Shown: positions 1 through 64,000 of the stretch, one piece after another
How positions within the stretch are numbered: position 1 is the stretch's first letter
Layout of the letters: each line of letters opens with the position of its first letter
NCBI RefSeq assembly: GCF_003384935.1
Contig: NZ_QTTQ01000010.1
Location: 186,001 to 250,000, forward strand
DNA: 64,000 nt
Source of the DNA: Lutibacter oceani
GTDB taxonomy: Bacteria; Bacteroidota; Bacteroidia; Flavobacteriales; Flavobacteriaceae
Direction of reading: 5' to 3'
The notes under the pieces: generated by a model
What the model saw: the letters and a program-made list of their open reading frames with translations, nothing else
Told to the model about the DNA's origin: nothing
The model's database searches: none
Translations under genes and position numbers: made by a program

Positions 1-111
1 TCATCATTCCCACCACTTTAAAAAGAAATATTTGAAGTAAATAACTGATTTTTTTATATTAATTTCAAAGAACTAAAATTTAAAAACGGCTAGCATATTA
101 GTGCTATATTT

Positions 112-558
112 TTATTTCATTAATAATTTTTGTTTTTTATCTAATTTCATTATAAACAAAACTAATTCAAATACTTGCTGTTTTATGTATTTAAAATTTT
201 GTATATAATTTTTTACTTCATTTAATAAAAGTTCATGTGTTTTTCTAAAATCATTCTCTTTTTTTAAATAAATATTTTCAAGAAGCAAAGCTAAATTCAT
301 TCTATGGTCTTTTATAGATTTTTTCAACTCACTTCCTAATTTACTTTCGTGAGCTATACCATTTAAAAACAGTTTTGCTTTATTAAAATTGTCAGTTTCA
401 CATAAACCTATAATATAATCTGTAAGTAATTCATTTAAAAATTCTTGCTCTATTTTTATGAATTCAATTTCTGATAGCCAATCGTTTGTTTCATTTTGTA
501 GCTGTTCAATACTACTATTGTAAAATGACTTGTTTTGTTTTGGGATAATTTGTTTCAT
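112..558 (-). CDS. Small helical protein of unknown function
   Basis: The 148-residue product is rich in Lys, Glu, Leu and Asn and looks almost wholly alpha-helical. It has no signal peptide, membrane segment or catalytic motif that I recognise, so it is probably cytosolic. A conserved-looking stretch reads GLCETDNFNKAKLFLNGIAH. The gene lies downstream of, and on the same strand as, the kinase/REC-CRP operon, but about 400 bases separate them. That gap holds its own tandem FNR-like operator and -7 element (886-950), so it is probably transcribed separately with a leader of more than 300 nt. The likely link to the neighbouring two-component system rests on this shared operator type. I do not recognise the family. 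Confidence 0.7.
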   Translation of the reverse strand: MKQIIPKQNKSFYNSSIEQLQNETNDWLSEIEFIKIEQEFLNELLTDYIIGLCETDNFNKAKLFLNGIAHESKLGSELKKSIKDHRMNLALLLENIYLKKENDFRKTHELLLNEVKNYIQNFKYIKQQVFELVLFIMKLDKKQKLLMK

Positions 559-885
559 AATTCATTAATTTTAAGAGTTTAAAGAATCCGAAAGGTTTAT
601 TTTCAGAACCCTTCGGATTCATTAAAGAAGATTAGTTAACTTGAATTACTTTTTTTGTGCCTTGTAGGTTTTCAAAACATTTAATCCAAAAACATCTAAA
701 TTTTTTGAGATACACAATCAATTCTCCATATTCACTCTCACCCTAATGTTCCAACTAAAATAAATACTTTTTGGTAAAGTATTTATTACTAATGGAGTTT
801 TAAAATTCGAGCTATAAAACCTTCTTCTTTTTCTTTTTACAAACCTTACTTAAGTAAAACCTATAATTGAACTTAATTTATGATA
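559..885 (-). other. Long 5' leader with two hairpins
   Basis: About 330 bases separate the predicted promoter (-7-like element 886-893) from the start codon at 558. I find no ORF of useful length on the minus strand here. Two inverted repeats stand out. One is AT-rich at 759-787, with 12-bp arms and a 5-nt loop, and minus-strand TTTTAG follows it. The other is at 585-619, with 13-bp arms, one mismatch and GC-containing stem ends, and ends about 27 nt before the start codon. The segment could be a structured 5' UTR. It could also be a short RNA of about 120-130 nt ending at the first hairpin, followed by an mRNA leader. Confidence 0.4.
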
Positions 886-950
886 CTAAAGTAGTTTAGC
901 GAATAACTAATTGCAATGACCACAATCATTTTTTAGACTGATTGTAATCA
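886..950 (-). promoter_or_regulatory. Tandem TGAT-N4-ATCA operator plus promoter
   Basis: Reading the minus strand, a first site (939-950, TGATTACAATCA) is followed after exactly 10 nt by a second (917-928, TGATTGTGGTCA). Then come 23 nt beginning TTGC, and TACTTTAG at 886-893. The sites resemble FNR/CRP-family boxes. The TTG just after the second site sits where a Bacteroidota -33 element would be, and TACTTTAG sits where the -7 element would be. The same architecture recurs at 43056, 48787 and 49299. The promoter points at the gene at 112-558. Confidence 0.65.
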
Positions 951-964
951 TATTTAATAAATAA

Positions 965-2017
965 TTATTGAATTTTTTGAAGCTTGTGCTTATTAATTAC
1001 TTTAATCGTTTTTGGAGTTATATCAATCAATTTTTCTTCTTTAAAATCAGATAGCGTTCTTATAAGTGTTTCTTTAGCTATACCTATGGAACTAGCTAAA
1101 TTACTGCGACTTATGGTTAGTTCGTTATCAAGTTTTAAAGGATATTTTTTTAATAAATCTAAAATTGTTGTAGCTGTTTTTTTTCTAACAGAATCATAAG
1201 CCAGTAATAAACATTTCTCATTTGCACCAATTAAATTTTCTGCCAGTAAATCAATAAAATTATAAATAACATGGGGATTGTTGTTTATTATAGCACTTAT
1301 TTCGTCTTTACTAATTTTGTATAATTGGGTACTAGTAATTGCTTTTGAATTTTCAAAGTGAGGCATTTTTTTAACAAAAGATAAATACCCAAAATACTGT
1401 TTATCTTTATAGTACCCGGTAATATATTCTTTTCCTAATTCATTTATTTTGTATGTTTTAACCGCACCTTTTTTAATTAAAAATATAAAGTTACTTTGGT
1501 TGTCTTCGCAATAAATGGTTTCGTTTATTTTATATTTAAATACTTTTTTTTGCTTTAAAAAAGTATCAAAGTTTTTAATATTTTTAAAAATTGGAGTTTG
1601 AGAGTTCAATTTTTCAGGTTCAAATTGTTTTTTGTTTTCAAACACTTCAACTCTTTTTATTCTACTTTCAATAGCTCTTAAAAGTTCAGATTCTTCAAAA
1701 GGTTTGCATATATAATCATCAGCTCCAAACTCCATTCCTTTTCTTAAATCGTCATGATGCGTTTTAGCTGTTAAAAAAATAAATGGGATTTGCTTTAGCT
1801 TTGGGTTTTTAGAAATAATTTGAAGTACTCCGTACCCATCTAAAACAGGCATTAAAATATCGCAAATAATAATATCAGGTAAAAAGGATGATGCCAAAGT
1901 AATTCCCTTTTTACCATTTTCTGCGGTTTTAACACGGTAATTTGCAAGTTCTAATATTTCAGCAGTATTTTCCCTTACAATTTTATCATCTTCAATTAAC
2001 AATACCTTTTTGTTCAT
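965..2017 (-). CDS. Response regulator: REC domain fused to CRP/FNR-type sensor and HTH
   Basis: Residues 1-125 form a receiver domain: acidic pocket E9-D10-D11, phosphoacceptor D53 in IICDILMP, the switch motif FLTAKT and the Lys in CKPF. A cyclic-nucleotide-binding-like barrel follows (about 150-260), then a Crp-type winged helix-turn-helix (about 295-345). The recognition helix reads GIAKETLIRTL and keeps the Glu and Arg (ExxxR) that contact TGA half-sites in FNR-family proteins. The few Cys residues do not suggest an FNR-style iron-sulfur cluster. I start at the ATG at 2017 (MNKKVLL) because the longer reading adds nine residues before the receiver fold. It overlaps the upstream kinase by 26 nt, which implies co-transcription and probable translational coupling. 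The output is probably transcriptional activation controlled by phosphorylation. Confidence 0.9.
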   Translation of the reverse strand: MNKKVLLIEDDKIVRENTAEILELANYRVKTAENGKKGITLASSFLPDIIICDILMPVLDGYGVLQIISKNPKLKQIPFIFLTAKTHHDDLRKGMEFGADDYICKPFEESELLRAIESRIKRVEVFENKKQFEPEKLNSQTPIFKNIKNFDTFLKQKKVFKYKINETIYCEDNQSNFIFLIKKGAVKTYKINELGKEYITGYYKDKQYFGYLSFVKKMPHFENSKAITSTQLYKISKDEISAIINNNPHVIYNFIDLLAENLIGANEKCLLLAYDSVRKKTATTILDLLKKYPLKLDNELTISRSNLASSIGIAKETLIRTLSDFKEEKLIDITPKTIKVINKHKLQKIQ

Positions 2018-3176
2018 AGCTTTCAATTTTAGGTAATTGTACATAAAAAGTTGTACCTTTTTTTTCTATACTTTTAAAAGAAATAGTTCCTTTTAAACAA
2101 TTTATATAGCCCTTAACAATATTAAGACCTATTCCAGTTCCGGGATAATAACCTACATTTCTTGCCCTAAAAAATCTTTTAAAAATTAGGCTTTGCTCGT
2201 CTTTTGGAATTCCTATCCCATTATCATTAATACTTATAAGTATCCCTTTTTTGTTTAAAAAGCAATCAATCTTAATTTCACTTTTTCCACTTGAATATTT
2301 TATAGCATTATATAATATATTTGTAATAATTATTTTGAAAATATTTGCATCTTGAAAAACGGTTACATTACAATTATTAATAAAAATAATTTTTTGATTA
2401 TTTAATAATAATGGTTTTGCATTTGTAATTAATTCGTTAATTAAATCACCTAAATTAAAATATGAAAAGGAAGGAATAATATTTCCAGATTCAATATTCT
2501 CCAGTGTTAACAAGCTGTCAATCATATTATTTAAATGGGTAATCATCATTTTAACTTTTGCTAAATGCTCATCTCTTTTTTCTGTTTTATCTAAATCTGC
2601 ATATTTAACAATTAGTTCTGAGGAAGTTAAAATAGCACTTAACGGAGTTTTAAATTCGTGTGAAGCAAGTGTAATAAATTTAGTTTTTAAATTGTTTAGT
2701 TCTTTTTCTTTATTTAAGGAAACCTTTAATTTTTTGATAGCATTTTCTAATTCAATATTTCTAAGTTTTACTTCTTCTTCTAATTTTACATTCAAATTGT
2801 CAATTTCAATTTCTTTATGTTTTCTTTTACTAATATCAGAAATTAAAGCCTTGTAATAAGGCTTTTTATCGTATTCAATTTTTCCAAAGCTAAGTTCAAT
2901 TGGTATTTTTACTCCATCTTTATTAATAACATAATCTTCTAAAAGTGATTTGAATTTAATTTTTTTAGGGTGCTCTATAAATTCGTTCAGCAGTGAATTA
3001 TTAGCAAATAATTCATCTGTGTTTTTAGCATAAATTTCCTCTGTAGTGTATCCAAAAATTTCAGATAATGGATTATTGCTCAACACAATTTCTTTCTTGC
3101 TATTACAAACAAGAATTCCAACTTGCATAGAGTCGAAACAAACTTTATAAAAGGCTTTTTTATCCTTTAGCATCAT
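1992..3176 (-). CDS. Cytosolic PAS-domain sensor histidine kinase
   Basis: The 394-residue protein has no membrane segment or signal peptide, so it should sense an internal signal. Residues 10-115 are a PAS domain, and 115-165 a coiled-coil linker. The HisKA dimerisation domain has its phospho-acceptor at H173 in LASHEFKTPLS. A HATPase_c domain shows the N box (NILYNAIKYSS), G1 (DNGIGIP) and G2 (GTGIGLNIVKG). It is the first gene of a two-gene operon, and its last codons overlap the start of the REC-CRP regulator, its presumed partner. One TGAT-N4-ATCA site with a -7-like element lies just upstream (3198-3240), which suggests autoregulation. The ligand of the PAS domain cannot be read from the sequence. 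Confidence 0.9.
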   Translation of the reverse strand: MMLKDKKAFYKVCFDSMQVGILVCNSKKEIVLSNNPLSEIFGYTTEEIYAKNTDELFANNSLLNEFIEHPKKIKFKSLLEDYVINKDGVKIPIELSFGKIEYDKKPYYKALISDISKRKHKEIEIDNLNVKLEEEVKLRNIELENAIKKLKVSLNKEKELNNLKTKFITLASHEFKTPLSAILTSSELIVKYADLDKTEKRDEHLAKVKMMITHLNNMIDSLLTLENIESGNIIPSFSYFNLGDLINELITNAKPLLLNNQKIIFINNCNVTVFQDANIFKIIITNILYNAIKYSSGKSEIKIDCFLNKKGILISINDNGIGIPKDEQSLIFKRFFRARNVGYYPGTGIGLNIVKGYINCLKGTISFKSIEKKGTTFYVQLPKIESYEQKGIVN

Positions 3177-3197
3177 AACAATTATAATTTATGATGC

Positions 3198-3240
3198 TAA
3201 AGTTATTGGTTACAGTTCTTCTATAGTATGATTTAAATCA
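3198..3240 (-). promoter_or_regulatory. Single TGAT-N4-ATCA operator plus -7-like element, kinase operon
   Basis: TGATTTAAATCA (3229-3240) is a perfect 12-bp palindrome. On the minus strand, 23 nt follow it and then TAACTTTAG (3197-3205). The sequence after the box (CATCATAAATTA) nearly repeats that at the 886-893 promoter (TATCATAAATTA). I see no second site 22 bp upstream. The promoter points at the PAS kinase / REC-CRP operon, so the regulator may control its own synthesis. Confidence 0.6.
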
Positions 3241-3261
3241 GTATTGAAGTATTTAAATTGG

Positions 3262-5268
3262 TTAAAAATTCAATAAATACATAATCTCATCATATATTTT
3301 ATCTTTAGGAAGAAAATTATTTTCTAAGTTTTTAGCGAAAGGAATTGGTGTTTCTAAACTTCCTATGCGTTTTATTGGAGCGTCTAAATATTCAAAGCAA
3401 TTCTCGGAAATTAATGCTGAAATATCTGATGCAATACCTCCAAACAAAGTATCTTCTTGTACAATTAATACTTTATTTGTTTTTTTTACCGAGTTATAAA
3501 TAGTTTCAGTATCAAGTGGTTGCAATGTTCTTAAATCTATAATATCTGCAGAAATATGATGTTTGTTTACAACTTCTAAAACCCAATGTACTGCTACTCC
3601 ATAAGCAATAACACTAATGTGAATTCCTTCATTTAAAATTGCTGCTTTTCCAAAAGGAATGGTATAATAACTTGTTGGAACGTCCTGATATATTGTTCTA
3701 TATAATAGCTTGTGCTCAAAAAATAATACAGGGTTTTCATCTTCAATTGCTGTTGCTAATAATCCTTTTGCATCAAATGGAAAAGCTGGATACACTACTT
3801 TTAAACCTGGAGTTTTTGTAAACCAAGCCTCATTGGTTTGACTATGAAACGGTCCTGCATTTACTCCTGCTCCACACGGCATTCTTAAAACAACAGCTGC
3901 TTTTTGCTGCCATCTATAATACGATTTTGCCAATAAATTTATTACAGGGTTAAAACCAGAAGTTACAAAATCTGAAAATTGTAATTCTACAATAGCTTTA
4001 ATGCCACCGTTTATTGAAAGTCCATACGCTGTTTCTATAATGCTGGATTCACAAATAGGTGTATTTCTAACTCTTTCTGCCTCAAATTCTTCTAAAAAAC
4101 CTTCAGTGATTTTAAAAACTCCACCGTATTCAGCAATATCTTGCCCCATGATTACAAGTTCGTTAAAACGCTGCATACTTTGTTTTAAACCCAACGAGAT
4201 TGCATCAACCAAACGCATGTTTTTACTTTCATTACTTGGTTTAGTTTCAATAAAATTAACGTGTTTGTAAACATCATTTATTTCATTTTCAACAGAAGAT
4301 GAAATTTCTTCTTCATTAAACGCAATTTTTAAATGCTCATTAATTTCAATAATAATTTGCTCTTTTATTAAAACGTCAAGTTTTTCTGAAAGTATTTTTT
4401 CTTTTTTTAAAAAACTATGAAAGTTTTCTAAGGGATCTTTTCTTCCCCATCTGTCTAATAAATCTTGTGGAACATATTTAGTGCCACTAGCCTCTTCATG
4501 GCCTCGCATTCTAAAGGTTTTAAATTCCAATAGAACGGGGCGCGGTTTTTTACGAACGCTTTTAGCAATTTTATTTACAGTAGTAAATACTTCTAAAATA
4601 TTATTACCTTCAATAATATGGCTTTCAATACCGTAACCAATGCCTTTATCTGCTATATTTTCACATTTAAATTGCTGGTTTGAAGGTGTTGATAAGCCAT
4701 AGCCATTATTTTCTATACAAAAAAGTACTGGTAAATTCCAAACTGCAGCAACATTTAGAGCTTCATGAAAATCACCTTCACTTGTGCCTCCTTCTCCACT
4801 AAATACAGCAGTAACTTTTTGTTCTTTTCTAAGTAAACTTGCCAAAGCAATTCCATTTGCAACTCCTAATTGAGGACCTAAATGGGAAATCATTCCTACA
4901 ATTTTAAACTCTTGAGTGCCAAAATGAAATGAACGATCTCTCCCTTTTGTAAAACCACCTTTTTTTCCTTGCCACTGAGAAAAAAGTTTATGTAAAGGAA
5001 TTTTTCTTGAAGTAAATACACCTAAGTTTCGGTGCATTGGTAAAATATATTCATCAGGTTTTAAAGCTGCAGTAATTCCAACTGAAATGGCTTCTTGTCC
5101 AATACCTGAAAACCATTTAGAAATTTTTCCCTGCCGAAGTAAAATCAACATTTTTTCCTCTATTAAACGAGGTTTCAACATTAATTTGTATAATTCAATT
5201 AATTGTTTGTTAGAATAATCTTTTTTATTAAAAACTAATCTTTTAATTGATTTATTAGTAGCTCTCAT
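3262..5268 (-). CDS. 2-oxoacid dehydrogenase E1, fused alpha and beta subunits
   Basis: This 668-residue protein joins the two chains of a thiamine-diphosphate E1, probably of branched-chain 2-oxoacid dehydrogenase. It decarboxylates the keto acid and passes the acyl group to E2 lipoamide. Residues 1-340 are the alpha part, with the ThDP-binding region GEGGTSEGDFHEALN and CIENNGYG. The beta part begins near residue 350 (MRLVDAISLGL) with MGQDIAEYGGVFKITEGF and ends with the usual C-terminal transketolase-type domain (LRTLQPLDTETI). Single-chain E1 proteins are common in Bacteroidota. Partner E2 and E3 genes are not in this window. An Lrp/AsnC gene lies upstream on the same strand with a terminator between, so it is not simply in its operon. 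Pyruvate is a less likely substrate. Confidence 0.88.
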   Translation of the reverse strand: MRATNKSIKRLVFNKKDYSNKQLIELYKLMLKPRLIEEKMLILLRQGKISKWFSGIGQEAISVGITAALKPDEYILPMHRNLGVFTSRKIPLHKLFSQWQGKKGGFTKGRDRSFHFGTQEFKIVGMISHLGPQLGVANGIALASLLRKEQKVTAVFSGEGGTSEGDFHEALNVAAVWNLPVLFCIENNGYGLSTPSNQQFKCENIADKGIGYGIESHIIEGNNILEVFTTVNKIAKSVRKKPRPVLLEFKTFRMRGHEEASGTKYVPQDLLDRWGRKDPLENFHSFLKKEKILSEKLDVLIKEQIIIEINEHLKIAFNEEEISSSVENEINDVYKHVNFIETKPSNESKNMRLVDAISLGLKQSMQRFNELVIMGQDIAEYGGVFKITEGFLEEFEAERVRNTPICESSIIETAYGLSINGGIKAIVELQFSDFVTSGFNPVINLLAKSYYRWQQKAAVVLRMPCGAGVNAGPFHSQTNEAWFTKTPGLKVVYPAFPFDAKGLLATAIEDENPVLFFEHKLLYRTIYQDVPTSYYTIPFGKAAILNEGIHISVIAYGVAVHWVLEVVNKHHISADIIDLRTLQPLDTETIYNSVKKTNKVLIVQEDTLFGGIASDISALISENCFEYLDAPIKRIGSLETPIPFAKNLENNFLPKDKIYDEIMYLLNF

Positions 5269-5315
5269 TAGTATATTGGCATAAATAAAATGTAATGATA
5301 ACCGAATAAAAAAAC

Positions 5316-5341
5316 ACCTTATTATTGAGTAATAATAAGGT
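5316..5341 (-). terminator. Rho-independent terminator of the Lrp gene
   Basis: A perfect 11-bp stem (5316-5326 with 5331-5341) has a 4-nt loop, and a run of T follows on the minus strand. It lies just past the stop codon of the Lrp/AsnC gene. Confidence 0.8.
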
Positions 5342-5364
5342 ATTTAATTAAAATATTTCTTTAT

Positions 5365-5844
5365 TTAAATTTCTCTAAATATTGAATGCATCAATCGAGT
5401 TTTATCGTTAATGCTTTCTTCTAAAGAAATCATTGTTTCTGTTCTGGAAACTCCATCAATATCATCAATTTCAAAAATTATCTCTTTTGCATGTGTAGTA
5501 TCTCTTGCTCTAATTTTACAAAAAACATTGTATTTACCAGCTGTAATATATGCAACTGTAATATTAGGAATTTTCCTTAATTCATTAACAACCTGCTTTG
5601 TTTTAGAAGTTTTAGCTAAGTAAATACCTACATGTGATATAAATGAATATCCCATTTTTTCATAATCTAAAGTTAAAGTAGATCCTTTTATAATCCCTTC
5701 ATCCTCCATTTTTTTAACCCTTACATGGATAGTACCTGCTGAAACTACTAACTTTTTTGCTATATCGGTAAATGGAGTTCTAGCATTTTCGATAAGAATA
5801 TCTAAAATTTGATGATCAATTTCATCTAAAATGAATTTTTTCAT
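5365..5844 (-). CDS. Lrp/AsnC family transcriptional regulator
   Basis: The 159 residues match the family length. The N-terminal helix-turn-helix (LDEIDHQILDILIENARTPF, then IAKKLVVSAGTIHVRVKKME) is followed by the RAM/AsnC ligand domain, which has ITAGKYNVFCKIRARD and GVSRTETMISLEE. Family members sense amino acids and form octamers. The position next to the branched-chain-type E1 gene suggests amino-acid catabolism, but the terminator between them means separate transcripts. The nearest Flavobacteriaceae regulators of this length are broad Lrp-like proteins. The effector is not known from sequence. Confidence 0.92.
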   Translation of the reverse strand: MKKFILDEIDHQILDILIENARTPFTDIAKKLVVSAGTIHVRVKKMEDEGIIKGSTLTLDYEKMGYSFISHVGIYLAKTSKTKQVVNELRKIPNITVAYITAGKYNVFCKIRARDTTHAKEIIFEIDDIDGVSRTETMISLEESINDKTRLMHSIFREI

Positions 5845-5916
5845 GATTTGTTTTTAATAGAAAATAAAAATAATTAGACAAATTTATTAAAAAAAATGGA
5901 TTATAGCATAAATTAT

Positions 5917-7026
5917 TTACGAATTTGATAATTTTAATTCATAAAAATTCAATTTTTCTGCATTTATGATGTTATACGTGTGAAAATTAGTGAGCTCTCC
6001 AATTTTTTCTATACACTTATACTTTATAAGCTTATTATTTTCGACTTTAAATTTATATTGAATCCCTACATCTGTAATGGTTTCAGAATTATTTTCAGGA
6101 ACTTTTAAATTTTTATAAATAATGTCTAAAAACATTTTATCATTATTTGGAATTTTAAAGTAAGGCTTAAAATTTGTGAAATTATTTGTGGTAGCAATAA
6201 AATATAAGCCATTTAACAAGGCATAAAAGTTATATTTCCTTGTAATTTCTCTTGAATAATCATCTTTAAAATGTCCAGCTTCAATTAAAATAGTGTTATG
6301 TCCTAATTTTTGAAAATTATCTCCTGTAGCTGTTGGGTAAAATTCATCGGTATATCTTCCTATACAATTAGGGATAAACTGCTGCAGGAAATCATTCATT
6401 GCAACAATTACGCTCATGGTCTCCATTCTACCTTTAGTAATAGTTCTTTCAACATCTTCTGAAGGTGCTAAAAAAGATATTGTAGCTGGGTTTTGGGTAC
6501 CCTCAACATTAAAAATATTCCGCTGATCGTGTAAATTGAAGCAAAATTTAGGATTAAAATTGTCTAACGTTGTTCTTAATAAATTGCTTTCAACAGCCTT
6601 TCTATCAACAGCATCTCTATTTAAATCAATTTTATTAGCATTTTCTCTTGTAAAGTTAATAGCTCCATCAGGATTTAATAATATTATAAATTGTAATGTA
6701 CAACGTTTTAGAATGTGCTCTTCAATAGCTTTTAAATCACCACTATTCTCAAAAAAGTTAAATAAATCAAATAATGCTTTTGTTCCTGTACTTTCGTTCC
6801 CATGCATTTGAGACCATGAAAGTATTTTTATTTTACCATTACCAATTGATATTTTATAAATAGGTATATTATTTTCAGAATATCCAATAATCTCTTTTTT
6901 AAATTTATTGGATAGTTTTTCTATAAGTGGTTTTATATCATTAAATAAAACCCTTCTTCCTGAAATATTTTGTTCAAAATTTAAGCTATACCAGTGCTCA
7001 ATCTTTTGTTTGTTTATCAAATTCAT
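5917..7026 (-). CDS. M14-family zinc carboxypeptidase
   Basis: The protein is about 369 residues from the ATG at 7026; a longer reading would begin inside the promoter. The zinc ligands are visible as HxxE in SWSQMHGNEST and the later His in FNLHDQRN. Substrate-binding Arg/Asn residues lie in NPDGAINFTRENA and IDLNRDAV, and the catalytic Glu in TILIEAGHF. There is no convincing signal peptide, so it may act in the cytoplasm or leave by an unrecognised route. The C-terminal 80 residues are not part of the peptidase core that I recognise. Peptide specificity (carboxypeptidase or murein-type) cannot be decided. A -7 element on the minus strand ends only four bases before the ATG, so its mRNA may be nearly leaderless. 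Confidence 0.87.
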   Translation of the reverse strand: MNLINKQKIEHWYSLNFEQNISGRRVLFNDIKPLIEKLSNKFKKEIIGYSENNIPIYKISIGNGKIKILSWSQMHGNESTGTKALFDLFNFFENSGDLKAIEEHILKRCTLQFIILLNPDGAINFTRENANKIDLNRDAVDRKAVESNLLRTTLDNFNPKFCFNLHDQRNIFNVEGTQNPATISFLAPSEDVERTITKGRMETMSVIVAMNDFLQQFIPNCIGRYTDEFYPTATGDNFQKLGHNTILIEAGHFKDDYSREITRKYNFYALLNGLYFIATTNNFTNFKPYFKIPNNDKMFLDIIYKNLKVPENNSETITDVGIQYKFKVENNKLIKYKCIEKIGELTNFHTYNIINAEKLNFYELKLSNS

Positions 7027-7028
7027 TT

Positions 7029-7062
7029 TACAAATGTAAATAATCAAAAGTTTACATTTGTA
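7029..7062. promoter_or_regulatory. Inverted repeat TTTACATTTGTA, divergent -7 boxes
   Basis: TACAAATGTAAA (7029-7040) and TTTACATTTGTA (7051-7062) are perfect inverted copies, 10 nt apart. Each contains the -7 motif TAcaTTTG. A third copy lies at 7284-7295 in the promoter of the XRE gene. Such dyads fit either back-to-back promoters or an operator for the XRE repressor; the sequence does not decide between them. Confidence 0.45.
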
Positions 7063-7263
7063 TACAGATAATGTTTTGAAAGAATATACAATTGTAATTA
7101 ATTTTTGTGCTATTTATTATATAGTCAAACGTTCTTAAAATTCAATATAGGGATTCTTTATTAAAATATCTTAAAATACTAATTACCATATATATAAGAA
7201 ATCTTATGTAAAGTATGTATTTAGTATTTTTTTGCATTTATATTAAATTAACCAAACAATACT

Positions 7264-7293
7264 TTGTGTTTTATTTTAAATAATTTACATTTG
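7264..7293 (+). promoter_or_regulatory. Bacteroidota-type promoter of the XRE gene
   Basis: TTG at 7264-7266, a 19-nt spacer and TACATTTG at 7286-7293 match the -33/-7 consensus exactly. Transcription would begin about 15-18 nt before the ATG at 7315. Confidence 0.75.
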
Positions 7294-7314
7294 TAATATT
7301 AAATATAATTTACA

Positions 7315-7698
7315 ATGGTAAACGTTGAAGAGTTTGCAAAAAGGCTGAAAATAATTATAGATTATTACGAAATTTCTGCAGCTTTATTAGCCGAAAAAAT
7401 TGAAGTACAACGCTCAAGTATTTCTCATATTCTATCAGGTAGAAATAAACCTAGTTTAGATTTTGTTTTAAAAATATTAAAAGTTTTTCCTGAAGTTGAA
7501 TTGTATTGGCTTTTAAATGGTGTTGGTAAATTTCCTAAAGAAATAGAAAATAAGGCAAGTACTCCTAGCCTATTTCCAACAAATGAATCAGGAACAATTA
7601 TTAAAGAAAAAATGATACAAGAACCAAATTCTTCAGTAGAAATTGATAGAATCGTTATTTTCTTTAAAGATGGGACATTTAAAAATTACAAAAATTAG
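7315..7698 (+). CDS. XRE-family helix-turn-helix regulator
   Basis: The 127-residue protein has an N-terminal HTH_3 domain (about 5-60), with AALLAEKIEVQRSSISHILS forming the helix-turn-helix and GRNKPSLDFVLKIL the following helix. After it comes the motif LYWLLNGVGKFP, which is typical of small Bacteroidota XRE proteins. The tail is short and polar, without an enzymatic domain. It is monocistronic: its own promoter is upstream and a strong bidirectional terminator downstream. The repeated TTTACATTTGTA in its promoter and in the divergent carboxypeptidase promoter is a candidate autoregulatory operator. The target genes are unknown. Confidence 0.9.
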   Translation: MVNVEEFAKRLKIIIDYYEISAALLAEKIEVQRSSISHILSGRNKPSLDFVLKILKVFPEVELYWLLNGVGKFPKEIENKASTPSLFPTNESGTIIKEKMIQEPNSSVEIDRIVIFFKDGTFKNYKN

Positions 7699-7730
7699 TT
7701 ATTTCCTTTTTTAAATATGAGATTTAATTA

Positions 7731-7767
7731 AACAAAAAAGCCTCTAATTAATTAGAAGCTTTTTGTT
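7731..7767. terminator. Bidirectional terminator
   Basis: The stem around TCTAAT/ATTAGA continues into AGC/GCT and A/T runs on both sides. It serves the XRE gene (+) and the M1 aminopeptidase gene (-), whose stop is at 7793. Confidence 0.8.
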
Positions 7768-7792
7768 AAATTTTAATACTATAAAATAAGGT

Positions 7793-10231
7793 TTACTCAA
7801 TTAACTTAGCCATTCCAGTTTTTAAAATTACAATCAATTCTTCTTTATTTGTATTTGTAGTTTGCTGTTGCATATATACAATTTGATTTAACATATTAAT
7901 AGCCATTTTATCAAAATTGTATTTTTTATACTGCAATCCTAATTTCACAAAATCATTTGTAAGGTTTTCTATAGCTTCTTTATTGTCGCTTTCAGCAATC
8001 CATTTAAAAGCTTCTCCATAAACTTGTTGTGTTCTTGGGTTTTGAGTTAAAAACATTCCTTTTAATACATGATTTGCTATAAAAGGTAATTTTGTTTTAT
8101 CCTTTTCCTGAATGTAAATTGTTGTAATAGCATCAGCTAAACTTTCTTTTATATCAGCGCTTAATGAATTTATTTTAGCAATTGTTGCTTCTTTATCAAT
8201 TTGATATAATGAAGTTAATGAACTACCTATAAGTGCATACGATTCGCTTTCAAAACCTCTTTCAAATAAAGGTTTATAAATAGGTTCAACTAATTTTCCT
8301 AAAACTCCAATTGCTGCTGCTCTTACTAAAGTTTTCTCATCGTTTTGAGCAAGTTTTTCAACTTTAGCAATAATATCTCTTTTATTATACTTTTGAAATA
8401 AATCTAAATTATCCAACGCAAAAACTCTTATTTCATAATACGGATCGTTAAAAGCCTTTACAACTGTATTTAAAGCTTCTTTATTATCTTTTTGATGTTT
8501 AACAATTTCTTCTAAAGCCAATCTCCTGTCTAAATAATGAGGTGCATTATTAAACTGAAAAATAAAATTATCCAAAGTTTTGTTTTCAGTAAATTCAGCT
8601 AATAAAACGTGTTTTGCATCAATATTAATTAATTTAGGCATTTTATTAATCGGAAATGTAAAAGAATTCTGTGTATTATCTACCCAAACATTATGGCTGG
8701 TTTTACCATTTTCTTCATAAATATCTATTGACAATGGAAATGTAAATGTTTTTTCTTGTTGATTAATATTAACAGTAACTGTTTTATTAATTGTATTATA
8801 ATCATATGTAACTGTTGCTTTTATATGTCCGCTTCCGTAATACCACTGGTTAAAAAACCAGTTTAAATCTTTACCACTTACTTTTTCTAAAGCCAATCTA
8901 AGCTCATGAGCTTCAGCTGTTCCAAATTTATGATCGTTTAAATATTTTTGTAATCCCTGAAAAAAAGCAGCATCACCCAAAACATCACGCAACATATGTA
9001 AAATAGCATTTCCTTTGTGGTAACTTACCGTATCAAACATATCTTCTTTATCATGGTAATTAAAGCGAACAAGTATTTTATCTTCACTTTCGCTTTCCAA
9101 ATAAGTTTGTATATCTTCATACATATGCGCCGCAGCTTTGTCTTTCCCATATTTATATTCATACCATAAATACACGCTATATGTTGCAAAGGATTCATTT
9201 ACAGTTAAATTAGCCCAGCTTTCTGTAGTTACTAAATCTCCAAACCAATGATGAAATAATTCATGTGCAATTGTTCCTTCCCACTCATTATTATCAATTA
9301 ATTGCCCTTTTTTTTGTTGAGCATTTTCAGCATGAACGACTGCTGTAGTATTTTCCATAGCACCACTCACATAGTCTCTCACAACAATTTGACTGTATTT
9401 ATCCCAAGGGTATTGAATTCCTGTTAAATCAGAAAAAAACGTTATCATTTCAGGTGTGTTTCCAAAAATATCTTTTGCTACTGATGCGTATTCAGGTTCA
9501 ACATAATAATCCACTTTTTTACCATTCCAAGAATCATTTATGATACTAAACTCTCCAACACCCATAAAAAATAAATATGGAGCATGTTTTTCATCCATTT
9601 TCCAATAATCGGTTCTGGTACCATTATTATTGCTTGTTTGAGACTCTAAAGTTCCGTTTGAAAGTGTGACAAATTTTTCAGGAACAGTCATATAAATTTC
9701 TTGTGAAGTTTTTTGATTTGGTGCATCTATTGTTGGGAACCAGCAACTACTTGCCTCCGTTTCACCTTGTGTCCAAACTTGTGTAGGTTTTTCAGGATCT
9801 TCTTCTTTAGGATCTATAAAATACAATCCTTTTGCTTCTTTAATATTAGCACTTCCTTTTTGCGTAACTTCTTCTGGCCTAGCAATATAATTTATGTAAA
9901 CAGTATATTCTTCTCCTTTTTTATAGTTTTTTCCAAGTTCTATAGTTAATTCATTATCTGAATAATTAAATGCTGCTTTAGTGTTATTTACTTTTACTTC
10001 ATTTATTTTAAATGCTTTAGCATCTAAAGTAACTTTATTTATTGGGTAAAAATGTGGTGTTAAAGTTATCCAGGCTTCACCATTTAATTGACTTTTTTCA
10101 AAATTAAAATCGACTTTTAATTTGGTATGAATTAAATCATTAATTTTTTCTCTTTCAGGTTGGTAAGGGTTGTTTTGAGCATTTGCGAAAAAAGCAAAAA
10201 ATATAACTACCAGAAATACTATTTTTTTCAT
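7793..10231 (-). CDS. M1-family aminopeptidase, exported
   Basis: The 812-residue protein starts with a signal peptide (MKKIVFLVVIFFAFFANAQN), so it is periplasmic or surface-exposed. The N-terminal beta-saddle domain is followed by the gluzincin core. The exopeptidase motif is SGAMENTTAV. The zinc site is HELFHHWFGD near residue 318, and the third ligand Glu lies about 18 residues on, in NESFATY. A Tyr in DTVSYHKG fits the transition-state Tyr. The C-terminal 250 residues look like HEAT-type helical repeats (EIRVFALDNLD, VRAAAIGVLGKL). It would trim N-terminal residues from peptides for nutrition. A terminator separates it from the next minus-strand gene upstream. Confidence 0.93.
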   Translation of the reverse strand: MKKIVFLVVIFFAFFANAQNNPYQPEREKINDLIHTKLKVDFNFEKSQLNGEAWITLTPHFYPINKVTLDAKAFKINEVKVNNTKAAFNYSDNELTIELGKNYKKGEEYTVYINYIARPEEVTQKGSANIKEAKGLYFIDPKEEDPEKPTQVWTQGETEASSCWFPTIDAPNQKTSQEIYMTVPEKFVTLSNGTLESQTSNNNGTRTDYWKMDEKHAPYLFFMGVGEFSIINDSWNGKKVDYYVEPEYASVAKDIFGNTPEMITFFSDLTGIQYPWDKYSQIVVRDYVSGAMENTTAVVHAENAQQKKGQLIDNNEWEGTIAHELFHHWFGDLVTTESWANLTVNESFATYSVYLWYEYKYGKDKAAAHMYEDIQTYLESESEDKILVRFNYHDKEDMFDTVSYHKGNAILHMLRDVLGDAAFFQGLQKYLNDHKFGTAEAHELRLALEKVSGKDLNWFFNQWYYGSGHIKATVTYDYNTINKTVTVNINQQEKTFTFPLSIDIYEENGKTSHNVWVDNTQNSFTFPINKMPKLINIDAKHVLLAEFTENKTLDNFIFQFNNAPHYLDRRLALEEIVKHQKDNKEALNTVVKAFNDPYYEIRVFALDNLDLFQKYNKRDIIAKVEKLAQNDEKTLVRAAAIGVLGKLVEPIYKPLFERGFESESYALIGSSLTSLYQIDKEATIAKINSLSADIKESLADAITTIYIQEKDKTKLPFIANHVLKGMFLTQNPRTQQVYGEAFKWIAESDNKEAIENLTNDFVKLGLQYKKYNFDKMAINMLNQIVYMQQQTTNTNKEELIVILKTGMAKLIE

Positions 10232-10297
10232 TTGTACTGTTTAAATTAAGGCATCAAAAATACTATAAAAATTGTTTTTGTTAGTTAATAGATAGTT

Positions 10298-10330
10298 AAA
10301 AAGCCATACTTGAATCAAGTATGGCTTTTT
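10298..10330. terminator. Bidirectional terminator
   Basis: A near-perfect palindrome centred on ACTTGAATCAAGT has AGCCAT/ATGGCT outer pairs, with A and T runs on the two sides. It terminates the DUF4252 lipoprotein gene on the minus strand. Confidence 0.8.
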
Positions 10331-10351
10331 TTAAAATATTTTAGTGATGGT

Positions 10352-10900
10352 TTATTTTAAGCTACTAAATAAACCACCTAATTGTTTTAATTGATCCGAA
10401 TCTCCGTCTAATTTAATATCGTTTGCCATTTTCATAATATCATTTGGATTCATATTTTCTCCTATAACCCTAACAACAGCAAAACCTTTATTATTGTCTG
10501 ATCCAAATATAACAATTTCATCAATTGCATTTTCTTCACCTAAATAATTAACACTTACACTGCCTTTTCCCATATTCATACGCATTAATTGTTTGTATTT
10601 AGGGTTCTTTAAAATTGCGTTTACTTTTGCTTTTTCAGAAACATACAAATCTTTGTTAGTTTCATTTAATTGCAATGCTAAAAAGTTTACCTTTTTAATA
10701 GTCTCTAAAGTAGTTTTAATATCTTCTGAAACTTCATCATTTTTTAATTCTAAAATATTTGCAGGTAAATCAATAGAAATAAACTCGTTATTCTCTTTAC
10801 TGTCTACATAATATTTTTGTAATGAAGGATTACTATCACACGCAATAAATGTGAAAGCAAAAATTAGTAATAATCCTGTGTATTTTATAATTGATTTCAT
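10352..10900 (-). CDS. DUF4252 lipoprotein
   Basis: The 182-residue product has a lipoprotein signal (LLIFAFTFIAC), with the acylated Cys at about residue 21. A DUF4252-type domain follows, recognisable from the pattern of an N-terminal ISI(D)LP segment, a middle VNAILKNPKYKQLMRMN and a C-terminal NPNDIMKMANDI. The function of the domain is unknown. A second, non-lipidated DUF4252 protein is encoded upstream (10984-11523), behind an ECF sigma and an anti-sigma-like gene. A hairpin at 10936-10979 lies between the two, so transcription may continue only partly. This pairing of two DUF4252 proteins with an ECF sigma system suggests envelope-stress output, which is an inference. Confidence 0.8.
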   Translation of the reverse strand: MKSIIKYTGLLLIFAFTFIACDSNPSLQKYYVDSKENNEFISIDLPANILELKNDEVSEDIKTTLETIKKVNFLALQLNETNKDLYVSEKAKVNAILKNPKYKQLMRMNMGKGSVSVNYLGEENAIDEIVIFGSDNNKGFAVVRVIGENMNPNDIMKMANDIKLDGDSDQLKQLGGLFSSLK

Positions 10901-10935
10901 CTGTTCAAATTTATTTTTTAGTTAGTTTATAAAAA

Positions 10936-10979
10936 TTAAAACAAAAATCAGTTAATTATTAACCGATTTTTGTTTTTGT
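10936..10979 (-). terminator. Terminator-like hairpin between DUF4252 genes
   Basis: A long AT-rich inverted repeat (AAAACAAAAATC arm and its complement, one internal mismatch) has T runs on both strands. It probably ends or attenuates the sigma-operon transcript before the DUF4252 lipoprotein gene. Confidence 0.6.
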
Positions 10980-10983
10980 TAAA

Positions 10984-11523
10984 CTATTGTTTTTTTAGAT
11001 GCTTACTACTGTTTGGAATATGCGAATCTGTAAGTTCTGAAATTTTGTTTAAATCAATTTCTCCGGTTAAAGACAATATTACAGATTCAGCTTTTACAGG
11101 GCTATCAGAATCTTTCATATATTTTCCTGCACCACTTACAAACATTAAAAGTTCACTTACATGGTCTTCATCTTTACCTTGACGTACATAAATTTTAACA
11201 TTTGTATCATCATCTTTTACACGCATTAATTCAACCAATTTAGATGATTTTAAATATTTAGAAACCACGTCATTCATTTGTTGTGCAACTTGGAGATTTT
11301 CAGTTGTAAATACTCTAAATGATTCTAAATTTTGAACCATTTCCAGGTATTCCTGACCTTCTTCTCCTCCACCTTTAAATTTTGCAAGCATTCTAAATGC
11401 TTCTTTGTTAACTATTACAGATGAAACATCGTCCATATCTTCAAATTTATCGAAAATTGAATTTTGAGCGTATGTACCAAAAGACATAAAGGCTACTGCG
11501 AATAATACTATTAATTTTTTCAT
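10984..11523 (-). CDS. DUF4252 secreted protein
   Basis: About 179 residues from the ATG at 11523, chosen because a clean signal peptide begins there (MKKLIVLFAVAFMSFGTYAQ). The longer reading adds 25 polar residues that overlap the upstream gene. The mature part carries the DUF4252 pattern (VVNKEAFRMLAKF-like start, VELMRVKDDDTNVKIYVRQG). It is the third gene after the ECF sigma factor and the anti-sigma-like membrane protein, and its first codons nearly abut the preceding stop. It is therefore the likely periplasmic effector or sensor of that system. No enzymatic residues are evident. Confidence 0.8.
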   Translation of the reverse strand: MKKLIVLFAVAFMSFGTYAQNSIFDKFEDMDDVSSVIVNKEAFRMLAKFKGGGEEGQEYLEMVQNLESFRVFTTENLQVAQQMNDVVSKYLKSSKLVELMRVKDDDTNVKIYVRQGKDEDHVSELLMFVSGAGKYMKDSDSPVKAESVILSLTGEIDLNKISELTDSHIPNSSKHLKKQ

Positions 11524-11527
11524 TTTT

Positions 11528-11953
11528 TTAATTTTTAGGTTGTTTAAAAACTTTGTTTTTTGTGTTCTCGAAATATTGCAATTGTGCAATGGCAACATTT
11601 CCTTTGTTTAAATTTGCTGCTAACATACCAAAAGCCATTTGGGTTTCTTGGTATATTTTTTCAGCCTTTTTTTGTTGGTTATTTTGATAACCGGTGTAAA
11701 CACTTACCAGTAAAACTACTGAAGCTGCTACGGATAACCATTTCCAATTCACCTTTTGACTTTTTAATTGGATGGTTTTTGTAAACCGTTCATTTTTATT
11801 AGTTGAAAAATATCCAAACATCGATTGATATTCTTGTAAATGCGGTGCTACATTATCGCTTAAAAAATAACTTTTTAACTGTTTTTCTTCTGCAATGGTA
11901 GTTTCTGCATCCAGATACTTTTCCAACAACTTTTCTATGTTAGCTAATTCCAT
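11528..11953 (-). CDS. Anti-sigma-factor-like single-pass membrane protein
   Basis: The 141-residue protein has a cytoplasmic N-terminus of about 70 residues. Its opening (MELANIEKLLEKYLDAETTI, then EEKQLKSYFL) resembles the start of zinc-less anti-sigma proteins of Bacteroidota. One membrane segment (WLSVAASVVLLVSVYTGY, about 73-90) and a helical periplasmic tail follow. The start overlaps the end of the ECF sigma gene by 14 nt, the classic sigma/anti-sigma coupling. It would hold the sigma factor inactive until an envelope signal arrives. I see no HxxxCxxC zinc motif. Confidence 0.75.
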   Translation of the reverse strand: MELANIEKLLEKYLDAETTIAEEKQLKSYFLSDNVAPHLQEYQSMFGYFSTNKNERFTKTIQLKSQKVNWKWLSVAASVVLLVSVYTGYQNNQQKKAEKIYQETQMAFGMLAANLNKGNVAIAQLQYFENTKNKVFKQPKN

Positions 11954-12449
11954 AATTATGTTGTTTTGTTAATTGTTCTCTAATTGTTTTTCTTGCTCTT
12001 GATAATGTTACTCTTACTGCAGTAGGTTGCATATTTAATTGCTCTGCAATTTCATCAAACTCATATTCTTCAATATCTCTAAGCTGTATAATTAATTTTT
12101 GTTGCTCTGGTAAGTTGTTAATCAATTTATGAACCAAACTTACACTGTCATTAAGTTCCACGCGCCTTTGTAATGGCGTATCTTTTTCTTGATAATTACT
12201 ATGAACCAACTTTAAATTACTCGCTTGTTTAGATTTTAATCTATCAAAACAATAATTTTTTGTCATTGTCATAGCAAATGCTTCAACACTTTTATAGTCT
12301 TTTAATTTAGACTTGTTTTTCCATAACTTAAAATACAGTTCTTGGGTAGCGTCTTCAGCTTCTTCTGTAGACACAAGTAGCCTTTTTGCTACTCTAAACA
12401 CTTTATCTTTAAAAGGCATTACCGTTTTTAAAAACTCTGACTGCTTCAT
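11940..12449 (-). CDS. ECF RNA polymerase sigma factor
   Basis: The 169-residue protein has sigma region 2 (AEDATQELYFKLWKNKSKL, then SVEAFAMTMTKNYCFDRL) and region 4 (LNNLPEQQKLIIQLRDIEEY, then IAEQLNMQPTAVRVTLSRARK). There is no region 1.1 or 3, which defines an ECF (group 4) factor. It heads an operon with the anti-sigma-like membrane protein and a DUF4252 protein. Upstream on the minus strand, GTTAC (12516-12520) is followed after 16 nt by CGTC (12496-12499). This looks like an ECF-type promoter and would make the operon autoregulated; that is suggestive only. Confidence 0.93.
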   Translation of the reverse strand: MKQSEFLKTVMPFKDKVFRVAKRLLVSTEEAEDATQELYFKLWKNKSKLKDYKSVEAFAMTMTKNYCFDRLKSKQASNLKLVHSNYQEKDTPLQRRVELNDSVSLVHKLINNLPEQQKLIIQLRDIEEYEFDEIAEQLNMQPTAVRVTLSRARKTIREQLTKQHNYGIS

Positions 12450-12495
12450 TTTTAAGTTTAGTTATTTTAACTTTTTTTGGTGTTGTTACAATTAT

Positions 12496-12520
12496 GACGA
12501 CTATGTTTCGTTTTTGTAAC
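12496..12520 (-). promoter_or_regulatory. Possible ECF-type promoter
   Basis: On the minus strand GTTAC, 16 nt and CGTC resemble the -35/-10 pairs of many ECF sigma factors. The position, about 50 nt before the sigma gene, fits autoregulation. The motif is short and could be chance. Confidence 0.3.
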
Positions 12521-12531
12521 ACGCACATATA

Positions 12532-12539
12532 TAAATTTG
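12532..12539 (+). promoter_or_regulatory. -7 element of the S41 protease gene
   Basis: TAAATTTG matches TAnnTTTG, about 52 nt before the ATG at 12592. The best upstream TTG (12514-12516) is only 15 nt away, shorter than usual. Confidence 0.4.
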
Positions 12540-12591
12540 TAATTAAATTTAATATATTGCGACGAAATATACGTATAATACATTTTATAAT

Positions 12592-14079
12592 ATGAAAAGA
12601 ATAAGCCCCTTATTAACAATTTTTCTATTTGTAAGCATTGTTTTTGTTAGTTGTAATAAAGATGATGACTACATAAATCAAATCGAAACTGGAAATGAAA
12701 TTGATTTTTCATCAGTTGAAATTCAAGATTTTATTTGGCAAGGATTAAACACCTATTATTTATGGAAAGATAATGTTCCTAATTTAGCTGATAGTCAAAT
12801 TACTGATAAACAAAATTATTTTGATTTATTAAGTAGTTACTCTAATCCAGATGATTTTTTTGAAAGTCTTATATATAATAGAGAAAATACAGATAAATGG
12901 TCTTGGATTGTAGATGATTATATTGCTTTGGAAAATTCTTTTCAAGGTATTGTAAAAAGTAATGGCGTAAAATATGGCTTATCTTATGAATCCGGTAGTG
13001 ATACAGATGTTTTAGGATTTGTAAGATATGTTTTACCAAATTCAGATGCTTCTGGAAAGGATGTTGAACGAGGATATATTTTTGATGCTATTGATGGACA
13101 GCAATTGACCATAAATAATTATCAAAGTTTATTGGCTCAAGATACTTACACCATGAATTTTGCAGATTTAAATGGTGGAAACCCAATTTCAAATGGAAAA
13201 TCTGTCGAATTAACTCAAGTTGAAAATTTTGTTGAAAACCCCGTGCATATTGTAAAAACCATAGATATTAACGGATTTAAAATTGGTTATATTATGTTTA
13301 ATGGATTTGATGCTGGTTTTGAAGATGAATTATCAAATGCTTTTGCCCAAATAAAAGCAGATGGAGCAACAGAATTAATCTTAGATTTAAGATATAATTT
13401 AGGCGGTTATGGATATATTGCTGGTGATATAGCAAGCTTAATAACAGGTCAGTTTAAAAATCAAGTTATTTCAAAAGAAAAATGGAATACGGAATTACAA
13501 AACTGGTTTGAAGAAAATCATCCAGATTGGGTAGAAACCTATTTTACTGATAAATTTTATAAAACTGGAGATGCTATTACAGGAATGAATTTAAATAAGT
13601 TATATGTAATTACAACAGGTAGTACAGCATCAGCAAGTGAACTTCTAATAAGCGGATTAGATGCATATATCGATGTATCAACGATTGGAACAACAACTTC
13701 AGGAAAATATACTGGGTCTATAACTATTTACGATTCAGATAATTTTAGTAAATCTGGAGATAATTTAAATACAAATCATACTTGGGCTATGCAGCCAATT
13801 GTTTTACAGTATACAAATAATAATGGTGATACTGTTAAAGGAGGAATTGAACCTACTGTTGAAGAAGTTGAATATATTTCTGAATTTACTGAATTAGGAA
13901 CTGTTGACGAGCCTTTATTAGCTAGCGCAATTTCCTATATTACTGGAAGTGGTAAGCCTTTAAAAAGTAAAAAGAATTTAATAAAGCTTAAACAATTAAA
14001 TAATAATCTAGAAATAAATATTAAAGAAAATGCTGTTATTTTTGATAAAAAAATACCTATAAATTTTATAAAACGTTAA
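12592..14079 (+). CDS. S41-family C-terminal processing protease, lipoprotein
   Basis: The 495-residue protein has a lipoprotein signal ending FVSCNKDDD. Asp-rich residues after the Cys are often surface-export signals in Bacteroidota. An N-terminal helical region (FIWQGLNTYYLWKDNVP) is typical of the Bacteroidota S41 subgroup. A PDZ-like segment lies near residues 120-200. The tail-specific protease core contains LILDLRYNLGGYG, the catalytic Ser in TTGSTASASELLISGL and a Lys in TTSGKYTGS, which form the Ser-Lys dyad. It probably cleaves unfolded or C-terminally tagged envelope proteins. It is monocistronic, divergent from the ECF sigma operon, with a terminator downstream. Confidence 0.9.
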   Translation: MKRISPLLTIFLFVSIVFVSCNKDDDYINQIETGNEIDFSSVEIQDFIWQGLNTYYLWKDNVPNLADSQITDKQNYFDLLSSYSNPDDFFESLIYNRENTDKWSWIVDDYIALENSFQGIVKSNGVKYGLSYESGSDTDVLGFVRYVLPNSDASGKDVERGYIFDAIDGQQLTINNYQSLLAQDTYTMNFADLNGGNPISNGKSVELTQVENFVENPVHIVKTIDINGFKIGYIMFNGFDAGFEDELSNAFAQIKADGATELILDLRYNLGGYGYIAGDIASLITGQFKNQVISKEKWNTELQNWFEENHPDWVETYFTDKFYKTGDAITGMNLNKLYVITTGSTASASELLISGLDAYIDVSTIGTTTSGKYTGSITIYDSDNFSKSGDNLNTNHTWAMQPIVLQYTNNNGDTVKGGIEPTVEEVEYISEFTELGTVDEPLLASAISYITGSGKPLKSKKNLIKLKQLNNNLEINIKENAVIFDKKIPINFIKR

Positions 14080-14102
14080 TTAATAGCTTACTTTTTAAAA
14101 AC

Positions 14103-14135
14103 AAAAAGCTTCTAACTAAAAATAGAAGCTTTTTT
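14103..14135 (+). terminator. Terminator of the S41 gene
   Basis: A 12-bp stem (14103-14114 with 14123-14134) containing AGCTTCTA/TAGAAGCT, an 8-nt loop and a T run. Confidence 0.85.
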
Positions 14136-14239
14136 AATTATATATGAAGAGTAAGGAATAACCTTACTTTTTTCATTGTAAACCATCCTTTTTATAAAAA
14201 TAATCTATTTAAATTTGCATATAACATTAAAAAAACATT

Positions 14240-15394
14240 ATGAAAAAAATTACTTTATTGCTTCTATTAAGTATTGTCTTTAATTACAATATTAATGCTC
14301 AAGATTATAATTTAAATGAAATAACATCTACCATTTCAAAAATTTACAGTGGTGATTGTATTAGCGAGATAACAGTTGATTTTAGCATCCCAACTCTTTT
14401 AAAGTGATCTAGGAATTGGAGTTACTCTGATTATTTTTATGAACTTGAAATTGAATTATGGGGTCATAAGAAAAATGGAGCTAATCAATTATTAAATACA
14501 GTTACAAAAAAGACTTATAATTATACATTAATAGCTGGTCAATATTATGTTTATAGAAACTTTTTTTCCCTTAATGGCTATGACTTTAGCAATTTCGAGT
14601 ATGTATATTCTCGATTAAGAATACGATATTACCAATATAATAATAGCCCTGATTTTGGAGCTTATCTTCCAATGTCTTCGGATTATAAATTGAGTAATAA
14701 TGAAAGTGTCATTCATGAATGCATTCTTAATGGTAGTGATACTAGACAATCTGATTTAAAACTCACAAATCTAAGATTTAAGATACAAGGTGATGATACA
14801 ACAACATCAGCTACTTCTGGAACACTAAAAATAAAAGAAAACAGAGATTTAGACATATATGTTGATTTAAAAAACGATGATGATGGTGTTGCAAATTCTT
14901 CATATTTTGAAATGAGAATTTCCCAATATGCTTCCACTTCTCCTCAATATTCCTCAGATAATTTTATGACAGGAAATGGTGGTAGTATTCCTGCGAATAG
15001 TAGTAAAACAGTTAGTCTATCAACATATATTTATGATTATGTTGGTTCTATTTATTTTACCAATGGTACAACATATTATATTATACTTGATATAGACCCT
15101 AATAATGATGTTGATGAAACATATGAAAATAATAATATTGAAATTATTCCTTTCAAATTTGAATCAACTTCTTCAAAACCTCCCAAAGATGGTGGATTCG
15201 AAATACAACAGAAAAGTAGTATTCCTATTGAAAGCCCATATTTAATAAGTATTCATAATTTTTCAGGGGTAAAAGTGCTTGAAAAAAAGATACAGAATAA
15301 AACTTATGAAAATGAAATAATTAGTAACTTACCAAAAGGATTTTATATATTAAATAGTATACATGGTTCGAGAAAAATTTATGTTAAAGAGTAG
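14240..15394 (+). pseudogene. T9SS-exported protein gene interrupted by one in-frame TGA
   Basis: From the ATG at 14240 the frame encodes a signal peptide (MKKITLLLLLSIVFNYNINA) and stops at TGA 14405-14407 (codon 56). The same frame is open again for 328 more codons to TAG at 15394. Sequence just past the stop (SRNWSYSDYFYELEIELWG) reads as normal protein. Further on come a CARDB-like beta-sandwich (about NENRDLDIYVDLKNDDDG to NDVDETYENNNIEI) and a C-terminal T9SS type A sorting domain (SIHNFSGVKVLEKK, then LPKGFYILN and IYVKE). The stop is a single-base change from a TGG Trp, Arg, Gly or Cys codon. Translation restarting at the ATG at 14672 would lack any export signal. So this is a recent nonsense pseudogene or a sequencing error. 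Confidence 0.75.
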
Positions 15395-15416
15395 ATAAAT
15401 TTATAGTTTATTTAAT

Positions 15417-15444
15417 AAAAAGGTAGGGAAACCCTACCTTTTTT
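15417..15444. terminator. Bidirectional terminator
   Basis: AGGTAGGG/CCCTACCT with a 3-nt loop is flanked by A and T runs. It lies between the convergent T9SS pseudogene and the patatin gene, and touches the patatin stop codon. Confidence 0.85.
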
Positions 15445-16363
15445 AGCTTAAAATATCAGCCCTAAATTCATTCATTGATTCGTCGTCTTTATTTTTAGCA
15501 TACTTAAATCCTGCTTTCCACCATTCTGCCATCAATTCATTATCAAACACTAAAGAATTAGTTGTTAAAACAGTTGGTGTATAATATAAATTTAGTTTAA
15601 CATCATTGTGTTTTGCCGATAATTTACCAATTGTAATATTGTGTCTTTCAACATGTTCAAGCATAAAATCGAATACATTAAATAATAAAGAAAATGCATT
15701 TTTAGATTGCATTCTATTAATTTGGTTAACCTCAGTTTCTAAAATAATTGCATCTATTTCTTTAGCACCACGCAAAATAGCTTCTTTTATTGGTACTAAA
15801 CATCCAAAACCACCATCAGCATATTGACAACCATCTTTCACTAGTAAACTCATAAAAGGCACATAATTACAAGAAGCCCAAATCCAATCGCAAAAATCAT
15901 TATAACTACAATCGTTAATAGATTTGTATTCAACTTGATTTAAAGATAAATTTGAAACTGTTACAATGGCATTATTCTCACTGTTTTTTATTTCAAAAAA
16001 CATTTCTTCACTAATATTTTCTCTTATAAGTTTCCTTAAATTTTTACTTTCACCAAAGGTTTTTCTTCCATTTAAAAAATTCCATAAGGTATTTAAGTGA
16101 TTGATACTTATAACTTTTTCGCCGTGTATTTTCTTAACAATAAAAGGATTGTTACTAAATATAGAGTGTTGATTAACTGAAGTGTATATTTTTTTTAATG
16201 CATCCACTTTTCCCAATGCCAAATGTGAAACCATTAAACTGCCAGTTGAAGAACCTAAAAACAAATCGTACTTTTTTTGCTTATTTGTAATTAAATATTG
16301 TGCAACTCCACCTGCAAATGCACCTTTACTACCACCACCAGAAATAACCAATGCTTTTTTCAT
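15443..16363 (-). CDS. Patatin-like phospholipase
   Basis: The 306-residue protein has the three patatin signatures. The oxyanion loop is GGGSKGAF (G9-G14). The nucleophile elbow is GSSTGS, with Ser39 in GxSxG. The catalytic Asp is in YADGGFG (DG[GA]). It has no signal peptide, so it is a cytosolic lipid acyl hydrolase. Its phospholipid substrate is unknown. The gene is divergent from the BNR lipoprotein at 16411, with only 47 bp between them, so the two promoters must overlap. Confidence 0.92.
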   Translation of the reverse strand: MKKALVISGGGSKGAFAGGVAQYLITNKQKKYDLFLGSSTGSLMVSHLALGKVDALKKIYTSVNQHSIFSNNPFIVKKIHGEKVISINHLNTLWNFLNGRKTFGESKNLRKLIRENISEEMFFEIKNSENNAIVTVSNLSLNQVEYKSINDCSYNDFCDWIWASCNYVPFMSLLVKDGCQYADGGFGCLVPIKEAILRGAKEIDAIILETEVNQINRMQSKNAFSLLFNVFDFMLEHVERHNITIGKLSAKHNDVKLNLYYTPTVLTTNSLVFDNELMAEWWKAGFKYAKNKDDESMNEFRADILS

Positions 16364-16410
16364 TAAAATATCAATGATTTAATTAATTTAGACGCATAAA
16401 AATATCAAAA

Positions 16411-17448
16411 ATGAAAAGAATCGCATTACTTTTTACAATCTTAATTTTTTTATTTTCTTGTGAAGAAGCATACAAGCCAAGAGAATTAGTGAAAATTTCC
16501 ATTGAAAAATTCAAAATGGATAGCATAAGCATTAGAGCTATTGAAATTGTAAATGACTCTTCAATTGTGTATGCAGGATCTAAAGGAGATATAGGAATAA
16601 TTACAAATTCAGGTAAATTAGTTGGAACAAAAAAAATAATTACAGATACTATTATTCCACATTTTAGAGCTTTGGCATATACTAAGAAGGCTGTATTGGC
16701 CTTAAATGTTGGTAATCCTGCCCTACTTTATAAATATCAAAATAACAACATTGAAATTGTTTATAAGGAAGAAAATGAAAAGGTTTTTTATGATTCAATG
16801 CAATTTTTTGATGAATTAAATGGTATTGCAATGGGAGATCCAACTGATGAATGTTTATCAATTTTAATTACGCGTGATGGTGGAAATTCCTGGGGTAAAA
16901 TGGGTTGTGAATATTTGCCAAAAATTATGGAAGGTGAAGCTGCATTTGCTGCAAGTAATACAAATATTGCTGTTTTTGGAGAAAATGCCTGGATTGTTAC
17001 AGGAGGTTTAAAAGCGCGTGTTTTTCATACCTCAGATATGGGATTAACCTGGAATGTTTACAATACACCAATTATACAAGGAAAAAGTACAACAGGAATT
17101 TATTCGGTCGATTTTTACAATGAAAAACAAGGAATTATTTGTGGTGGTGATTATTTAGATAAATTTGGGAATTCTGCTAACAAGGCAATTACAAAAGACG
17201 GTGGAAAAACTTGGGAAGTAGTTGCTGAAAATTCTGAGCCTAAATATGTTAGTTGTGTTAATTATGTTCCTAAAACTCAAGGGAAAGAAGTTTTTGCAGT
17301 TTCCACGAATGGTATTTTTTATTCAAATAATTATGGATATGAATGGAAAAAAGTGAGTGATGAAAGTTTTTATACCATTCGTATTTTTGATAAAAATACT
17401 GCTTGGTTATCAGGAAATAATGTAATTGCTAAAATGAAAATTGAATAA
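16411..17448 (+). CDS. BNR/Asp-box beta-propeller lipoprotein
   Basis: The 345-residue lipoprotein (signal ending FLFSCEEA) is built of beta-propeller blades with Asp-box turns: ITRDGGNSWGKM, HTSDMGLTWNV, ITKDGGKTWEV and YSNNYGYEWKKV. Such folds occur in sialidase-like and YCF48/photosystem-assembly-like proteins. Close flavobacterial relatives are often labelled oxidoreductase without evidence, and I see no nucleotide or metal site supporting that. It probably acts at the outer membrane as a binding or assembly factor. Eight bases separate it from the next lipoprotein gene, so the pair is likely an operon. Confidence 0.8.
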   Translation: MKRIALLFTILIFLFSCEEAYKPRELVKISIEKFKMDSISIRAIEIVNDSSIVYAGSKGDIGIITNSGKLVGTKKIITDTIIPHFRALAYTKKAVLALNVGNPALLYKYQNNNIEIVYKEENEKVFYDSMQFFDELNGIAMGDPTDECLSILITRDGGNSWGKMGCEYLPKIMEGEAAFAASNTNIAVFGENAWIVTGGLKARVFHTSDMGLTWNVYNTPIIQGKSTTGIYSVDFYNEKQGIICGGDYLDKFGNSANKAITKDGGKTWEVVAENSEPKYVSCVNYVPKTQGKEVFAVSTNGIFYSNNYGYEWKKVSDESFYTIRIFDKNTAWLSGNNVIAKMKIE

Positions 17449-17456
17449 GTTTATAA

Positions 17457-18014
17457 ATGAAAAATTATATTTTTTTATTATTTGTCTTAACTGTTTTATC
17501 AAGTTGTAAAAAGCAATCAGAATTAAATACTATTTTCAATTGTGATACTGTAAATTTAAAGAACGCAAGCAATTATTCAGATTTTAAGCAAAACTTTAAA
17601 ATAGCTATCCCAAGTAATTGGAAAACAGAATTATACTACGATGAATTTCAATCTGAAATATTTACTGCAGACACTATAAAACAGTTAACTGCAACATTTG
17701 TGTTAGATACTTCTTTTAATTATGGAAATTTAAAATTTAATGATGATTTTCATAAAAAAACAGATTCAATTATAGCTGTTTCAAACCTTCAAAAAATAAA
17801 CCATGGAAATCTCTTTTTTAAAGAAAAACCAGCATTTTGGTATCTTGTAAAAGGAACAAAAAAAGGATTTAATTACCATCAATTCAATTTAATGGCTAAA
17901 CTATCAGAAGACACTTATTTTACAGCTTATACAGAGGTTTATGGAGATTTCAATGTAAATGAACGTATTTGTGAATCAATTGCAATATTAGATAAAATTG
18001 AATTTTTACAATAA
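17457..18014 (+). CDS. Lipoprotein of unknown function
   Basis: The 185-residue product has a short lipoprotein signal (LLFVLTVLSSCKKQ) and a single mixed alpha/beta domain. The segment NFKIAIPSNWKTELYYDEFQ resembles the start of PsbP/DUF-type ligand-binding lipoproteins of Bacteroidota, but I cannot assign a family. It follows the BNR lipoprotein with an 8-base gap and probably shares its transcript. I see no catalytic motif. Confidence 0.7.
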   Translation: MKNYIFLLFVLTVLSSCKKQSELNTIFNCDTVNLKNASNYSDFKQNFKIAIPSNWKTELYYDEFQSEIFTADTIKQLTATFVLDTSFNYGNLKFNDDFHKKTDSIIAVSNLQKINHGNLFFKEKPAFWYLVKGTKKGFNYHQFNLMAKLSEDTYFTAYTEVYGDFNVNERICESIAILDKIEFLQ

Positions 18015-18029
18015 ATTAAGAAATTTAGA

Positions 18030-18060
18030 TTGCAAATCCTTAATTGAATAGTTACTTTTG
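18030..18060 (+). promoter_or_regulatory. Promoter of pepT
   Basis: TTG at 18030-18032, a 20-nt spacer and TACTTTTG at 18053-18060 match the Bacteroidota consensus. The ATG of pepT is 17 nt downstream. Confidence 0.7.
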
Positions 18061-18077
18061 GTAAAAATTTAAATATA

Positions 18078-19310
18078 ATGCAAAAAATAATAGATCGTTT
18101 CGTAAAATATATTACAGTAGACACCCAATCGGATCCAGATAATCCAGCTTTTCCAAGTACAGAAAAACAATGGGATTTAGCTCACATTTTAGTGGGTGAA
18201 TTAAAAGAAATTGGAATGCAAGATGTTACTATAGATGACAATTGCTATATAATGGCAACTCTCCCTTCAAATGTAGATTTTAAAGTTCCTACAATTGGTT
18301 TTATTGCACATATTGATACAAGTCCAGATTATACAGGAACAAATGTAAAACCTCAGTTTCACCCTAATTATGATGGGAAGGATATTGTTTTAAACAAGGA
18401 AGAAAACATTGTATTATCTCCAAGTTATTTTGATGATTTATTGTTATATAAAGGTCAAACTTTAATTACCACAGACGGAACTACATTATTAGGTGCAGAT
18501 GATAAAGCAGGTATTACCGAAATTGTTTCAGCAATGGAATATTTAATCAATCATCCTGAAATTAAACACGGAAAAATTAGAATTTGCTTTACCCCAGATG
18601 AAGAAGTTGGTAAAGGTGCTCATATGTTTGATGTTGAAAAATTTGGTGCAGAATGGGCCTATACTATGGATGGAAGTCAGGTTGGAGAATTAGAATATGA
18701 AAACTTTAATGCAGCTGGAGCCAAAGTTACAGTTAACGGTAAAATTGTGCATCCTGGTTACGCAAAAGGAAAAATGATAAATTCAATGCTAATTGCAAAT
18801 GAATTTATTGCTGCCCTTCCAAAAAATGAAATTCCTCAGGAAACTGAAGGCTATGAAGGTTTTTTCCATTTACATGGAATGGAAGGTGAGGTTGAAAAAA
18901 CAACCTTGGAATATATAATAAGAGATCACGATATGGAACTTTTTGAAGGTAGAAAAGCACTATTTCAAAAGGTTGCAGATGATTTAAATGAAAAATTAGG
19001 CAGTAAATTGGTAGAAGTTGAAGTTAAAGATCAATACTTTAATATGCGTAAGCAAATTGAACCTGTTATGCATATTGTTGATATTGCTGAAGAAGCTATG
19101 AAACAACTTAATATAAAGCCAATAATTAAAGCAATTAGAGGAGGTACAGATGGTTCACAGTTATCTTATAAAGGGTTGCCTTGTCCAAATATTTTTGCTG
19201 GAGGACATAATTTTCACGGACGTTATGAGTACGTTCCTGCTGAATCTATTCAATTAGCAACAGAAGTAATTGTGAAAATTGCTAAAATAACTGCTGAAAG
19301 AGCTCAATAA
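18078..19310 (+). CDS. pepT: Peptidase T (tripeptidase, M20B)
   Basis: The 410-residue length is normal. It removes the N-terminal residue of tripeptides in the cytoplasm, with two zinc ions. Metal and catalytic residues are visible: His-Asp in [15 protein letters not shown], Asp in LLGADDKAG, the Glu pair in [11 protein letters not shown], Asp in [12 protein letters not shown] and the late His in [10 protein letters not shown]. The RGGTDGS motif is diagnostic. It has its own promoter and terminator (19333-19366), so it is monocistronic. Confidence 0.96.
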
Positions 19311-19332
19311 ATACATTTATTCACAAAATTAT

Positions 19333-19366
19333 AACTCCTTTTAATGCTTTTAAAAGGAGTTTTTTT
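19333..19366 (+). terminator. Terminator of pepT
   Basis: AACTCCTTTTA pairs with TAAAAGGAGTT around a 7-nt loop, followed by seven T. Confidence 0.85.
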
Positions 19367-19435
19367 GTACAATTTAACAAACTGTTAAATATTGTTATTT
19401 TATAAAATTATATTTTAATAATTAAAACCGTTTCA

Positions 19436-19443
19436 TACTTTTG
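19436..19443 (+). promoter_or_regulatory. -7 element of lysA
   Basis: TACTTTTG matches the TAnnTTTG consensus 21 nt before the lysA ATG. I see no clear TTG at -33. Confidence 0.5.
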
Positions 19444-19464
19444 GAACTTCTAAAAAAAGAATGA

Positions 19465-20673
19465 ATGGATAATCAGTTATTAGTATCACTTACCGAAAAA
19501 TACGGTAGTCCGCTTTATGTTTATGATGCAGAAAAAATAGTTTCGCAATACAATCGTATTACAAATGCGTTTTCTGGTGTTAAAAATTTAAAATTGAACT
19601 ATGCAGTAAAAGCAAATACAAATATTAGTATTTTAAAACTATTTAAAAAATTAAATTCTGGGATTGATACAGTATCTTTTCAAGAAGTAAAATTAGCTTT
19701 AGAAGCGGGTTTTGAACCAGAAAATATCATATTTACTCCCAATGGAGTTTCGTTAGGTGAAATTGAACAAGTGGCTCAATTAGGCGTTCAAATTAATATT
19801 GATAACATTTCTATATTAGAGCAATTTGGTAACCACTACCCTAACATTCCTGTTTGTGTACGAATAAATCCACATATTATGGCAGGTGGAAACCATAAAA
19901 TTTCTGTAGGTCATATAGATTCTAAATTTGGAATATCCATTCATCAAGTTCCGCTAATTAAGCGTGTTGTTGAAAATACAGGAATGCATATAAATGGGAT
20001 TCATACACATACTGGTTCAGATATTTTGGATATAGATGTGTTTTTAGCAGCTACTGAAATTATTTTTAATACGGCTAAAGACTTTCCTAATCTGGATTTT
20101 ATAGATTTAGGAAGTGGTTTTAAAGTTCCTTATAAAGAAGGAGATATATCAACCAATATTGAAGAATTAGGAGAGCGTTTAACTAAAAGGTTTAATAAAT
20201 TTTGTAAGGATTATGGAAAGGATTTAACCTTAATGTTTGAACCAGGAAAATTTTTGGTAAGTGAATCAGGTTCATTTTTGGCACATGTTAATGTTGTTAA
20301 ACAAACTACTTCAACTGTTTTTGCGAGTGTAGATTCCGGTTTTAATCATTTAGGACGCCCAATGATGTACGATTCTTACCACCATATTCATAACATTTCA
20401 AATCCTAATGGAAGAGAACGTTATTATTCTGTAGTTGGTTATATATGTGAAACGGATACATTTGGTTCAAATAGACGAATTAGCGAAATTAGAGAAGGTG
20501 ATGTTTTATGTTTTAACAATGCAGGAGCATATTGTTTTTCAATGGCATCAAATTATAACTCACGCTATAGACCAGCAGAAGTTTTAGTTTATGAAGGCGA
20601 GGATTATTTGATAAGAAAACAAGAAACTTTTGAAGATTTATTAAAAAATCAAGTAATAATAGATTTAGAATAG
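19465..20673 (+). CDS. lysA: Diaminopimelate decarboxylase
   Basis: The 402-residue enzyme makes L-lysine from meso-diaminopimelate. It is an alanine-racemase-fold PLP enzyme. Lys49 in NYAVKANTN forms the Schiff base. GxGSGF appears as DLGSGFK, and the HTHTGSD and PGKF motifs are in place. The C-terminal beta domain has the substrate loop CETDTFG and the Tyr in FNNAGAYCFSM. It has its own promoter and terminator. The thr operon, which draws on the same aspartate family, begins 360 nt downstream. Confidence 0.95.
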   Translation: MDNQLLVSLTEKYGSPLYVYDAEKIVSQYNRITNAFSGVKNLKLNYAVKANTNISILKLFKKLNSGIDTVSFQEVKLALEAGFEPENIIFTPNGVSLGEIEQVAQLGVQINIDNISILEQFGNHYPNIPVCVRINPHIMAGGNHKISVGHIDSKFGISIHQVPLIKRVVENTGMHINGIHTHTGSDILDIDVFLAATEIIFNTAKDFPNLDFIDLGSGFKVPYKEGDISTNIEELGERLTKRFNKFCKDYGKDLTLMFEPGKFLVSESGSFLAHVNVVKQTTSTVFASVDSGFNHLGRPMMYDSYHHIHNISNPNGRERYYSVVGYICETDTFGSNRRISEIREGDVLCFNNAGAYCFSMASNYNSRYRPAEVLVYEGEDYLIRKQETFEDLLKNQVIIDLE

Positions 20674-20677
20674 ATGA

Positions 20678-20707
20678 AAACTCCGAAATATAATTTCGGA
20701 GTTTTTT
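20678..20707 (+). terminator. Terminator of lysA
   Basis: AAACTCCGAAAT pairs with ATTTCGGAGTTT around a 3-nt loop, followed by a T run. Confidence 0.85.
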
Positions 20708-20817
20708 ATTATTCTCAAAAAGTACTTTGATATAATGTTTATTGTATAGTTGTATTTAATTTTAATTGATAATTCATTAAAATTTTTACAAAAGCTTTCT
20801 TTTTTTGAAAAAAAAGT

Positions 20818-20825
20818 TACTTTTG
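20818..20825 (+). promoter_or_regulatory. -7 element of the thr operon
   Basis: TACTTTTG fits TAnnTTTG. It places the transcript start near 20830, about 45 nt before the preferred leader-peptide start and about 200 nt before thrA. The -33 TTG is not clear. Confidence 0.5.
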
Positions 20826-20874
20826 CTGTATGCAAATAGCAAAATCACATAAGTTAATTCCAAACGCAATTATA

Positions 20875-20925
20875 ATGCGCAGCTTAATTATTGCTACTAC
20901 TACAACTATTACAATTACCCTTTAG
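20875..20925 (+). CDS. thr operon leader peptide (Thr/Ile-rich)
   Basis: This small ORF ends with IIATTTTITITL just upstream of thrA. In its final part, six threonine and four isoleucine codons fall within eleven residues. That is the signature of ribosome-mediated attenuation, in which low charged tRNA-Thr or tRNA-Ile stalls the ribosome. I prefer the start at 20875 (16 residues), because the -7 element at 20818-20825 puts +1 near 20830. An in-frame ATG at 20830 would give 31 residues on a leaderless mRNA. Between the stop and thrA I see a 4-bp GGGT hairpin (20917-20929) and a 6-bp TTCATA/TATGAA hairpin with no T run. No canonical terminator is visible, so the downstream switch may act on translation or through weaker pairing. 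Confidence 0.8.
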   Translation: MRSLIIATTTTITITL

Positions 20926-21033
20926 GGGTTCTATTCTATTCATATCGTCCGTATATTATATTCATTTTTCATAAGTTTATGAAATTAGGGATATTAAAAA
21001 ATAAATTGAAATAAACATATTAAATTAATACCA

Positions 21034-23478
21034 ATGAAAGTATTAAAATTTGGAGGCTCATCGGTAGCATCTTCAGAAAACATAAATAAAGTAATAAACA
21101 TTGTTAAAGAAAGTTCTTATAAAAATAACATTGCAGTAGTTGTATCTGCATTAGGTGGCATTACCGATTTATTATTAGAAGCTGGAAAATTAGCATGTAA
21201 TGGTGATGAAAATTACATAAAAAGCCTGAAAACTATTGAAGACAGACACCTACAAGTGGTTAGGGAATTAATTCCTGTTAACAATCAAAGTGGGGTTTTA
21301 GGGCAAATTAAAAAAATGTTAAACAAATTAGAAAATACTTTAGAAGGTGTTTTTTTAATTAATGAATTGTCTAACAAAACATCTGATAAAATAGTTAGTT
21401 TTGGGGAATTATTTTCTTCATATATTATTGCTGAGGCAATGAAAAACAATAGTTTAGATGCAGAACTTAAAAATTCTCAAGAATTAATTGTTACAAATGA
21501 AAATTTTTCTAATGCTGCCGTTCTATTTGAAAAAACATCAAAAAATATTGCGGATTTCTTCAAACAAAATAGCCATAAAATAGTTGTTTTACCTGGTTTT
21601 GTAGCAAAAACTGAGAATGGTGAAGTTTCAACTTTAGGACGTGGTGGTTCGGATTATACTGCAGCTATTATAGCTGCAGCTACAAATGCATCAATTTTAG
21701 AAATTTGGACAGATGTTAGCGGTATGTATACTGCAAATCCGAATTTTGTGAGTGAAGCCTTTCCTATTAAAAATATATCTTATCAGGAAGCTATGGAACT
21801 TTCGCATTTTGGTGCTAAAGTTTTATATCCACCAACAATTCAACCAGTGTTAAAAAAGGAAATTCCAATTTGTATAAAAAATACATTTGATGCAAAAGCT
21901 GAAGGAACCTTAATAACTAAAGTATCTTCAAATACAAATCCAATTAAAGGAATTAGTCATATAGAAAATATGGCACTAATTACTTTAGAGGGAAGTGGAA
22001 TGATTGGAATTCCAGGAATTTCTAAGCGTTTATTTGAAGCTTTGTCATTAGAAAAAATTAGTGTTTCTTTAATTACTCAGGCATCTTCAGAACATTCAAT
22101 TTGTTTTGCAATTAGTAATAATGATGCCGAAAAAGCAAAAACTGCTATTGATACAGAATTTAGTTACGAAATTGAACAACATAAAATTGAACCATTAATA
22201 GTTGAAAAAAATAATGCAATTATAGCTTTAGTTGGTGACAATATGAAAAGTCATCAAGGTATTAGTGGTAAAATGTTTAGTACTCTCGGTAAAAACAATG
22301 TAAATATTAGAGCAATTGCTCAAGGTGCTTCTGAAAAAAATATTTCTGCAGTAATTGCACATAAAGACATAAAAAAGGCTTTAAATACATTGCATTCAGA
22401 ATTTTTTGAAAACCAAACAAAACAGTTAAATTTATTTGTTGTTGGTGTTGGAAATGTTGGTGGCAAATTATTAGATCAAATTAAACAACAACAAACATAT
22501 TTATTAAAAAACTTAAGGTTACAAGTACGTGTAATTGCACTTACTAATTCTAAAAAAATGGTATTTAATGAAGATGGAATTGATTTAGATAATTGGAAAC
22601 CACAATTAGAAAAAGGTGAAAAATTGAATATGGACTTGTTTCATGAAAAAGTAACAGATTTAAATTACAGAAATAGCATTTTTGTGGACAATACCGCTAA
22701 TGAAAATGTTTCTAAATTATATGCAGATTATTTAAAAGAAAGCGTTGCAGTTGTAACGTGCAATAAAATTGCCTGCTCATCAAATTACACTAACTATTTA
22801 AACTTAAAGCAATTAGCACGTGAGTACAATGCTCCTTTCCTATTTGAAACAAATGTTGGTGCAGGTTTACCTATTATTGATACGCTTAAAAATTTAATTG
22901 CTTCAGGAGATAAAGTATCTAAAATACAGGCAGTTTTGTCTGGTAGTTTAAACTTTGTTTTTAATAATTTTAATGAAGAGAATTCATTTTATAATGTTGT
23001 TGAACAAGCAGGTATTCAAGGTTATACAGAGCCAGATCCACGTATAGATTTAAGCGGTGTAGATGTAATGCGAAAAATTTTAATATTAGCTCGTGAAAGT
23101 GGGACAAGATTAGAATTGGACGATATTAAAAACGACTCATTTTTACCAAAAGCTTCTTTAGATGCTGTTACAGTGCCTGAATTTTTAGAAACTTTAAAAA
23201 CAGAAACAGCTCATTTTAATAACATTTATCAAAAAGCGGCAGCAAATAATTGTAGACTTAAATTTGTTGCTGAATTTGACAATGGAACTGCTAAAGTTGG
23301 CTTAAAAGAAATTGCATCAGATCATCCATTTTATAATTTGGATGGAAGTGATAATATTGTATTGTTTTTTACTGAAAGATATCCAGTACAACCCTTAATT
23401 ATTAAAGGAGCAGGTGCAGGTGCAGATGTTACTGCATCAGGTTTATTTGCAGATATTATTAGGATTGGTAATAATTAA
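21034..23478 (+). CDS. thrA: Bifunctional aspartokinase / homoserine dehydrogenase
   Basis: The 814-residue protein has an aspartokinase domain (1-290: KFGGSSVA, LGRGGSDYTAA, EIWTDVSGMYTANP) and paired ACT domains (about 300-455; VSLITQASSEHSICF, NIRAIAQGASEKNISAVI). The homoserine dehydrogenase domain (about 465-814) shows the NAD(P) motif GVGNVGGKL, then NKIAC, the catalytic ETNVGAGLPIIDTL and GYTEPDPRIDLSG. It carries out the first and third steps from aspartate to threonine and methionine. It sits behind the Thr/Ile leader peptide. Its stop is 1-2 nt from the thrB start, so thrABC is one operon. The ACT domains imply feedback control, probably by threonine. Confidence 0.97.
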   Translation: MKVLKFGGSSVASSENINKVINIVKESSYKNNIAVVVSALGGITDLLLEAGKLACNGDENYIKSLKTIEDRHLQVVRELIPVNNQSGVLGQIKKMLNKLENTLEGVFLINELSNKTSDKIVSFGELFSSYIIAEAMKNNSLDAELKNSQELIVTNENFSNAAVLFEKTSKNIADFFKQNSHKIVVLPGFVAKTENGEVSTLGRGGSDYTAAIIAAATNASILEIWTDVSGMYTANPNFVSEAFPIKNISYQEAMELSHFGAKVLYPPTIQPVLKKEIPICIKNTFDAKAEGTLITKVSSNTNPIKGISHIENMALITLEGSGMIGIPGISKRLFEALSLEKISVSLITQASSEHSICFAISNNDAEKAKTAIDTEFSYEIEQHKIEPLIVEKNNAIIALVGDNMKSHQGISGKMFSTLGKNNVNIRAIAQGASEKNISAVIAHKDIKKALNTLHSEFFENQTKQLNLFVVGVGNVGGKLLDQIKQQQTYLLKNLRLQVRVIALTNSKKMVFNEDGIDLDNWKPQLEKGEKLNMDLFHEKVTDLNYRNSIFVDNTANENVSKLYADYLKESVAVVTCNKIACSSNYTNYLNLKQLAREYNAPFLFETNVGAGLPIIDTLKNLIASGDKVSKIQAVLSGSLNFVFNNFNEENSFYNVVEQAGIQGYTEPDPRIDLSGVDVMRKILILARESGTRLELDDIKNDSFLPKASLDAVTVPEFLETLKTETAHFNNIYQKAAANNCRLKFVAEFDNGTAKVGLKEIASDHPFYNLDGSDNIVLFFTERYPVQPLIIKGAGAGADVTASGLFADIIRIGNN

Positions 23479-23479
23479 T

Positions 23480-24412
23480 ATGATGAACGAAATTAAAATA
23501 TTTGCTCCTGCTACAATTGCCAATGTTTCATGTGGTTTTGATGTATTAGGATTGGCACTAGATACTGTTGGTGACGAAATGGTAATTAGGAAAGTTGCTA
23601 AGCCAGGTGTTACAATAACAAAAATAATTGGTCAAAATTTACCACTGGAAACACATAAAAATGTTGCAGGTGTTGCAGCTTTGGCCTTGTTGGCAGAAAC
23701 TGAAAGTGATTTTGGATTTGAAATTGAAATTGATAAACGTATAAAGCCAGGAAGTGGAATTGGAAGCAGTGCTGCAAGTTCAGCTGGTACGGTTTGGGCA
23801 ATAAATGAATTGTTAGGAAAACCATTTTCAGTCTCAGATTTAGTGCGTTTTGCTATGGAAGGTGAACGCTTGGCAACAGGTGTTGCGCACGCTGACAATG
23901 TAGCTCCTGCCCTTTTTGGTGGGTTTACTTTAGTTAGAAGTTATGAGCCTTTGGATGTTATTAGCATAAATACTCCAAATGAATTATATGCAACTGTTAT
24001 TCATCCACAAATTGAAGTTAAGACTTCTGATGCTCGTGAAATATTAAAAACAACAGTTCCATTAAAAGATGCAATTAAGCAATGGGGAAATGTTGGCGGA
24101 CTAATAAGTGGCTTATATACTGAAGATTACGAGTTAATTGGTCGTTCTTTGGAAGATTATATTATTGAACCCATCCGTTCTATTTTAATACCAGCTTTTG
24201 ATGCAGTTAAACTTCAATCTATTAAAGCGGGAGCTTTAGGTTGTGGAATTTCAGGTTCCGGACCTTCTATTTTTGCATTAAGTAAAGGTAAGGAAAACGC
24301 ATTAAAAGTAGTAGACGCAATGAAATCTGTTTATAAAAAAGTTGGAATAGACTATGATATTCACATTTCAAAAATAAATAAACAAGGAATAAAAATTTTA
24401 GAAAGTAACTAA
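23480..24412 (+). CDS. thrB: Homoserine kinase
   Basis: The GHMP-family kinase phosphorylates homoserine for threonine synthesis. I take ATG 23480 (MMNEIKIFAPATIANV; the second ATG at 23483 is equally possible). The open frame to 23414 lies inside thrA and adds unlike sequence. The ATP loop is PGSGIGSSAASSAG, and the C-terminal motif is ALGCGISGSGPSIFAL. About 310 residues is a normal length. It lies between thrA and thrC with almost no gaps. Confidence 0.95.
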   Translation: MMNEIKIFAPATIANVSCGFDVLGLALDTVGDEMVIRKVAKPGVTITKIIGQNLPLETHKNVAGVAALALLAETESDFGFEIEIDKRIKPGSGIGSSAASSAGTVWAINELLGKPFSVSDLVRFAMEGERLATGVAHADNVAPALFGGFTLVRSYEPLDVISINTPNELYATVIHPQIEVKTSDAREILKTTVPLKDAIKQWGNVGGLISGLYTEDYELIGRSLEDYIIEPIRSILIPAFDAVKLQSIKAGALGCGISGSGPSIFALSKGKENALKVVDAMKSVYKKVGIDYDIHISKINKQGIKILESN

Positions 24413-24413
24413 T

Positions 24414-25709
24414 ATGAAATTTTTTAGTTTAAACAAACAAGCTCCAGATGTATCTTTTAAAGAAGCTGTTATAAAAGGATTAGCACCTGATAAAGGATTG
24501 TATTTTCCAGAAAGTATAACTCCTTTAGATAAAGATTTTTTCAGTCACATTGAATATTTTACAAATAATGAAATTGCTTTTGAAGTAATAAAACAATTTG
24601 TTGGTGATGAAATTCCTGAAAAAGAGCTGAGAGAAATTATTGATGAAACATTAAGTTTCGATTTTCCAGTTGTTTCCATTCAAGAGAATATTTCAACCTT
24701 AGAATTATTTCACGGTCCAACAATGGCTTTTAAAGATGTTGGTGCGCGTTTTATGGCACGCTGTTTTGGATATTTTAATAAAGAGAAAAATGCTGAAAAA
24801 GTAACTGTTTTGGTTGCAACATCAGGTGATACTGGCGGTGCTGTAGCAAGTGGTTTTTTGGGTGTTGATGGCGTTGATGTTGTAATTTTGTATCCAAGCG
24901 GAAAAGTAAGTGAAGTACAAGAAAAACAGTTAACTACATTAGGACAAAATATAAAAGCTTTAGAAGTTAATGGGACTTTTGATGATTGTCAGGCTATGGT
25001 TAAAAAAGCATTTTTAGACACAGAATTAATTTCAAAAAGAAATTTAACATCTGCAAACTCTATTAATGTTGCGCGCTGGTTACCACAAATGTTTTATTTC
25101 TTTTTTGCTTACAAACAAATACAAAATAAAAAACAAGAATTGGTATTTTCAGTGCCAAGTGGAAATTTTGGAAATATTTGTGCCGGAGCAATGGCTCAAA
25201 AATTAGGTTTACCTATAAAACAACTAGTTGCAGCTACAAATGTTAATGATATTGTTCCAAATTATTTAGAAACAGGGATTTATATTCCAAAACCATCAAA
25301 ACAAACTATTTCAAATGCCATGGATGTTGGTGACCCTAGTAATTTTATTAGAATTCAGGAGATTTATAAAAATGATCTTAAATTAAAAGAAAACCTTTCC
25401 TCCTATTCATTTACAGATATTGAAACCAAAGAAGCTATGAAAGAAATTAAAAAGGTTTCTGGTTATGTTGCCGATCCTCATGGAGCAGTTGGATATTTAG
25501 GCTTAAAAAAATATTTTGAAACAAATAATAATGGTCAAGGTATATTTTTAGAAACTGCACACCCAGTAAAATTTTTAGATGTTGTAGAACCTGTTTTAAA
25601 TGAAACCATTGAATATCCACAACAAATATTAGATGTTATTGATAAAGAAAAAGTTTCAATAAAAATTTCGACATATGAAGAACTAAAACAATACTTAGTT
25701 ACTACATAG
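24414..25709 (+). CDS. thrC: Threonine synthase
   Basis: The 431-residue PLP enzyme converts phosphohomoserine to threonine. The PLP lysine is K107 in GPTMAFKDVGARF, and the phosphate-binding loop is ATSGDTGGAV. SGNFGNICAG and ANSINVARWLPQMFYFF are typical of the longer, yeast/E. coli-like threonine synthase class. It starts one base after the thrB stop and is the last clear member of the thr operon. Confidence 0.96.
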   Translation: MKFFSLNKQAPDVSFKEAVIKGLAPDKGLYFPESITPLDKDFFSHIEYFTNNEIAFEVIKQFVGDEIPEKELREIIDETLSFDFPVVSIQENISTLELFHGPTMAFKDVGARFMARCFGYFNKEKNAEKVTVLVATSGDTGGAVASGFLGVDGVDVVILYPSGKVSEVQEKQLTTLGQNIKALEVNGTFDDCQAMVKKAFLDTELISKRNLTSANSINVARWLPQMFYFFFAYKQIQNKKQELVFSVPSGNFGNICAGAMAQKLGLPIKQLVAATNVNDIVPNYLETGIYIPKPSKQTISNAMDVGDPSNFIRIQEIYKNDLKLKENLSSYSFTDIETKEAMKEIKKVSGYVADPHGAVGYLGLKKYFETNNNGQGIFLETAHPVKFLDVVEPVLNETIEYPQQILDVIDKEKVSIKISTYEELKQYLVTT

Positions 25710-25766
25710 TAATTGTTTATCTTAATAAATATAATTAGTTTAGCTAGGCAATTTTAAATGTATCAA

Positions 25767-26264
25767 ATGAAAAATTTTCTAGCTATTTTATGTTTTATAA
25801 TTTCATTTAATCTTATATCGCAAAATACCTTAAAAATTGACCCCTCTAAAAATAGTGTAAAAGCTTCTATAAATGATGTTTCTTGGATTGCTGGTTATTG
25901 GGTTGGTGAGGCTTTTGGTGGACATACAGAAGAAGTTTGGACTACTCCTTTAGGTAATTCAATGATGGGGTCTTTTAAATTAGTGGTAAATGGTAATGTT
26001 GAATTTTATGAGTTATGTACTATTTCTGAAGAGAATGAAACCTTATATTTCCGTTTAAAACATTTCCATAACAACCTAAAAGGTTGGGAAGAAAAAGATG
26101 AAAGACTGCAAGCTCAGTTATTAAAAATTGAAGAAAATAAAGTTTATTTTGAAGATTTTACTTTTGAAAAAGTAACTGAAAACGAATTAAATATTTATGT
26201 AGTTTTTACCAATGATACTGGACATGAAGAAGAAATGAAATTTAATTATAAATTAAAAAAATAA
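25767..26264 (+). CDS. DUF6265 secreted protein
   Basis: The product is about 165 residues with a signal peptide (MKNFLAILCFIISFNLISQ). I prefer ATG 25767 over 25758 because the signal peptide begins cleanly there. The body has WIAGYWVGEAFGGHTEEVWT and GNSMMGSFKLV, characteristic of DUF6265 calycin-like beta-barrel proteins. The role is unknown, possibly lipid or small-molecule binding. Its stop codon overlaps the next start (TAATG), so it is translationally coupled to the cystathionine enzyme, an odd partner for an exported protein. Confidence 0.75.
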   Translation: MKNFLAILCFIISFNLISQNTLKIDPSKNSVKASINDVSWIAGYWVGEAFGGHTEEVWTTPLGNSMMGSFKLVVNGNVEFYELCTISEENETLYFRLKHFHNNLKGWEEKDERLQAQLLKIEENKVYFEDFTFEKVTENELNIYVVFTNDTGHEEEMKFNYKLKK

Positions 26265-27400
26265 TGCATCCAAAGTTTGAAACAAGAGCTATAAAAAGCA
26301 CGGAAAATACCTTTAACAATGCAAAACCTGTAAGCACACCTATTTATTTATCAAGCACTTACGAGCGTAATGCTGATGGATCTTACGCAGATAATTTAGT
26401 ATACTCCAGAAACAACAATCCAAATAGGGCAATTGTTGAGCAAAGCATAGCACAATTAGAAAATGGAAAATATGGGTTTGCCTTTTCTTCTGGATTAGCT
26501 GCAATTAGTGCAGTTTTTCAAAGTTTAAAAAGTGGAGATCATATTATTTTACCAGACGATATTTATTATGCTATTAAAAAATTAATGGAACAAGTTTTTA
26601 AAAGATGGAACTTATCTTATGATTTAGTTGATATGAGTAATTTATCAGCTATTGAATATGTTATAAAACCAAATACGGCTATGATTTGGATTGAAACTCC
26701 TTCAAATCCACAATTAAAATTAAGCGATGTTAAAGCTATTGCTGAAATTGCTCATAAAAATAATATTCTTTGTGCAGTTGACAATACCTGGTTAACACCC
26801 GTTTTTATGAATCCATTAGATTTAGGAGCTGACATAGTTGTGCACTCAACAACAAAATATTTTGGAGGACATAGTGATGTATTAGGTGGTGCATTAGTTT
26901 TAAATAATGATAAAGTAGCTGATAAAATTAAAGATATTCAATTATTATATGGTGCTGTTCCTTCTCCTTTTGATTGCTGGTTAATCGCACGGGGAATTCA
27001 AACGTTACATTTAAGAGTTTCAAAACAAGCTGAAAATGCTTTCAAATTGGCTCAGTTTCTAGAGAACCATCCTAAAATTGAAAAAGTTAATTACCCTGGA
27101 TTAGAAAGTCATCCACAGCATTTAATTGCTAAAAGTCAGCAAAATAATGGTTATGGAGCTATGTTATCTATTTTAATAAAAGGGAATGAAAAAAAAGCTT
27201 TTAATATTTCAACAAAATTGAAATATTTCACCTCGGCTACCAGTTTGGGAGGCGTTGAAAGTTTGGTTGAACATAGAAAATCTGTTGAAGGTCCTGAAAG
27301 TAATACTCCTGAAAATTTAATTAGAATTTCAGTTGGAATTGAGCATATTGATGATTTAATTTCAGATTGGGAAAATGCATTATCAATAAATATGTCTTAA
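26264..27400 (+). CDS. Cystathionine gamma-synthase/beta-lyase type PLP enzyme
   Basis: The 378 residues cover the full Cys/Met metabolism PLP family. Motifs: YSRNNNPNRAIVEQ (phosphate-binding Tyr/Arg), FSSGLAAISAV, PSNPQLKLSD, VDNTWLTPV (Asp to pyridine N) and HSTTKYFGGHSD (Schiff-base Lys). The family includes MetB, MetC and homocysteine-forming O-acetylhomoserine enzymes. The short length and SxxYGGVESLVEH-like C-terminus (SLGGVESLVEHRKS) fit the gamma-synthase/beta-lyase group, but I cannot separate the reactions. The position behind the thr operon, whose thrA makes homoserine, suits methionine synthesis or transsulfuration. Confidence 0.88.
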   Translation: MHPKFETRAIKSTENTFNNAKPVSTPIYLSSTYERNADGSYADNLVYSRNNNPNRAIVEQSIAQLENGKYGFAFSSGLAAISAVFQSLKSGDHIILPDDIYYAIKKLMEQVFKRWNLSYDLVDMSNLSAIEYVIKPNTAMIWIETPSNPQLKLSDVKAIAEIAHKNNILCAVDNTWLTPVFMNPLDLGADIVVHSTTKYFGGHSDVLGGALVLNNDKVADKIKDIQLLYGAVPSPFDCWLIARGIQTLHLRVSKQAENAFKLAQFLENHPKIEKVNYPGLESHPQHLIAKSQQNNGYGAMLSILIKGNEKKAFNISTKLKYFTSATSLGGVESLVEHRKSVEGPESNTPENLIRISVGIEHIDDLISDWENALSINMS

Positions 27401-27469
27401 TTTTATATTTAAGTATATTTCAAATTTAAAAATCGGTATTTTTTATTTTTAGTAGTTCTACTTAATAAA

Positions 27470-28546
27470 TTATGATATTGGCAGTGTAAATTTAAATAGG
27501 CTTCCTTTATCTTTATTATTTTCAACCCATATTTTACCATGGTGTTTCTCAACAAAATCCTTACAAACAACCAAACCTAAACCAGAACCTTTTTCATTTG
27601 CAGTTCCTATTTTAGTTTTATTATCGTTAATAGTAAATATCTTAATTTTATCTTCATCATCTACACCAATTCCATTATCTGAAACTGTTACTTCAATAAA
27701 ATCTCCAATTTCAATTGAATAAACTTCTACCAATCCATTATTGTACGTAAATTTAATTGCATTTGAAATAAGATTCCTTAAAATTACTTCCAACATATTT
27801 TTATCGGCATTAATACTTAAACCTTCAGGATAAAAACTTTTAATGGTAATATTCTTCATTTGAGCTGTTTCTTTTAGTTGCTCAATAACTTCGTCAGAGA
27901 TTTTCCCAATATCACAATGAGAAAGGTTAAATGCTAATTTACCAGATTGATTTTTTGACCAGCTTAATAAATTATCCAATAAACTATAAGTTTTCTTTGC
28001 TTGGGTATTCATTTCATAAATGAATTTCTCTAACTTTTCAACTTCATAATTTCTTAGGTTTCTTTTTAAAATATCAGTAAATCCTAATATAGAATTAAAA
28101 GGACTTCTTAAATCATGTGCAATAATTGAAAACATTAAATCTTTGGTTTCTAACGCACTTTTTAATTCCTGTGTACGTTCTTCAATAATTGTTTCAAGTT
28201 CTAAATTATATTCTGATAAATAATTATATAGTTCATTTCTAAAAACCAATCCTATAAATTTACCATCTTCACTAATAGGCAACACATCTGTATTTGTAAT
28301 CTTCATTTCGGAAAGTACTTCTTGAACAGATTGTCCACAATCCACCATGTTTTTAATTGATAAACAGTCAATTACCAAAACTTTTGGATTTGTTACTAAA
28401 TCATTAGTTGTTAAAACACCATAAAATTGATTTTCATCTTTTACAACCAATGCTGTTCGTTTTAACAATTCCTTTTTAATTGCATTTATACCATAAAAAG
28501 GATTAATTGTTAAAAAATCTCTTCGTATTAAATGCGATATTTTCAT
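27470..28546 (-). CDS. Cytosolic CBS-domain sensor histidine kinase
   Basis: The 358-residue protein has no membrane segment. Residues 1-110 are a CBS pair (ALVVKDENQFYGVLTTNDLV and DVLPISEDGKFIGLVFRNEL), which usually binds adenylates. A coiled-coil follows, then HisKA with the acceptor His in SIIAHDLRSPFNSILGF. The HATPase_c domain has NLISNAIKFT, DNGIGVDDED and GSGLGLVVCKDF. It may sense energy charge. No response regulator is adjacent. The only operon partner is the small ORF 7 nt upstream. Confidence 0.88.
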   Translation of the reverse strand: MKISHLIRRDFLTINPFYGINAIKKELLKRTALVVKDENQFYGVLTTNDLVTNPKVLVIDCLSIKNMVDCGQSVQEVLSEMKITNTDVLPISEDGKFIGLVFRNELYNYLSEYNLELETIIEERTQELKSALETKDLMFSIIAHDLRSPFNSILGFTDILKRNLRNYEVEKLEKFIYEMNTQAKKTYSLLDNLLSWSKNQSGKLAFNLSHCDIGKISDEVIEQLKETAQMKNITIKSFYPEGLSINADKNMLEVILRNLISNAIKFTYNNGLVEVYSIEIGDFIEVTVSDNGIGVDDEDKIKIFTINDNKTKIGTANEKGSGLGLVVCKDFVEKHHGKIWVENNKDKGSLFKFTLPIS

Positions 28547-28553
28547 AATTTAA

Positions 28554-28820
28554 TTAATCGTCCTCGACTATAGTGTATGATATCTTCACTTTAAAATCAA
28601 CTTTAATAATTTCCTTTTCAGAAACATATGGAAAAACATTATTAGTTAATATTTTTAAAATTCTTTCTTTAGGCATTTTTGTTAAAATTCGTTTATTAAC
28701 AAATACGCAATCTACATTGCCATGATCTGTTTCAATAATTTCAAAGCCATTTGGAATTAACAATTCAAAAGATCTTGAAATTCCTTGCTTTCCATGTGGA
28801 GAGTTTTTACCTAATACCAA
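28554..28820 (-). CDS. Small protein of unknown function, start uncertain
   Basis: The reading frame from the TTG at 28820 gives 88 residues (FELLIPNGFEIIETDHGNVD, then a basic C-terminal half). In the same frame, codons upstream still look coding (FEEIKLPPFEEILVLG). An ATG at 28893-28895 opens the frame but meets TAA at 28875-28877 after six codons. So either the gene starts at a non-ATG codon near 28820, or it is a full-length gene broken by that early stop. It lies 7 nt upstream of the CBS kinase gene, so the two are probably co-transcribed. I do not recognise the family. Confidence 0.5.
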   Translation of the reverse strand: MVLGKNSPHGKQGISRSFELLIPNGFEIIETDHGNVDCVFVNKRILTKMPKERILKILTNNVFPYVSEKEIIKVDFKVKISYTIVEDD

Positions 28821-28908
28821 AATTTCTTCAAAAGGAGGTAATTTTATTTCTTCAAAACTTAAATTAACAGAATATTATACACTGTTATTTTTCATGTATA
28901 ATTCAATT

Positions 28909-28952
28909 TATATTTAGTTATTAATTAATTAATTAATTAATAACTAAATATA
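28909..28952. repeat. Perfect 44-bp AT palindrome
   Basis: The 22-bp arms are perfect complements with no spacer; the centre is repeated TTAA units and the outer part is TATATTTAGTTA. It lies between the Xaa-Pro peptidase stop and the small ORF upstream of the CBS kinase. It could form a weak transcript end or a cruciform. Confidence 0.7.
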
Positions 28953-29002
28953 ATCATAAAATTCTAATTATAATAGGGAATTTCTAATAGAATGATTTTA
29001 AA

Positions 29003-30469
29003 TTAGTCGTTTAACTTTGGTAAATTAAAATTAGTTAAAACACTTGGTAATTTCATAACTTCTTCAATTTCTTCAGAAGTTCTTGGTGCCATAGCTGATA
29101 AATTTATGGGACCGTTTTTAGTTATTAAAATATCATCCTCAATTCTAATACCTATTCCCCACCATTTCTCATCACAATTACTACCATAAGGAATATAAAT
29201 TCCAGGTTCCATTGTAACTACCATATTTTCTTCAAACTTTTTGAAGTTTCCAGGATCGTGAACATCCAAGCCAATATGGTGTGAAGAACCATGAGGAAAA
29301 AATAGATGCTTTGATTTTGCAGTATTAATTATACCTAGTTCGGCTAATCCTTCATTAATTATTTTTCGAGCAATATTGTTTGGTTTAGACATGTTTGTTC
29401 CTATTTGATATGCTTTAATTCCTTCTTCTTGAGCTTTATAAACCAAATCATAAATTAGTTTTTGTTCTTTGGTAAACTTACCGTTTGCTGGAATTGTGCG
29501 TGTTACATCTGCTGTATATCCGTGATACTCTGCGCCTAAATCCATTAAAACCAATTCACCGTTACCTACAACAGTTTTATTATTTTCAATATAATGTAAA
29601 ATACAGCCATTTCCTCCTGCTCCAACTATTGATGGATATCCTTCATATTCAGCTCCATATTTTTTATAAACAAATTCGTGAATGCCCTGCACTTCAGTTT
29701 CAGACATTTCAGGATGCATTGCTTTCATAATTTCCAATTGGCCAACTGCAGAAATTTCAACAGCCTTTTTTAATAAAACCAATTCATCTTTAGTTTTAAC
29801 TTCTCGCAAAGTAGCCATAATGCTACTCAGTTTTTTGGAATCAAATTTTTTAGCAGATTCCTCTTCAATTTTATCTGAAGTAGGGTTATTTAAATTAATT
29901 AAATCGTAAGAAATTTTTTCTTTAAATAATTTTATTAAATCATATAAATCACCTTCATTTTTTGAATCTCTAACATCGTTGTTAAAATTTTTAAATAGTA
30001 TTTTGTCAAATTTCGAAAAATCAATATCATAACTTTTAAACTCACTTCCATTAAAAACAACTCTAAAACCTAAATCATCCTGAGTTCCTTTTATACCCAA
30101 ACGTTTTCCTGTCCACATTTCGGCATATTCATCTTTTTCTTGAACAAAAATGACTTCATTTATGGTGTTATCACCAACTTTTTGGTCTTCTTTAAAAACC
30201 AATAATAATGCGTGAGGCTCTTTATAACCTGTTAAATAATAGAAATTTGGGTCTTGATGAAACACATATTCAACATCGTTAGATCTGTTTCTAACAGCAT
30301 TTGCAAAAAATACAGCAACACTGTTGTTAGGCATTTCATTTCTTAATGCATTCCTTCTACCTTTATGAAATTCTTTAGATAAATAGTCTTGTGGCAATGC
30401 ACTGTTTTGAGCATAAATTAAAACTATAAAGAAAGAAAATGAGATTGCTAATATTTTTTTGAGGTTCAT
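29003..30469 (-). CDS. Xaa-Pro aminopeptidase (M24B), exported
   Basis: The 488-residue protein has a signal peptide (ILAISFSFFIVLIYAQN). The N-terminal creatinase-like domain (about 25-210) is followed by the pita-bread metallopeptidase. Its dinuclear metal ligands are visible: two Asp in LMDLGAEYHGYTADVTRT, His in HGSSHHIGLDVHD, Glu in MEPGIYIP and Glu in IRIEDDILIT. It removes N-terminal residues before proline from peptides in the periplasm. It is a single gene, with the 44-bp palindrome after its end. Confidence 0.93.
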   Translation of the reverse strand: MNLKKILAISFSFFIVLIYAQNSALPQDYLSKEFHKGRRNALRNEMPNNSVAVFFANAVRNRSNDVEYVFHQDPNFYYLTGYKEPHALLLVFKEDQKVGDNTINEVIFVQEKDEYAEMWTGKRLGIKGTQDDLGFRVVFNGSEFKSYDIDFSKFDKILFKNFNNDVRDSKNEGDLYDLIKLFKEKISYDLINLNNPTSDKIEEESAKKFDSKKLSSIMATLREVKTKDELVLLKKAVEISAVGQLEIMKAMHPEMSETEVQGIHEFVYKKYGAEYEGYPSIVGAGGNGCILHYIENNKTVVGNGELVLMDLGAEYHGYTADVTRTIPANGKFTKEQKLIYDLVYKAQEEGIKAYQIGTNMSKPNNIARKIINEGLAELGIINTAKSKHLFFPHGSSHHIGLDVHDPGNFKKFEENMVVTMEPGIYIPYGSNCDEKWWGIGIRIEDDILITKNGPINLSAMAPRTSEEIEEVMKLPSVLTNFNLPKLND

Positions 30470-30612
30470 ATGCTTTTACTGATAAAGATTAAATAAAATC
30501 AAATATAGTAAAAAGAAAAAAATAGCTTAGCAACATTAAAACATTAACTAATAAATTGTAGATATTATGTTTTTATGGTAAATTAATACCAATTCCCTGA
30601 TTGAGAATTTAT

Positions 30613-30620
30613 TAATTTTG
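30613..30620 (+). promoter_or_regulatory. -7 element of gcvT
   Basis: TAATTTTG lies 20 nt before the gcvT ATG. A well-spaced TTG is not visible. Confidence 0.45.
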
Positions 30621-30640
30621 CATATCAAAAATAGTAAATA

Positions 30641-31723
30641 ATGAAGAATACTGCTTTAACTCACATTCACGAGTCTTTAGGTGCAAAAATGGTACCATTT
30701 GCTGGTTTTAATATGCCTGTACAATATGAAGGAATAAACATTGAACATGAAACTGTTAGAAATGGTGTTGGTGTATTTGATGTTTCACATATGGGAGAAT
30801 TTCTTTTAAAAGGAGAAAATGCGTTGGCATTAATTCAAAAGGTTACTTCTAATGATGCATCTATGTTATTTGATGGAAAAGTTCAATACAGTTGTTTGCC
30901 AAATAATGAAGGAGGAATTGTAGATGATTTATTGGTTTATAGAATAAATGAAAAAGAATATATGCTGGTTGTTAACGCCTCCAACATTGAGAAAGATTGG
31001 AACTGGATTTCCATGCATAACGATTTAGGTGTTGAAATGACTAATGTTTCAGACGAATACTCTTTACTTGCTGTGCAAGGTCCAGATGCTTCAGAAGCCT
31101 TACAACCTCTTACGGATTTAGATTTATTTTCCATGGAATATTACACCTTTAAAATTGGTGATTTTGCTGGTTTTAAAGATGTTATTGTTTCTGCAACTGG
31201 TTACACAGGTTCTGGCGGATTTGAAATTTATGTTAAAAACAAAGATGCAGAAGCTGTTTGGAATGCAATTTTTAAATCAGGTACTGATTTTGGAATAAAA
31301 CCTATTGGATTAGCTGCCCGTGATACTTTGCGTTTAGAAATGGGATTTTGCTTATACGGAAACGATATAAATGATAGTACTTCACCTATTGAAGCTGGTT
31401 TAAGTTGGATAACAAAGTTTACTAAAGACTTTGTAAATTCTGAAGCTTTAAAAAAACAAAAAGAAGAAGGTGTTTCTAAAAAATTAATTGCTTTTGAAAT
31501 TACAGGTAAAGGAATTCCGCGTCACGGTTACGAAATTGTAAATGCTAAAGGAAAAATCATTGGGGAAGTTACATCAGGAACTATGAGCCCTTCTCTAAAA
31601 AAAGGTATTGGAATGGGATATGTAACTAAAGAGTATGCGAAAAAAGATACTGAAATATTTATTCAAATTCGTAACAAAAATATTCCTGCAAAAGTGGTAA
31701 GATTGCCATTTTATAAAGGATAA
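30641..31723 (+). CDS. gcvT: Glycine cleavage T-protein (aminomethyltransferase)
   Basis: The 360-residue tetrahydrofolate enzyme releases ammonia and methylene-THF from the lipoyl-bound aminomethyl group of the H protein. Characteristic segments: [24 protein letters not shown] (with the catalytic Asp), [40 protein letters not shown] and [12 protein letters not shown]. Folate-binding residues are in place. It is monocistronic with a strong terminator. glyA, which uses the same one-carbon pool, is about 4 kb away. Confidence 0.96.
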
Positions 31724-31740
31724 AAATATAACAAATTATT

Positions 31741-31780
31741 AAAAAAGGTGTTAAAACTAAAGTGTTAACACCTTTTTTTT
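31741..31780 (+). terminator. Terminator of gcvT
   Basis: AAAAAAGGTGTTA pairs with TAACACCTTTTTT around a 12-nt loop, followed by T. It can serve both strands, as the acyltransferase gene converges here. Confidence 0.85.
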
Positions 31781-31799
31781 ATGCTCAAAATCACTCCTT

Positions 31800-32345
31800 T
31801 TACAAATTAAAATTTTCAGGAATTTTACCTTTTACTCCTTTAAAATATTGATATATTATTTTAAAATCTTCGTCCATATTATCTGATAAGAATAATGGTT
31901 CGGAGATTTTAACCTGCTTATTTTTAAAATCCATAGCAACCATAATAATAGGTACATTTGCTCCTTTTGCTATATAGTAAAATCCTGTTTTCCAAGGATT
32001 AATTAGTTTTCGGGTACCTTCTGGAGACATTCCTAAAATAAATTTATCTCTACTGTTGAAAATTTCAACTATAGCATCTACTTTATTATTACTTTTAGTT
32101 CTATCAACTGGAGCACCTCCTAACCATCTAAAAATAAAACCAAAAGGAGGTTTAAATAAAGAGGCTTTTCCTATATAATTTGCTGGTAAACCTTCAGCAT
32201 ACTTTATTGCAACTCCTAAAGGAAAATCTAGCCAATGTGTGTGTGGTGCTGCAATTAGTACATATTTTTTTAAATCTTTTGGAAAGCTACCAACAGTTTT
32301 CCAACCTAATAATGTATATAAAATAAATCGAGCAAATGCTTTCAT
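31800..32345 (-). CDS. 1-acylglycerol-3-phosphate acyltransferase-like (PlsC family)
   Basis: The 181-residue protein has the acyltransferase motifs. The HX4D box reads PHTHWLDFPLG. The acceptor/glycerophosphate motif is SPEGTRKLI, and a further motif is NVPIIMVAMDFKNK. There is an N-terminal hydrophobic helix but no signal peptide, so it is a peripheral inner-membrane enzyme. The length is short for PlsC and fits the small Bacteroidota subgroup, so the lipid substrate is uncertain. Confidence 0.85.
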   Translation of the reverse strand: MKAFARFILYTLLGWKTVGSFPKDLKKYVLIAAPHTHWLDFPLGVAIKYAEGLPANYIGKASLFKPPFGFIFRWLGGAPVDRTKSNNKVDAIVEIFNSRDKFILGMSPEGTRKLINPWKTGFYYIAKGANVPIIMVAMDFKNKQVKISEPLFLSDNMDEDFKIIYQYFKGVKGKIPENFNL

Positions 32346-32472
32346 ACAGTTGTTAATAACTCAGCCTTATATTTAAATGGCTGATTATGGCAACAAATAT
32401 AAAAATCTTACTTTTATAAACTAATTTTATAAGTTATAATAGTTACTTATTAAATAAATTGAACTACTTATT

Positions 32473-32994
32473 ATGAAAAAATATATTGTTGTATTTCTAG
32501 TTTTTACTTGTTTTTCTAACATGAATTCTCAAATTATTAAAGATTTTGGAGACGTTTTTGAAGTTGAAAATCCAGAATTACTTTTAGCTGAAAATACCGA
32601 GTATAAAGTAATTTTCGACATTTACACCGATTATTCAAATGGAGAAAAAATAAATCCGCTACTTAATACAGTGGCGCGGTTTATAAATATGCATGCACAA
32701 CAAGGTATTTTATTAAAAAATATGAAGATTGCAGTTATTTTACATGGTAAAGCTACCAAAAGTGCTTTATCTAATTTTTCTTATAAAACATTATATAAAA
32801 CCAATAACCCTAATTCAGAATTAATTGAAGCACTAAAAAATGCTCATGTTGAAGTTTTTGTTTGCGGACAATCTTTTATGGCAAGTAAGTATGATGCAAA
32901 AGACAAATCTGAAAATGTAAAAATGGCGCTTTCAGCATTAACTGCTTTGGTTGAATATCAAAAAAATGGCTATCAAATTATAAATTTTAACTAA
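32473..32994 (+). CDS. DsrE-family protein, exported
   Basis: The 173-residue product has a short signal peptide (VFLVFTCFSNMNSQ). The DsrE-like fold shows KVIFDIYTDYSNGEKINPLL, NMKIAVILHGKAT and a conserved Cys in VEVFVCGQSFM. DsrE/DsrF-type proteins carry sulfur on such a Cys, but this exported group has no proven role. It is followed after 3 bases by rmuC, probably on the same transcript. Confidence 0.8.
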   Translation: MKKYIVVFLVFTCFSNMNSQIIKDFGDVFEVENPELLLAENTEYKVIFDIYTDYSNGEKINPLLNTVARFINMHAQQGILLKNMKIAVILHGKATKSALSNFSYKTLYKTNNPNSELIEALKNAHVEVFVCGQSFMASKYDAKDKSENVKMALSALTALVEYQKNGYQIINFN

Positions 32995-32997
32995 TAA

Positions 32998-34320
32998 ATG
33001 GAACAATATATTATCATTTTAATTATTGCTATACTTACATTAATTGTAGGCTTTATTATAGGTAAATTAATCACCAAAAATAATTATGAGAAAATTTCTT
33101 CTGAACTGGAAATAAAAAATAAACTTTTACTTCAAGATAAAGAATCTAATTTAAACAATATCAATATTTTAAATGAAGAAAAAAAACTATTGATTAACGA
33201 AAAACATGAAATAGATTTAAGGTACACACAAAAAGTTTCAGAGCTTAAAAGTTTAGAGGAAAAATTAACTGAAAACAAAGCTGAAGTTGGTAAATTACAG
33301 GAAAAATTCACTAAAGATTTTGAAATTTTAGCCAATAAAATATTAGAAGAAAAATCATCAAAGTTTACAGAGCAAAATAAAGAGAATTTAAAGACTATTT
33401 TAAATCCATTACAGGAGAAAATCCAAACTTTTGAGAAAAAAGTTGAAGATACCCATAAAGAAAGTATTGATTATCATGCAGCATTACGTCAACAAATTTT
33501 AGGTTTAAAGGATTTAAATTTACAAATGAGTAAAGAGACCCTTAACTTAACAAAAGCCTTAAAAGGAGATAGTAAAACACAAGGAAATTGGGGTGAACTG
33601 GTGTTAGAACGTGTTTTAGAGAAGTCTGGATTAGAAAAAGATAGTGAATATTTTGTGCAACAAAGCTTTGTAAATAACGAGGGTAAAAGAATATTACCAG
33701 ATGTTGTAATTCATTTGCCGGATGACAAAAAAATGATTATCGATTCAAAAGTATCCTTAACTGCTTATGAACAATATATTAATGCTGATGATGAAATTGA
33801 AAAAGAACAAGCAATAAAAGAACATGTAAATTCTTTAAAACGCCATATTGAACAATTAAGTGAGAAGAACTATCAAGATATTTATCAGATTGAATCACCT
33901 GATTTTGTATTACTTTTTATTCCTATAGAACCCGCTTTTGCAGTAGCTTTAAACAATGACAATCAGTTATATAACAAAGCATTTGAAAAAAATATTGTAA
34001 TTGTTACTCCTACTACTCTATTAGCAACATTGCGTACAATTGATAGTATGTGGAATAATGAAAAACAACAAAAAAATGCGATAGAAATTGCCATTCAGGC
34101 TGGAAGATTATATGATCAGTTTGTGAATTTAACCAACGATTTAATTAAGGTTGGTAATCAATTAAAAACAGTACAAGGTTCCTATGATACTTCAATGAAA
34201 AAATTAACAGGAGCAGGTAATCTTATTAAAAAAGTTGAAAGCATTAAAAAATTAGGTGCAAAAGGTTCCAAAAACTTTAATGATAAATTATTAGAACGAG
34301 CTTTAGAAGATGAAGATTAA
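32998..34320 (+). CDS. rmuC: DNA recombination protein RmuC
   Basis: The 440-residue protein has an N-terminal membrane anchor (IIILIIAILTLIVGFIIG), a long coiled coil (about 30-150) and the RmuC nuclease-like domain. That domain has GNWGELVLERVLEKSGL, RILPDVVIHLPDDKKMIIDS and the Lys of SKVSL. E. coli RmuC limits inversion at short inverted repeats, and the fold is PD-(D/E)xK-like. Its transcript ends near the inverted repeat at 34363-34435. Confidence 0.92.
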   Translation: MEQYIIILIIAILTLIVGFIIGKLITKNNYEKISSELEIKNKLLLQDKESNLNNINILNEEKKLLINEKHEIDLRYTQKVSELKSLEEKLTENKAEVGKLQEKFTKDFEILANKILEEKSSKFTEQNKENLKTILNPLQEKIQTFEKKVEDTHKESIDYHAALRQQILGLKDLNLQMSKETLNLTKALKGDSKTQGNWGELVLERVLEKSGLEKDSEYFVQQSFVNNEGKRILPDVVIHLPDDKKMIIDSKVSLTAYEQYINADDEIEKEQAIKEHVNSLKRHIEQLSEKNYQDIYQIESPDFVLLFIPIEPAFAVALNNDNQLYNKAFEKNIVIVTPTTLLATLRTIDSMWNNEKQQKNAIEIAIQAGRLYDQFVNLTNDLIKVGNQLKTVQGSYDTSMKKLTGAGNLIKKVESIKKLGAKGSKNFNDKLLERALEDED

Positions 34321-34362
34321 TACTTTTTAAAGAACAATTAGTTTAACTAATTATAAAGATAA

Positions 34363-34435
34363 TGTCAAACTAAGTTTGTCGAAATTCTATTTAACTTGTT
34401 AATAATTAATATATCACGACAAGCTCAGTTTGACA
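34363..34435. repeat. REP-like inverted repeat
   Basis: Two 19-nt arms (34363-34381 and 34417-34435) are complementary at 17 positions, with a 35-nt spacer. The outer ends read TGTCA/TGACA. It sits between convergent rmuC and the peroxiredoxin gene. A similar structure with TGTCA/TGACA in its arms occurs at 50133-50201, so both may belong to one intergenic repeat family. Confidence 0.65.
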
Positions 34436-34449
34436 AAATTATTTTAAGC

Positions 34450-35160
34450 TTACTTTTTTAGAACTTTTTCTAAAACTTTGTCTTTATCTAATTTTCTAGT
34501 GCAGAAATACCAGTCCTTACATTCCATATCTTCTTTACCTTGCATTCTGTTTTCAGCAGAACCACAAGAACCCGCAGGACCTATAATTACATCATCTCCA
34601 GGCACCCAATCTGCAGGTGTTGCAACACCAAATGCATCCGCTGCTTGTAAAGCGATTACTACTCTGTATAATTCATCAAAGTTTCTTCCTAAACTTAATG
34701 GGTAATAAATAATAGCTCTAATTATACCATTTGGATCAACAAAAAATACAGCGCGTACTGCTTTTGTAGAATCTTCATTTGGTTGAATCATTCCATATTT
34801 TTTGGCAACCTCCATGGTAATGTCTTCAATTAACGGGAATTTTACTTCTACATTTTTCATCCCTCTATATTCAATTTTATCTTTAATGGATCGTAGCCAT
34901 GCAATATGACTATACAAACCATCAATAGATAAACCTACTAATTTACAATTTGCCTTTAAAAACTTTTCTTCCATTGTGGCAAATGTCATAAATTCAGAAG
35001 TACATACAGGTGTAAAATCGGCGGGGTGACTAAATAAAATTACCCAATCTCCTTTATAATCATTTGGAAAATGAATATCTCCCTGTGTAGTAACTGCTTT
35101 AAATTCTGGTGCTTTATCACCTATTCTTGGCATTGACGTAATTTCTTGTTGTGTTTCCAT
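34450..35160 (-). CDS. Peroxiredoxin (Prx6/AhpC-like)
   Basis: The 236-residue protein has the peroxidatic Cys53 in SHPADFTPVCTSEF. The long C-terminal extension typical of the Prx6-type archaeal/bacterial peroxiredoxins carries further Cys (GPAGSCGSAE, EDMECKDWYFCT) that could resolve the sulfenate. It reduces hydrogen peroxide and alkyl hydroperoxides in the cytoplasm. It has no signal peptide. The gene is monocistronic, and I see no distinct OxyR-like site in the short upstream region. Confidence 0.93.
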   Translation of the reverse strand: METQQEITSMPRIGDKAPEFKAVTTQGDIHFPNDYKGDWVILFSHPADFTPVCTSEFMTFATMEEKFLKANCKLVGLSIDGLYSHIAWLRSIKDKIEYRGMKNVEVKFPLIEDITMEVAKKYGMIQPNEDSTKAVRAVFFVDPNGIIRAIIYYPLSLGRNFDELYRVVIALQAADAFGVATPADWVPGDDVIIGPAGSCGSAENRMQGKEDMECKDWYFCTRKLDKDKVLEKVLKK

Positions 35161-35285
35161 ATTAACTATTTTTTAAATTTATAACTATTTAATATTCTTT
35201 TTTCACGCTATTTAACACCTAAAGTTATAACATGTTTGCCGGAAAATTGTAACTTAAATAGCTTAATACCGTTAAAATTAGGTTA

Positions 35286-35314
35286 AAAAAAATCCTGCAA
35301 TTGCAGGATTTTAA
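35286..35314. terminator. Terminator of glyA
   Basis: AAAATCCTGCAA/TTGCAGGATTTT is a perfect palindrome with A and T runs, just past the glyA stop on the minus strand. Confidence 0.85.
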
Positions 35315-35334
35315 TAATTATATGTATCGTTTGT

Positions 35335-36609
35335 TTACCAAGTAAATAAAGGTCTGTGAGACATCATATCATTCACTTTTTCTGCAATATTTTCTAAAGC
35401 AATTTCATCTTGATGATTTGTAATTACTGCATCAACCAAATCAACAATAGTTTTCATATCATTTTCTTTTAAACCACGTGTAGTAACAGCAGCTGCACCT
35501 ATTCTAATACCAGAAGTAACAAAAGGAGATTTATCATCAAAAGGAACCATATTTTTATTAACAGTAATATCAGCTTTTACCAATGCATTTTCTGCATCTT
35601 TACCACTAATATTTTTATTTCTTAAGTCTATTAACATACAATGGTTATCTGTTCCGCCTGAAATAATTTTATACCCTTTTTCAACAAAAGCATCTGCCAT
35701 TGCCGAAGCATTTTTTTTAACTTGAATTTGATAATGTAAAAATTCATCTGTTAAAGCTTCTCCAAAAGCAACTGCTTTAGCAGCAATAACATGTTCTAAT
35801 GGTCCTCCTTGATTTCCTGGAAACACAGCCGAATTTATTAACATCGACATTTTTTTAAGACTTCCATTTTTTAGTTTTAAGCCAAAAGGATTGTCGAAAT
35901 CTTTGCCAATCATAATAATTCCACCACGTGGCCCACGTAAAGTTTTATGTGTTGTTGTAGTTACAAAATGACAATGAGGTATTGGATCGTTTAAAATTCC
36001 TTTTGCAATTAAACCCGCAGGGTGAGAAATATCAGCCATTAATAAAGCTCCAACTTCATCTGCAATTTCTCTAAATTTCTTAAAATCTATATCTCTGGAA
36101 TATGCCGATGCACCAGCAATAATAAGTTTTGGCTGTTCTTTTTTAGCAGTTTCAAGAATTTTATCATAATTTAAAACACCTGTAGCTTCTTCAACTCCAT
36201 AAAAAGAAGTTTTATATAGTTTTCCAGAAAAATTTACTGGTGAACCATGTGTTAAATGTCCACCGTGAGATAAATCAAAACCTAAAATTTTATCTCCTGG
36301 ATTTAAAACAGCATGATAAACAGCCGCATTTGCTTGTGATCCAGAATGCGGTTGCACATTTACATATTCCGCACCAAATAATTCCTTAGCTCTATCTATT
36401 GCAATTTGTTCAACAATATCAACAACCTCACAACCGCCATAATAGCGTTTTGTAGGGTATCCTTCAGCATATTTGTTTGTTAAAACAGAACCTGTTGCTT
36501 CCATAACTTGCTCACTAACAAAGTTTTCTGAGGCAATTAATTCCAATCCATTTGTTTGTCTTTCTTTCTCTTCTTGAATTAAATCAAAGATAATTTGGTC
36601 ACGTTGCAT
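35335..36609 (-). CDS. glyA: Serine hydroxymethyltransferase
   Basis: The 424-residue PLP enzyme interconverts serine and glycine with tetrahydrofolate. The Schiff-base Lys is in [14 protein letters not shown]. Other signatures: [52 protein letters not shown] and [12 protein letters not shown]. Length and N-terminus are complete. It is monocistronic with its own terminator. Confidence 0.97.
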
Positions 36610-36728
36610 TCGATATTACTTTTTAAAAGTTAAATTAATCGCAAAAATAACAAATTCATTTTTCTTTTAAGTAGAAACTTATATATTTGATTAGAAAATT
36701 TAATTGAAAATAAAAAGAATTTAAAGAT

Positions 36729-38021
36729 ATGGAAATAACAGCTAATAATCCACAAAGAAAATCTTGGCTACATGTAGAACAAGGTTGCGACTTTCCAATT
36801 CAAAATATACCTTTTGGCGTTTTTATTACAAAAGATGATATTATTACTATTGGAACAAGAATTGGTGAATATGCCATTGACTTAGGAGCATTTCATCAAT
36901 TAGGATATTTTAATGGAATACCATTGACAGATGATATTTTTATGCAAGATTCTTTAAATGATTTTATTGCAGACGGAAGAAAAACCTGGAGATTGGTGCG
37001 TAATAGAATTGCCGATGTTTTTGATATTGAGAATAAAACCTTACAAAATAATACCAAACATAAAGAAGTAATTATTTTTGATGTAAATGAAGTTGAAATG
37101 TTATTGCCTATTCAGGTTGGCGATTTTACTGATTTTTTCTCAAGTAAAGAACATGCAACCAATGTTGCTAAAATATTTAAATTACAAGAAGAACCTTTAA
37201 ATAATAATTGGTCTCATATGCCACTTGGTTTTCACAGTAGAGCATCCTCGGTAGTTGTTTCAGGCACACCTATAAGAAGACCTTTAGGGCAAACACAACA
37301 ATTGGGGCAAGATAAACCTGTTTTTGGACCTGCAAAATGTATTGACATGGAACTAGAAACAGCCTTTGTTACTACAGACGTTAACCAGTTTGGAAAACCT
37401 ATTCATATTAATGAAGCTAAAGAAAATATTTTTGGAATGGTGTTATTAAACGACTGGAGTGCAAGAGATATACAAAAACAAGAATCTAAACCTTTAGGTC
37501 CATTTTTAAGTAAAAGTTTTGCTACAACAATTTCAGCTTGGATAGTAACAATGGATGCCTTAGAGCCTTTTAAATGTGAAGGGCCTGAACAAGAAAATGT
37601 TGTAAAATATCTTAAACATAAAAAAAACAAAAATAGCTATGATATTAAACTAAAAACATTTGTTGAAACACCAAACGGTGATATAAATGCTTTAAGTGAG
37701 TCAAATTTCAAAAACTTGTATTGGACAATGACTCAGCAATTAACACATCATACAATAAATGGTTGTAATGTTAGAGCAGGAGATTTAATAGGAAGTGGTA
37801 CAATTTCAGGTTCTACAAAAAACAGTTATGGATCTATGCTAGAATTAACTTGGAATGAAGAAGAACCTATAACATTAAAAGATGGCAGTACACGTACTTA
37901 TTTTAAAAATGGTGACCATGTAATTATTAGAGGTTATTGCGAAAACAGCCAAGGAAGAATTGGTTTTGGTAAATGTACAGGAAAAATTTTACCAGCAGTT
38001 AAATATAATCTTCCAGAATAA
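36729..38021 (+). CDS. fahA: Fumarylacetoacetase
   Basis: The 430-residue enzyme is the last step of tyrosine/phenylalanine catabolism, giving fumarate and acetoacetate. The N-terminal SH3-like domain (NIPFGVFITKDD) is followed by the FAH fold. Catalytic and metal residues lie in PLGFHSRASSVV (His), FGPAKCIDMELETAFV (Glu-x-Glu region), NDWSARDIQKQESKPLGPFL and GSGTISG. Other genes of the homogentisate route are not in this window. Its last 23 nt overlap the 3' end of the convergent ytxJ gene. Confidence 0.95.
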   Translation: MEITANNPQRKSWLHVEQGCDFPIQNIPFGVFITKDDIITIGTRIGEYAIDLGAFHQLGYFNGIPLTDDIFMQDSLNDFIADGRKTWRLVRNRIADVFDIENKTLQNNTKHKEVIIFDVNEVEMLLPIQVGDFTDFFSSKEHATNVAKIFKLQEEPLNNNWSHMPLGFHSRASSVVVSGTPIRRPLGQTQQLGQDKPVFGPAKCIDMELETAFVTTDVNQFGKPIHINEAKENIFGMVLLNDWSARDIQKQESKPLGPFLSKSFATTISAWIVTMDALEPFKCEGPEQENVVKYLKHKKNKNSYDIKLKTFVETPNGDINALSESNFKNLYWTMTQQLTHHTINGCNVRAGDLIGSGTISGSTKNSYGSMLELTWNEEEPITLKDGSTRTYFKNGDHVIIRGYCENSQGRIGFGKCTGKILPAVKYNLPE

Positions 38022-38391
38022 CAGATGAAATAATGTCGTAATGAGAATTATGTGTTACTACTTTACCATTTTTTATTAATAATACTTGTGGAGATTGGTG
38101 ATAAACATTAAAATTTGAAGCAATTTCGTTTGAAATATTTCTATATTTCAATAAATCTAAATAATAAAAGGCAACATTTTCTAAAGAAGAATCTGTTGCT
38201 TTTTCAAATTGCGAAAGCACTCCTCTACTTATCCCACATCGAGTACTGTGCTTAAAAATTACAATTAATTTTGTATTCGACAATTCAATTATTTCTTTTA
38301 ACTGATTCATTTCAGTTAATGAAATCCAATTAAAAACAGGCTTATCTATTTCGTTTTTATTTGCCCCTAAAATATTACTAAAAATACTCAT
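37999..38391 (-). CDS. ytxJ: Bacillithiol-system redox protein YtxJ
   Basis: The 130-residue protein has a thioredoxin-like fold with one active Cys52 in KHSTRCGISRGVLSQFE, the diagnostic YtxJ signature. A cis-Pro motif (HQSPQVLLIKNG) follows. YtxJ is a monothiol bacilliredoxin-like protein thought to remove bacillithiol from mixed disulfides. This suggests that the organism makes bacillithiol, as many Flavobacteriaceae do. It converges on fahA with a 23-nt overlap of coding ends. Confidence 0.9.
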   Translation of the reverse strand: MSIFSNILGANKNEIDKPVFNWISLTEMNQLKEIIELSNTKLIVIFKHSTRCGISRGVLSQFEKATDSSLENVAFYYLDLLKYRNISNEIASNFNVYHQSPQVLLIKNGKVVTHNSHYDIISSVILEDYI

Positions 38392-38558
38392 TTTTATTTT
38401 TTGATTACTTAGCTGTCATTCACATAATGTTTTTTTAGAAAGACAAATTGTCGTTAACTACCTAAAAAAATAAGACAAAATGACCTGAAATACTTAGTTT
38501 AATTTAATTGGACTATTATTTGAAGCTGCAAATATAGAAAACAAAAAAATAACACGTT

Positions 38559-41150
38559 ATGAACTTTAATAATTTTACAATAAAATCACAAGAAGCTATC
38601 CAAAAAGGACAGCAAATTGCAGAAAGTTTTGGACATCAACAAATAGAAAATTCTCATATTTTAAAAGGAATATTTGAGGTTGATGAAAATGTTACCCCGT
38701 TTATTTTTAAAAAATTAGGTGTTAATATAGATTTACTAAAAAGTTTAATTGACAAAACCATTGAAAGTTATGCAAAAGTGACAGGAGGCGGAGATACTAC
38801 CCTATCCCGAAATGCATCAAAAATGTTAAATACAGCGGCAACTGAAGCAAAAAAATTAAAAGATGAATACGTTTCAATAGAACATTTGCTGTTAGCTATT
38901 TTAAGCACAAAAGATACAACATCACAAATATTAAAAGATCAGGGAGTTACAGATAAAGGATTGCAATTAGCTATTTCAGAATTAAGAAAAGGAAGTAAAG
39001 TAACTTCTCAAAGTGCAGAAGAAACTTATAATTCTTTAAATAAATATGCTAAAAATTTAAATCAACTTGCTAAAGATGGTAAACTAGATCCTGTAATTGG
39101 TAGAGATGAAGAAATTAGAAGAATTTTACAAATTTTATCACGTAGAACCAAAAACAATCCAATGTTAGTTGGAGAACCTGGAACGGGTAAAACAGCTATT
39201 GCTGAAGGTTTAGCACATAGAATTGTAAAAGGAGATATTCCTGAAAATTTAAAAGATAAACAAATTTATTCTTTAGATATGGGAGCACTAATTGCAGGTG
39301 CAAAATATAAAGGTGAATTTGAAGAACGATTAAAATCTGTTATAAAAGAAGTTACTTCTGCTGAAGGTGAAATTGTACTTTTTATAGATGAAATTCACAC
39401 TTTGGTTGGTGCTGGTGGCGGACAAGGTGCTATGGATGCTGCAAATATTTTAAAACCAGCGTTGGCCCGTGGTGAATTGAGAGCTATTGGTGCAACTACT
39501 TTAGATGAATATCAAAAATATTTTGAAAAAGATAAAGCTTTAGAGCGTAGGTTTCAAAAAGTAATTGTTGATGAGCCAGATACAGAAAGTGCTATTTCTA
39601 TTTTACGTGGTATTAAAGAAAAATATGAAAATCATCATAAAGTACAAATAAAAGATGAAGCAATTATTGCTGCTGTGGAACTATCTCAACGTTATATTTC
39701 TAATCGTTTTTTACCAGATAAAGCAATTGATTTAATGGATGAAGCAGCTGCAAAATTACGAATGGAAATAAATTCAAAGCCTGAAGAACTTGATGTTTTA
39801 GATCGAAAAATTATGCAGATTGAAATTGAAATTGAGGCTATTAAACGTGAAAAAGATGAAAAAAAATTAGCTTCACTTAAAAAAGAAGTCGCAAATTTAA
39901 AGGAAAACAGAAATGAAATAAATGCTAAATGGGTTAGTGAAAAAGAATTGGTAGATGCAGTACAAGTTAGTAAAGAAGCAATTGAAAATTACAAATTAGA
40001 AGCCGAACGTGCTGAACGTGAAGGTGATTATGGCAAAGTTGCTGAAATTCGTTATGGAAAAATAAAAGAAGAACAAGAACATTTGGATGAGCTTCAAAAA
40101 GAAATGGCTACTGATCAAGAATCTGCTTTAATAAAAGAGGAAGTTACGCGAGATGATATTGCCGAAGTTGTTGCAAAATGGACTGGAATTCCTGTAACAA
40201 AAATGTTACAAAGTGATCGTGAAAAATTATTGCATTTAGAAGATGAATTACACCACAGAGTAATTGGACAGCAAGAAGCAATTGTGGCTGTTGCAGATGC
40301 TGTTAGGCGCTCTAGAGCCGGATTGCAGGATACTAAAAAACCAATGGGAACATTCTTATTTTTAGGAACAACTGGTGTTGGTAAAACTGAACTTGCAAAG
40401 GCTTTAGCTCAATATTTATTTGATGATGAAAACTCAATGACAAGAATTGATATGAGTGAATATCAAGAGCGTCATGCTGTTAGTAGATTGGTAGGTGCAC
40501 CTCCTGGTTATGTAGGTTATGAAGAAGGTGGGCAATTAACAGAAGCCGTAAGACGTAAACCATATTCTGTAGTTTTATTAGACGAAATTGAGAAAGCACA
40601 CCCAGATACGTTTAATATTTTATTACAAGTATTGGATGAAGGACGACTAACTGATAACAAAGGACGAGTTGCTGATTTTAGAAATACTATAATAATTATG
40701 ACTTCAAATATGGGAGCTCATATTATTCAAGAAAGGTTTGAAAAAATGGACATGGAAAAACGTGATAATGTTACAGAGGCTACAAAAGAGGAAGTAATTG
40801 CGTTATTAAGACAAACTATTAGACCAGAATTTTTAAACAGAATTGATGAAATTATAATGTTTACTCCTTTAAATAAAGATGAAATTCAACAAATTGTAAG
40901 ATTACAACTTAATGGTTTAATTAAAATTTTGAAAGAAAAAGAAATTGAACTTGAGTTCACTGAAGATTTAGTTGAAGCATTAGCAGAAAAAGGGTTTGAC
41001 CCACAATTTGGTGCAAGACCTGTAAAAAGAGTTATTCAGAAAGATGTGCTAAATGAACTTTCAAAAGAAATTTTATCAGGAAAAATAACAGCTACAAGTA
41101 GCATTTTATTAGATGCATTTGATGATAAAATAGTATTTAGAAATAAATAA
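38559..41150 (+). CDS. clpB: ClpB disaggregase
   Basis: The 863-residue AAA+ chaperone rescues aggregated proteins with DnaK. It has the Clp N domain (1-145) and the first ATPase with Walker A GEPGTGKT and Walker B LFIDEIHTL. The coiled-coil middle domain (about 400-525) distinguishes ClpB from ClpA/C. The second ATPase has GTTGVGKTE and LLDEIEKAH, with the arginine finger region near PEFLNRIDEI. It is complete and monocistronic with a terminator. Confidence 0.97.
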   Translation: MNFNNFTIKSQEAIQKGQQIAESFGHQQIENSHILKGIFEVDENVTPFIFKKLGVNIDLLKSLIDKTIESYAKVTGGGDTTLSRNASKMLNTAATEAKKLKDEYVSIEHLLLAILSTKDTTSQILKDQGVTDKGLQLAISELRKGSKVTSQSAEETYNSLNKYAKNLNQLAKDGKLDPVIGRDEEIRRILQILSRRTKNNPMLVGEPGTGKTAIAEGLAHRIVKGDIPENLKDKQIYSLDMGALIAGAKYKGEFEERLKSVIKEVTSAEGEIVLFIDEIHTLVGAGGGQGAMDAANILKPALARGELRAIGATTLDEYQKYFEKDKALERRFQKVIVDEPDTESAISILRGIKEKYENHHKVQIKDEAIIAAVELSQRYISNRFLPDKAIDLMDEAAAKLRMEINSKPEELDVLDRKIMQIEIEIEAIKREKDEKKLASLKKEVANLKENRNEINAKWVSEKELVDAVQVSKEAIENYKLEAERAEREGDYGKVAEIRYGKIKEEQEHLDELQKEMATDQESALIKEEVTRDDIAEVVAKWTGIPVTKMLQSDREKLLHLEDELHHRVIGQQEAIVAVADAVRRSRAGLQDTKKPMGTFLFLGTTGVGKTELAKALAQYLFDDENSMTRIDMSEYQERHAVSRLVGAPPGYVGYEEGGQLTEAVRRKPYSVVLLDEIEKAHPDTFNILLQVLDEGRLTDNKGRVADFRNTIIIMTSNMGAHIIQERFEKMDMEKRDNVTEATKEEVIALLRQTIRPEFLNRIDEIIMFTPLNKDEIQQIVRLQLNGLIKILKEKEIELEFTEDLVEALAEKGFDPQFGARPVKRVIQKDVLNELSKEILSGKITATSSILLDAFDDKIVFRNK

Positions 41151-41168
41151 TGTAATTTATTAAAATGT

Positions 41169-41202
41169 AAAACTCCTTATCTTATAGACAAGGAGTTTTT
41201 TG
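41169..41202 (+). terminator. Terminator of clpB
   Basis: AAAACTCCTT pairs with AAGGAGTTTT around an 11-nt loop, followed by T. Confidence 0.8.
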
Positions 41203-41233
41203 TTTATATTCGTATTTATTAAATATTTTCAAA

Positions 41234-41737
41234 ATGAAAAAATTACTTTTTTTACTATTTATATTTATTTATACGACCAATAGTTTTTCTCAAAAAAATG
41301 AAATAACCACCTATTATTTCATTAGACATGCCGAAAAAGATAGAACAGATGCGTCTAATAAAAACCCTAATTTAAACAATACAGGAAAGCTACGTGCAGC
41401 TAATTGGGGTTCTGTATTTTCAAATATTGATTTTGATATGGTTTTTTCCACAAATTATAATAGAACCATACAAACAGCAACTCCAACCGCGAAAAATAAA
41501 GATCTTGAAATTCAATTTTACAATCCAAGAGATTTATTTAGTAAAGATTTTCAATTAAAAACAAAAGGTAAAACAGTATTAGTTGTTGGACATAGCAATA
41601 CCACTCCTCAGTTTGTAAATAAAGTTTTAGGCAATGAAAAATACCTTGATATTGATGATAGCAATAATTCCAATCTTTATATAATTACTATTTCTAATAA
41701 GAGTATTACTGATATTCTGTTGAAAATTAATTACTAA
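41234..41737 (+). CDS. Exported histidine-phosphatase superfamily protein
   Basis: The 167-residue protein has a signal peptide (LLFLLFIFIYTTNSFSQ). The phosphoglycerate-mutase-like motif YFIRHAEKDRTD carries the phospho-acceptor His in RHAE, and a second catalytic His is in LVVGHSNTTPQFV. It is therefore a periplasmic phosphatase. The substrate is unknown; the small exported members are not glycolytic mutases. It is the last ordinary gene before the accessory block. Confidence 0.85.
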   Translation: MKKLLFLLFIFIYTTNSFSQKNEITTYYFIRHAEKDRTDASNKNPNLNNTGKLRAANWGSVFSNIDFDMVFSTNYNRTIQTATPTAKNKDLEIQFYNPRDLFSKDFQLKTKGKTVLVVGHSNTTPQFVNKVLGNEKYLDIDDSNNSNLYIITISNKSITDILLKINY

Positions 41738-41780
41738 AAAATTACAACCTACTCTCTTTAAAGCAATATTATTTACTAAT

Positions 41781-41823
41781 TGATTAATATCATTGCTAAT
41801 AATTCTAAATGAAAATAACTTTA
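41781..41823 (+). promoter_or_regulatory. TGAT-N4-ATCA operator plus -7-like element
   Basis: TGATTAATATCA (41781-41792) is followed by TTGC, making a 23-nt spacer in total, and TAACTTTA at 41816-41823. The layout matches the kinase operon promoter (3198-3240) exactly. The implied transcript start falls after the ATG at 41809, which supports the ATG at 41851 as the real start. Confidence 0.6.
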
Positions 41824-41850
41824 ATAGTAATTAATATAAAAATTACTATT

Positions 41851-42303
41851 ATGAAAAATTTAATAATGTTAATATCAATAATTTTTTTATTAACAAGTTG
41901 CAACAGTCAAAATACAAACAAAAAGGAAGAATTAACTAAGAACGATACAATTAAGCCAATTGAAAAAACAAAGGTTATTAAAGAATATGATGACCAAGGA
42001 AATTTAATAAGTATAGATTCCAGTTATTACTATTTTTATTCAACTATTAAAAATGATACACTCTTAGAAAAGGAAATATTTGATAAATTCAGAAACGATT
42101 TTAACCTTCAATTTAAATCGATTGACTCTATTTTAAAAAATGAATTTTTAATTAAATCGCCTTTAAATTTAAACGATTTTTACACAGACGATTTTTATAC
42201 GAAACATTTCAAATTTAATAATAATGAAATAGAAAAGTTATTTAAAGAAATGGATTCAATAAAAAATAAATTCTATAGTAAGCAGCAAAATAGTAAGCTA
42301 TAA
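41851..42303 (+). CDS. Lipoprotein of unknown function
   Basis: About 150 residues from ATG 41851, which begins a good lipoprotein signal (LIMLISIIFLLTSCNSQ). An upstream ATG at 41809 lies in the predicted promoter and adds residues that spoil the signal. The mature part is polar and Lys/Asp/Asn-rich, with no recognisable domain. One segment is KVIKEYDDQGNLISIDSSYY. It is preceded by the FNR-like operator shared with other exported proteins in this block. Confidence 0.7.
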   Translation: MKNLIMLISIIFLLTSCNSQNTNKKEELTKNDTIKPIEKTKVIKEYDDQGNLISIDSSYYYFYSTIKNDTLLEKEIFDKFRNDFNLQFKSIDSILKNEFLIKSPLNLNDFYTDDFYTKHFKFNNNEIEKLFKEMDSIKNKFYSKQQNSKL

Positions 42304-42392
42304 ATAATATTAAAAACCATAGGTAAATACACCAAATTATTTAATAATATTATATTTATAATTTAATCTTCCCATTGTTTACATAATTGAAA

Positions 42393-42433
42393 TAATTCAG
42401 ATTATTGCTAATTAAATTTATTTCAAACTTTTA
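42393..42433 (+). promoter_or_regulatory. Degenerate operator-like sequence before the first DUF6799-type gene
   Basis: TAATTCAGATTA (42393-42404) keeps the dyad symmetry of TGAT-N4-ATCA with the inner G and C replaced. TTGC follows, as at 41793 and 49333. AACTTTTA lies near the expected -7 position but two bases off. It may be a weak or decayed site. Confidence 0.25.
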
Positions 42434-42499
42434 TAAAAATAAAAAGTCTAAAAGATAGTACAACAAAATAAAGTGTACTTATAAATTAAATTTTTTATA

Positions 42500-42904
42500 A
42501 TGAAAAAATTAGCAATATTTTTAATTTTTATGGTTCTAGGAACCGAAGGGTTGGTTGCTCAAGAAAAAAAGCAACATAAAAATCAATTACAAGAACAAGT
42601 TCAGCCAGAAGGACAACCCGAACTTCAATTACAGGATCAAGAGTTATATCAATTTCAAGATGGTACATTGGTAATTGCATTAGAAAATGGTACTACAATA
42701 GAAATATTGATGGATCAAATTCAGACAAAAGATCAGTTAAAAGATCAAATTAAATTACAATTACAAGATGGTTCCTGTATGGATGGAACAATTGATATGT
42801 TAGTAGATAAAATTCAACTTAAAACACAAGCCAAATTACAAGAAGGCTCATGTTTAGATTCAGAAAGTATTTTACAACAATTTTTAAATTTATTTGGAAT
42901 CTAA
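42500..42904 (+). CDS. Gln-rich exported protein related to DUF6799
   Basis: The 134-residue product starts with a signal peptide (MKKLAIFLIFMVLGTEGLVA) very like that of the DUF6799 protein at 49420. The mature part is strikingly rich in Gln (KNQLQEQVQPEGQPELQLQD). It keeps DUF6799-style pieces: LYQFQDGTLVIALENGTTIE and twice a [KL]LQ[DE]GSC(M/L)D motif. It looks like a diverged, shortened paralog. The role is unknown; the composition suggests an extended, perhaps matrix-associated protein. Confidence 0.65.
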   Translation: MKKLAIFLIFMVLGTEGLVAQEKKQHKNQLQEQVQPEGQPELQLQDQELYQFQDGTLVIALENGTTIEILMDQIQTKDQLKDQIKLQLQDGSCMDGTIDMLVDKIQLKTQAKLQEGSCLDSESILQQFLNLFGI

Positions 42905-43055
42905 GCTAAATATTATTTAATATTTTTATTTCATAATAAAAATTTGCGTTTAAATCCAAATTTGATGTATTTGTCTAAATAATCAAATTTGGGTTTTATT
43001 AATTTATATTTTACCCTTCTATTATATTAACTAATTATTAGCATACTTTATTATA

Positions 43056-43120
43056 TGATAATTATCATGTAATCACTTGTTGTAAATCATTTCATAATTC
43101 TATTTATTTTAAGTTCTTTA
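43056..43120 (+). promoter_or_regulatory. Tandem TGAT-N4-ATCA operator before the Gly-rich lipoprotein gene
   Basis: TGATAATTATCA (43056-43067), a 10-nt gap and TGTTGTAAATCA (43078-43089, left half degenerate) are followed after 23 nt by GTTCTTTA (43113-43120), which shares CTTTA with the other -7-like boxes. The gene starts at 43205, leaving a leader of about 75 nt. Confidence 0.5.
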
Positions 43121-43204
43121 AACTATTAAATAAAAAATTCGTTAAGCAGTTTGAAAACAATGCCCCAAATGAATATAAATTTAATAACTTAAAAACGCAA
43201 AATT

Positions 43205-44428
43205 ATGAAATTAGAAAAATTTGTATTAAAAATAAGCCTACTTGCGCTTATTTTTGTTTTTGCTCAATGTAATGACGATGCATTAATTGATGATGTATTA
43301 GTTATTGATGATACTACAGTTGAAATGAGCTCTAAAGGAAAACCTGACACAACAGGAGAAACATTTGGCAACAATTTATCTTTCCCAGTAATTTGGTCAG
43401 ATGGAGTGACAAAAGCCCTTCAAGGTGTTGAGGGAGAATATTCTATTACCGGAGAGTGGTGGGGTGTTTGGAATGAAGACCCAATAGATCCACAAGCACC
43501 GCTTTATAGTTGTGGACCATATATTGGTGATGATGAACCTTGTATTGATGCTGAATATAGAGCATATGTACAGAAAGATGAAAATAATGTTTGGCAAGCC
43601 TCTAATGGATTTCCAGATGAATTTGGTAAAAGCACTATAAATGTTGATTTTATTGATTGGGGAGATAATTTAGAATCTGTTGACTGGTACACAAAATCTC
43701 AGGTACGAGTTGAAGTTGTATTGTTAGAAGGTTTGGCAACACCAGTTACGCAATTTGCTATGAGACATGTTGATAGTTGGGGTGCCGATGAAGTTCATGG
43801 ACTTCAAACCTCATTAGATGGTACAACTGTCATGTATGGACTAGGCGATCAAGCAACTGTTTATTCTCCAAATGCGAGATTTACTATTCAAAAATTGAAT
43901 GTGGATAAAAATGATGGTCGATTAAATTCATTAGAGTGGATACCTGAAGTTGGTTGGAATGAACTAGGTGGATCTTTAGATGATTTGGTGAATGATGCTA
44001 TTTTTAACGAACAGGCAGGTGCAGAAGTTAATGTAAAAGGTAAAATTATTTATGGAACAACTTGGAATGTTAGAAGTTTTAATGAAGGTGAAGGATATTA
44101 CAGGCTTACTTTTAGCTTTGACCCTAATACAAATTTAAACACGTATTTTGATGCTACAACTGAAATTATTATACCAGAGGAAGAAGAAGAATTATCTGCT
44201 AAATCAGAGGCTGAAGGTGGAGATTCAGGAGGAGGAACTGCTGTAAAAAGAGAAGACCATAACTTAACCTACATGGATATTTTAATAAAAGCTAGAGGTA
44301 CTGGCCAAGGCGGTGGAAATAGCGGCGGCGGTGTTGGTTCAGGTGGTGGTGTTGATGGCAACCATGGAGGAGGAACTGGAACAGTAGGAAGTGGAAATGG
44401 CTCAGGTAGTGGTTCAGGACATAATTAA
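43205..44428 (+). CDS. Secreted lipoprotein with Gly/Ser-rich tail
   Basis: The 407-residue product has a lipoprotein signal (ISLLALIFVFAQCNDDALID). The acidic residues after the Cys suggest surface display. Residues 55-330 form an unrecognised beta-rich domain with aromatic and charged segments (GVEGEYSITGEWWGVWNEDP; TPVTQFAMRHVDSWGADEVH) and a Cys pair (CGPYIGDDEPC). After an acidic hinge (PEEEEELSAKSEAEGG) comes a tail of Gly, Ser and Asn (about 365-407). The tail is low complexity and may be flexible or wall-associating. No family is recognised. Its promoter carries the shared tandem operator. Confidence 0.7.
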   Translation: MKLEKFVLKISLLALIFVFAQCNDDALIDDVLVIDDTTVEMSSKGKPDTTGETFGNNLSFPVIWSDGVTKALQGVEGEYSITGEWWGVWNEDPIDPQAPLYSCGPYIGDDEPCIDAEYRAYVQKDENNVWQASNGFPDEFGKSTINVDFIDWGDNLESVDWYTKSQVRVEVVLLEGLATPVTQFAMRHVDSWGADEVHGLQTSLDGTTVMYGLGDQATVYSPNARFTIQKLNVDKNDGRLNSLEWIPEVGWNELGGSLDDLVNDAIFNEQAGAEVNVKGKIIYGTTWNVRSFNEGEGYYRLTFSFDPNTNLNTYFDATTEIIIPEEEEELSAKSEAEGGDSGGGTAVKREDHNLTYMDILIKARGTGQGGGNSGGGVGSGGGVDGNHGGGTGTVGSGNGSGSGSGHN

Positions 44429-44574
44429 AATAACTTAAAACTTTAAAATTAAGCCCATATAACTAATTATTAGCTATGTTATATGGGCTAATTTATTTGA
44501 TTTATTAAAACTTTCATTTTTAAAAAAGGTCTAATTACATAAACAATTAGAATAAATAAATGAGTATATGAATC

Positions 44575-44608
44575 TGATAATTATCATGTTAACATCTGAC
44601 AGTCATCA
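44575..44608 (+). promoter_or_regulatory. Orphan tandem TGAT-N4-ATCA operator
   Basis: TGATAATTATCA (44575-44586), a 10-nt gap and TGACAGTCATCA (44597-44608) repeat the tandem layout. TAACTTTC follows only 6 nt later instead of 23, and no gene follows, only the beta-barrel tail remnant at 44640. The arm and spacer sequence is closest to the operator at 49299. Confidence 0.55.
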
Positions 44609-44639
44609 TTATAATAACTTTCTAATTTTTAACCGCTTA

Positions 44640-44731
44640 AGTATTTCCACAACATGAAGCAACAATTTTAATAATGAAACTGTAGTTATAGAAGAATTAG
44701 ATAATGTTTTCTATTGGATGGTAGGAATATA
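44640..44731 (+). pseudogene. Remnant of a beta-barrel protein gene (3' tail only)
   Basis: This stretch closely matches the last 100 or so bases of the beta-barrel gene at 50258-51106: AGTATTTCCACAA, GAAGCAACAATTTTAA, and a run around GAAGAATTAGATAATG, TATTGGATGG and TAGGAATAT are shared. Small indels break the frame, and the rest of the gene is absent. Together with the operator at 44575 it marks a former second copy of the DUF6799/beta-barrel unit that has been deleted internally. Confidence 0.8.
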
Positions 44732-44737
44732 ATTCAG

Positions 44738-45442
44738 TTAATCCGTTTTAAAACACCAAACTTGACCAATAGTTTCTCCACCTTTATCATCTTTTACTAC
44801 CACCTTCCAATAATAATTTTTTGATGATTCTAAGGTCTGATTTAAATTAGTCTCTGAAAGATTTTCTACAACTTTTGTAGTAGGCGGATTTATATTATCT
44901 AAAAATACATCAAATAAAAGTGTATCATTTGAATCTACATCACTTGCAGTCCACTCTAAAGTAACTATCGCATCTTGTTCAATTGAATTTAGTTTAGGAT
45001 TAACTATTACTGGTAAAAATGGCAAATGATTAGATTCTCCATCTCCTTCTGTGTAAAAACTAAAAGTAGAAGAATACATACTTGTTAATCCTTTACTATC
45101 TTTTGCTAGTACCCTCCAATAATATGCTACTCCTTTGTTTAAAGTAACAGAAATTGTTGTGCTTGAGCTAGTCTTAGTTAGTAAATTTTGTGTAAACTGA
45201 TTATCTGTTGCTATTTGCATCTCATAACTAACAGTGTCACCGTCTGGGTCTGAAGCTGCATTCCATTGAAAATCTACCACATAATCAATACACAATTGAT
45301 TGTTTAAAGGTGTTGTTTGTACCGGAGTACTTGGTGCTTTATTTATTACAGGTGTTGGTTCTGGTACTGGGTAATCTTCTCCACTGCCTCCACAAGAACA
45401 AAGCATAAGACTAAAAGCCGTTATAAAAAAAATATTTTTCAT
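44738..45442 (-). CDS. Fibronectin-III-like lipoprotein
   Basis: The 234-residue lipoprotein (signal ending SLMLCSCGGSG) is followed by a Pro-rich linker and two Ig/fibronectin-like beta-sandwich domains. Each ends in the YYWRV or YYWKVVVKDDKGGE pattern (residues about 45-135 and 140-234). The domains also share a DPDGDTVSYEMQIATDNQF-type calcium-loop-like segment. It lies 2 bases after the LRR gene and is its operon partner. It is a clear paralog of the gene at 58256-58951. The likely role is binding at the cell surface. Confidence 0.85.
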   Translation of the reverse strand: MKNIFFITAFSLMLCSCGGSGEDYPVPEPTPVINKAPSTPVQTTPLNNQLCIDYVVDFQWNAASDPDGDTVSYEMQIATDNQFTQNLLTKTSSSTTISVTLNKGVAYYWRVLAKDSKGLTSMYSSTFSFYTEGDGESNHLPFLPVIVNPKLNSIEQDAIVTLEWTASDVDSNDTLLFDVFLDNINPPTTKVVENLSETNLNQTLESSKNYYWKVVVKDDKGGETIGQVWCFKTD

Positions 45443-45444
45443 GG

Positions 45445-48400
45445 CTATTTTTTAATTATTTTAAGTGTAATTACGTTTTCAACCAATATTTTTGCTAGAT
45501 AAACACCAACTGATTTATTTGTTAAATCTAATTGTACCTTTCCATTAGTAATAGGATAAGTTCTTCTTGAAATCAATTGAGAACTATTGTTATACAATTC
45601 AATAGTAACTTCTTTAAGATTTAAAGGGATGGCTAACTCAAATAAACCATCCGTAGGATTTGGATATACAGTTATCATATCAAATAACTGAATCGTTTCT
45701 GAGAAAACTCCTTCACAAGTAACTTCCGTTTTTACTTCAATTAAATCGCCATGTTTGGTATCAATATCAAAGATTGATGATATTGTTCTTAAAATAGGTA
45801 TTCCATTTACGTACACCTGATATGGAGCTGTTCCTTTTAGAATCTCTACCGTTGTTTTACTACTTTTTGATGTTAATTTACCAGAAACAATAGTACCTTC
45901 ACCTATGATAATATTATAGCAGTAAGGTGATGTTTTACCGGTCACAACAATGCATAGTTCATAGTTTCCTGGTGCTAAATTATCAATAGTTTTATTGGTA
46001 GTAAAATCATAAATGGTTCCATTAACACTAGCCATATAACTATATGAAGTTTGAGCAGTTATTATTATTTGACCATTATTTTTACCTGGGCAAGTTTCTG
46101 CTATTGTTTCAATTGTTAAATTATTGAAAGCCAAGGATATACATCCATTGGCATCAACATCTTCTCCTATTGGGGTATCTGAACATAAATCTTTATCATT
46201 CATAATTCCATCGCCATCATCGTCTAATTGGCTATCTGAACAGCCATTAGAATCTACTGCTTCTCCAATTGGTGTATTTGGGCAAATATCAATACTATTT
46301 AAAACCCCATCTTCATCCCCATCTTTATCCAATTGGTCATCAGAACAGCCTTTAGAATCTACTTCTTCTCCAATTGGTGTCTCTGGACATTGATCCAAAT
46401 TATTCATAATGCCATCCTCATCATCGTCTAGCTGACTTTCGGAACAACCATATGAATCTACTATTTCTCCAATTGGTGTCTCTGGGCATACATCTGTATC
46501 ATTCATAATGCCATCTTCATCATGGTCTAATTGGCTTTCTGAACAGCCATTAGAATCTACTGCTTCTCCATTTGGAGTATTTGGACATTGATCCAAATTA
46601 TTCATAATACCATCTTCATCATCGTCTATTTCATTTGAACAATCTAAGCTATAATTAGCGGTATCATCCTTTTCCCAATCAACAGGAATCTCATTAAATA
46701 TTGATTCATTAACTTCAATACAAACTAATTCAGAATTATTTAAGGCATTTAAATAAATTAATTTTGTGTTATTAGTTAGATCAATTGCTCCAGAAATCTG
46801 ATTATTTTTAATTATTAAATCTAATAGTTCAATATTATTAAAAACCTCTAAACTAGTCAGTTGATTTTCTTCACAATCTAAATAAATTAATTCTGGATTA
46901 TTACTTACATCTATACTTATCAGTTCATTTAGCCAAACCACCAATGTGGTTAATAAAATATTTTTACTTATATCAAGTGTTGTTAATTGGTTATTGTAAC
47001 AGTCTAATTCTATTAAAGCATTGTTTTTACTTACATCTATACTTGTCAAAAAATTGACTCCACAAAACAGCGTTTGCAAAGCTGTATTGCTGCTTAAATT
47101 TATACTTGAAATTTCGTTATCTTCACAATCTAAATATTCTAAAGCAACGTTCGTATTTAAATTTAAATTCTTAACATTATTTATCCAAATAACTAACCTC
47201 GTCAATAAAACATTTTTACTTACATCTATTGAAGTTAATTGATTCCAACTGCAGTCTAATTCAGTTAAAAGTATATTTTTACTTACATCTAAATTTGTGA
47301 GTGAATTTACACCACAGTATAATGTTTCTAAGGCTGTATTATTACTAATTTCTAAAATACTAAGTTCATTATCTTCACAATCTAAATATTGTAATAATTT
47401 ATTTGAATTTAAATCTATATTCGTTATTTTATTTAACCAAACTATTAATGAAGTTAATAATGTGTTTTTACTTACATCAATAAAAGTTAATTGATTGTTA
47501 TAACAGTCTAATTCTGTTAAAGCAGTATTTTTACTTACGTCTATATTTGTGAGTGAATTTACACCACAATATAAAGACTCTAAAGATGTGTTATTACTTA
47601 AATTTAAACTAGTTAGATAGTTTTCTTCACAGTCTAAATATTGCAAAGCTATATTTGTGTTTAAATTTAAACTTGTTAATTTGTTTAGCCAAACAATTAA
47701 TGCTATTAATTTGGTATTTTTACTCACATCAATTGAAGCTAATTGATTATTGTAACAGTCTAATTCATATAGGGAAACGTTTTTACTTACATCTAAATTT
47801 GTTAGTAAATTAATGCCACAATATAAAGATTCTAAAGCTGTATTGTTTGCTAAATATAAACTGCTAAGCTCATTTCCCTCACAATCTAAGTATACTAAAT
47901 TTTTATTGGAACTTAAATTTATACTTGTAATCTTATTGTAATAAAAATATAATTCCGTTAAAGCGTTATTGTTAGTTACATTTAAACTAGTTAGTAAATT
48001 TATACCGCAATACAGCGTTTCTAAATTTTTATTATTATCAGTATTTAAATAGGAAAGTTGGTTGTCATCACAATCTAAATATATCAAATCTAGATTTTTG
48101 CTAACATCTAAACTTGTCAGTTCATTTAACCAAACCACTAGAGTTGTTAATTCAGTATTTTTACTTACATCAATTGTGGTTATTTGATTGCTAAAACAAT
48201 CTACTTCAAGTAAAGCTATATTTTTACTTAAATTTAAATTTGAAAGAAAATTTAAACCACAATATAAAGTTTTTAAAGCAGTATTATTACTTATATCTAA
48301 CTCTGAAAGTTGATTATCTTCACAATCCAAATATATTAAAGCTAAATTTTTGCTAACATCTAAACTTAAAAGTTGATTTTTCCAAAGTGTTAATTGTTTT

Positions 48401-48729
48401 AATGCTGTGTTTTTACTTAAATTTATTGTAGAAATTAGATTATCAAAGCAGTTTAATTCTGTAAGTGCAATAAAATCTTCAATTCCAGTTAAATCACTAA
48501 TACCCTTTGACTCTAAATCTAGTGAATTGATTTTATTAATATTACTTGTTAGCACATAATTATCCAATACATTATCATACCCTAAATCTATTAATGCTTG
48601 CTCAAAATTGTTATCAGGCACAAATGTTTGGTCTATAAAAGTAATTTTAGAAAAGGAGTTACTTATTTTAGAAAAGGCATTACTTATTAAAAAAAATGCT
48701 ATTACGAAGGTTATATAATTATTTTTCAA
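45445..48729 (-). CDS. Large LRR / thrombospondin-3-type T9SS surface protein
   Basis: The 1094-residue protein has a signal peptide and residues about 60-700 made of 21-residue leucine-rich repeats. They cycle in an 84-residue super-repeat of four types (marked by DCYNNQ, VWLN, DCEDN and YCGVN). One position has lost a unit. Five Asp-rich thrombospondin-3/OmpA-like calcium repeats of about 33 residues follow (DDDEDGIMNNLDQCP, VDSNGCS), then a beta-domain. The protein ends with a T9SS type A sorting domain (TVYPNPTDGLFELAIP, then LTNKSVGVYLAKI and TLKIIKK). It should be exported across the outer membrane and attached as an adhesin-like protein. The promoter at 48756-48820 carries the shared tandem operator. 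Confidence 0.9.
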   Translation of the reverse strand: MKNNYITFVIAFFLISNAFSKISNSFSKITFIDQTFVPDNNFEQALIDLGYDNVLDNYVLTSNINKINSLDLESKGISDLTGIEDFIALTELNCFDNLISTINLSKNTALKQLTLWKNQLLSLDVSKNLALIYLDCEDNQLSELDISNNTALKTLYCGLNFLSNLNLSKNIALLEVDCFSNQITTIDVSKNTELTTLVVWLNELTSLDVSKNLDLIYLDCDDNQLSYLNTDNNKNLETLYCGINLLTSLNVTNNNALTELYFYYNKITSINLSSNKNLVYLDCEGNELSSLYLANNTALESLYCGINLLTNLDVSKNVSLYELDCYNNQLASIDVSKNTKLIALIVWLNKLTSLNLNTNIALQYLDCEENYLTSLNLSNNTSLESLYCGVNSLTNIDVSKNTALTELDCYNNQLTFIDVSKNTLLTSLIVWLNKITNIDLNSNKLLQYLDCEDNELSILEISNNTALETLYCGVNSLTNLDVSKNILLTELDCSWNQLTSIDVSKNVLLTRLVIWINNVKNLNLNTNVALEYLDCEDNEISSINLSSNTALQTLFCGVNFLTSIDVSKNNALIELDCYNNQLTTLDISKNILLTTLVVWLNELISIDVSNNPELIYLDCEENQLTSLEVFNNIELLDLIIKNNQISGAIDLTNNTKLIYLNALNNSELVCIEVNESIFNEIPVDWEKDDTANYSLDCSNEIDDDEDGIMNNLDQCPNTPNGEAVDSNGCSESQLDHDEDGIMNDTDVCPETPIGEIVDSYGCSESQLDDDEDGIMNNLDQCPETPIGEEVDSKGCSDDQLDKDGDEDGVLNSIDICPNTPIGEAVDSNGCSDSQLDDDGDGIMNDKDLCSDTPIGEDVDANGCISLAFNNLTIETIAETCPGKNNGQIIITAQTSYSYMASVNGTIYDFTTNKTIDNLAPGNYELCIVVTGKTSPYCYNIIIGEGTIVSGKLTSKSSKTTVEILKGTAPYQVYVNGIPILRTISSIFDIDTKHGDLIEVKTEVTCEGVFSETIQLFDMITVYPNPTDGLFELAIPLNLKEVTIELYNNSSQLISRRTYPITNGKVQLDLTNKSVGVYLAKILVENVITLKIIKK

Positions 48730-48755
48730 AACTGTAAAAATTATTTTTTATAGCT

Positions 48756-48820
48756 TGAAATTACAATGAGAAAGTATAATAATTAATGATATTAATTAAT
48801 ATGATTGGTGATATTAATCA
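48756..48820 (-). promoter_or_regulatory. Tandem TGAT-N4-ATCA operator, LRR operon
   Basis: On the minus strand, TGATTAATATCA (48809-48820), a 10-nt gap and TAATTAATATCA (48787-48798, one mismatch) are followed after 23 nt by TAATTTCA (48756-48763), close to TAATTTTG at 49356. The LRR gene starts 26 nt further on. Confidence 0.55.
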
Positions 48821-49015
48821 TAATTTCTAATTGATACATTGAACAATTTTCATAAAATAACTTTGCTTATAAAAAAGGTAGATTTTCATTTTATATAAAT
48901 TTTAAAAACCACACCTCAATGCATTAATAAGCTTTTAACAATAAAAGCTAAAATGAGGAATTCTATCTTTTTAAAAAACCTCAATACCTAAAACTAATCC
49001 ATCATTTTATTACAA

Positions 49016-49215
49016 TCACTAGTTATATCTTTTTTAAAATGCCCAAAATACACTGTTTGGGTTGATAATACCTCCTTCACCAGTGAAATAATATATATTA
49101 GGTTTATAAATAATTCGAATGCAATTTTATAGAAGCATTCAACAAGTGCTTACCTGGAAATAGAGATTGCTTCTGGCGGAGGTAGTGAAAACCAAATTAT
49201 TAACATAAATCCTTA
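49016..49215 (+). pseudogene. Possible remnant of an exported protein gene
   Basis: In one frame, a protein-like stretch (CPKYTVWVDNTSFTSEIIYI, then RFINNSNAIL) runs to a TAG at 49130-49132. The same frame continues with HSTSAYLEIEIASGGGSENQ and ends at TAA. I find no start codon or signal peptide upstream. The Gly/Ser run recalls the tail of the 43205 lipoprotein, but I cannot prove homology. It fits a decayed gene in a region that shows other decay. Confidence 0.35.
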
Positions 49216-49298
49216 AAACTTTCCTTTAAAAATAGTGTCTAATAAGATGTAAACATATTAGTATCAATTAATACGGTAAATTAATAAATTGTATAATC

Positions 49299-49363
49299 TG
49301 ATAATTATCATGTTACTAATTGATAACGATCATTGCAATAAATTTAATCTCTGTATAATTTTG
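49299..49363 (+). promoter_or_regulatory. Tandem TGAT-N4-ATCA operator plus promoter, DUF6799 gene
   Basis: TGATAATTATCA (49299-49310), a 10-nt gap and TGATAACGATCA (49321-49332) are followed by 23 nt starting TTGC and a good -7 element TAATTTTG (49356-49363). This is the clearest copy of the shared architecture. The TTG right after the second site is 20 nt from the -7 box, so the proximal site abuts the -33 position. Confidence 0.7.
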
Positions 49364-49419
49364 AAACTAAATTAAAATAACAAAAAATAATAAATTTCAA
49401 TATTAAAAAAACATGAAAC

Positions 49420-50100
49420 ATGAAAAAAGTAGTAATTTTTTTAATTTTTATAGTTCTGGGAACTATTGGATTAACAGCTCAAGATAAAGATCAAATTAAA
49501 GCTCAGGATCAAGACAGAGACAGAGATCGTGTAATGTTAGTTGACGGTGATCTTCTTCAAATTAGAGATCGTGATCAGATTAGATTACAAGATAAAATAA
49601 CATTAAACGATGGTACAGTAGTAAATCCAGATGGGACTTATGTAACAAAAGATCAAATTAGATTGCGTTTAAGGGATGGTTCTTGTTTAGATAGTGATGG
49701 TGTTTTATATAGAAATGAGTATCAGTACAGGTATAAAGTTCAACAAGAAAACAAAGGACTATCAGAAGCTCAAATTCAGACACGAAATCAAAATAGATAT
49801 CAAATAATGATGATTGACGGTCAAGTTTACCAAATTAAAAATCAGGAACAAAACCAAATTCAGCAACAAATGCAACTTGGAAATGGCGTAACTATAAATC
49901 CAGACGGGACTTATCAAAATCGCGATAGAAAACAACTAAGACTGCAAGATGGTGAATGTATAAATATGGATGGTCAACTATTTAAAAACACCTATATGCA
50001 AAGAAAAATGGTGGCACAAAAAAATGCTAAAGCAATTAAAACCATGACAAAGAAAAAAGTGCAAAAGAAAGCAACTGGCACACGTAATAAGAAAAATTAG
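49420..50100 (+). CDS. DUF6799-domain exported protein
   Basis: The 226-residue protein has a signal peptide (MKKVVIFLIFIVLGTIGLTA). Two DUF6799-like units follow, each with the order MxxDGxxxQI, LxxGxxxNPDGTY and LRLxDGxCxxxDGxL (RVMLVDGDLLQIRDRDQIRL; MMIDGQVYQIKNQEQ; LRLQDGECINMDGQLF). A Lys-rich tail (KTMTKKKVQKKATGTRNKKN) ends the protein. The segments between repeats are rich in Gln, Asp and Arg. The function of the domain is unknown. It is preceded by the strongest tandem operator and followed by a beta-barrel gene. A shorter relative is at 42500. Confidence 0.75.
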   Translation: MKKVVIFLIFIVLGTIGLTAQDKDQIKAQDQDRDRDRVMLVDGDLLQIRDRDQIRLQDKITLNDGTVVNPDGTYVTKDQIRLRLRDGSCLDSDGVLYRNEYQYRYKVQQENKGLSEAQIQTRNQNRYQIMMIDGQVYQIKNQEQNQIQQQMQLGNGVTINPDGTYQNRDRKQLRLQDGECINMDGQLFKNTYMQRKMVAQKNAKAIKTMTKKKVQKKATGTRNKKN

Positions 50101-50132
50101 AAAAAGTTAGTGGCTGTTTTAAATAAAAACAC

Positions 50133-50201
50133 AAATTGTCATTTTGAGTAAATTTTAGGAAGAAATAAAAAAATGATTGTATTTATTCAAAATGACAATT
50201 T
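50133..50201. repeat. REP-like inverted repeat
   Basis: Two 21-nt arms (50133-50153 and 50181-50201) with one mismatch contain TTGTCATTTTGAG and its complement, with a 27-nt spacer. The repeat lies between the DUF6799 gene and the beta-barrel gene and may end or stabilise the first transcript. It overlaps the spurious longer start of the downstream ORF. Confidence 0.65.
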
Positions 50202-50257
50202 ATAATTACTTTAAAAGTTCTTTTAAGCTTTATAAATTAATCGTTAAATATTTAATA

Positions 50258-51106
50258 ATGAAAGCTTTAAAATTCTCATTTATAATTTTGTTCGTTTTAT
50301 GTACTTCGAGTATTATTGGACAAAATAAAAAGGAATCATATCTTTCAACAGCTATAAATTACATTAGTGATGCTGTTTTTATGGGTAGAAAAGATTCCAT
50401 TGCAGCTCCCTATTTATATCCTACTATAGCTTACAACCACAAATCAGGTTTTTACGGAAAAGGATCTTTCTCTTACCTTACCCAACCTGACGAAAGTAGA
50501 ATTGATTTATATTTATTTACTGCGGGTTTTGATTTTAAAAAAAATAAACTATCTGGAGATTTTTCAGTAACCAAATACTTTTTTAATAATGATAGTTACA
50601 ACGTGATTTCTGAAGTAACCGCAGATATTTCAGCAAGCTTGAGCTACGATTTTAAAATCCTTAATTTAACTGTAAATACAAGTAACTACTTAAGCAATAA
50701 CGAAAATTCAGACTTCTTTTTATCTTCAGAAATTAGCCATGATTTTCTAACCTCAAATAATAAATTTCAAATTTCTCCAACTGCAGGAATATATTTAGGA
50801 TCACAAAATTTTTATGAGGAATACTATATAAATAGTCGAATAAGAGACCGAAAAAATAATTACTCTGAAAATACTTCTGAAACAATTACGGAAGTTGTAA
50901 TTGAAAAAAGTGAAAGTTTTAATTTAATGGCAATTGAAGTTAGTTTACCTATGTGGTATTCTGAAGATTCATTTACAGTTTCATTCTTACCCGCTTTAGT
51001 ATTTCCACAAAATGAAGCAACAATTTTAAATGAAGAAACTTTAGTTAAAGAAGAATTAGATAATGTTTTCTATTGGATGGTAGGAATATCATATAAATTT
51101 CAATAA
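50258..51106 (+). CDS. Outer-membrane beta-barrel-like protein
   Basis: About 282 residues from ATG 50258, which starts a signal peptide (FSFIILFVLCTSSIIGQ). The longer reading from 50177 begins in the inverted repeat and lacks export features. The body alternates polar and hydrophobic residues in many short strands (YPTIAYNHKSGFYGKGSFSY; LYLFTAGFDFKKNKLSGDFS) and ends in an aromatic residue (GISYKFQ), as outer-membrane barrels do. The substrate is unknown. It may share the operator of the DUF6799 gene. A fragment of its 3' end is repeated at 44640-44731. Confidence 0.75.
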   Translation: MKALKFSFIILFVLCTSSIIGQNKKESYLSTAINYISDAVFMGRKDSIAAPYLYPTIAYNHKSGFYGKGSFSYLTQPDESRIDLYLFTAGFDFKKNKLSGDFSVTKYFFNNDSYNVISEVTADISASLSYDFKILNLTVNTSNYLSNNENSDFFLSSEISHDFLTSNNKFQISPTAGIYLGSQNFYEEYYINSRIRDRKNNYSENTSETITEVVIEKSESFNLMAIEVSLPMWYSEDSFTVSFLPALVFPQNEATILNEETLVKEELDNVFYWMVGISYKFQ

Positions 51107-51202
51107 CAATTCATAAAATAATTTTAAAAGTTCATGTAAAAATCATGAACTTTTTTTGTTTCAACAACTGTAATACCTGCTGAAAATGAATATAATTTGT
51201 AG

Positions 51203-51210
51203 TACATTTG
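51203..51210 (+). promoter_or_regulatory. -7 element of smpB
   Basis: TACATTTG lies 7 nt before the smpB ATG, so the transcript has almost no leader. The -33 TTG is not clear. Confidence 0.45.
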
Positions 51211-51217
51211 TACCTAT

Positions 51218-51676
51218 ATGCAGAAGAAAATTAACATAAAAAATAAAAAAGCTCGATTTGAATACGAGATTTTAGATAAATATATAGCCGGTATTCAACT
51301 TACAGGAACAGAAATTAAATCTATTCGAGAAAGTAAAGCCAGAATTACTGAAAGTTTTTGTGAATTTAACGAAAAAGGCGAATTATTTGCAATAAATATG
51401 TTTATTGAAGAATACCTTTATGGCCATGCTTATAATCATAGTCCTAAAAGTGAACGAAAATTATTGTTAAACAAACAAGAGCTTAAAAAACTACAGAAAG
51501 AAGTTCAAAATGTGGGTTTAACTATTATACCACTACGCTTATTTTTAACGGATAAGGGTTGGGCAAAACTTGAAATTGCGCTTTGTAAAGGGAAAAAAAA
51601 TTACGACAAGCGTGAGGTTATGAAAGAACGAGACACAAAAAGAGATTTAGATAGAGTAAAAAAGAACTTCAAATAA
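51218..51676 (+). CDS. smpB: SsrA-binding protein SmpB
   Basis: The 152-residue protein binds tmRNA and delivers it to stalled ribosomes (trans-translation). Signatures: NKKARFEYEILDKYIAGIQL, TGTEIKSIRESKARI, EEYLYGHAYNHSP, RKLLLNKQEL and the C-terminal KKNYDKREVMKERD, which acts as the decoding-site tail. Length is normal. The UbiA-like gene starts 4 bases after its stop. Confidence 0.96.
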   Translation: MQKKINIKNKKARFEYEILDKYIAGIQLTGTEIKSIRESKARITESFCEFNEKGELFAINMFIEEYLYGHAYNHSPKSERKLLLNKQELKKLQKEVQNVGLTIIPLRLFLTDKGWAKLEIALCKGKKNYDKREVMKERDTKRDLDRVKKNFK

Positions 51677-51680
51677 AATA

Positions 51681-52589
51681 ATGATTTTAACAGTTTATTT
51701 AAAATTAATTCGTTGGAAAAATTTACTGTTAATAACCTATATTTTTCTTTTAATTAAGTTGCTGTTTTTTCCTTCTTTTTATTTAGAAACAAAATTAGCT
51801 GATTTTCAATTTTTTCAATTATTACTTTCAATTCTTTTAATAGCTGCAGCAGGTTATATAATTAATGATATTGTGGACATAAAAGCTGATTTAATTAATA
51901 AACCACAAAAGGTTATTGTTTCTAAAATTATTACTATTGAAAAAGCAACGCATTGGTATAAAATAACAAATACTATAGGGATTTTTTTGGGGATAGTTTT
52001 ATGTTTAAAAATTGGCAAACCTACCTATTCCTTCTTTTTTATAGGAGGTGCACTACTACTCTATTATTACTCAATAAATTTAAAATCTAAACCACTTGTT
52101 GGAAATTTAATTGTGGCCTTTTTAATTTCTTTAAGCATTTTAATTTTAGGTTTATTTGAAATTGATTTTTCTAGTAAAAATCCCTATCAGAATATCGCAA
52201 TTAATACCCTTATTTTAATATCATTATTTGCTTTTATTATTAACCTAATAAGGGAAATAGTTAAAGATATAGAAGATATAAATGGAGATAACACTTTAAA
52301 TATAAAAACTTTACCAATTTTATTTGGAATACACAGAATTAAAAATTTGGTTTCGTTTTTATGTTTAATTCCTATAGGTTTAATTGTTTTTTTGATAATT
52401 AATTATAGTGTCATTTATAAAATAACAATGGTTTATTTATTAATTTTTTCATTAATTCCATTATTATATGTGCTATTAAAAATTAGGTCAGCAAAAAAAA
52501 AGTACGAGTTTTCTAAGTTAAGTAAGTTATTAAAAATTATCATGTTTTTAGGGATAAATTCATTAATCATCTTTTCAATATTTCATTAA
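51681..52589 (+). CDS. UbiA-family prenyltransferase
   Basis: The 302-residue membrane protein has about eight or nine transmembrane segments. The two Asp-rich prenyl-diphosphate/Mg motifs are present: NDIVDIKADLINKP (NDxxDxxxD) and DIEDINGDNTLNIKTLPI (DxxxD-type). Flavobacterial proteins of this type are usually labelled geranylgeranylglycerol-phosphate geranylgeranyltransferase, by weak similarity to archaea. The real acceptor may be a quinone or another lipid. It lies in a tight cluster smpB-ubiA-maf, with gaps of 1-4 bases. Confidence 0.88.
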   Translation: MILTVYLKLIRWKNLLLITYIFLLIKLLFFPSFYLETKLADFQFFQLLLSILLIAAAGYIINDIVDIKADLINKPQKVIVSKIITIEKATHWYKITNTIGIFLGIVLCLKIGKPTYSFFFIGGALLLYYYSINLKSKPLVGNLIVAFLISLSILILGLFEIDFSSKNPYQNIAINTLILISLFAFIINLIREIVKDIEDINGDNTLNIKTLPILFGIHRIKNLVSFLCLIPIGLIVFLIINYSVIYKITMVYLLIFSLIPLLYVLLKIRSAKKKYEFSKLSKLLKIIMFLGINSLIIFSIFH

Positions 52590-52590
52590 A

Positions 52591-53172
52591 ATGCTTCATA
52601 ATAAATTTAAAAATAAGAATATAATATTAGCATCTGGTTCTCCAAGACGTCAAGAATTATTTAAAGAATTAGGTATAAACTTTTCAATAAAAGTAAAAGA
52701 AGTTGAAGAAATTTATCCCTTAACTTTAAAAAAAGAAGAAATAACAAATTATTTAGCCGAATTAAAGGCGCAAGTTTTTGAGAATGAAATTGGTGAAAAT
52801 GACATAGTAGTAACTGCTGATACCATTGTTTGGCATAATAATAAAGCCTTAGAAAAACCAAAGGATAAATTTGAAGCAATTAATATGTTACAACAATTAT
52901 CTGGAACAAAACACGTTGTTTTTACCTCAATTTGTATTAAGACCAAAGAAATTCAAAAAGTTTTTTATGATGAAACCATAGTTTACTTCAAAAACTTATC
53001 TGAAGAAGAGCTTGTTTATTATGTTGAAAATTACAGGCCATTTGATAAAGCTGGTGCTTATGGAATACAAGAATGGATAGGTTTTATAGGCATTACACGG
53101 TTAGAAGGAAGTTATTATAATGTAATGGGATTACCTGTTCATAAATTATATGAAGAATTAATAAAATTATAA
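52591..53172 (+). CDS. maf: Maf-family nucleotide pyrophosphatase
   Basis: The 193-residue protein begins with the Maf motif ILASGSPRRQELFKELGI. The catalytic Asp is in VVTADTIVW, and the GAYGIQEWIG and GSYYNVMGLP signatures are present. Maf proteins hydrolyse non-canonical or modified nucleoside triphosphates (dTTP/UTP/m7GTP subgroups). It starts one base after the UbiA gene's stop and is last in that operon. Confidence 0.93.
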   Translation: MLHNKFKNKNIILASGSPRRQELFKELGINFSIKVKEVEEIYPLTLKKEEITNYLAELKAQVFENEIGENDIVVTADTIVWHNNKALEKPKDKFEAINMLQQLSGTKHVVFTSICIKTKEIQKVFYDETIVYFKNLSEEELVYYVENYRPFDKAGAYGIQEWIGFIGITRLEGSYYNVMGLPVHKLYEELIKL

Positions 53173-53193
53173 GTACGTACCATAAATTATCCT

Positions 53194-53201
53194 TATTTTT
53201 G
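53194..53201 (+). promoter_or_regulatory. -7 element of the transketolase gene
   Basis: TATTTTTG matches TAnnTTTG, 23 nt before the ATG at 53225. Confidence 0.4.
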
Positions 53202-53224
53202 AACGATTTTTAATAAAATACACA

Positions 53225-54178
53225 ATGAAAAAATACACATACACTGAAAAAAAAGATACCAGATCAGGATTTGGTGCAGGTTTAGCTGAACTAGGAGATA
53301 AAAATGAAAATGTAGTTGCACTTTGTGCTGATTTAATTGGGTCTCTAAAAATGGAGAAATTTATTGAAAATCATCCAGAGCGCTTTTTCCAAATTGGTAT
53401 TGCAGAAGCTAATATGATTGGTATTGCAGCTGGTTTAACAATTGGAGGGAAAATTCCATTTACTGGAACATTTGCAAATTTTTCAACTGGTAGAGTTTAT
53501 GACCAAATTCGTCAATCAGTTGCTTATTCTGATAAGAATGTAAAAATATGTGCGTCACATGCAGGTTTAACACTTGGTGAAGATGGTGCAACACACCAAA
53601 TCTTAGAAGATATTGGTTTAATGAAAATGTTACCAGGTATGACAGTTATTAATACTTGTGACTATAATCAAACAAAAGCAGCTACTATTGCAATTGCTGA
53701 TCACCACGGACCTGTATATTTACGTTTTGGACGTCCTGTTGTTCCTGTATTTATGCCGGAAGATCAAGAATTTATTGTTGGAAAAGCAATTCAATTAACC
53801 GAAGGAACTGATGTTACTATAGTAGCTACTGGTCATTTAGTTTGGGAAGCTTTACAAGCCTCAGAGCAATTAGAAGCTATGGGGATTAGTGCTGAAGTAA
53901 TTAATATTCACACCATTAAACCATTAGATGATGAAGCTATTTTAAAATCTATAGCTAAAACTGGTTGTATTGTAACTACTGAAGAGCATAATATTATTGG
54001 TGGTTTAGGAGAAAGTGTTTCTCGATTATTAGTTCAAAACAATTTAGTGCCTCAAGAATTTGTGGCTGTAAATGATAGTTTTGGAGAATCTGGTACTCCA
54101 GCTCAATTAATGGAAAAATATAATTTAAACGATAAAGCTATTGTAGCAGCTGCTAAAAAAGTAATTGTTAGAAAATAA
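53225..54178 (+). CDS. Transketolase, C-terminal subunit
   Basis: The 317-residue protein contains the pyrimidine-binding and C-terminal domains of transketolase. Visible segments: RSGFGAGLAELGDKNENVVA, IGIAEANMIGIAAGLTIGG (with the Glu that activates ThDP), SHAGLTLGEDGATHQILEDI and VYLRFGRPVVPVF. The N-terminal half, which binds the diphosphate, must be a separate gene, and it is not in this window. Split transketolases occur in Bacteroidota. A 1-deoxyxylulose-5-phosphate synthase-like role is less likely. Confidence 0.9.
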   Translation: MKKYTYTEKKDTRSGFGAGLAELGDKNENVVALCADLIGSLKMEKFIENHPERFFQIGIAEANMIGIAAGLTIGGKIPFTGTFANFSTGRVYDQIRQSVAYSDKNVKICASHAGLTLGEDGATHQILEDIGLMKMLPGMTVINTCDYNQTKAATIAIADHHGPVYLRFGRPVVPVFMPEDQEFIVGKAIQLTEGTDVTIVATGHLVWEALQASEQLEAMGISAEVINIHTIKPLDDEAILKSIAKTGCIVTTEEHNIIGGLGESVSRLLVQNNLVPQEFVAVNDSFGESGTPAQLMEKYNLNDKAIVAAAKKVIVRK

Positions 54179-54231
54179 TATTCTTTTTGTTTCGTTTAAA
54201 TTATTGTAATAACCCTAAATAAACATTCAAT

Positions 54232-54852
54232 ATGAAAAAAAGAACAGTATTATTTTCAATTGCATTTTTAGCAACAATAATGTTAATGAATGCTCAAAGT
54301 GATTTTGGTATTAAAGCAGGTTTAAGTTATAATTCTAATGGAGATCTGAAAGAATTTACAACCGAAGTAGATAATATTTACAAAAATGAAGGAAAAGGAA
54401 AATCTGGATTTAATGTAGGTTTTTATGGAAAATTAGATTTAGGTCCAATTTATTTGCGACCAGAATTAGTTTATACAAAAACTACTAGTGAATATACCTT
54501 AAATACTGGAAATACAGAAGATTATAAATTGTCTAAAATTGATGTTCCTGTTTTAGTAGGCATTAAATTAATTGGTCCTTTAAACGTTTTTGCAGGTCCT
54601 GCATTTCAATATGTAATTGATAATAAAATAAAAGGTTTAAGTATTAGTGATGTTGAAAATGAATTTTCTGTGGGTATGAATATTGGAGCCTCAATAGAAT
54701 TTGGAAGAATTGGCATTGATGTTAGGTATGAAAGAGGTTTAAGTGAGAATGAAGCTAATTGGACAAATGCAGGTGATACTTTTAAGTTAGATTCTAGGCC
54801 AGAACAACTAATTTTTAGTTTATCATATAGTTTATCTAAAGGAAAAAACTAG
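54232..54852 (+). CDS. Outer-membrane beta-barrel (porin-like) protein
   Basis: The 206-residue protein has a signal peptide (VLFSIAFLATIMLMNAQS). The fold is the small eight-stranded outer membrane beta-barrel family PF13568: FGIKAGLSYNSNGDLKEF, GFNVGFYGKLDLGPIYLRPE, KIDVPVLVGIKLIGPLNVFA, GPAFQYVI and VGMNIGASIEFGRIGIDVRY, ending in SLSYSLSKGKN. Such barrels are probably structural or small-molecule proteins of unknown specificity. A strong bidirectional terminator follows. Confidence 0.9.
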   Translation: MKKRTVLFSIAFLATIMLMNAQSDFGIKAGLSYNSNGDLKEFTTEVDNIYKNEGKGKSGFNVGFYGKLDLGPIYLRPELVYTKTTSEYTLNTGNTEDYKLSKIDVPVLVGIKLIGPLNVFAGPAFQYVIDNKIKGLSISDVENEFSVGMNIGASIEFGRIGIDVRYERGLSENEANWTNAGDTFKLDSRPEQLIFSLSYSLSKGKN

Positions 54853-54900
54853 TATTATTAATTTCATTTTTAAGTTTAGAATGAAGTTAATTATTATATA

Positions 54901-54945
54901 AATACAAAAAAAGCTTCTCAAAATTGAGAAGCTTTTTTTGTATTA
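54901..54945. terminator. Strong bidirectional terminator
   Basis: A perfect stem of about 21 bp (AATACAAAAAAAGCTTCTCAA arm and its complement) with a 2-nt AA loop is flanked by A and T runs. It lies between the convergent porin-like and FKBP genes. Confidence 0.9.
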
Positions 54946-54958
54946 TAATTAATTTATT

Positions 54959-55792
54959 TTAATTATCTGCATCCAAATAATCTGGTATTCCATCACCATC
55001 TGTATCATCATTTGTAGGATCTCCATCTTCATTAGCATCTTCATCTTTAGTTAAAATTCCATCACCATCATCATCACTATCTAAATAATTAGGTATAGTA
55101 TCACTATCTGTATCATCATTTTTAACATTACCATCTCCATCAATATCTTCATTAATAGATAAAATTCCATCATTGTCATGGTCTGCATCATTTACAGCAT
55201 GTAATTCAAACTCAAAAATCAAAGGTGCATTAGCTGGTATTGTTGTTTGCGCAATATTACCATATGCTAAACCAGAAGGAATAAATAAAATTCCTTTCCC
55301 AGAGTTTTCATAATAAAAAGACTCATCTTCAGCAATCACCTTATTACCTCCTTTAAAATTTGTAAATCCATAGCTCCAGCCATCTATAACCCCAGTTAAA
55401 GAAAACCAAATTACACTAGCACGTGTATCAAAAACTACACTATCTAATCTCATACCTGTATATGTAGCTAAAACGGAGTCAGCAACAGTTGGAGAAACTG
55501 TAACCCCTTCATTTTGTTTTAAATAATATAACTTATAAGAAATATCATCTTTAACTACGTTTTGAACATTAAGTCTAGAATCATTCATTAACGGGGATTC
55601 ATCATTTGTAACTGTCCAAATACCACCATCTTCTTCATTTAAATAATGTGATTGTAAATATTCAATTAATGTATTATCATCCTCAATTGCTTGTGCTGCA
55701 GCATCAAAATCCACGGTATTATTATCATCTTTTTTACATGAAAAAATAACTAAACCTATTATTAATAATCCTATTAAATTTTTAATTTTCAT
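54959..55792 (-). CDS. FKBP-type peptidyl-prolyl isomerase lipoprotein with Ca-binding repeats
   Basis: The 277-residue lipoprotein (signal ending GLVIFSCKKDD) has an FKBP domain at about 75-200 (VLATYTGMRLDSVVFDTRAS; GKGILFIPSGLAYGN; IPANAPLIFEFELHAV). An Asp-rich C-terminal part has four thrombospondin-3-like calcium loops (DADHDNDGILSINEDIDGDG; DTDSDTIPNYLDSDDDGDGI; DTDGDGIPDYLDADN). The FKBP active-site aromatic residues are partly changed, so it may fold or bind clients weakly. Gliding/T9SS proteins such as GldI belong to the same broad family. The role here is not proven. Confidence 0.82.
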   Translation of the reverse strand: MKIKNLIGLLIIGLVIFSCKKDDNNTVDFDAAAQAIEDDNTLIEYLQSHYLNEEDGGIWTVTNDESPLMNDSRLNVQNVVKDDISYKLYYLKQNEGVTVSPTVADSVLATYTGMRLDSVVFDTRASVIWFSLTGVIDGWSYGFTNFKGGNKVIAEDESFYYENSGKGILFIPSGLAYGNIAQTTIPANAPLIFEFELHAVNDADHDNDGILSINEDIDGDGNVKNDDTDSDTIPNYLDSDDDGDGILTKDEDANEDGDPTNDDTDGDGIPDYLDADN

Positions 55793-55829
55793 TTACTTTT
55801 ATTTTAAGGTGCGCAAGATACTATTTTAA

Positions 55830-55837
55830 TATCTTTG
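55830..55837 (+). promoter_or_regulatory. -7 element of the S4 protein gene
   Basis: TATCTTTG matches TAnnTTTG, 43 nt before the ATG at 55881. Confidence 0.45.
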
Positions 55838-55880
55838 TTAAAAAGGAATACGTAAAATTTAACTTTATTATAGGAATAAA

Positions 55881-56246
55881 ATGCGAATAGATAAATATTT
55901 ATGGTGTATTAGGTTTTATAAAACCCGAAGTATTGCAACTGAAGCATGTAAAAAAGGACATGTTAAAATTAACGATACAAGTGTAAAAGCTTCTAGATTA
56001 ATATTTAATGGAGAAATAATAGCTATCCGCAAAGAACAAATAAATTATAAAATACAAGTATTAGACATTCCATTAAACAGAGTTGGTGCTAAATTAGTTG
56101 ATTTATACAGAAAAGACTGTACACCGCAAGAAGAGTTTGAAAAATTTGAACTTTTAAAATATTCAAAAGATTATTATAGAAAAAAAGGAACTGGAAGACC
56201 AACAAAGAAAGATAGAAGAGATATAGATGACTTACAAGAAGATTAA
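55881..56246 (+). CDS. S4-domain RNA-binding protein (Hsp15-like)
   Basis: The 121-residue protein begins with an S4 RNA-binding motif (MRIDKYLWCIRFYKTRSIAT, then ACKKGHVKINDTSVKASRLI). A basic C-terminal tail follows (YYRKKGTGRPTKKDRRD). This is the Hsp15 layout, a factor that binds stalled 50S subunits with nascent chains. The stop overlaps the next gene's start by 20 nt, so the two are translationally linked. Confidence 0.88.
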   Translation: MRIDKYLWCIRFYKTRSIATEACKKGHVKINDTSVKASRLIFNGEIIAIRKEQINYKIQVLDIPLNRVGAKLVDLYRKDCTPQEEFEKFELLKYSKDYYRKKGTGRPTKKDRRDIDDLQED

Positions 56247-56829
56247 CAATAGTTTTAACAGAGAATTTTGGGAGCATAAATATGAAAATAATAAAACTGG
56301 TTGGGATATTGGTTTTGTCTCTACTCCTATTAAAAAATATATTAATCAGCTAAATTACAAAGAATTAAGAATATTAATTCCAGGTGGTGGAAATAGTTAT
56401 GAAGCTGAATATTTGTTAAATAAAGGTTTTAAAAATATAAATGTATTAGATATTGTAGCGCAACCACTAAATAATATACATACGAGAATACCTGAATTTC
56501 CAAAAAACAATTTAATTCATCAAAATTTCTTTGAACATAATAATACTTATGATTTAATAATTGAGCAGACTTTTTTTTGTGCTTTAACTCCAGAATTACG
56601 CAAAAATTATGTTGATAAAATGTATGATTTATTAAGTATTAAAGGAAAGCTTGTAGGATTATTATTTGATTTTGATTTGACTGAAGAAGGGCCTCCTTTT
56701 GGAGGAAATTTAATAGAATATATTCAATTATTTTATGCTAAATTTGAAATTAAAGTTTTTGAAAAATGTTATAATTCAATAAAACAAAGACAAGGTAGAG
56801 AATTGTTTTTTATCTTTGAAAAAAAATAA
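56227..56829 (+). CDS. TPMT-family methyltransferase
   Basis: The 200-residue SAM-dependent methyltransferase has FWEHKYENNKTGWDIGFVST (the thiopurine methyltransferase N-terminal WxxxWE-like pattern) and the SAM loop LIPGGGNSYEAEYL. The acidic motif is VLDIV, and it also has EQTFFCALTPELRKNYVDKM. TPMT-family bacterial enzymes methylate thiols, selenium or tellurium species; the native substrate is unknown. I keep the start at 56227 although it overlaps the S4 gene, because the opening residues continue the family's conserved N-terminus. Confidence 0.85.
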   Translation: MTYKKINNSFNREFWEHKYENNKTGWDIGFVSTPIKKYINQLNYKELRILIPGGGNSYEAEYLLNKGFKNINVLDIVAQPLNNIHTRIPEFPKNNLIHQNFFEHNNTYDLIIEQTFFCALTPELRKNYVDKMYDLLSIKGKLVGLLFDFDLTEEGPPFGGNLIEYIQLFYAKFEIKVFEKCYNSIKQRQGRELFFIFEKK

Positions 56830-56834
56830 TCATA

Positions 56835-57332
56835 ATGGAAAGTTCAATTATTTTAACAAACGAGCAAATTCAAAATAAAACCAGAAGAATTGCTTACCAA
56901 ATATATGAAAGCAATTGCAATGAAAAGGAAATAATTATTGCAGGTATTAATGGAAATGGTTATGTATTTGCGCAGAATATAGCAAAAATATTAAGTGCTA
57001 TTTCTGAAGTAAAAGTTGTTTTATGTGAAGTTAAAATAGATAAGAAAAATCCTATTAAAGAAATTACAACTAGCATACCGGCTAGCGAATATAAAAATAA
57101 ATCTTTAGTACTGGTTGATGACGTTTTAAGCTCTGGGACAACCTTAATATATGGTATTAAACATTTTTTAGAAGTTCCTTTAAAGCGTTTTAAAACTGCA
57201 GTTTTAATAAATAGAAATCATAAAAAGTACCCTGTAAAAGCTGATTTTAAAGGAATCTCGTTATCTACTTCAATGCAAGAACATATAAACGTAATTTTTG
57301 ATAAGAAAAATTCTTACGCAGTTTTAGAGTAA
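56835..57332 (+). CDS. Phosphoribosyltransferase (PyrR/type I PRTase-like)
   Basis: The 165-residue protein has the PRPP-binding loop VLVDDVLSSGTTLIYG and an N-terminal PRTase segment (RRIAYQIYESNCNEKEIIIA, then GINGNGYVFA). Length and layout match the PyrR-like/hypoxanthine-type group in Bacteroidota. Whether it acts as a uracil phosphoribosyltransferase, an attenuator protein or a purine salvage enzyme is not settled. It is next to the methyltransferase gene (5 nt), and its last 9 nt overlap aroK tail to tail. Confidence 0.8.
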   Translation: MESSIILTNEQIQNKTRRIAYQIYESNCNEKEIIIAGINGNGYVFAQNIAKILSAISEVKVVLCEVKIDKKNPIKEITTSIPASEYKNKSLVLVDDVLSSGTTLIYGIKHFLEVPLKRFKTAVLINRNHKKYPVKADFKGISLSTSMQEHINVIFDKKNSYAVLE

Positions 57333-57833
57333 GACTTTAATTTCTTTAACTATTTGTTCAATTGTTTTATTATCTACAGAAATTATCTCATCAGCTTTAG
57401 AGTAATAGGGTGAGCGTTCAAATAAATGCTTAGCAATATATTCCTTCAAATTTTCTTTACCTATTGTAGCAACAAGAGGCCTTTGTGAAGTCTCACTTTT
57501 TAGTCTTTCAAAAATAGTATTTATTGTGGCGCTTAAATAAATTGATTTTGAGTTATTTGTAATAATATCCATATTATTTCCATAACAAGGAGTGCCTCCA
57601 CCTAAAGATATAATACAATCATTTTTCAAATTTATTAATTCTTGTAAGTACTCGCTTTCTTTTTTTCTGAAATAAATTTCGCCTTTTGTTGAAAAAATAG
57701 CACTAATTGAAATCCCTTCACAAGTTTCAATATAATTATCTAAATCAATAAAAGGAAGGTTTAACTTTAACGATAACAATTTTCCAATAGCTGATTTACC
57801 AGATGCCATATAACCTAATAGTACAATTTTCAT
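57324..57833 (-). CDS. aroK: Shikimate kinase
   Basis: About 169 residues from ATG 57833 (MKIVLLGYMASGKSAIGKLL); the longer frame to 57941 runs through the tRNA promoter. It phosphorylates shikimate in the chorismate pathway. The P-loop is GYMASGKS, the shikimate Asp is in FIDLDNYIE, the ISLGGGTPCYGNN loop and the RPLVATIG lid (with Arg) are in place. Its end overlaps the convergent PRTase gene by 9 nt. Confidence 0.93.
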   Translation of the reverse strand: MKIVLLGYMASGKSAIGKLLSLKLNLPFIDLDNYIETCEGISISAIFSTKGEIYFRKKESEYLQELINLKNDCIISLGGGTPCYGNNMDIITNNSKSIYLSATINTIFERLKSETSQRPLVATIGKENLKEYIAKHLFERSPYYSKADEIISVDNKTIEQIVKEIKVLL

Positions 57834-57896
57834 GTAAACTTTAATTTGTTTTAATACACGGATACAAATATCGTTTAAAAAACTACATAAAAAAAC

Positions 57897-57926
57897 TTGG
57901 TTTTTAAACTTTTGATAGTATATTTG
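57897..57926 (+). promoter_or_regulatory. Promoter of the tRNA genes
   Basis: TTG at 57897-57899, a 19-nt spacer and TATATTTG at 57919-57926 match the consensus exactly. The tRNA-Lys starts at 57952. Confidence 0.75.
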
Positions 57927-57951
57927 CACTCGCAATTGCAAAAGGACAATT

Positions 57952-58024
57952 GACCTGGTAGCTCAGTTGGTAGAGCACCTCCCTTTTAAGGAGGTGGTCC
58001 TGGGTTCGAGCCCCAGCCAGGTCA
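57952..58024 (+). tRNA. tRNA-Lys (anticodon TTT)
   Basis: The acceptor arms GACCTGG and CCAGGTC pair perfectly, with A as the discriminator base. The anticodon stem CCTCC/GGAGG encloses the loop CTTTTAA, giving TTT. The T arm has GGTTCGAGCC. The length is 73 nt and no CCA is encoded. Confidence 0.97.
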
Positions 58025-58025
58025 C

Positions 58026-58056
58026 AAAAAGTTAAGTTTTTACTTAACTTTTTTTG
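58026..58056 (+). terminator. Hairpin between tRNA genes
   Basis: AAAAAGTTAAGT pairs with ACTTAACTTTTT around a 4-nt T loop, followed by more T. It may terminate the tRNA-Lys transcript, which would leave tRNA-Leu with its own or a read-through promoter. Confidence 0.6.
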
Positions 58057-58070
58057 TATATAAAAGTACT

Positions 58071-58155
58071 GCGCGTGTGGCGGAATTGGTAGACGCGCCA
58101 GCTTGAGGGGCTGGTTTTCGCTTAGAAAGTGCTGGTTCGACTCCAGTCACGCGCA
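58071..58155 (+). tRNA. tRNA-Leu (anticodon GAG)
   Basis: Class II tRNA of 85 nt. The acceptor arms GCGCGTG/CACGCGC pair perfectly. The anticodon stem CCAGC/GCTGG has the loop TTGAGGG (GAG, reading CTC/CTT). A long variable arm (TTTTCGCTTAGAAAGT region) precedes the T arm GGTTCGACTCC. CCA is not encoded. Confidence 0.96.
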
Positions 58156-58255
58156 CAAAATAAAGTAATTTTAATTTTTACACTTTTAAGGTTGTTTCTA
58201 GTTTAAAAAAACAGTAATTTTATCTTTTATTAAATCTCTTATTTTAAAATAAATT

Positions 58256-58951
58256 ATGAAAAAATTTATATATACAGTTGTAATTGGAACTTTATTATGG
58301 TCTTGTGGAGGTTCAGGTGGTGATACACCCCCAGATCCAACTCCAGAGAATAATGCTCCATCCGTTCCAACATTGGTTTATCCTTCAGCAAATTTGCTAT
58401 GTATAGATAACTCAATTAATTTTAGCTGGAATGCATCAACCGATCCTGATGGCGACACTGTATCATATCAAATTCAAATAGCAAAAGATAACCAATTTAC
58501 TGAAATAGTACAGTCTATTTCAAATACAAGTACAACTAGAACAATTTCTTTAGAAAAAGGTGTTGCTTATTATTGGAGAGTAAGTGCAAAAGATAGTAAA
58601 AATAAAGCTAGTAGCTATTCTACTGCTAACTCATTTTATACTGAAGGCGAAGGAGTTTCAAATTATTTACCATTTTCACCTGAAATAGTTTCGCCTACTT
58701 TAAACGCTATAGTTACTGAAACTAGTGCAGCTCTTGAATGGAATGCTTCAGATGTTGATAATGATCCACTTACTTTTGATGTGTATTTTGGAACTGAAAA
58801 CCCTCCAACTACAATTGTTTCAACAAACCAAACTACAAAAACGTATACTGTAGATGTAAATGCTTCAACAGATTATTTTTGGAAGGTTGTTGTTAAAGAT
58901 GATAAAGGTGGTGAAACTTTAGGTCAAGTTTGGAATTTTAAAACAGATTAA
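58256..58951 (+). CDS. Fibronectin-III-like lipoprotein
   Basis: The 231-residue lipoprotein (signal ending GTLLWSCGGSG) with a Pro-rich linker and two beta-sandwich domains is a paralog of the gene at 44738-45442. Both have NAPS/APSTP, DPDGDTVSYQIQIAKDNQF, GVAYYWRV and KVVVKDDKGGETLGQVW. It is monocistronic, placed just after two tRNA genes and with a terminator behind. The shared operator motif is not seen in its upstream region, so it is probably regulated differently from its paralog. Confidence 0.85.
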   Translation: MKKFIYTVVIGTLLWSCGGSGGDTPPDPTPENNAPSVPTLVYPSANLLCIDNSINFSWNASTDPDGDTVSYQIQIAKDNQFTEIVQSISNTSTTRTISLEKGVAYYWRVSAKDSKNKASSYSTANSFYTEGEGVSNYLPFSPEIVSPTLNAIVTETSAALEWNASDVDNDPLTFDVYFGTENPPTTIVSTNQTTKTYTVDVNASTDYFWKVVVKDDKGGETLGQVWNFKTD

Positions 58952-58986
58952 ATTTATTTAATTTTTTCAAATAATTTAAATATTAA

Positions 58987-59030
58987 AAATAAAGCTTCTG
59001 TTTTTTTAAATGGAAGCTTTATTTTTTTTT
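58987..59030 (+). terminator. Terminator of the fibronectin-like lipoprotein gene
   Basis: AAATAAAGCTTC pairs with GAAGCTTTATTT around a 14-nt loop, followed by a long T run. Confidence 0.85.
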
Positions 59031-59096
59031 AATAAAGTCATATAATTTTTGTTATTCCTTAACAAAGTTTATAACGAATATTTAGTATAATTGCAT

Positions 59097-59921
59097 ATGA
59101 TAAAAAGAATAATATATATAGCATTATTTTTAATTTCAATAAAAGGTTTTTCACAAGAACCAGTTGGAATTGATACTTTAAAAAACAATGCACTTTCTGT
59201 GTCTTTAAAAGGACAAGTTGTAAACCATTTAGATAAAACTCCATTAAAAGGAGCACATTTATTTAATTTGAACTCAGTGTTTGGAACCATTACCAATGAT
59301 ACTGGTAATTTTGAAATAGCTACCGCAGTTAATGATACTATTTATGTGTCTTATTTAGGTTTTCAGTCAATTAAATTAAAAATAACAAACGATTTACTTA
59401 AAGGTAACGAGTTAGTTATCGAATTATATGAAAAAACTGAAGAAATTAGTGAGGTTATAGTGAAATCTCATAAATTAATTGGAGTTCTTGAAATTGATGC
59501 TAAAAATGTTCCAAAGGATAAGTATGCTCGTATTCATATTAATGGCTTACCACAAACTTATGAAGTTGGTGTAAAACAAAGAAGAGAATTTAACTCGCCT
59601 ATTGATGCCTTGTTTAGACCTATAGATTTTGTGTATAACAAGTTTGGTAAAAGTCCAAAACAACTAAAAAAGTTAAAAAAAATGCGTGATGATGATCAAT
59701 TACGTGAACAATTAGAATCTAGGTTTAACCGAGAATTGATGATGGAGTATTTGGATATGGATGCAAATGAATTAAATGAATTATTAAACGAATGCAATTA
59801 TTCTGATTATTTTATAAAACAGGCAAGTGATTTACAATTAATTGAAGCTGTTTTATTATGTTATGAAAATTACAAGGCTATTAAAAAAGGTAGCACTATA
59901 AAAGAAAATAATAAACAATAA
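59097..59921 (+). CDS. CarboxypepD_reg-like domain protein, exported
   Basis: About 274 residues from ATG 59097; the TTG at 59091 is part of the promoter region (TATAATTG). A signal peptide (IIYIALFLISIKGFSQ) is followed by a CarboxypepD_reg-like beta-sandwich at about 35-120 (LKGQVVNHLDKTPLKGAHLF; GTITNDTGNFEIA; YVSYLGFQSIKLKI). This domain is usual at the N-terminus of TonB-dependent receptors. Here no barrel follows. Instead there is a helical, charged C-terminal half (KKLKKMRDDDQLREQLESRF) with no known family. It is therefore a free-standing periplasmic protein. Confidence 0.8.
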   Translation: MIKRIIYIALFLISIKGFSQEPVGIDTLKNNALSVSLKGQVVNHLDKTPLKGAHLFNLNSVFGTITNDTGNFEIATAVNDTIYVSYLGFQSIKLKITNDLLKGNELVIELYEKTEEISEVIVKSHKLIGVLEIDAKNVPKDKYARIHINGLPQTYEVGVKQRREFNSPIDALFRPIDFVYNKFGKSPKQLKKLKKMRDDDQLREQLESRFNRELMMEYLDMDANELNELLNECNYSDYFIKQASDLQLIEAVLLCYENYKAIKKGSTIKENNKQ

Positions 59922-59950
59922 AAAAGCAACTAAATCAGTTGCCTTTTTAT
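59921..59950 (+). terminator. Terminator of the CarboxypepD_reg-like gene
   Basis: AAAAAGCAACT and AGTTGCCTTTTT pair with one bulge around a 5-nt loop. Confidence 0.7.
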
Positions 59951-59980
59951 TTTAATTCAAATGTTTATATATAATAAATT

Positions 59981-60853
59981 TTATTTTATTGCGTCTGCTA
60001 TTCCTTTGGTATCTGCAAATTGCTGAAAAGCTATAATTTTACCACCCTTAAGTGTCCATAAATGAGCCATTTGTAAATTTATAATAGCTCCATTTTTTTT
60101 GTATTTAGCTTTATAGCGTCCTGTTACTAAAATTTTATTGTTTGTTAATTCGTTATAGTCTAAATCTGTTAGATTCCAATACTCCCACTCTGCTCCAATA
60201 CGACCAAATACACCAGCACCAATAGCATCAAAGCCTATATAAGGATTTCCATCTGCGTAAGGAAAATTTTCAGCTTCATTCCATATTATATTGGTGTCCA
60301 TTGCTGCAGCTATTCCTTCAATGTTTCCATTTGAAAAATCGGTATATAGATTTTTAATAATATTAGTATTCTCAGGATTAGATAACAAACCTAGTTGTTG
60401 CATAAAAACCATATTATCCATAAAATCTTGTTCTTGAGCAATTTTTCCATTTTTCATTTTAACTAGCGTTGTGCCTTCTACATCAACAAATTCATCAGTT
60501 GCGGGAATACCAAAAAAATCACCAGAATGTGTTCCTTTAAATTTCCAGTGTTTAACCAGTTTATCTCCTTGTCCAAACACATCAACAATTGTGAATTCAA
60601 CATTAGAAAATCCAGTAATGAAGTTCGAATAATAAGCTTTAAAATTCTCAATTCCAACTATATTTTCAGGACTTGAAATTAGGATAATATCTTTATCAAA
60701 ATTGGTATCATTAATAAGTTCTAATTTTCCATTATTAATAACTTCATCCCAAGTATTGGAATACATTTTAATATTTTTTTCAACTTGTTGATTTCCACAA
60801 GAAATAAGTAAGAATCCAATAGAGAATAAGAATAATGTAATTGATTTTTTCAT
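59981..60853 (-). CDS. Lipoprotein with two SnoaL-like (NTF2-fold) domains
   Basis: The 290-residue lipoprotein (signal ending IGFLLISCGNQQ) has two NTF2-like domains. The first (about 30-150) has FGQGDKLVKHWKFKGTHSGD and GIPATDEFVDVEGTTLVKMK, as in SnoaL-type ester cyclases. The second (about 165-290) has IKNLYTDFSNGNIEGIAAAM and GRYKAKYKKNGAIINLQMAH. It may bind or convert small organic molecules; no proven reaction. It lies 18 bases downstream of the MFS gene and shares its operon. Confidence 0.82.
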   Translation of the reverse strand: MKKSITLFLFSIGFLLISCGNQQVEKNIKMYSNTWDEVINNGKLELINDTNFDKDIILISSPENIVGIENFKAYYSNFITGFSNVEFTIVDVFGQGDKLVKHWKFKGTHSGDFFGIPATDEFVDVEGTTLVKMKNGKIAQEQDFMDNMVFMQQLGLLSNPENTNIIKNLYTDFSNGNIEGIAAAMDTNIIWNEAENFPYADGNPYIGFDAIGAGVFGRIGAEWEYWNLTDLDYNELTNNKILVTGRYKAKYKKNGAIINLQMAHLWTLKGGKIIAFQQFADTKGIADAIK

Positions 60854-60871
60854 AAGTTTAGCTTTTTTAAA

Positions 60872-62212
60872 TTAATATTTAATTGTAAATTCTTCGATTG
60901 ATTTTCTATGCTTTTTAAAATTTATTAATTTTATAAAAAGTATGGTTAGTAATGGAGAAATAGCTGTACATAGTAAAACATATTCCCAAGACATTATATC
61001 TTTAAGAGTTCCAACAAGGCCAGAACCTGAAGCGCGCCCCATATTTGAAAGTGCCATAAATAGTGTGAATTGTGTTGCTGCAACAACTTCCCAACACAGT
61101 TTCATACAAGCTGCAAAAATTGCGATACAAAGAAAGGTATAGAATAAATAGTAAAGCATTATAAACACAAAAATAAATTTATCATTTTTCCAAAATTCAG
61201 GTAATAAGGCAAGACTACCTATTAATACAATTGTTGCAATAAGGTAAATGATTATCATTCTTTTGTTTCCAAAAAAATCAACTAAAGCACCACCAACAAA
61301 CATACCAAAGAAACCTCCTGCAACAGTTGTAATTGAATATGCTTGTGAATAAGATGTGTTGGTCCATCCTAGTTCTTGAATGGTAAAAATAGGCAAAAGT
61401 GTATCTATCAAACCATACATTAATCCAATGATTAATGAAGCAACACCCATAATAATAGTAGATGGTAAAATGATTATTTTTAAGAGACTTTTAAATATCT
61501 GTTTCCAACTTTTTAGTTGTGCATTCTTGGATTGTTTTGAAGGTTCTCCTTTTGTCCAAGGCATTAGTTTTTCGCCAGGGCGTTCTCTAAAAAAAATAGG
61601 TACAAGTATAATAAAAGCGACAGCGATAGATAAAGATGAAATGGCAGTTGTAAATCCTAACATATTAATAAGAGTCGTACCTATTACCAAGGATAAAGCT
61701 GTACCAATTGTTTTAGAACCCCACATTAAACCATTGGATCTGGCTTGTTCTTTTATTGGTACTATATCTATTGCCATACCATCTGTTGCAACATCTTGAA
61801 ATGCCCCAAAAAAACTAATAAAGAAACCTGAAATCATCAACCCATTTAAATTATTTAAAGGGTCTTGTACCAAACCTATAGCTAAAAAGCTAATTATTAA
61901 TCCTAATTGCCCAAAGATTACCCAAGGTCGTTTTCGTCCCATTGATAAAATGGTAAAACGATCCATAAGCGGTGCAATCAAAATTTTAAAACTCCAAGGA
62001 ATTCCAATAACCGCAACAAAACTAGCTATTTCAACTGGTGTTTTATTATTCATAGCCAGCCAAGCAGGAATAGCAAAATAAGTAATACCTTCGGGAATGC
62101 CTTGTACAAGATACAAGGCAGAAAACGTTAGGTATCTTAATATAGGATTTTCGGTTAAAAACCGATTATTCTCTATTATTTTAGATTTTTCAATTACTAA
62201 CTTTGAAGCCAT
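60872..62212 (-). CDS. MFS transporter, AmpG/PAT-like
   Basis: The 446-residue protein has about 12 transmembrane segments. Early motifs YLVQGIPEGITYFAIPAWLA and FQDVATDGMAIDIVP resemble the AmpG (anhydromuropeptide) and related PAT-type permeases. The cytoplasmic middle loop is charged (RERPGEKLMPWTKGEPSKQS). The substrate is not certain: muropeptide, acetyl-CoA-like or another nutrient. Downstream is the SnoaL lipoprotein, so the pair could import and modify one compound. Confidence 0.85.
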   Translation of the reverse strand: MASKLVIEKSKIIENNRFLTENPILRYLTFSALYLVQGIPEGITYFAIPAWLAMNNKTPVEIASFVAVIGIPWSFKILIAPLMDRFTILSMGRKRPWVIFGQLGLIISFLAIGLVQDPLNNLNGLMISGFFISFFGAFQDVATDGMAIDIVPIKEQARSNGLMWGSKTIGTALSLVIGTTLINMLGFTTAISSLSIAVAFIILVPIFFRERPGEKLMPWTKGEPSKQSKNAQLKSWKQIFKSLLKIIILPSTIIMGVASLIIGLMYGLIDTLLPIFTIQELGWTNTSYSQAYSITTVAGGFFGMFVGGALVDFFGNKRMIIIYLIATIVLIGSLALLPEFWKNDKFIFVFIMLYYLFYTFLCIAIFAACMKLCWEVVAATQFTLFMALSNMGRASGSGLVGTLKDIMSWEYVLLCTAISPLLTILFIKLINFKKHRKSIEEFTIKY

Positions 62213-62292
62213 ACTTTAGTTGTTTATAACTTATTAAAATTGGAAACTCTTAGTTTATTCATTTTAGTTTTCTTAAATCTTCATCAAAAAAA

Positions 62293-63030
62293 TCAAGTAA
62301 TTGGTAACCGTGCAAACCAATTCGCAAATGCATCCCAAAAAGGAAAGCTTATTTTAAAGAAAATTAAATAATGAAATATAATGTATAACAATAAAAGAAG
62401 AGGAAATACCCATCTTCCACTTGTTTGTTTTCGTTCTATAATAATAAGAGAAATAAGTAGTACATACATAAAGGCAACCGTAATTGCTAATCCAAGTATG
62501 AAATTTGGCTCAGGTAAAACAGTAAAAATAATAAATCTACCTAAAGTTGGTTCTATAAATACAATGCCGGTTGCAATCATGGCCCTTGCATGAATTTGCA
62601 TATTACTTCTGTTTACTATTGCAATAGTATACATAATACCTATAATTACTAAATCTTTTACCTGTAGCCAAAGGCTTGAACCTAAATCATCAGTAATTTC
62701 ACCATTAATTGTGTTATGTTTTAAAAGTATTACTGAAATGAAAAATAAGGGTAAAATAAAATAGCTGAATTTTCCAATTAATTTATGAATAGCTAATTTC
62801 TTTTTTCTGATTAAAATGGGTTGTATTATTAAAAGAGTAATCCAAAGCGATGCCATAATAGCATGAAAATGGAAGTAAGAATTAAAGTTTGCTGTTCCAT
62901 CAATAAATTTGGAAAAGTATGAAGGCCAAAACCCCAATAGCATTAAGATAACCAAAATAGCAAGGTAATATCCTGATTTTTCAAAGCGAATTCTTTTAGA
63001 CTTTTTTATTTTATTTATAGATTCTGTCAT
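62293..63030 (-). CDS. Multi-pass membrane protein of unknown function
   Basis: The 245-residue protein has about seven membrane segments (YYLAILVILMLLGFWPSYFS; FHFHAIMASLWITLLIIQPI; LPLFFISVILL). Conserved-looking His residues sit in or near the membrane (FHFHAIMA, AIHKLIGK, QIHARAMIATGIVF), a pattern seen in haem- or copper-containing membrane proteins. I do not recognise a named family, and the N-terminus is basic and cytoplasmic. It lies 80 nt upstream of the MFS gene on the same strand and may be co-transcribed. Confidence 0.65.
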   Translation of the reverse strand: MTESINKIKKSKRIRFEKSGYYLAILVILMLLGFWPSYFSKFIDGTANFNSYFHFHAIMASLWITLLIIQPILIRKKKLAIHKLIGKFSYFILPLFFISVILLKHNTINGEITDDLGSSLWLQVKDLVIIGIMYTIAIVNRSNMQIHARAMIATGIVFIEPTLGRFIIFTVLPEPNFILGLAITVAFMYVLLISLIIIERKQTSGRWVFPLLLLLYIIFHYLIFFKISFPFWDAFANWFARLPIT

Positions 63031-63076
63031 TTTAGTTGTTTTTAAATTTTAATAGGTGTAACCTTCATTTTTAGCA

Positions 63077-64000
63077 CTATCTGCCAAATTCAATATATTT
63101 TTTTGTTAGGCGCTTTATTATTTTTGAATTAATTAAAAAGTATAGTAATGTTAGAATAATAATAAATATTCCAATTCCTAAAATTTTATTTTCGGACAGA
63201 TTAGAAAGAAACCACAGAATAACTATAAATGATAATATCGGAACGATATAACCTCCAGGAATTTTAAATGTTTTTCCATGGGAAACAAACTTTTTACCCC
63301 TCCTCAATTTAATTGTTGCCAAGGATATGCCTAAAGATATAAGTAGTGATGAAGCACTTGATAAAATTGCTAATTGTTTAAATCCACCTAATATTGCAAA
63401 TAAAAAACATAAAGTAACATAAGCAATTATTGCAATGTAGGGAGTTGAGTATTTAATATGAATTTTGGATAATTTTTTTATTGGAATTACTTTGTCTTTA
63501 GAGGCTGCAAATAATATTCTTGGGATACTTAGAATTTTGCTGCTAATACCGCCAAACATTGAAACAGCTGCACCAATTGTTAATAAAGTAAACCCAATAG
63601 GCCCAAATATTTTGTTTGCTACTTCACCCAGTGGATTTTCTGTAAATGATGGAAGAGACGATCCCAAAACTCCTTGTGAAACTGTTTGGACAAGTACATA
63701 AATTACACCAATTATAAATATACTAATAAGGATAGCTTTAGGTATTGTTTTTTGAGGATTACGTACTTCACCACTAACCGAAAGTGCAGATCCTGCTCCT
63801 GTAAAAGCAAAGTAAAGAATAAGTGAAGATTCACCAATTTGTTGAATTGATGGTACTGTTTCCAATACTAAATTATTTAGGTTAACATCTTTGAATCCAA
63901 TAAATGCTATTAATAAAAGAGGTGCTATTTTAATAATCGTAATTATTTTAACAAAACCAATACCATTTTTTAGCCCCTTTATATTAATAAATCCTAATCC
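63077..64000 (-). CDS. APC-family amino-acid permease, C-terminal part (gene continues beyond 64000)
   Basis: The frame is open from the stop at 63077 to the window edge (about 307 codons), so the start lies beyond 64000. It has about eight visible transmembrane segments. The APC hallmarks are the conserved GAGSALSVSGEVRNPQKTIP region (cytoplasmic loop after helix 6) and the IPRILFAASKDKVIP segment. The full family length is about 430-470 residues. It should import an amino acid or polyamine by proton symport; the substrate is unknown. Confidence 0.9.
   Translation of the reverse strand, partial: GLGFINIKGLKNGIGFVKIITIIKIAPLLLIAFIGFKDVNLNNLVLETVPSIQQIGESSLILYFAFTGAGSALSVSGEVRNPQKTIPKAILISIFIIGVIYVLVQTVSQGVLGSSLPSFTENPLGEVANKIFGPIGFTLLTIGAAVSMFGGISSKILSIPRILFAASKDKVIPIKKLSKIHIKYSTPYIAIIAYVTLCFLFAILGGFKQLAILSSASSLLISLGISLATIKLRRGKKFVSHGKTFKIPGGYIVPILSFIVILWFLSNLSENKILGIGIFIIILTLLYFLINSKIIKRLTKKYIEFGR

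Follow-up and report, generated by a model that had tools for sequence, protein, structure and literature searches.

Among the closest described systems, FNR proper requires an N-terminal Cys cluster for its 4Fe-4S centre, rhizobia have the FixL-FixJ-FixK cascade, and the mycobacterial dormancy regulon has the DosS/T-DosR system, in which the output domain of DosR is of the NarL type. An operator centred at -41.5 occupies the class II activator position. To our knowledge, RpoS itself is not known in Bacteroidota. A search of the open-access literature returned no receiver-CRP/FNR regulator in Bacteroidota, absence there not being proof.

We report on a regulator of this kind (hereafter REC-CRP) and its histidine kinase, which are encoded in a stretch of 64,000 nucleotides (the window) from a 3.38-Mb genome of the genus Lutibacter (G000). 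Our comparative data suggest that the kinase and the FNR-like regulator probably act by class II activation via TGAT-N4-ATCA, with the window copy (clade A) acting on its own operon and on the adjacent operon of a 148-aa protein, and with clade A and a paralogous clade, B, together serving a stress/dormancy regulon. As to its type, the core idea of the original prediction, i.e. a phosphorylation-controlled FNR-like protein that recognises TGAT-N4-ATCA and controls itself, finds good support, though the protein is one member of a paralogous family.

The kinase and regulator genes

The regulator gene (965-2044, minus strand) was delimited by its open reading frame, Pfam matches, tree position and alignment, and its true start is perhaps at 2017 (MNKKVLLIEDD). 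It is overlapped by the gene for a histidine kinase (1992-3176, minus strand; open reading frame and Pfam) with PAS_9, HisKA and HATPase_c domains. As the original prediction had it, the regulator joins a receiver to a CRP/FNR-type barrel and HTH, and Pfam finds all three (Response_reg, 8e-27; cNMP_binding, 8e-15; HTH_Crp_2, 2e-10), the latter two placing it in the CRP/FNR superfamily. Its output domain is HTH_Crp and not of the NarL type that characterises DosR. The receiver residues E18-D20, D62, T92 and K114 expected of a response regulator are intact, and the cognate kinase lies in the same operon, as in a two-component system.

The recognition helix reads GIAKETLIR; the Glu and Arg of the FNR helix, which the original prediction had recognised in KETLIR, correspond to E325 and R329 and are invariant across 15 aligned family members. 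The solved relatives of the output half, as listed, are of the CRP/FNR type, including FixK2, with a few other cyclic-nucleotide-binding proteins lower. On reading the regulator sequence we found no N-terminal Cys cluster as in FNR proper; the N-terminus is the receiver. The regulator is thus like FNR and FixK in its cNMP-type barrel and HTH_Crp domain, in the recognition-helix Glu and Arg and in the TGAT-N4-ATCA sites and their -41.5 placement (see below), and unlike them in its N-terminal receiver and in operators that are paired 22 bp apart; FNR in Lutibacter is a separate gene.

Operators and promoters in the window

TGATN4ATCA occurs nine times in the window compared to 2.0 expected, and none of 100 shuffles reached nine. 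The kinase-regulator operon was predicted to carry one perfect site, and indeed TGATTTAAATCA is found a single time in the window, at 3229-3240 (motif search, orthologues and shuffles); a perfect site appears by chance in the 170 bp before the kinase gene in 0.6% of 2000 dinucleotide shuffles. At a distance of 23 bp follows TAACTTTA (3198-3205, minus strand), which resembles a -7 box and has the same gap in 11/11 orthologues. The -7 box TAnnTTTG of F. psychrophilum spans -12 to -5 (PMC9723704). If the start site is placed from this box position, the operator centre comes to lie at about -41.5 for a 23-bp gap, as for FNR/FixK-type operators, and that of an upstream copy at -63.5.

A tandem promoter lies 3' of the regulator gene and consists of TGATTACAATCA (939-950, centre about -63.5), ten bases, TGATTGTGGTCA (917-928, one mismatch, centre about -41.5), 23 bp and the -7 box-like TACTTTAG (886-893, minus strand), such that the two sites are 22 bp apart. 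The operators were identified by motif search, orthologues and shuffles, and the box by orthologue comparison. The tandem promoter at 917-950 was not part of the original prediction. A pair with at most one mismatch was seen in 0/2000 dinucleotide shuffles of the region after the regulator, and likewise in 0/2000 shuffles of the region before 49420, where we confirmed the distal operator TGATAATTATCA (49299-49310; motif search, relatives and shuffles) and the proximal operator TGATAACGATCA (49321-49332; motif search and relatives), the latter 23 bp from a perfect TAnnTTTG, TAATTTTG (49356-49363). Moreover, TGATTAATATCA (41781-41792) is situated 23 bp before another copy of TAACTTTA, ahead of a putative lipoprotein gene, in an arrangement also present in G032 and G030. 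No -7 box was found 23 bp from the sites at 43056, 44575 and 48809 with at most one mismatch in all.

Paralogous clades and conservation of the sites

The regulator was searched for in 60 relatives and a REC-CRP protein tree was built. Lutibacter copies fall into clade A (the window copy; 13 loci), clade B (25 loci in 24 genomes) and clade C (17 loci). Two further Lutibacter copies (G022 and G023), a long-branch copy in G014 and fragments stand outside these counts, and five loci lacking a full-length REC-CRP frame (L043, L044, L244, L245 and L248) were left out of the tree. G025 and G033 are on long branches, and their placement in clade A is also backed by the neighbouring hsp20/148-aa genes.

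A kinase gene is present in 11/13 clade A loci; it is absent from G033, and the G025 locus is at a contig edge. The kinase-promoter site is kept in all 11 (nine perfect, two with one mismatch), and the tandem 3' of the regulator is present with at most one mismatch in 12/13, with G020 having one mismatch per half. The acidic residues of the receiver, D62, T/S92 and K114 are intact in 11/13 copies and degenerate in G033 and G025.

With one mismatch allowed in the TAnnTTTG box, and only loci scored whose operator matches the stated pattern, the gap is 23 bp in 11/11 clade A kinase promoters and 12/12 clade A tandems scored (of 13), as well as in 19/19 clade B (of 25) and 13/13 clade C (of 17) promoters scored of universal stress protein (Usp) genes. 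Other gaps give few matches at REC-CRP promoters. This fixed spacing in 11/11 orthologous kinase promoters makes autoregulation of the kinase operon, as originally proposed, probable.

Throughout the source genome, TGATN4ATCA occurs 170 times compared to 79 for the reversed pattern, and the gap is exactly 23 in 11/20 operator/TAnnTTTG pairs (gaps of 8 to 38 considered) compared to 0 and 1 for the reversed control. For 22-bp tandem pairs (10-bp gap) in 38 Lutibacter genomes the numbers are 132 and 4 for the reversed pattern, where the relatedness of the genomes means that counts are not independent and are inflated. Leaving the gap free between 2 and 32 without mismatch gave 82 pairs, the gap being 10 in 49 of the 75 listed (hand counts). 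In GTDB genomes 321 pattern matches were obtained, of which 166 encode a relative; around the best 80 of these 166, TGATN4ATCA occurs 108 times versus eight for the reversed pattern in 912 kb, part of which coding bias may explain. Among the same best 80 of 166, a Usp gene was found adjacent in only 10.

Genes associated with the operators

The usual target of the tandem beside clade A is hsp20 followed by the gene for the 148-aa protein. In the window, the latter (112-558, minus strand) is preceded by a leader (559-885, minus strand) with a probable, strongly eroded hsp20 remnant, for which the profile match (E = 0.0027) is weak alone; the remnant is clear at the same place in G031 (80% over 61 aa) and G016 (63% over 43 aa). 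Intact hsp20 lies between the tandem and the 148-aa gene in 12/24 leaders read, from genomes with and without clade A, and is also intact in G020 and G025. The hsp20 gene in the window therefore seems to have decayed. A terminator-like hairpin, GAATCCGAAGG...CCTTTCGGATTC-TTT (584-620, minus strand), precedes the 148-aa gene, with similar hairpins in the leaders of relatives. The leader folds well (z = -3.1) and may be a structured RNA, while Rfam at the gathering threshold finds only two tRNAs in the whole window. We also considered a small RNA in this 300-nt leader and preferred gene decay, given a probable hsp20 remnant where relatives have the intact gene.

The 148-aa protein has no Pfam match; its structure model predicts three long helices (pLDDT 89), and a fold search with the model gave 0 matches at E <= 0.001. 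Three distant Bacteroidota loci encode weak relatives (E = 0.001) directly next to a REC-CRP gene. The gene has a tandem in 21/22 genomes with clade A or B scored, G020 missing the cut with one mismatch per half, and in G018 and G036, which have only clade C, it has only a single site.

At the clade B locus of the source genome, sites are found before a Usp gene, before a 148-aa relative (33% identity) and before a neighbouring 128-aa open reading frame. Here, a ribosome hibernation factor gene (Pfam) has a tandem about 0.8 kb upstream, with no open reading frame of at least 60 aa in between, and the factor probably belongs to the A/B regulon. A lipoprotein-like gene and a baeRF gene (Pfam) are separated by a region with two sites 23 bp apart. 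A second primary-type sigma gene is present in 9/38 Lutibacter genomes, all with clade B, and has a tandem with the 23-bp gap in 9/9 (eight with one mismatch in all, G008 with two). No tandem was found before the housekeeping-type sigma copies (0/22 read), which were told apart by their universal presence and slow change.

Sensor domains and broken relays

The PAS domains of the clade B and C kinases match FixL best (E = 5e-11 and 2e-11, respectively). The FixL His column, which we take to be that of the proximal heme ligand, is kept in 22/25 clade B kinases (two have Tyr, one a gap) and in 17/17 of clade C. The FixL-like PAS domain together with the conserved His makes a heme/O2 signal plausible for these kinases. 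In clade A the PAS domain is nearest to DosP (3e-8) and lacks the FixL/DosP His: this residue is present in 0/11 kinases, with a gap at that column in 11/11. Hence, the likeness to FixL-FixJ-FixK lies in the PAS domains of the clade B and C kinases and in FixK2 being among the solved relatives of the output half, and the differences in the combination of receiver and FNR-like output in one protein and in the clade A kinases without the His.

Several relays are broken. The clade A locus of G009 is a fusion of the PAS part of the kinase (40% identity) with the CRP part of the regulator (58%), the catalytic domains of the kinase and the receiver being missing; G033 has lost the kinase and has Ser in place of D62; and in G012 the regulator has no kinase in front of it and its frame is broken within the linker. 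The tandem persists in all three genomes, none of which has clade B according to the search of relatives.

Discussion

Which protein reads these sites is addressed by the distribution of the tandems. The original prediction suggested looking for co-occurrence of the regulator family and tandem sites in relatives, and tandems are present in 27/27 genomes with a full-length clade A or B copy (counting G033 and G025 in spite of their decayed receivers) versus 1/7 without (Fisher, 5e-6), four of these seven (G004, G013, G017 and G027) being only 86-88% complete. The exception, G017, has no REC-CRP and one tandem. In this test G006, G009 and G012, with damaged or fused copies, are in neither group, and G015 (62% complete, with four tandems and no REC-CRP detected) is left out; counting it against the co-occurrence gives 1.7e-5, again with the former three in neither group. 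The three genomes with damaged or fused copies all have tandems (three in G006, two in G009 and one in G012).

An FNR orthologue with the helix GTATESAIR, which keeps the same Glu and Arg, is encoded in 38/38 genomes, and the ccoN and ccoI promoters (genes named by eye) carry TGATN4ATCA. It could thus be argued that all sites are operators for FNR or another one-component CRP/FNR protein, with the clade A regulator merely located among them. Promoters with the 23-bp gap also occur in genomes without REC-CRP (13 in G017, eight in G007, five in G027 and two in G004, compared to 11 in the source genome). However, tandems were not found in 6/7 genomes that have FNR and lack clades A and B, four of the seven being incomplete as given above, and in the cco/FNR region of 21 genomes the gap is mostly 22 (23 matches, with two at 23 and three at 24), as opposed to 23 at REC-CRP loci. 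The 1-bp difference in register was considered as a code for the binder and discarded, as some genomes without REC-CRP equal the 23-bp count of the source genome and others have fewer; for these reasons spacing alone does not name the binder. Tandems track clades A and B while FNR is in all 38 genomes, which argues for A/B rather than FNR at the tandem sites and says less about single sites. We therefore regard the FNR explanation as unlikely. The REC-CRP proteins probably read the tandems, and the proposal that an FNR-like REC-CRP protein recognises TGAT-N4-ATCA is, given this co-occurrence, probable; single sites, including that of the kinase itself, could be read by FNR too. Telling A sites from B sites by sequence was also tried and given up, since the four central positions are variable and the helix contacts do not differ; clades A, B and C and FNR keep identical helix contacts, so that their sites are indistinguishable by sequence.

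The paralogues matter for the proposed set of surface proteins. The DUF6799 gene behind the tandem at 49299/49321 (49420-50100, plus strand; signal-peptide-like start, by eye) is present in 10/38 genomes, all 10 with clade B and only five with A. Of the 10, G000, G030 and G032 retain the tandem ahead of it and G029 carries a triplet; other sites stand in its place in G026, G010 and G005, and a search of 200 bp each in G008, G024 and G011 found no tandem. G030 and G029 have B and not A, yet retain the tandem or triplet, and the three genomes where no tandem was found have both. The original view that the window copy drives a set of surface proteins receives, in that form, no support from this pattern. 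The site at 41781, with the putative lipoprotein gene as probable target (41809-42303, plus strand; true start probably an internal Met), is kept in G032 and in G030. In two relatives, L265 and L266, the matching gene is not preceded by a counterpart of the 43056 site, and the genes at 44738-48729, which the sites at 44575 and 48809 border, are absent from the corresponding place in both. The sites at 41.8 and 49.3 kb match the distribution of clade B more closely than that of A, and control of the surface genes by B, alone or jointly with A, is the likelier case. We lean slightly towards assigning 41781 and 49299/49321 to B, leaving A in control of its own operon and the adjacent hsp20/148-aa operon only, although the absence of the tandem from G008, G024 and G011, which have B, speaks against it, and A and B share helix contacts and are both present in the source genome, such that both may bind. 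The caution in the original prediction that another FNR-family protein might be the binder was partly right, in that the paralogous clade B regulator is the better candidate at the DUF6799 tandem.

The persistence of tandems where receivers have decayed (G033, G025) or copies are damaged or fused (G009, G012, G006) suggests that phosphorylation is maybe not needed for binding, and the loss of the kinase and the PAS-CRP fusion point the same way. Repression instead of activation, or binding by the regulator that does not depend on phosphorylation, appears improbable to us all the same: a repressor needs no single register, and a site fixed at -41.5, i.e. the class II activator position, in every promoter scored for the three paralogues counts against repression.

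Domains, receiver residues, operator positions and spacing, conservation and co-occurrence can be read from the sequences; direct binding, activation as opposed to repression, dependence on phosphorylation, the signal and the assignment of paralogues to sites are inferred. In the activator model that we prefer, the histidine kinase would phosphorylate the receiver of the FNR-like protein, which would bind TGAT-N4-ATCA as a dimer and activate from about -41.5 (class II), with a second dimer 22 bp upstream (-63.5) reinforcing strong targets. Clade A would activate two operons, its own kinase-regulator operon via one site (3229-3240) and the (hsp20/)148-aa operon next to it via the tandem at 917-950. 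Alongside it, Lutibacter would have two paralogous REC-CRP systems, B and C, with closely similar operators, and A and B would jointly run a stress/dormancy-type regulon comprising Hsp20, the three-helix protein, Usp and the second primary-type sigma factor and, probably, the ribosome hibernation factor and the baeRF release-factor relative.

In placing Hsp20 and Usp genes, and perhaps a ribosome-hibernation protein, under a two-component system, the model resembles DosS/T-DosR, as an analogy of targets only. An extra primary-type sigma factor under a stress-type regulator likewise recalls RpoS-type general stress control, unlike which the extra sigma in Lutibacter is a paralogue of the housekeeping sigma in 9/38 genomes with a putative stress role. 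A more far-reaching idea, which we put forward tentatively and hold to be rather doubtful, is that the FixL-FixJ-FixK relay was compressed in Bacteroidota to a heme-PAS kinase and a receiver-FNR fusion. In Lutibacter it would have been duplicated and become an RpoS/DosR-like master switch of a dormancy regulon (Hsp20, Usp, hibernation factor and release-factor relatives) and a duplicated primary sigma via paired -41.5/-63.5 operators. The A branch would have lost the heme ligand and, in certain lineages, be in the process of uncoupling from phosphorylation through loss of the kinase, decay of the receiver or a PAS-CRP fusion.

If the model is true, Bacteroidota would gain a definable stress regulon and a readable operator design, i.e. 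single or paired TGAT-N4-ATCA sites 23 bp from the -7 box, and the system would offer a way to ask how a receiver domain switches an FNR-type protein. The natural variants with a lost kinase, a decayed receiver or a PAS-CRP fusion allow testing of the role of phosphorylation, and the second primary-type sigma factor, whose gene is preceded by the same operator, is a candidate general stress factor.

Loci with the tandem operator and related genes

The gene for the 148-aa protein (window 112-558, minus strand) is preceded by a structured leader (559-885) with a terminator-like hairpin inside, and this leader probably holds a decayed hsp20. Elsewhere in the window the tandems at 44575-44608 and 49299-49332 appear similar in sequence and flank the genes at 44738-48729, which are not at the corresponding place in the two relatives compared (G032 and G030); perhaps these genes represent an insertion with a copied promoter. 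At the clade B REC-CRP locus of L. oceani (L041), approximately 0.8 kb (~5835-6632) separates the tandem from the hibernation-factor gene, and in this spacer no open reading frame of at least 60 aa was found. In distant Bacteroidota, REC-CRP genes directly adjoin genes whose products are weakly related to the 148-aa protein, with E values near 0.001 (L112, 7058-7441; L143, 4398-4769; L144, 7058-7429). Genome G009 has a natural PAS-CRP fusion (L044 on G009:C16, 3512-4717) without kinase catalytic domains and receiver, which retains the DNA-binding part as well as the tandem downstream.

None of the 22 housekeeping-type sigma gene copies examined has the tandem operator. It is present on the gene for a second primary-type sigma factor, faster-changing than the housekeeping-type copy, in 9 of 38 Lutibacter genomes (L299-L305, L318 and L329; L. 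oceani copy at G000:C3:635213-636070).

Operators at other promoters

The operator TGATN4ATCA is also present in promoters of ccoN- and ccoI-like genes (L264, L279-L298; names assigned by eye), where the gap to the -7 box is mostly 22 bp, i.e. mostly one base shorter than in the REC-CRP promoters. In the genus-wide list, TGATN4ATCACAAAACTAA...TACTTTTG is repeated in many genomes, with the gap at 22 bp. With a 23-bp gap, the operator precedes a ferredoxin and 2-oxoacid:ferredoxin oxidoreductase-like operon of L. oceani (L272, G000:C1:98100; named by eye), and similar promoter sequences are present in G032, G030, G012 and G017. Since the genome search found no REC-CRP in G017, the operator at this promoter is presumably read by another CRP/FNR protein.
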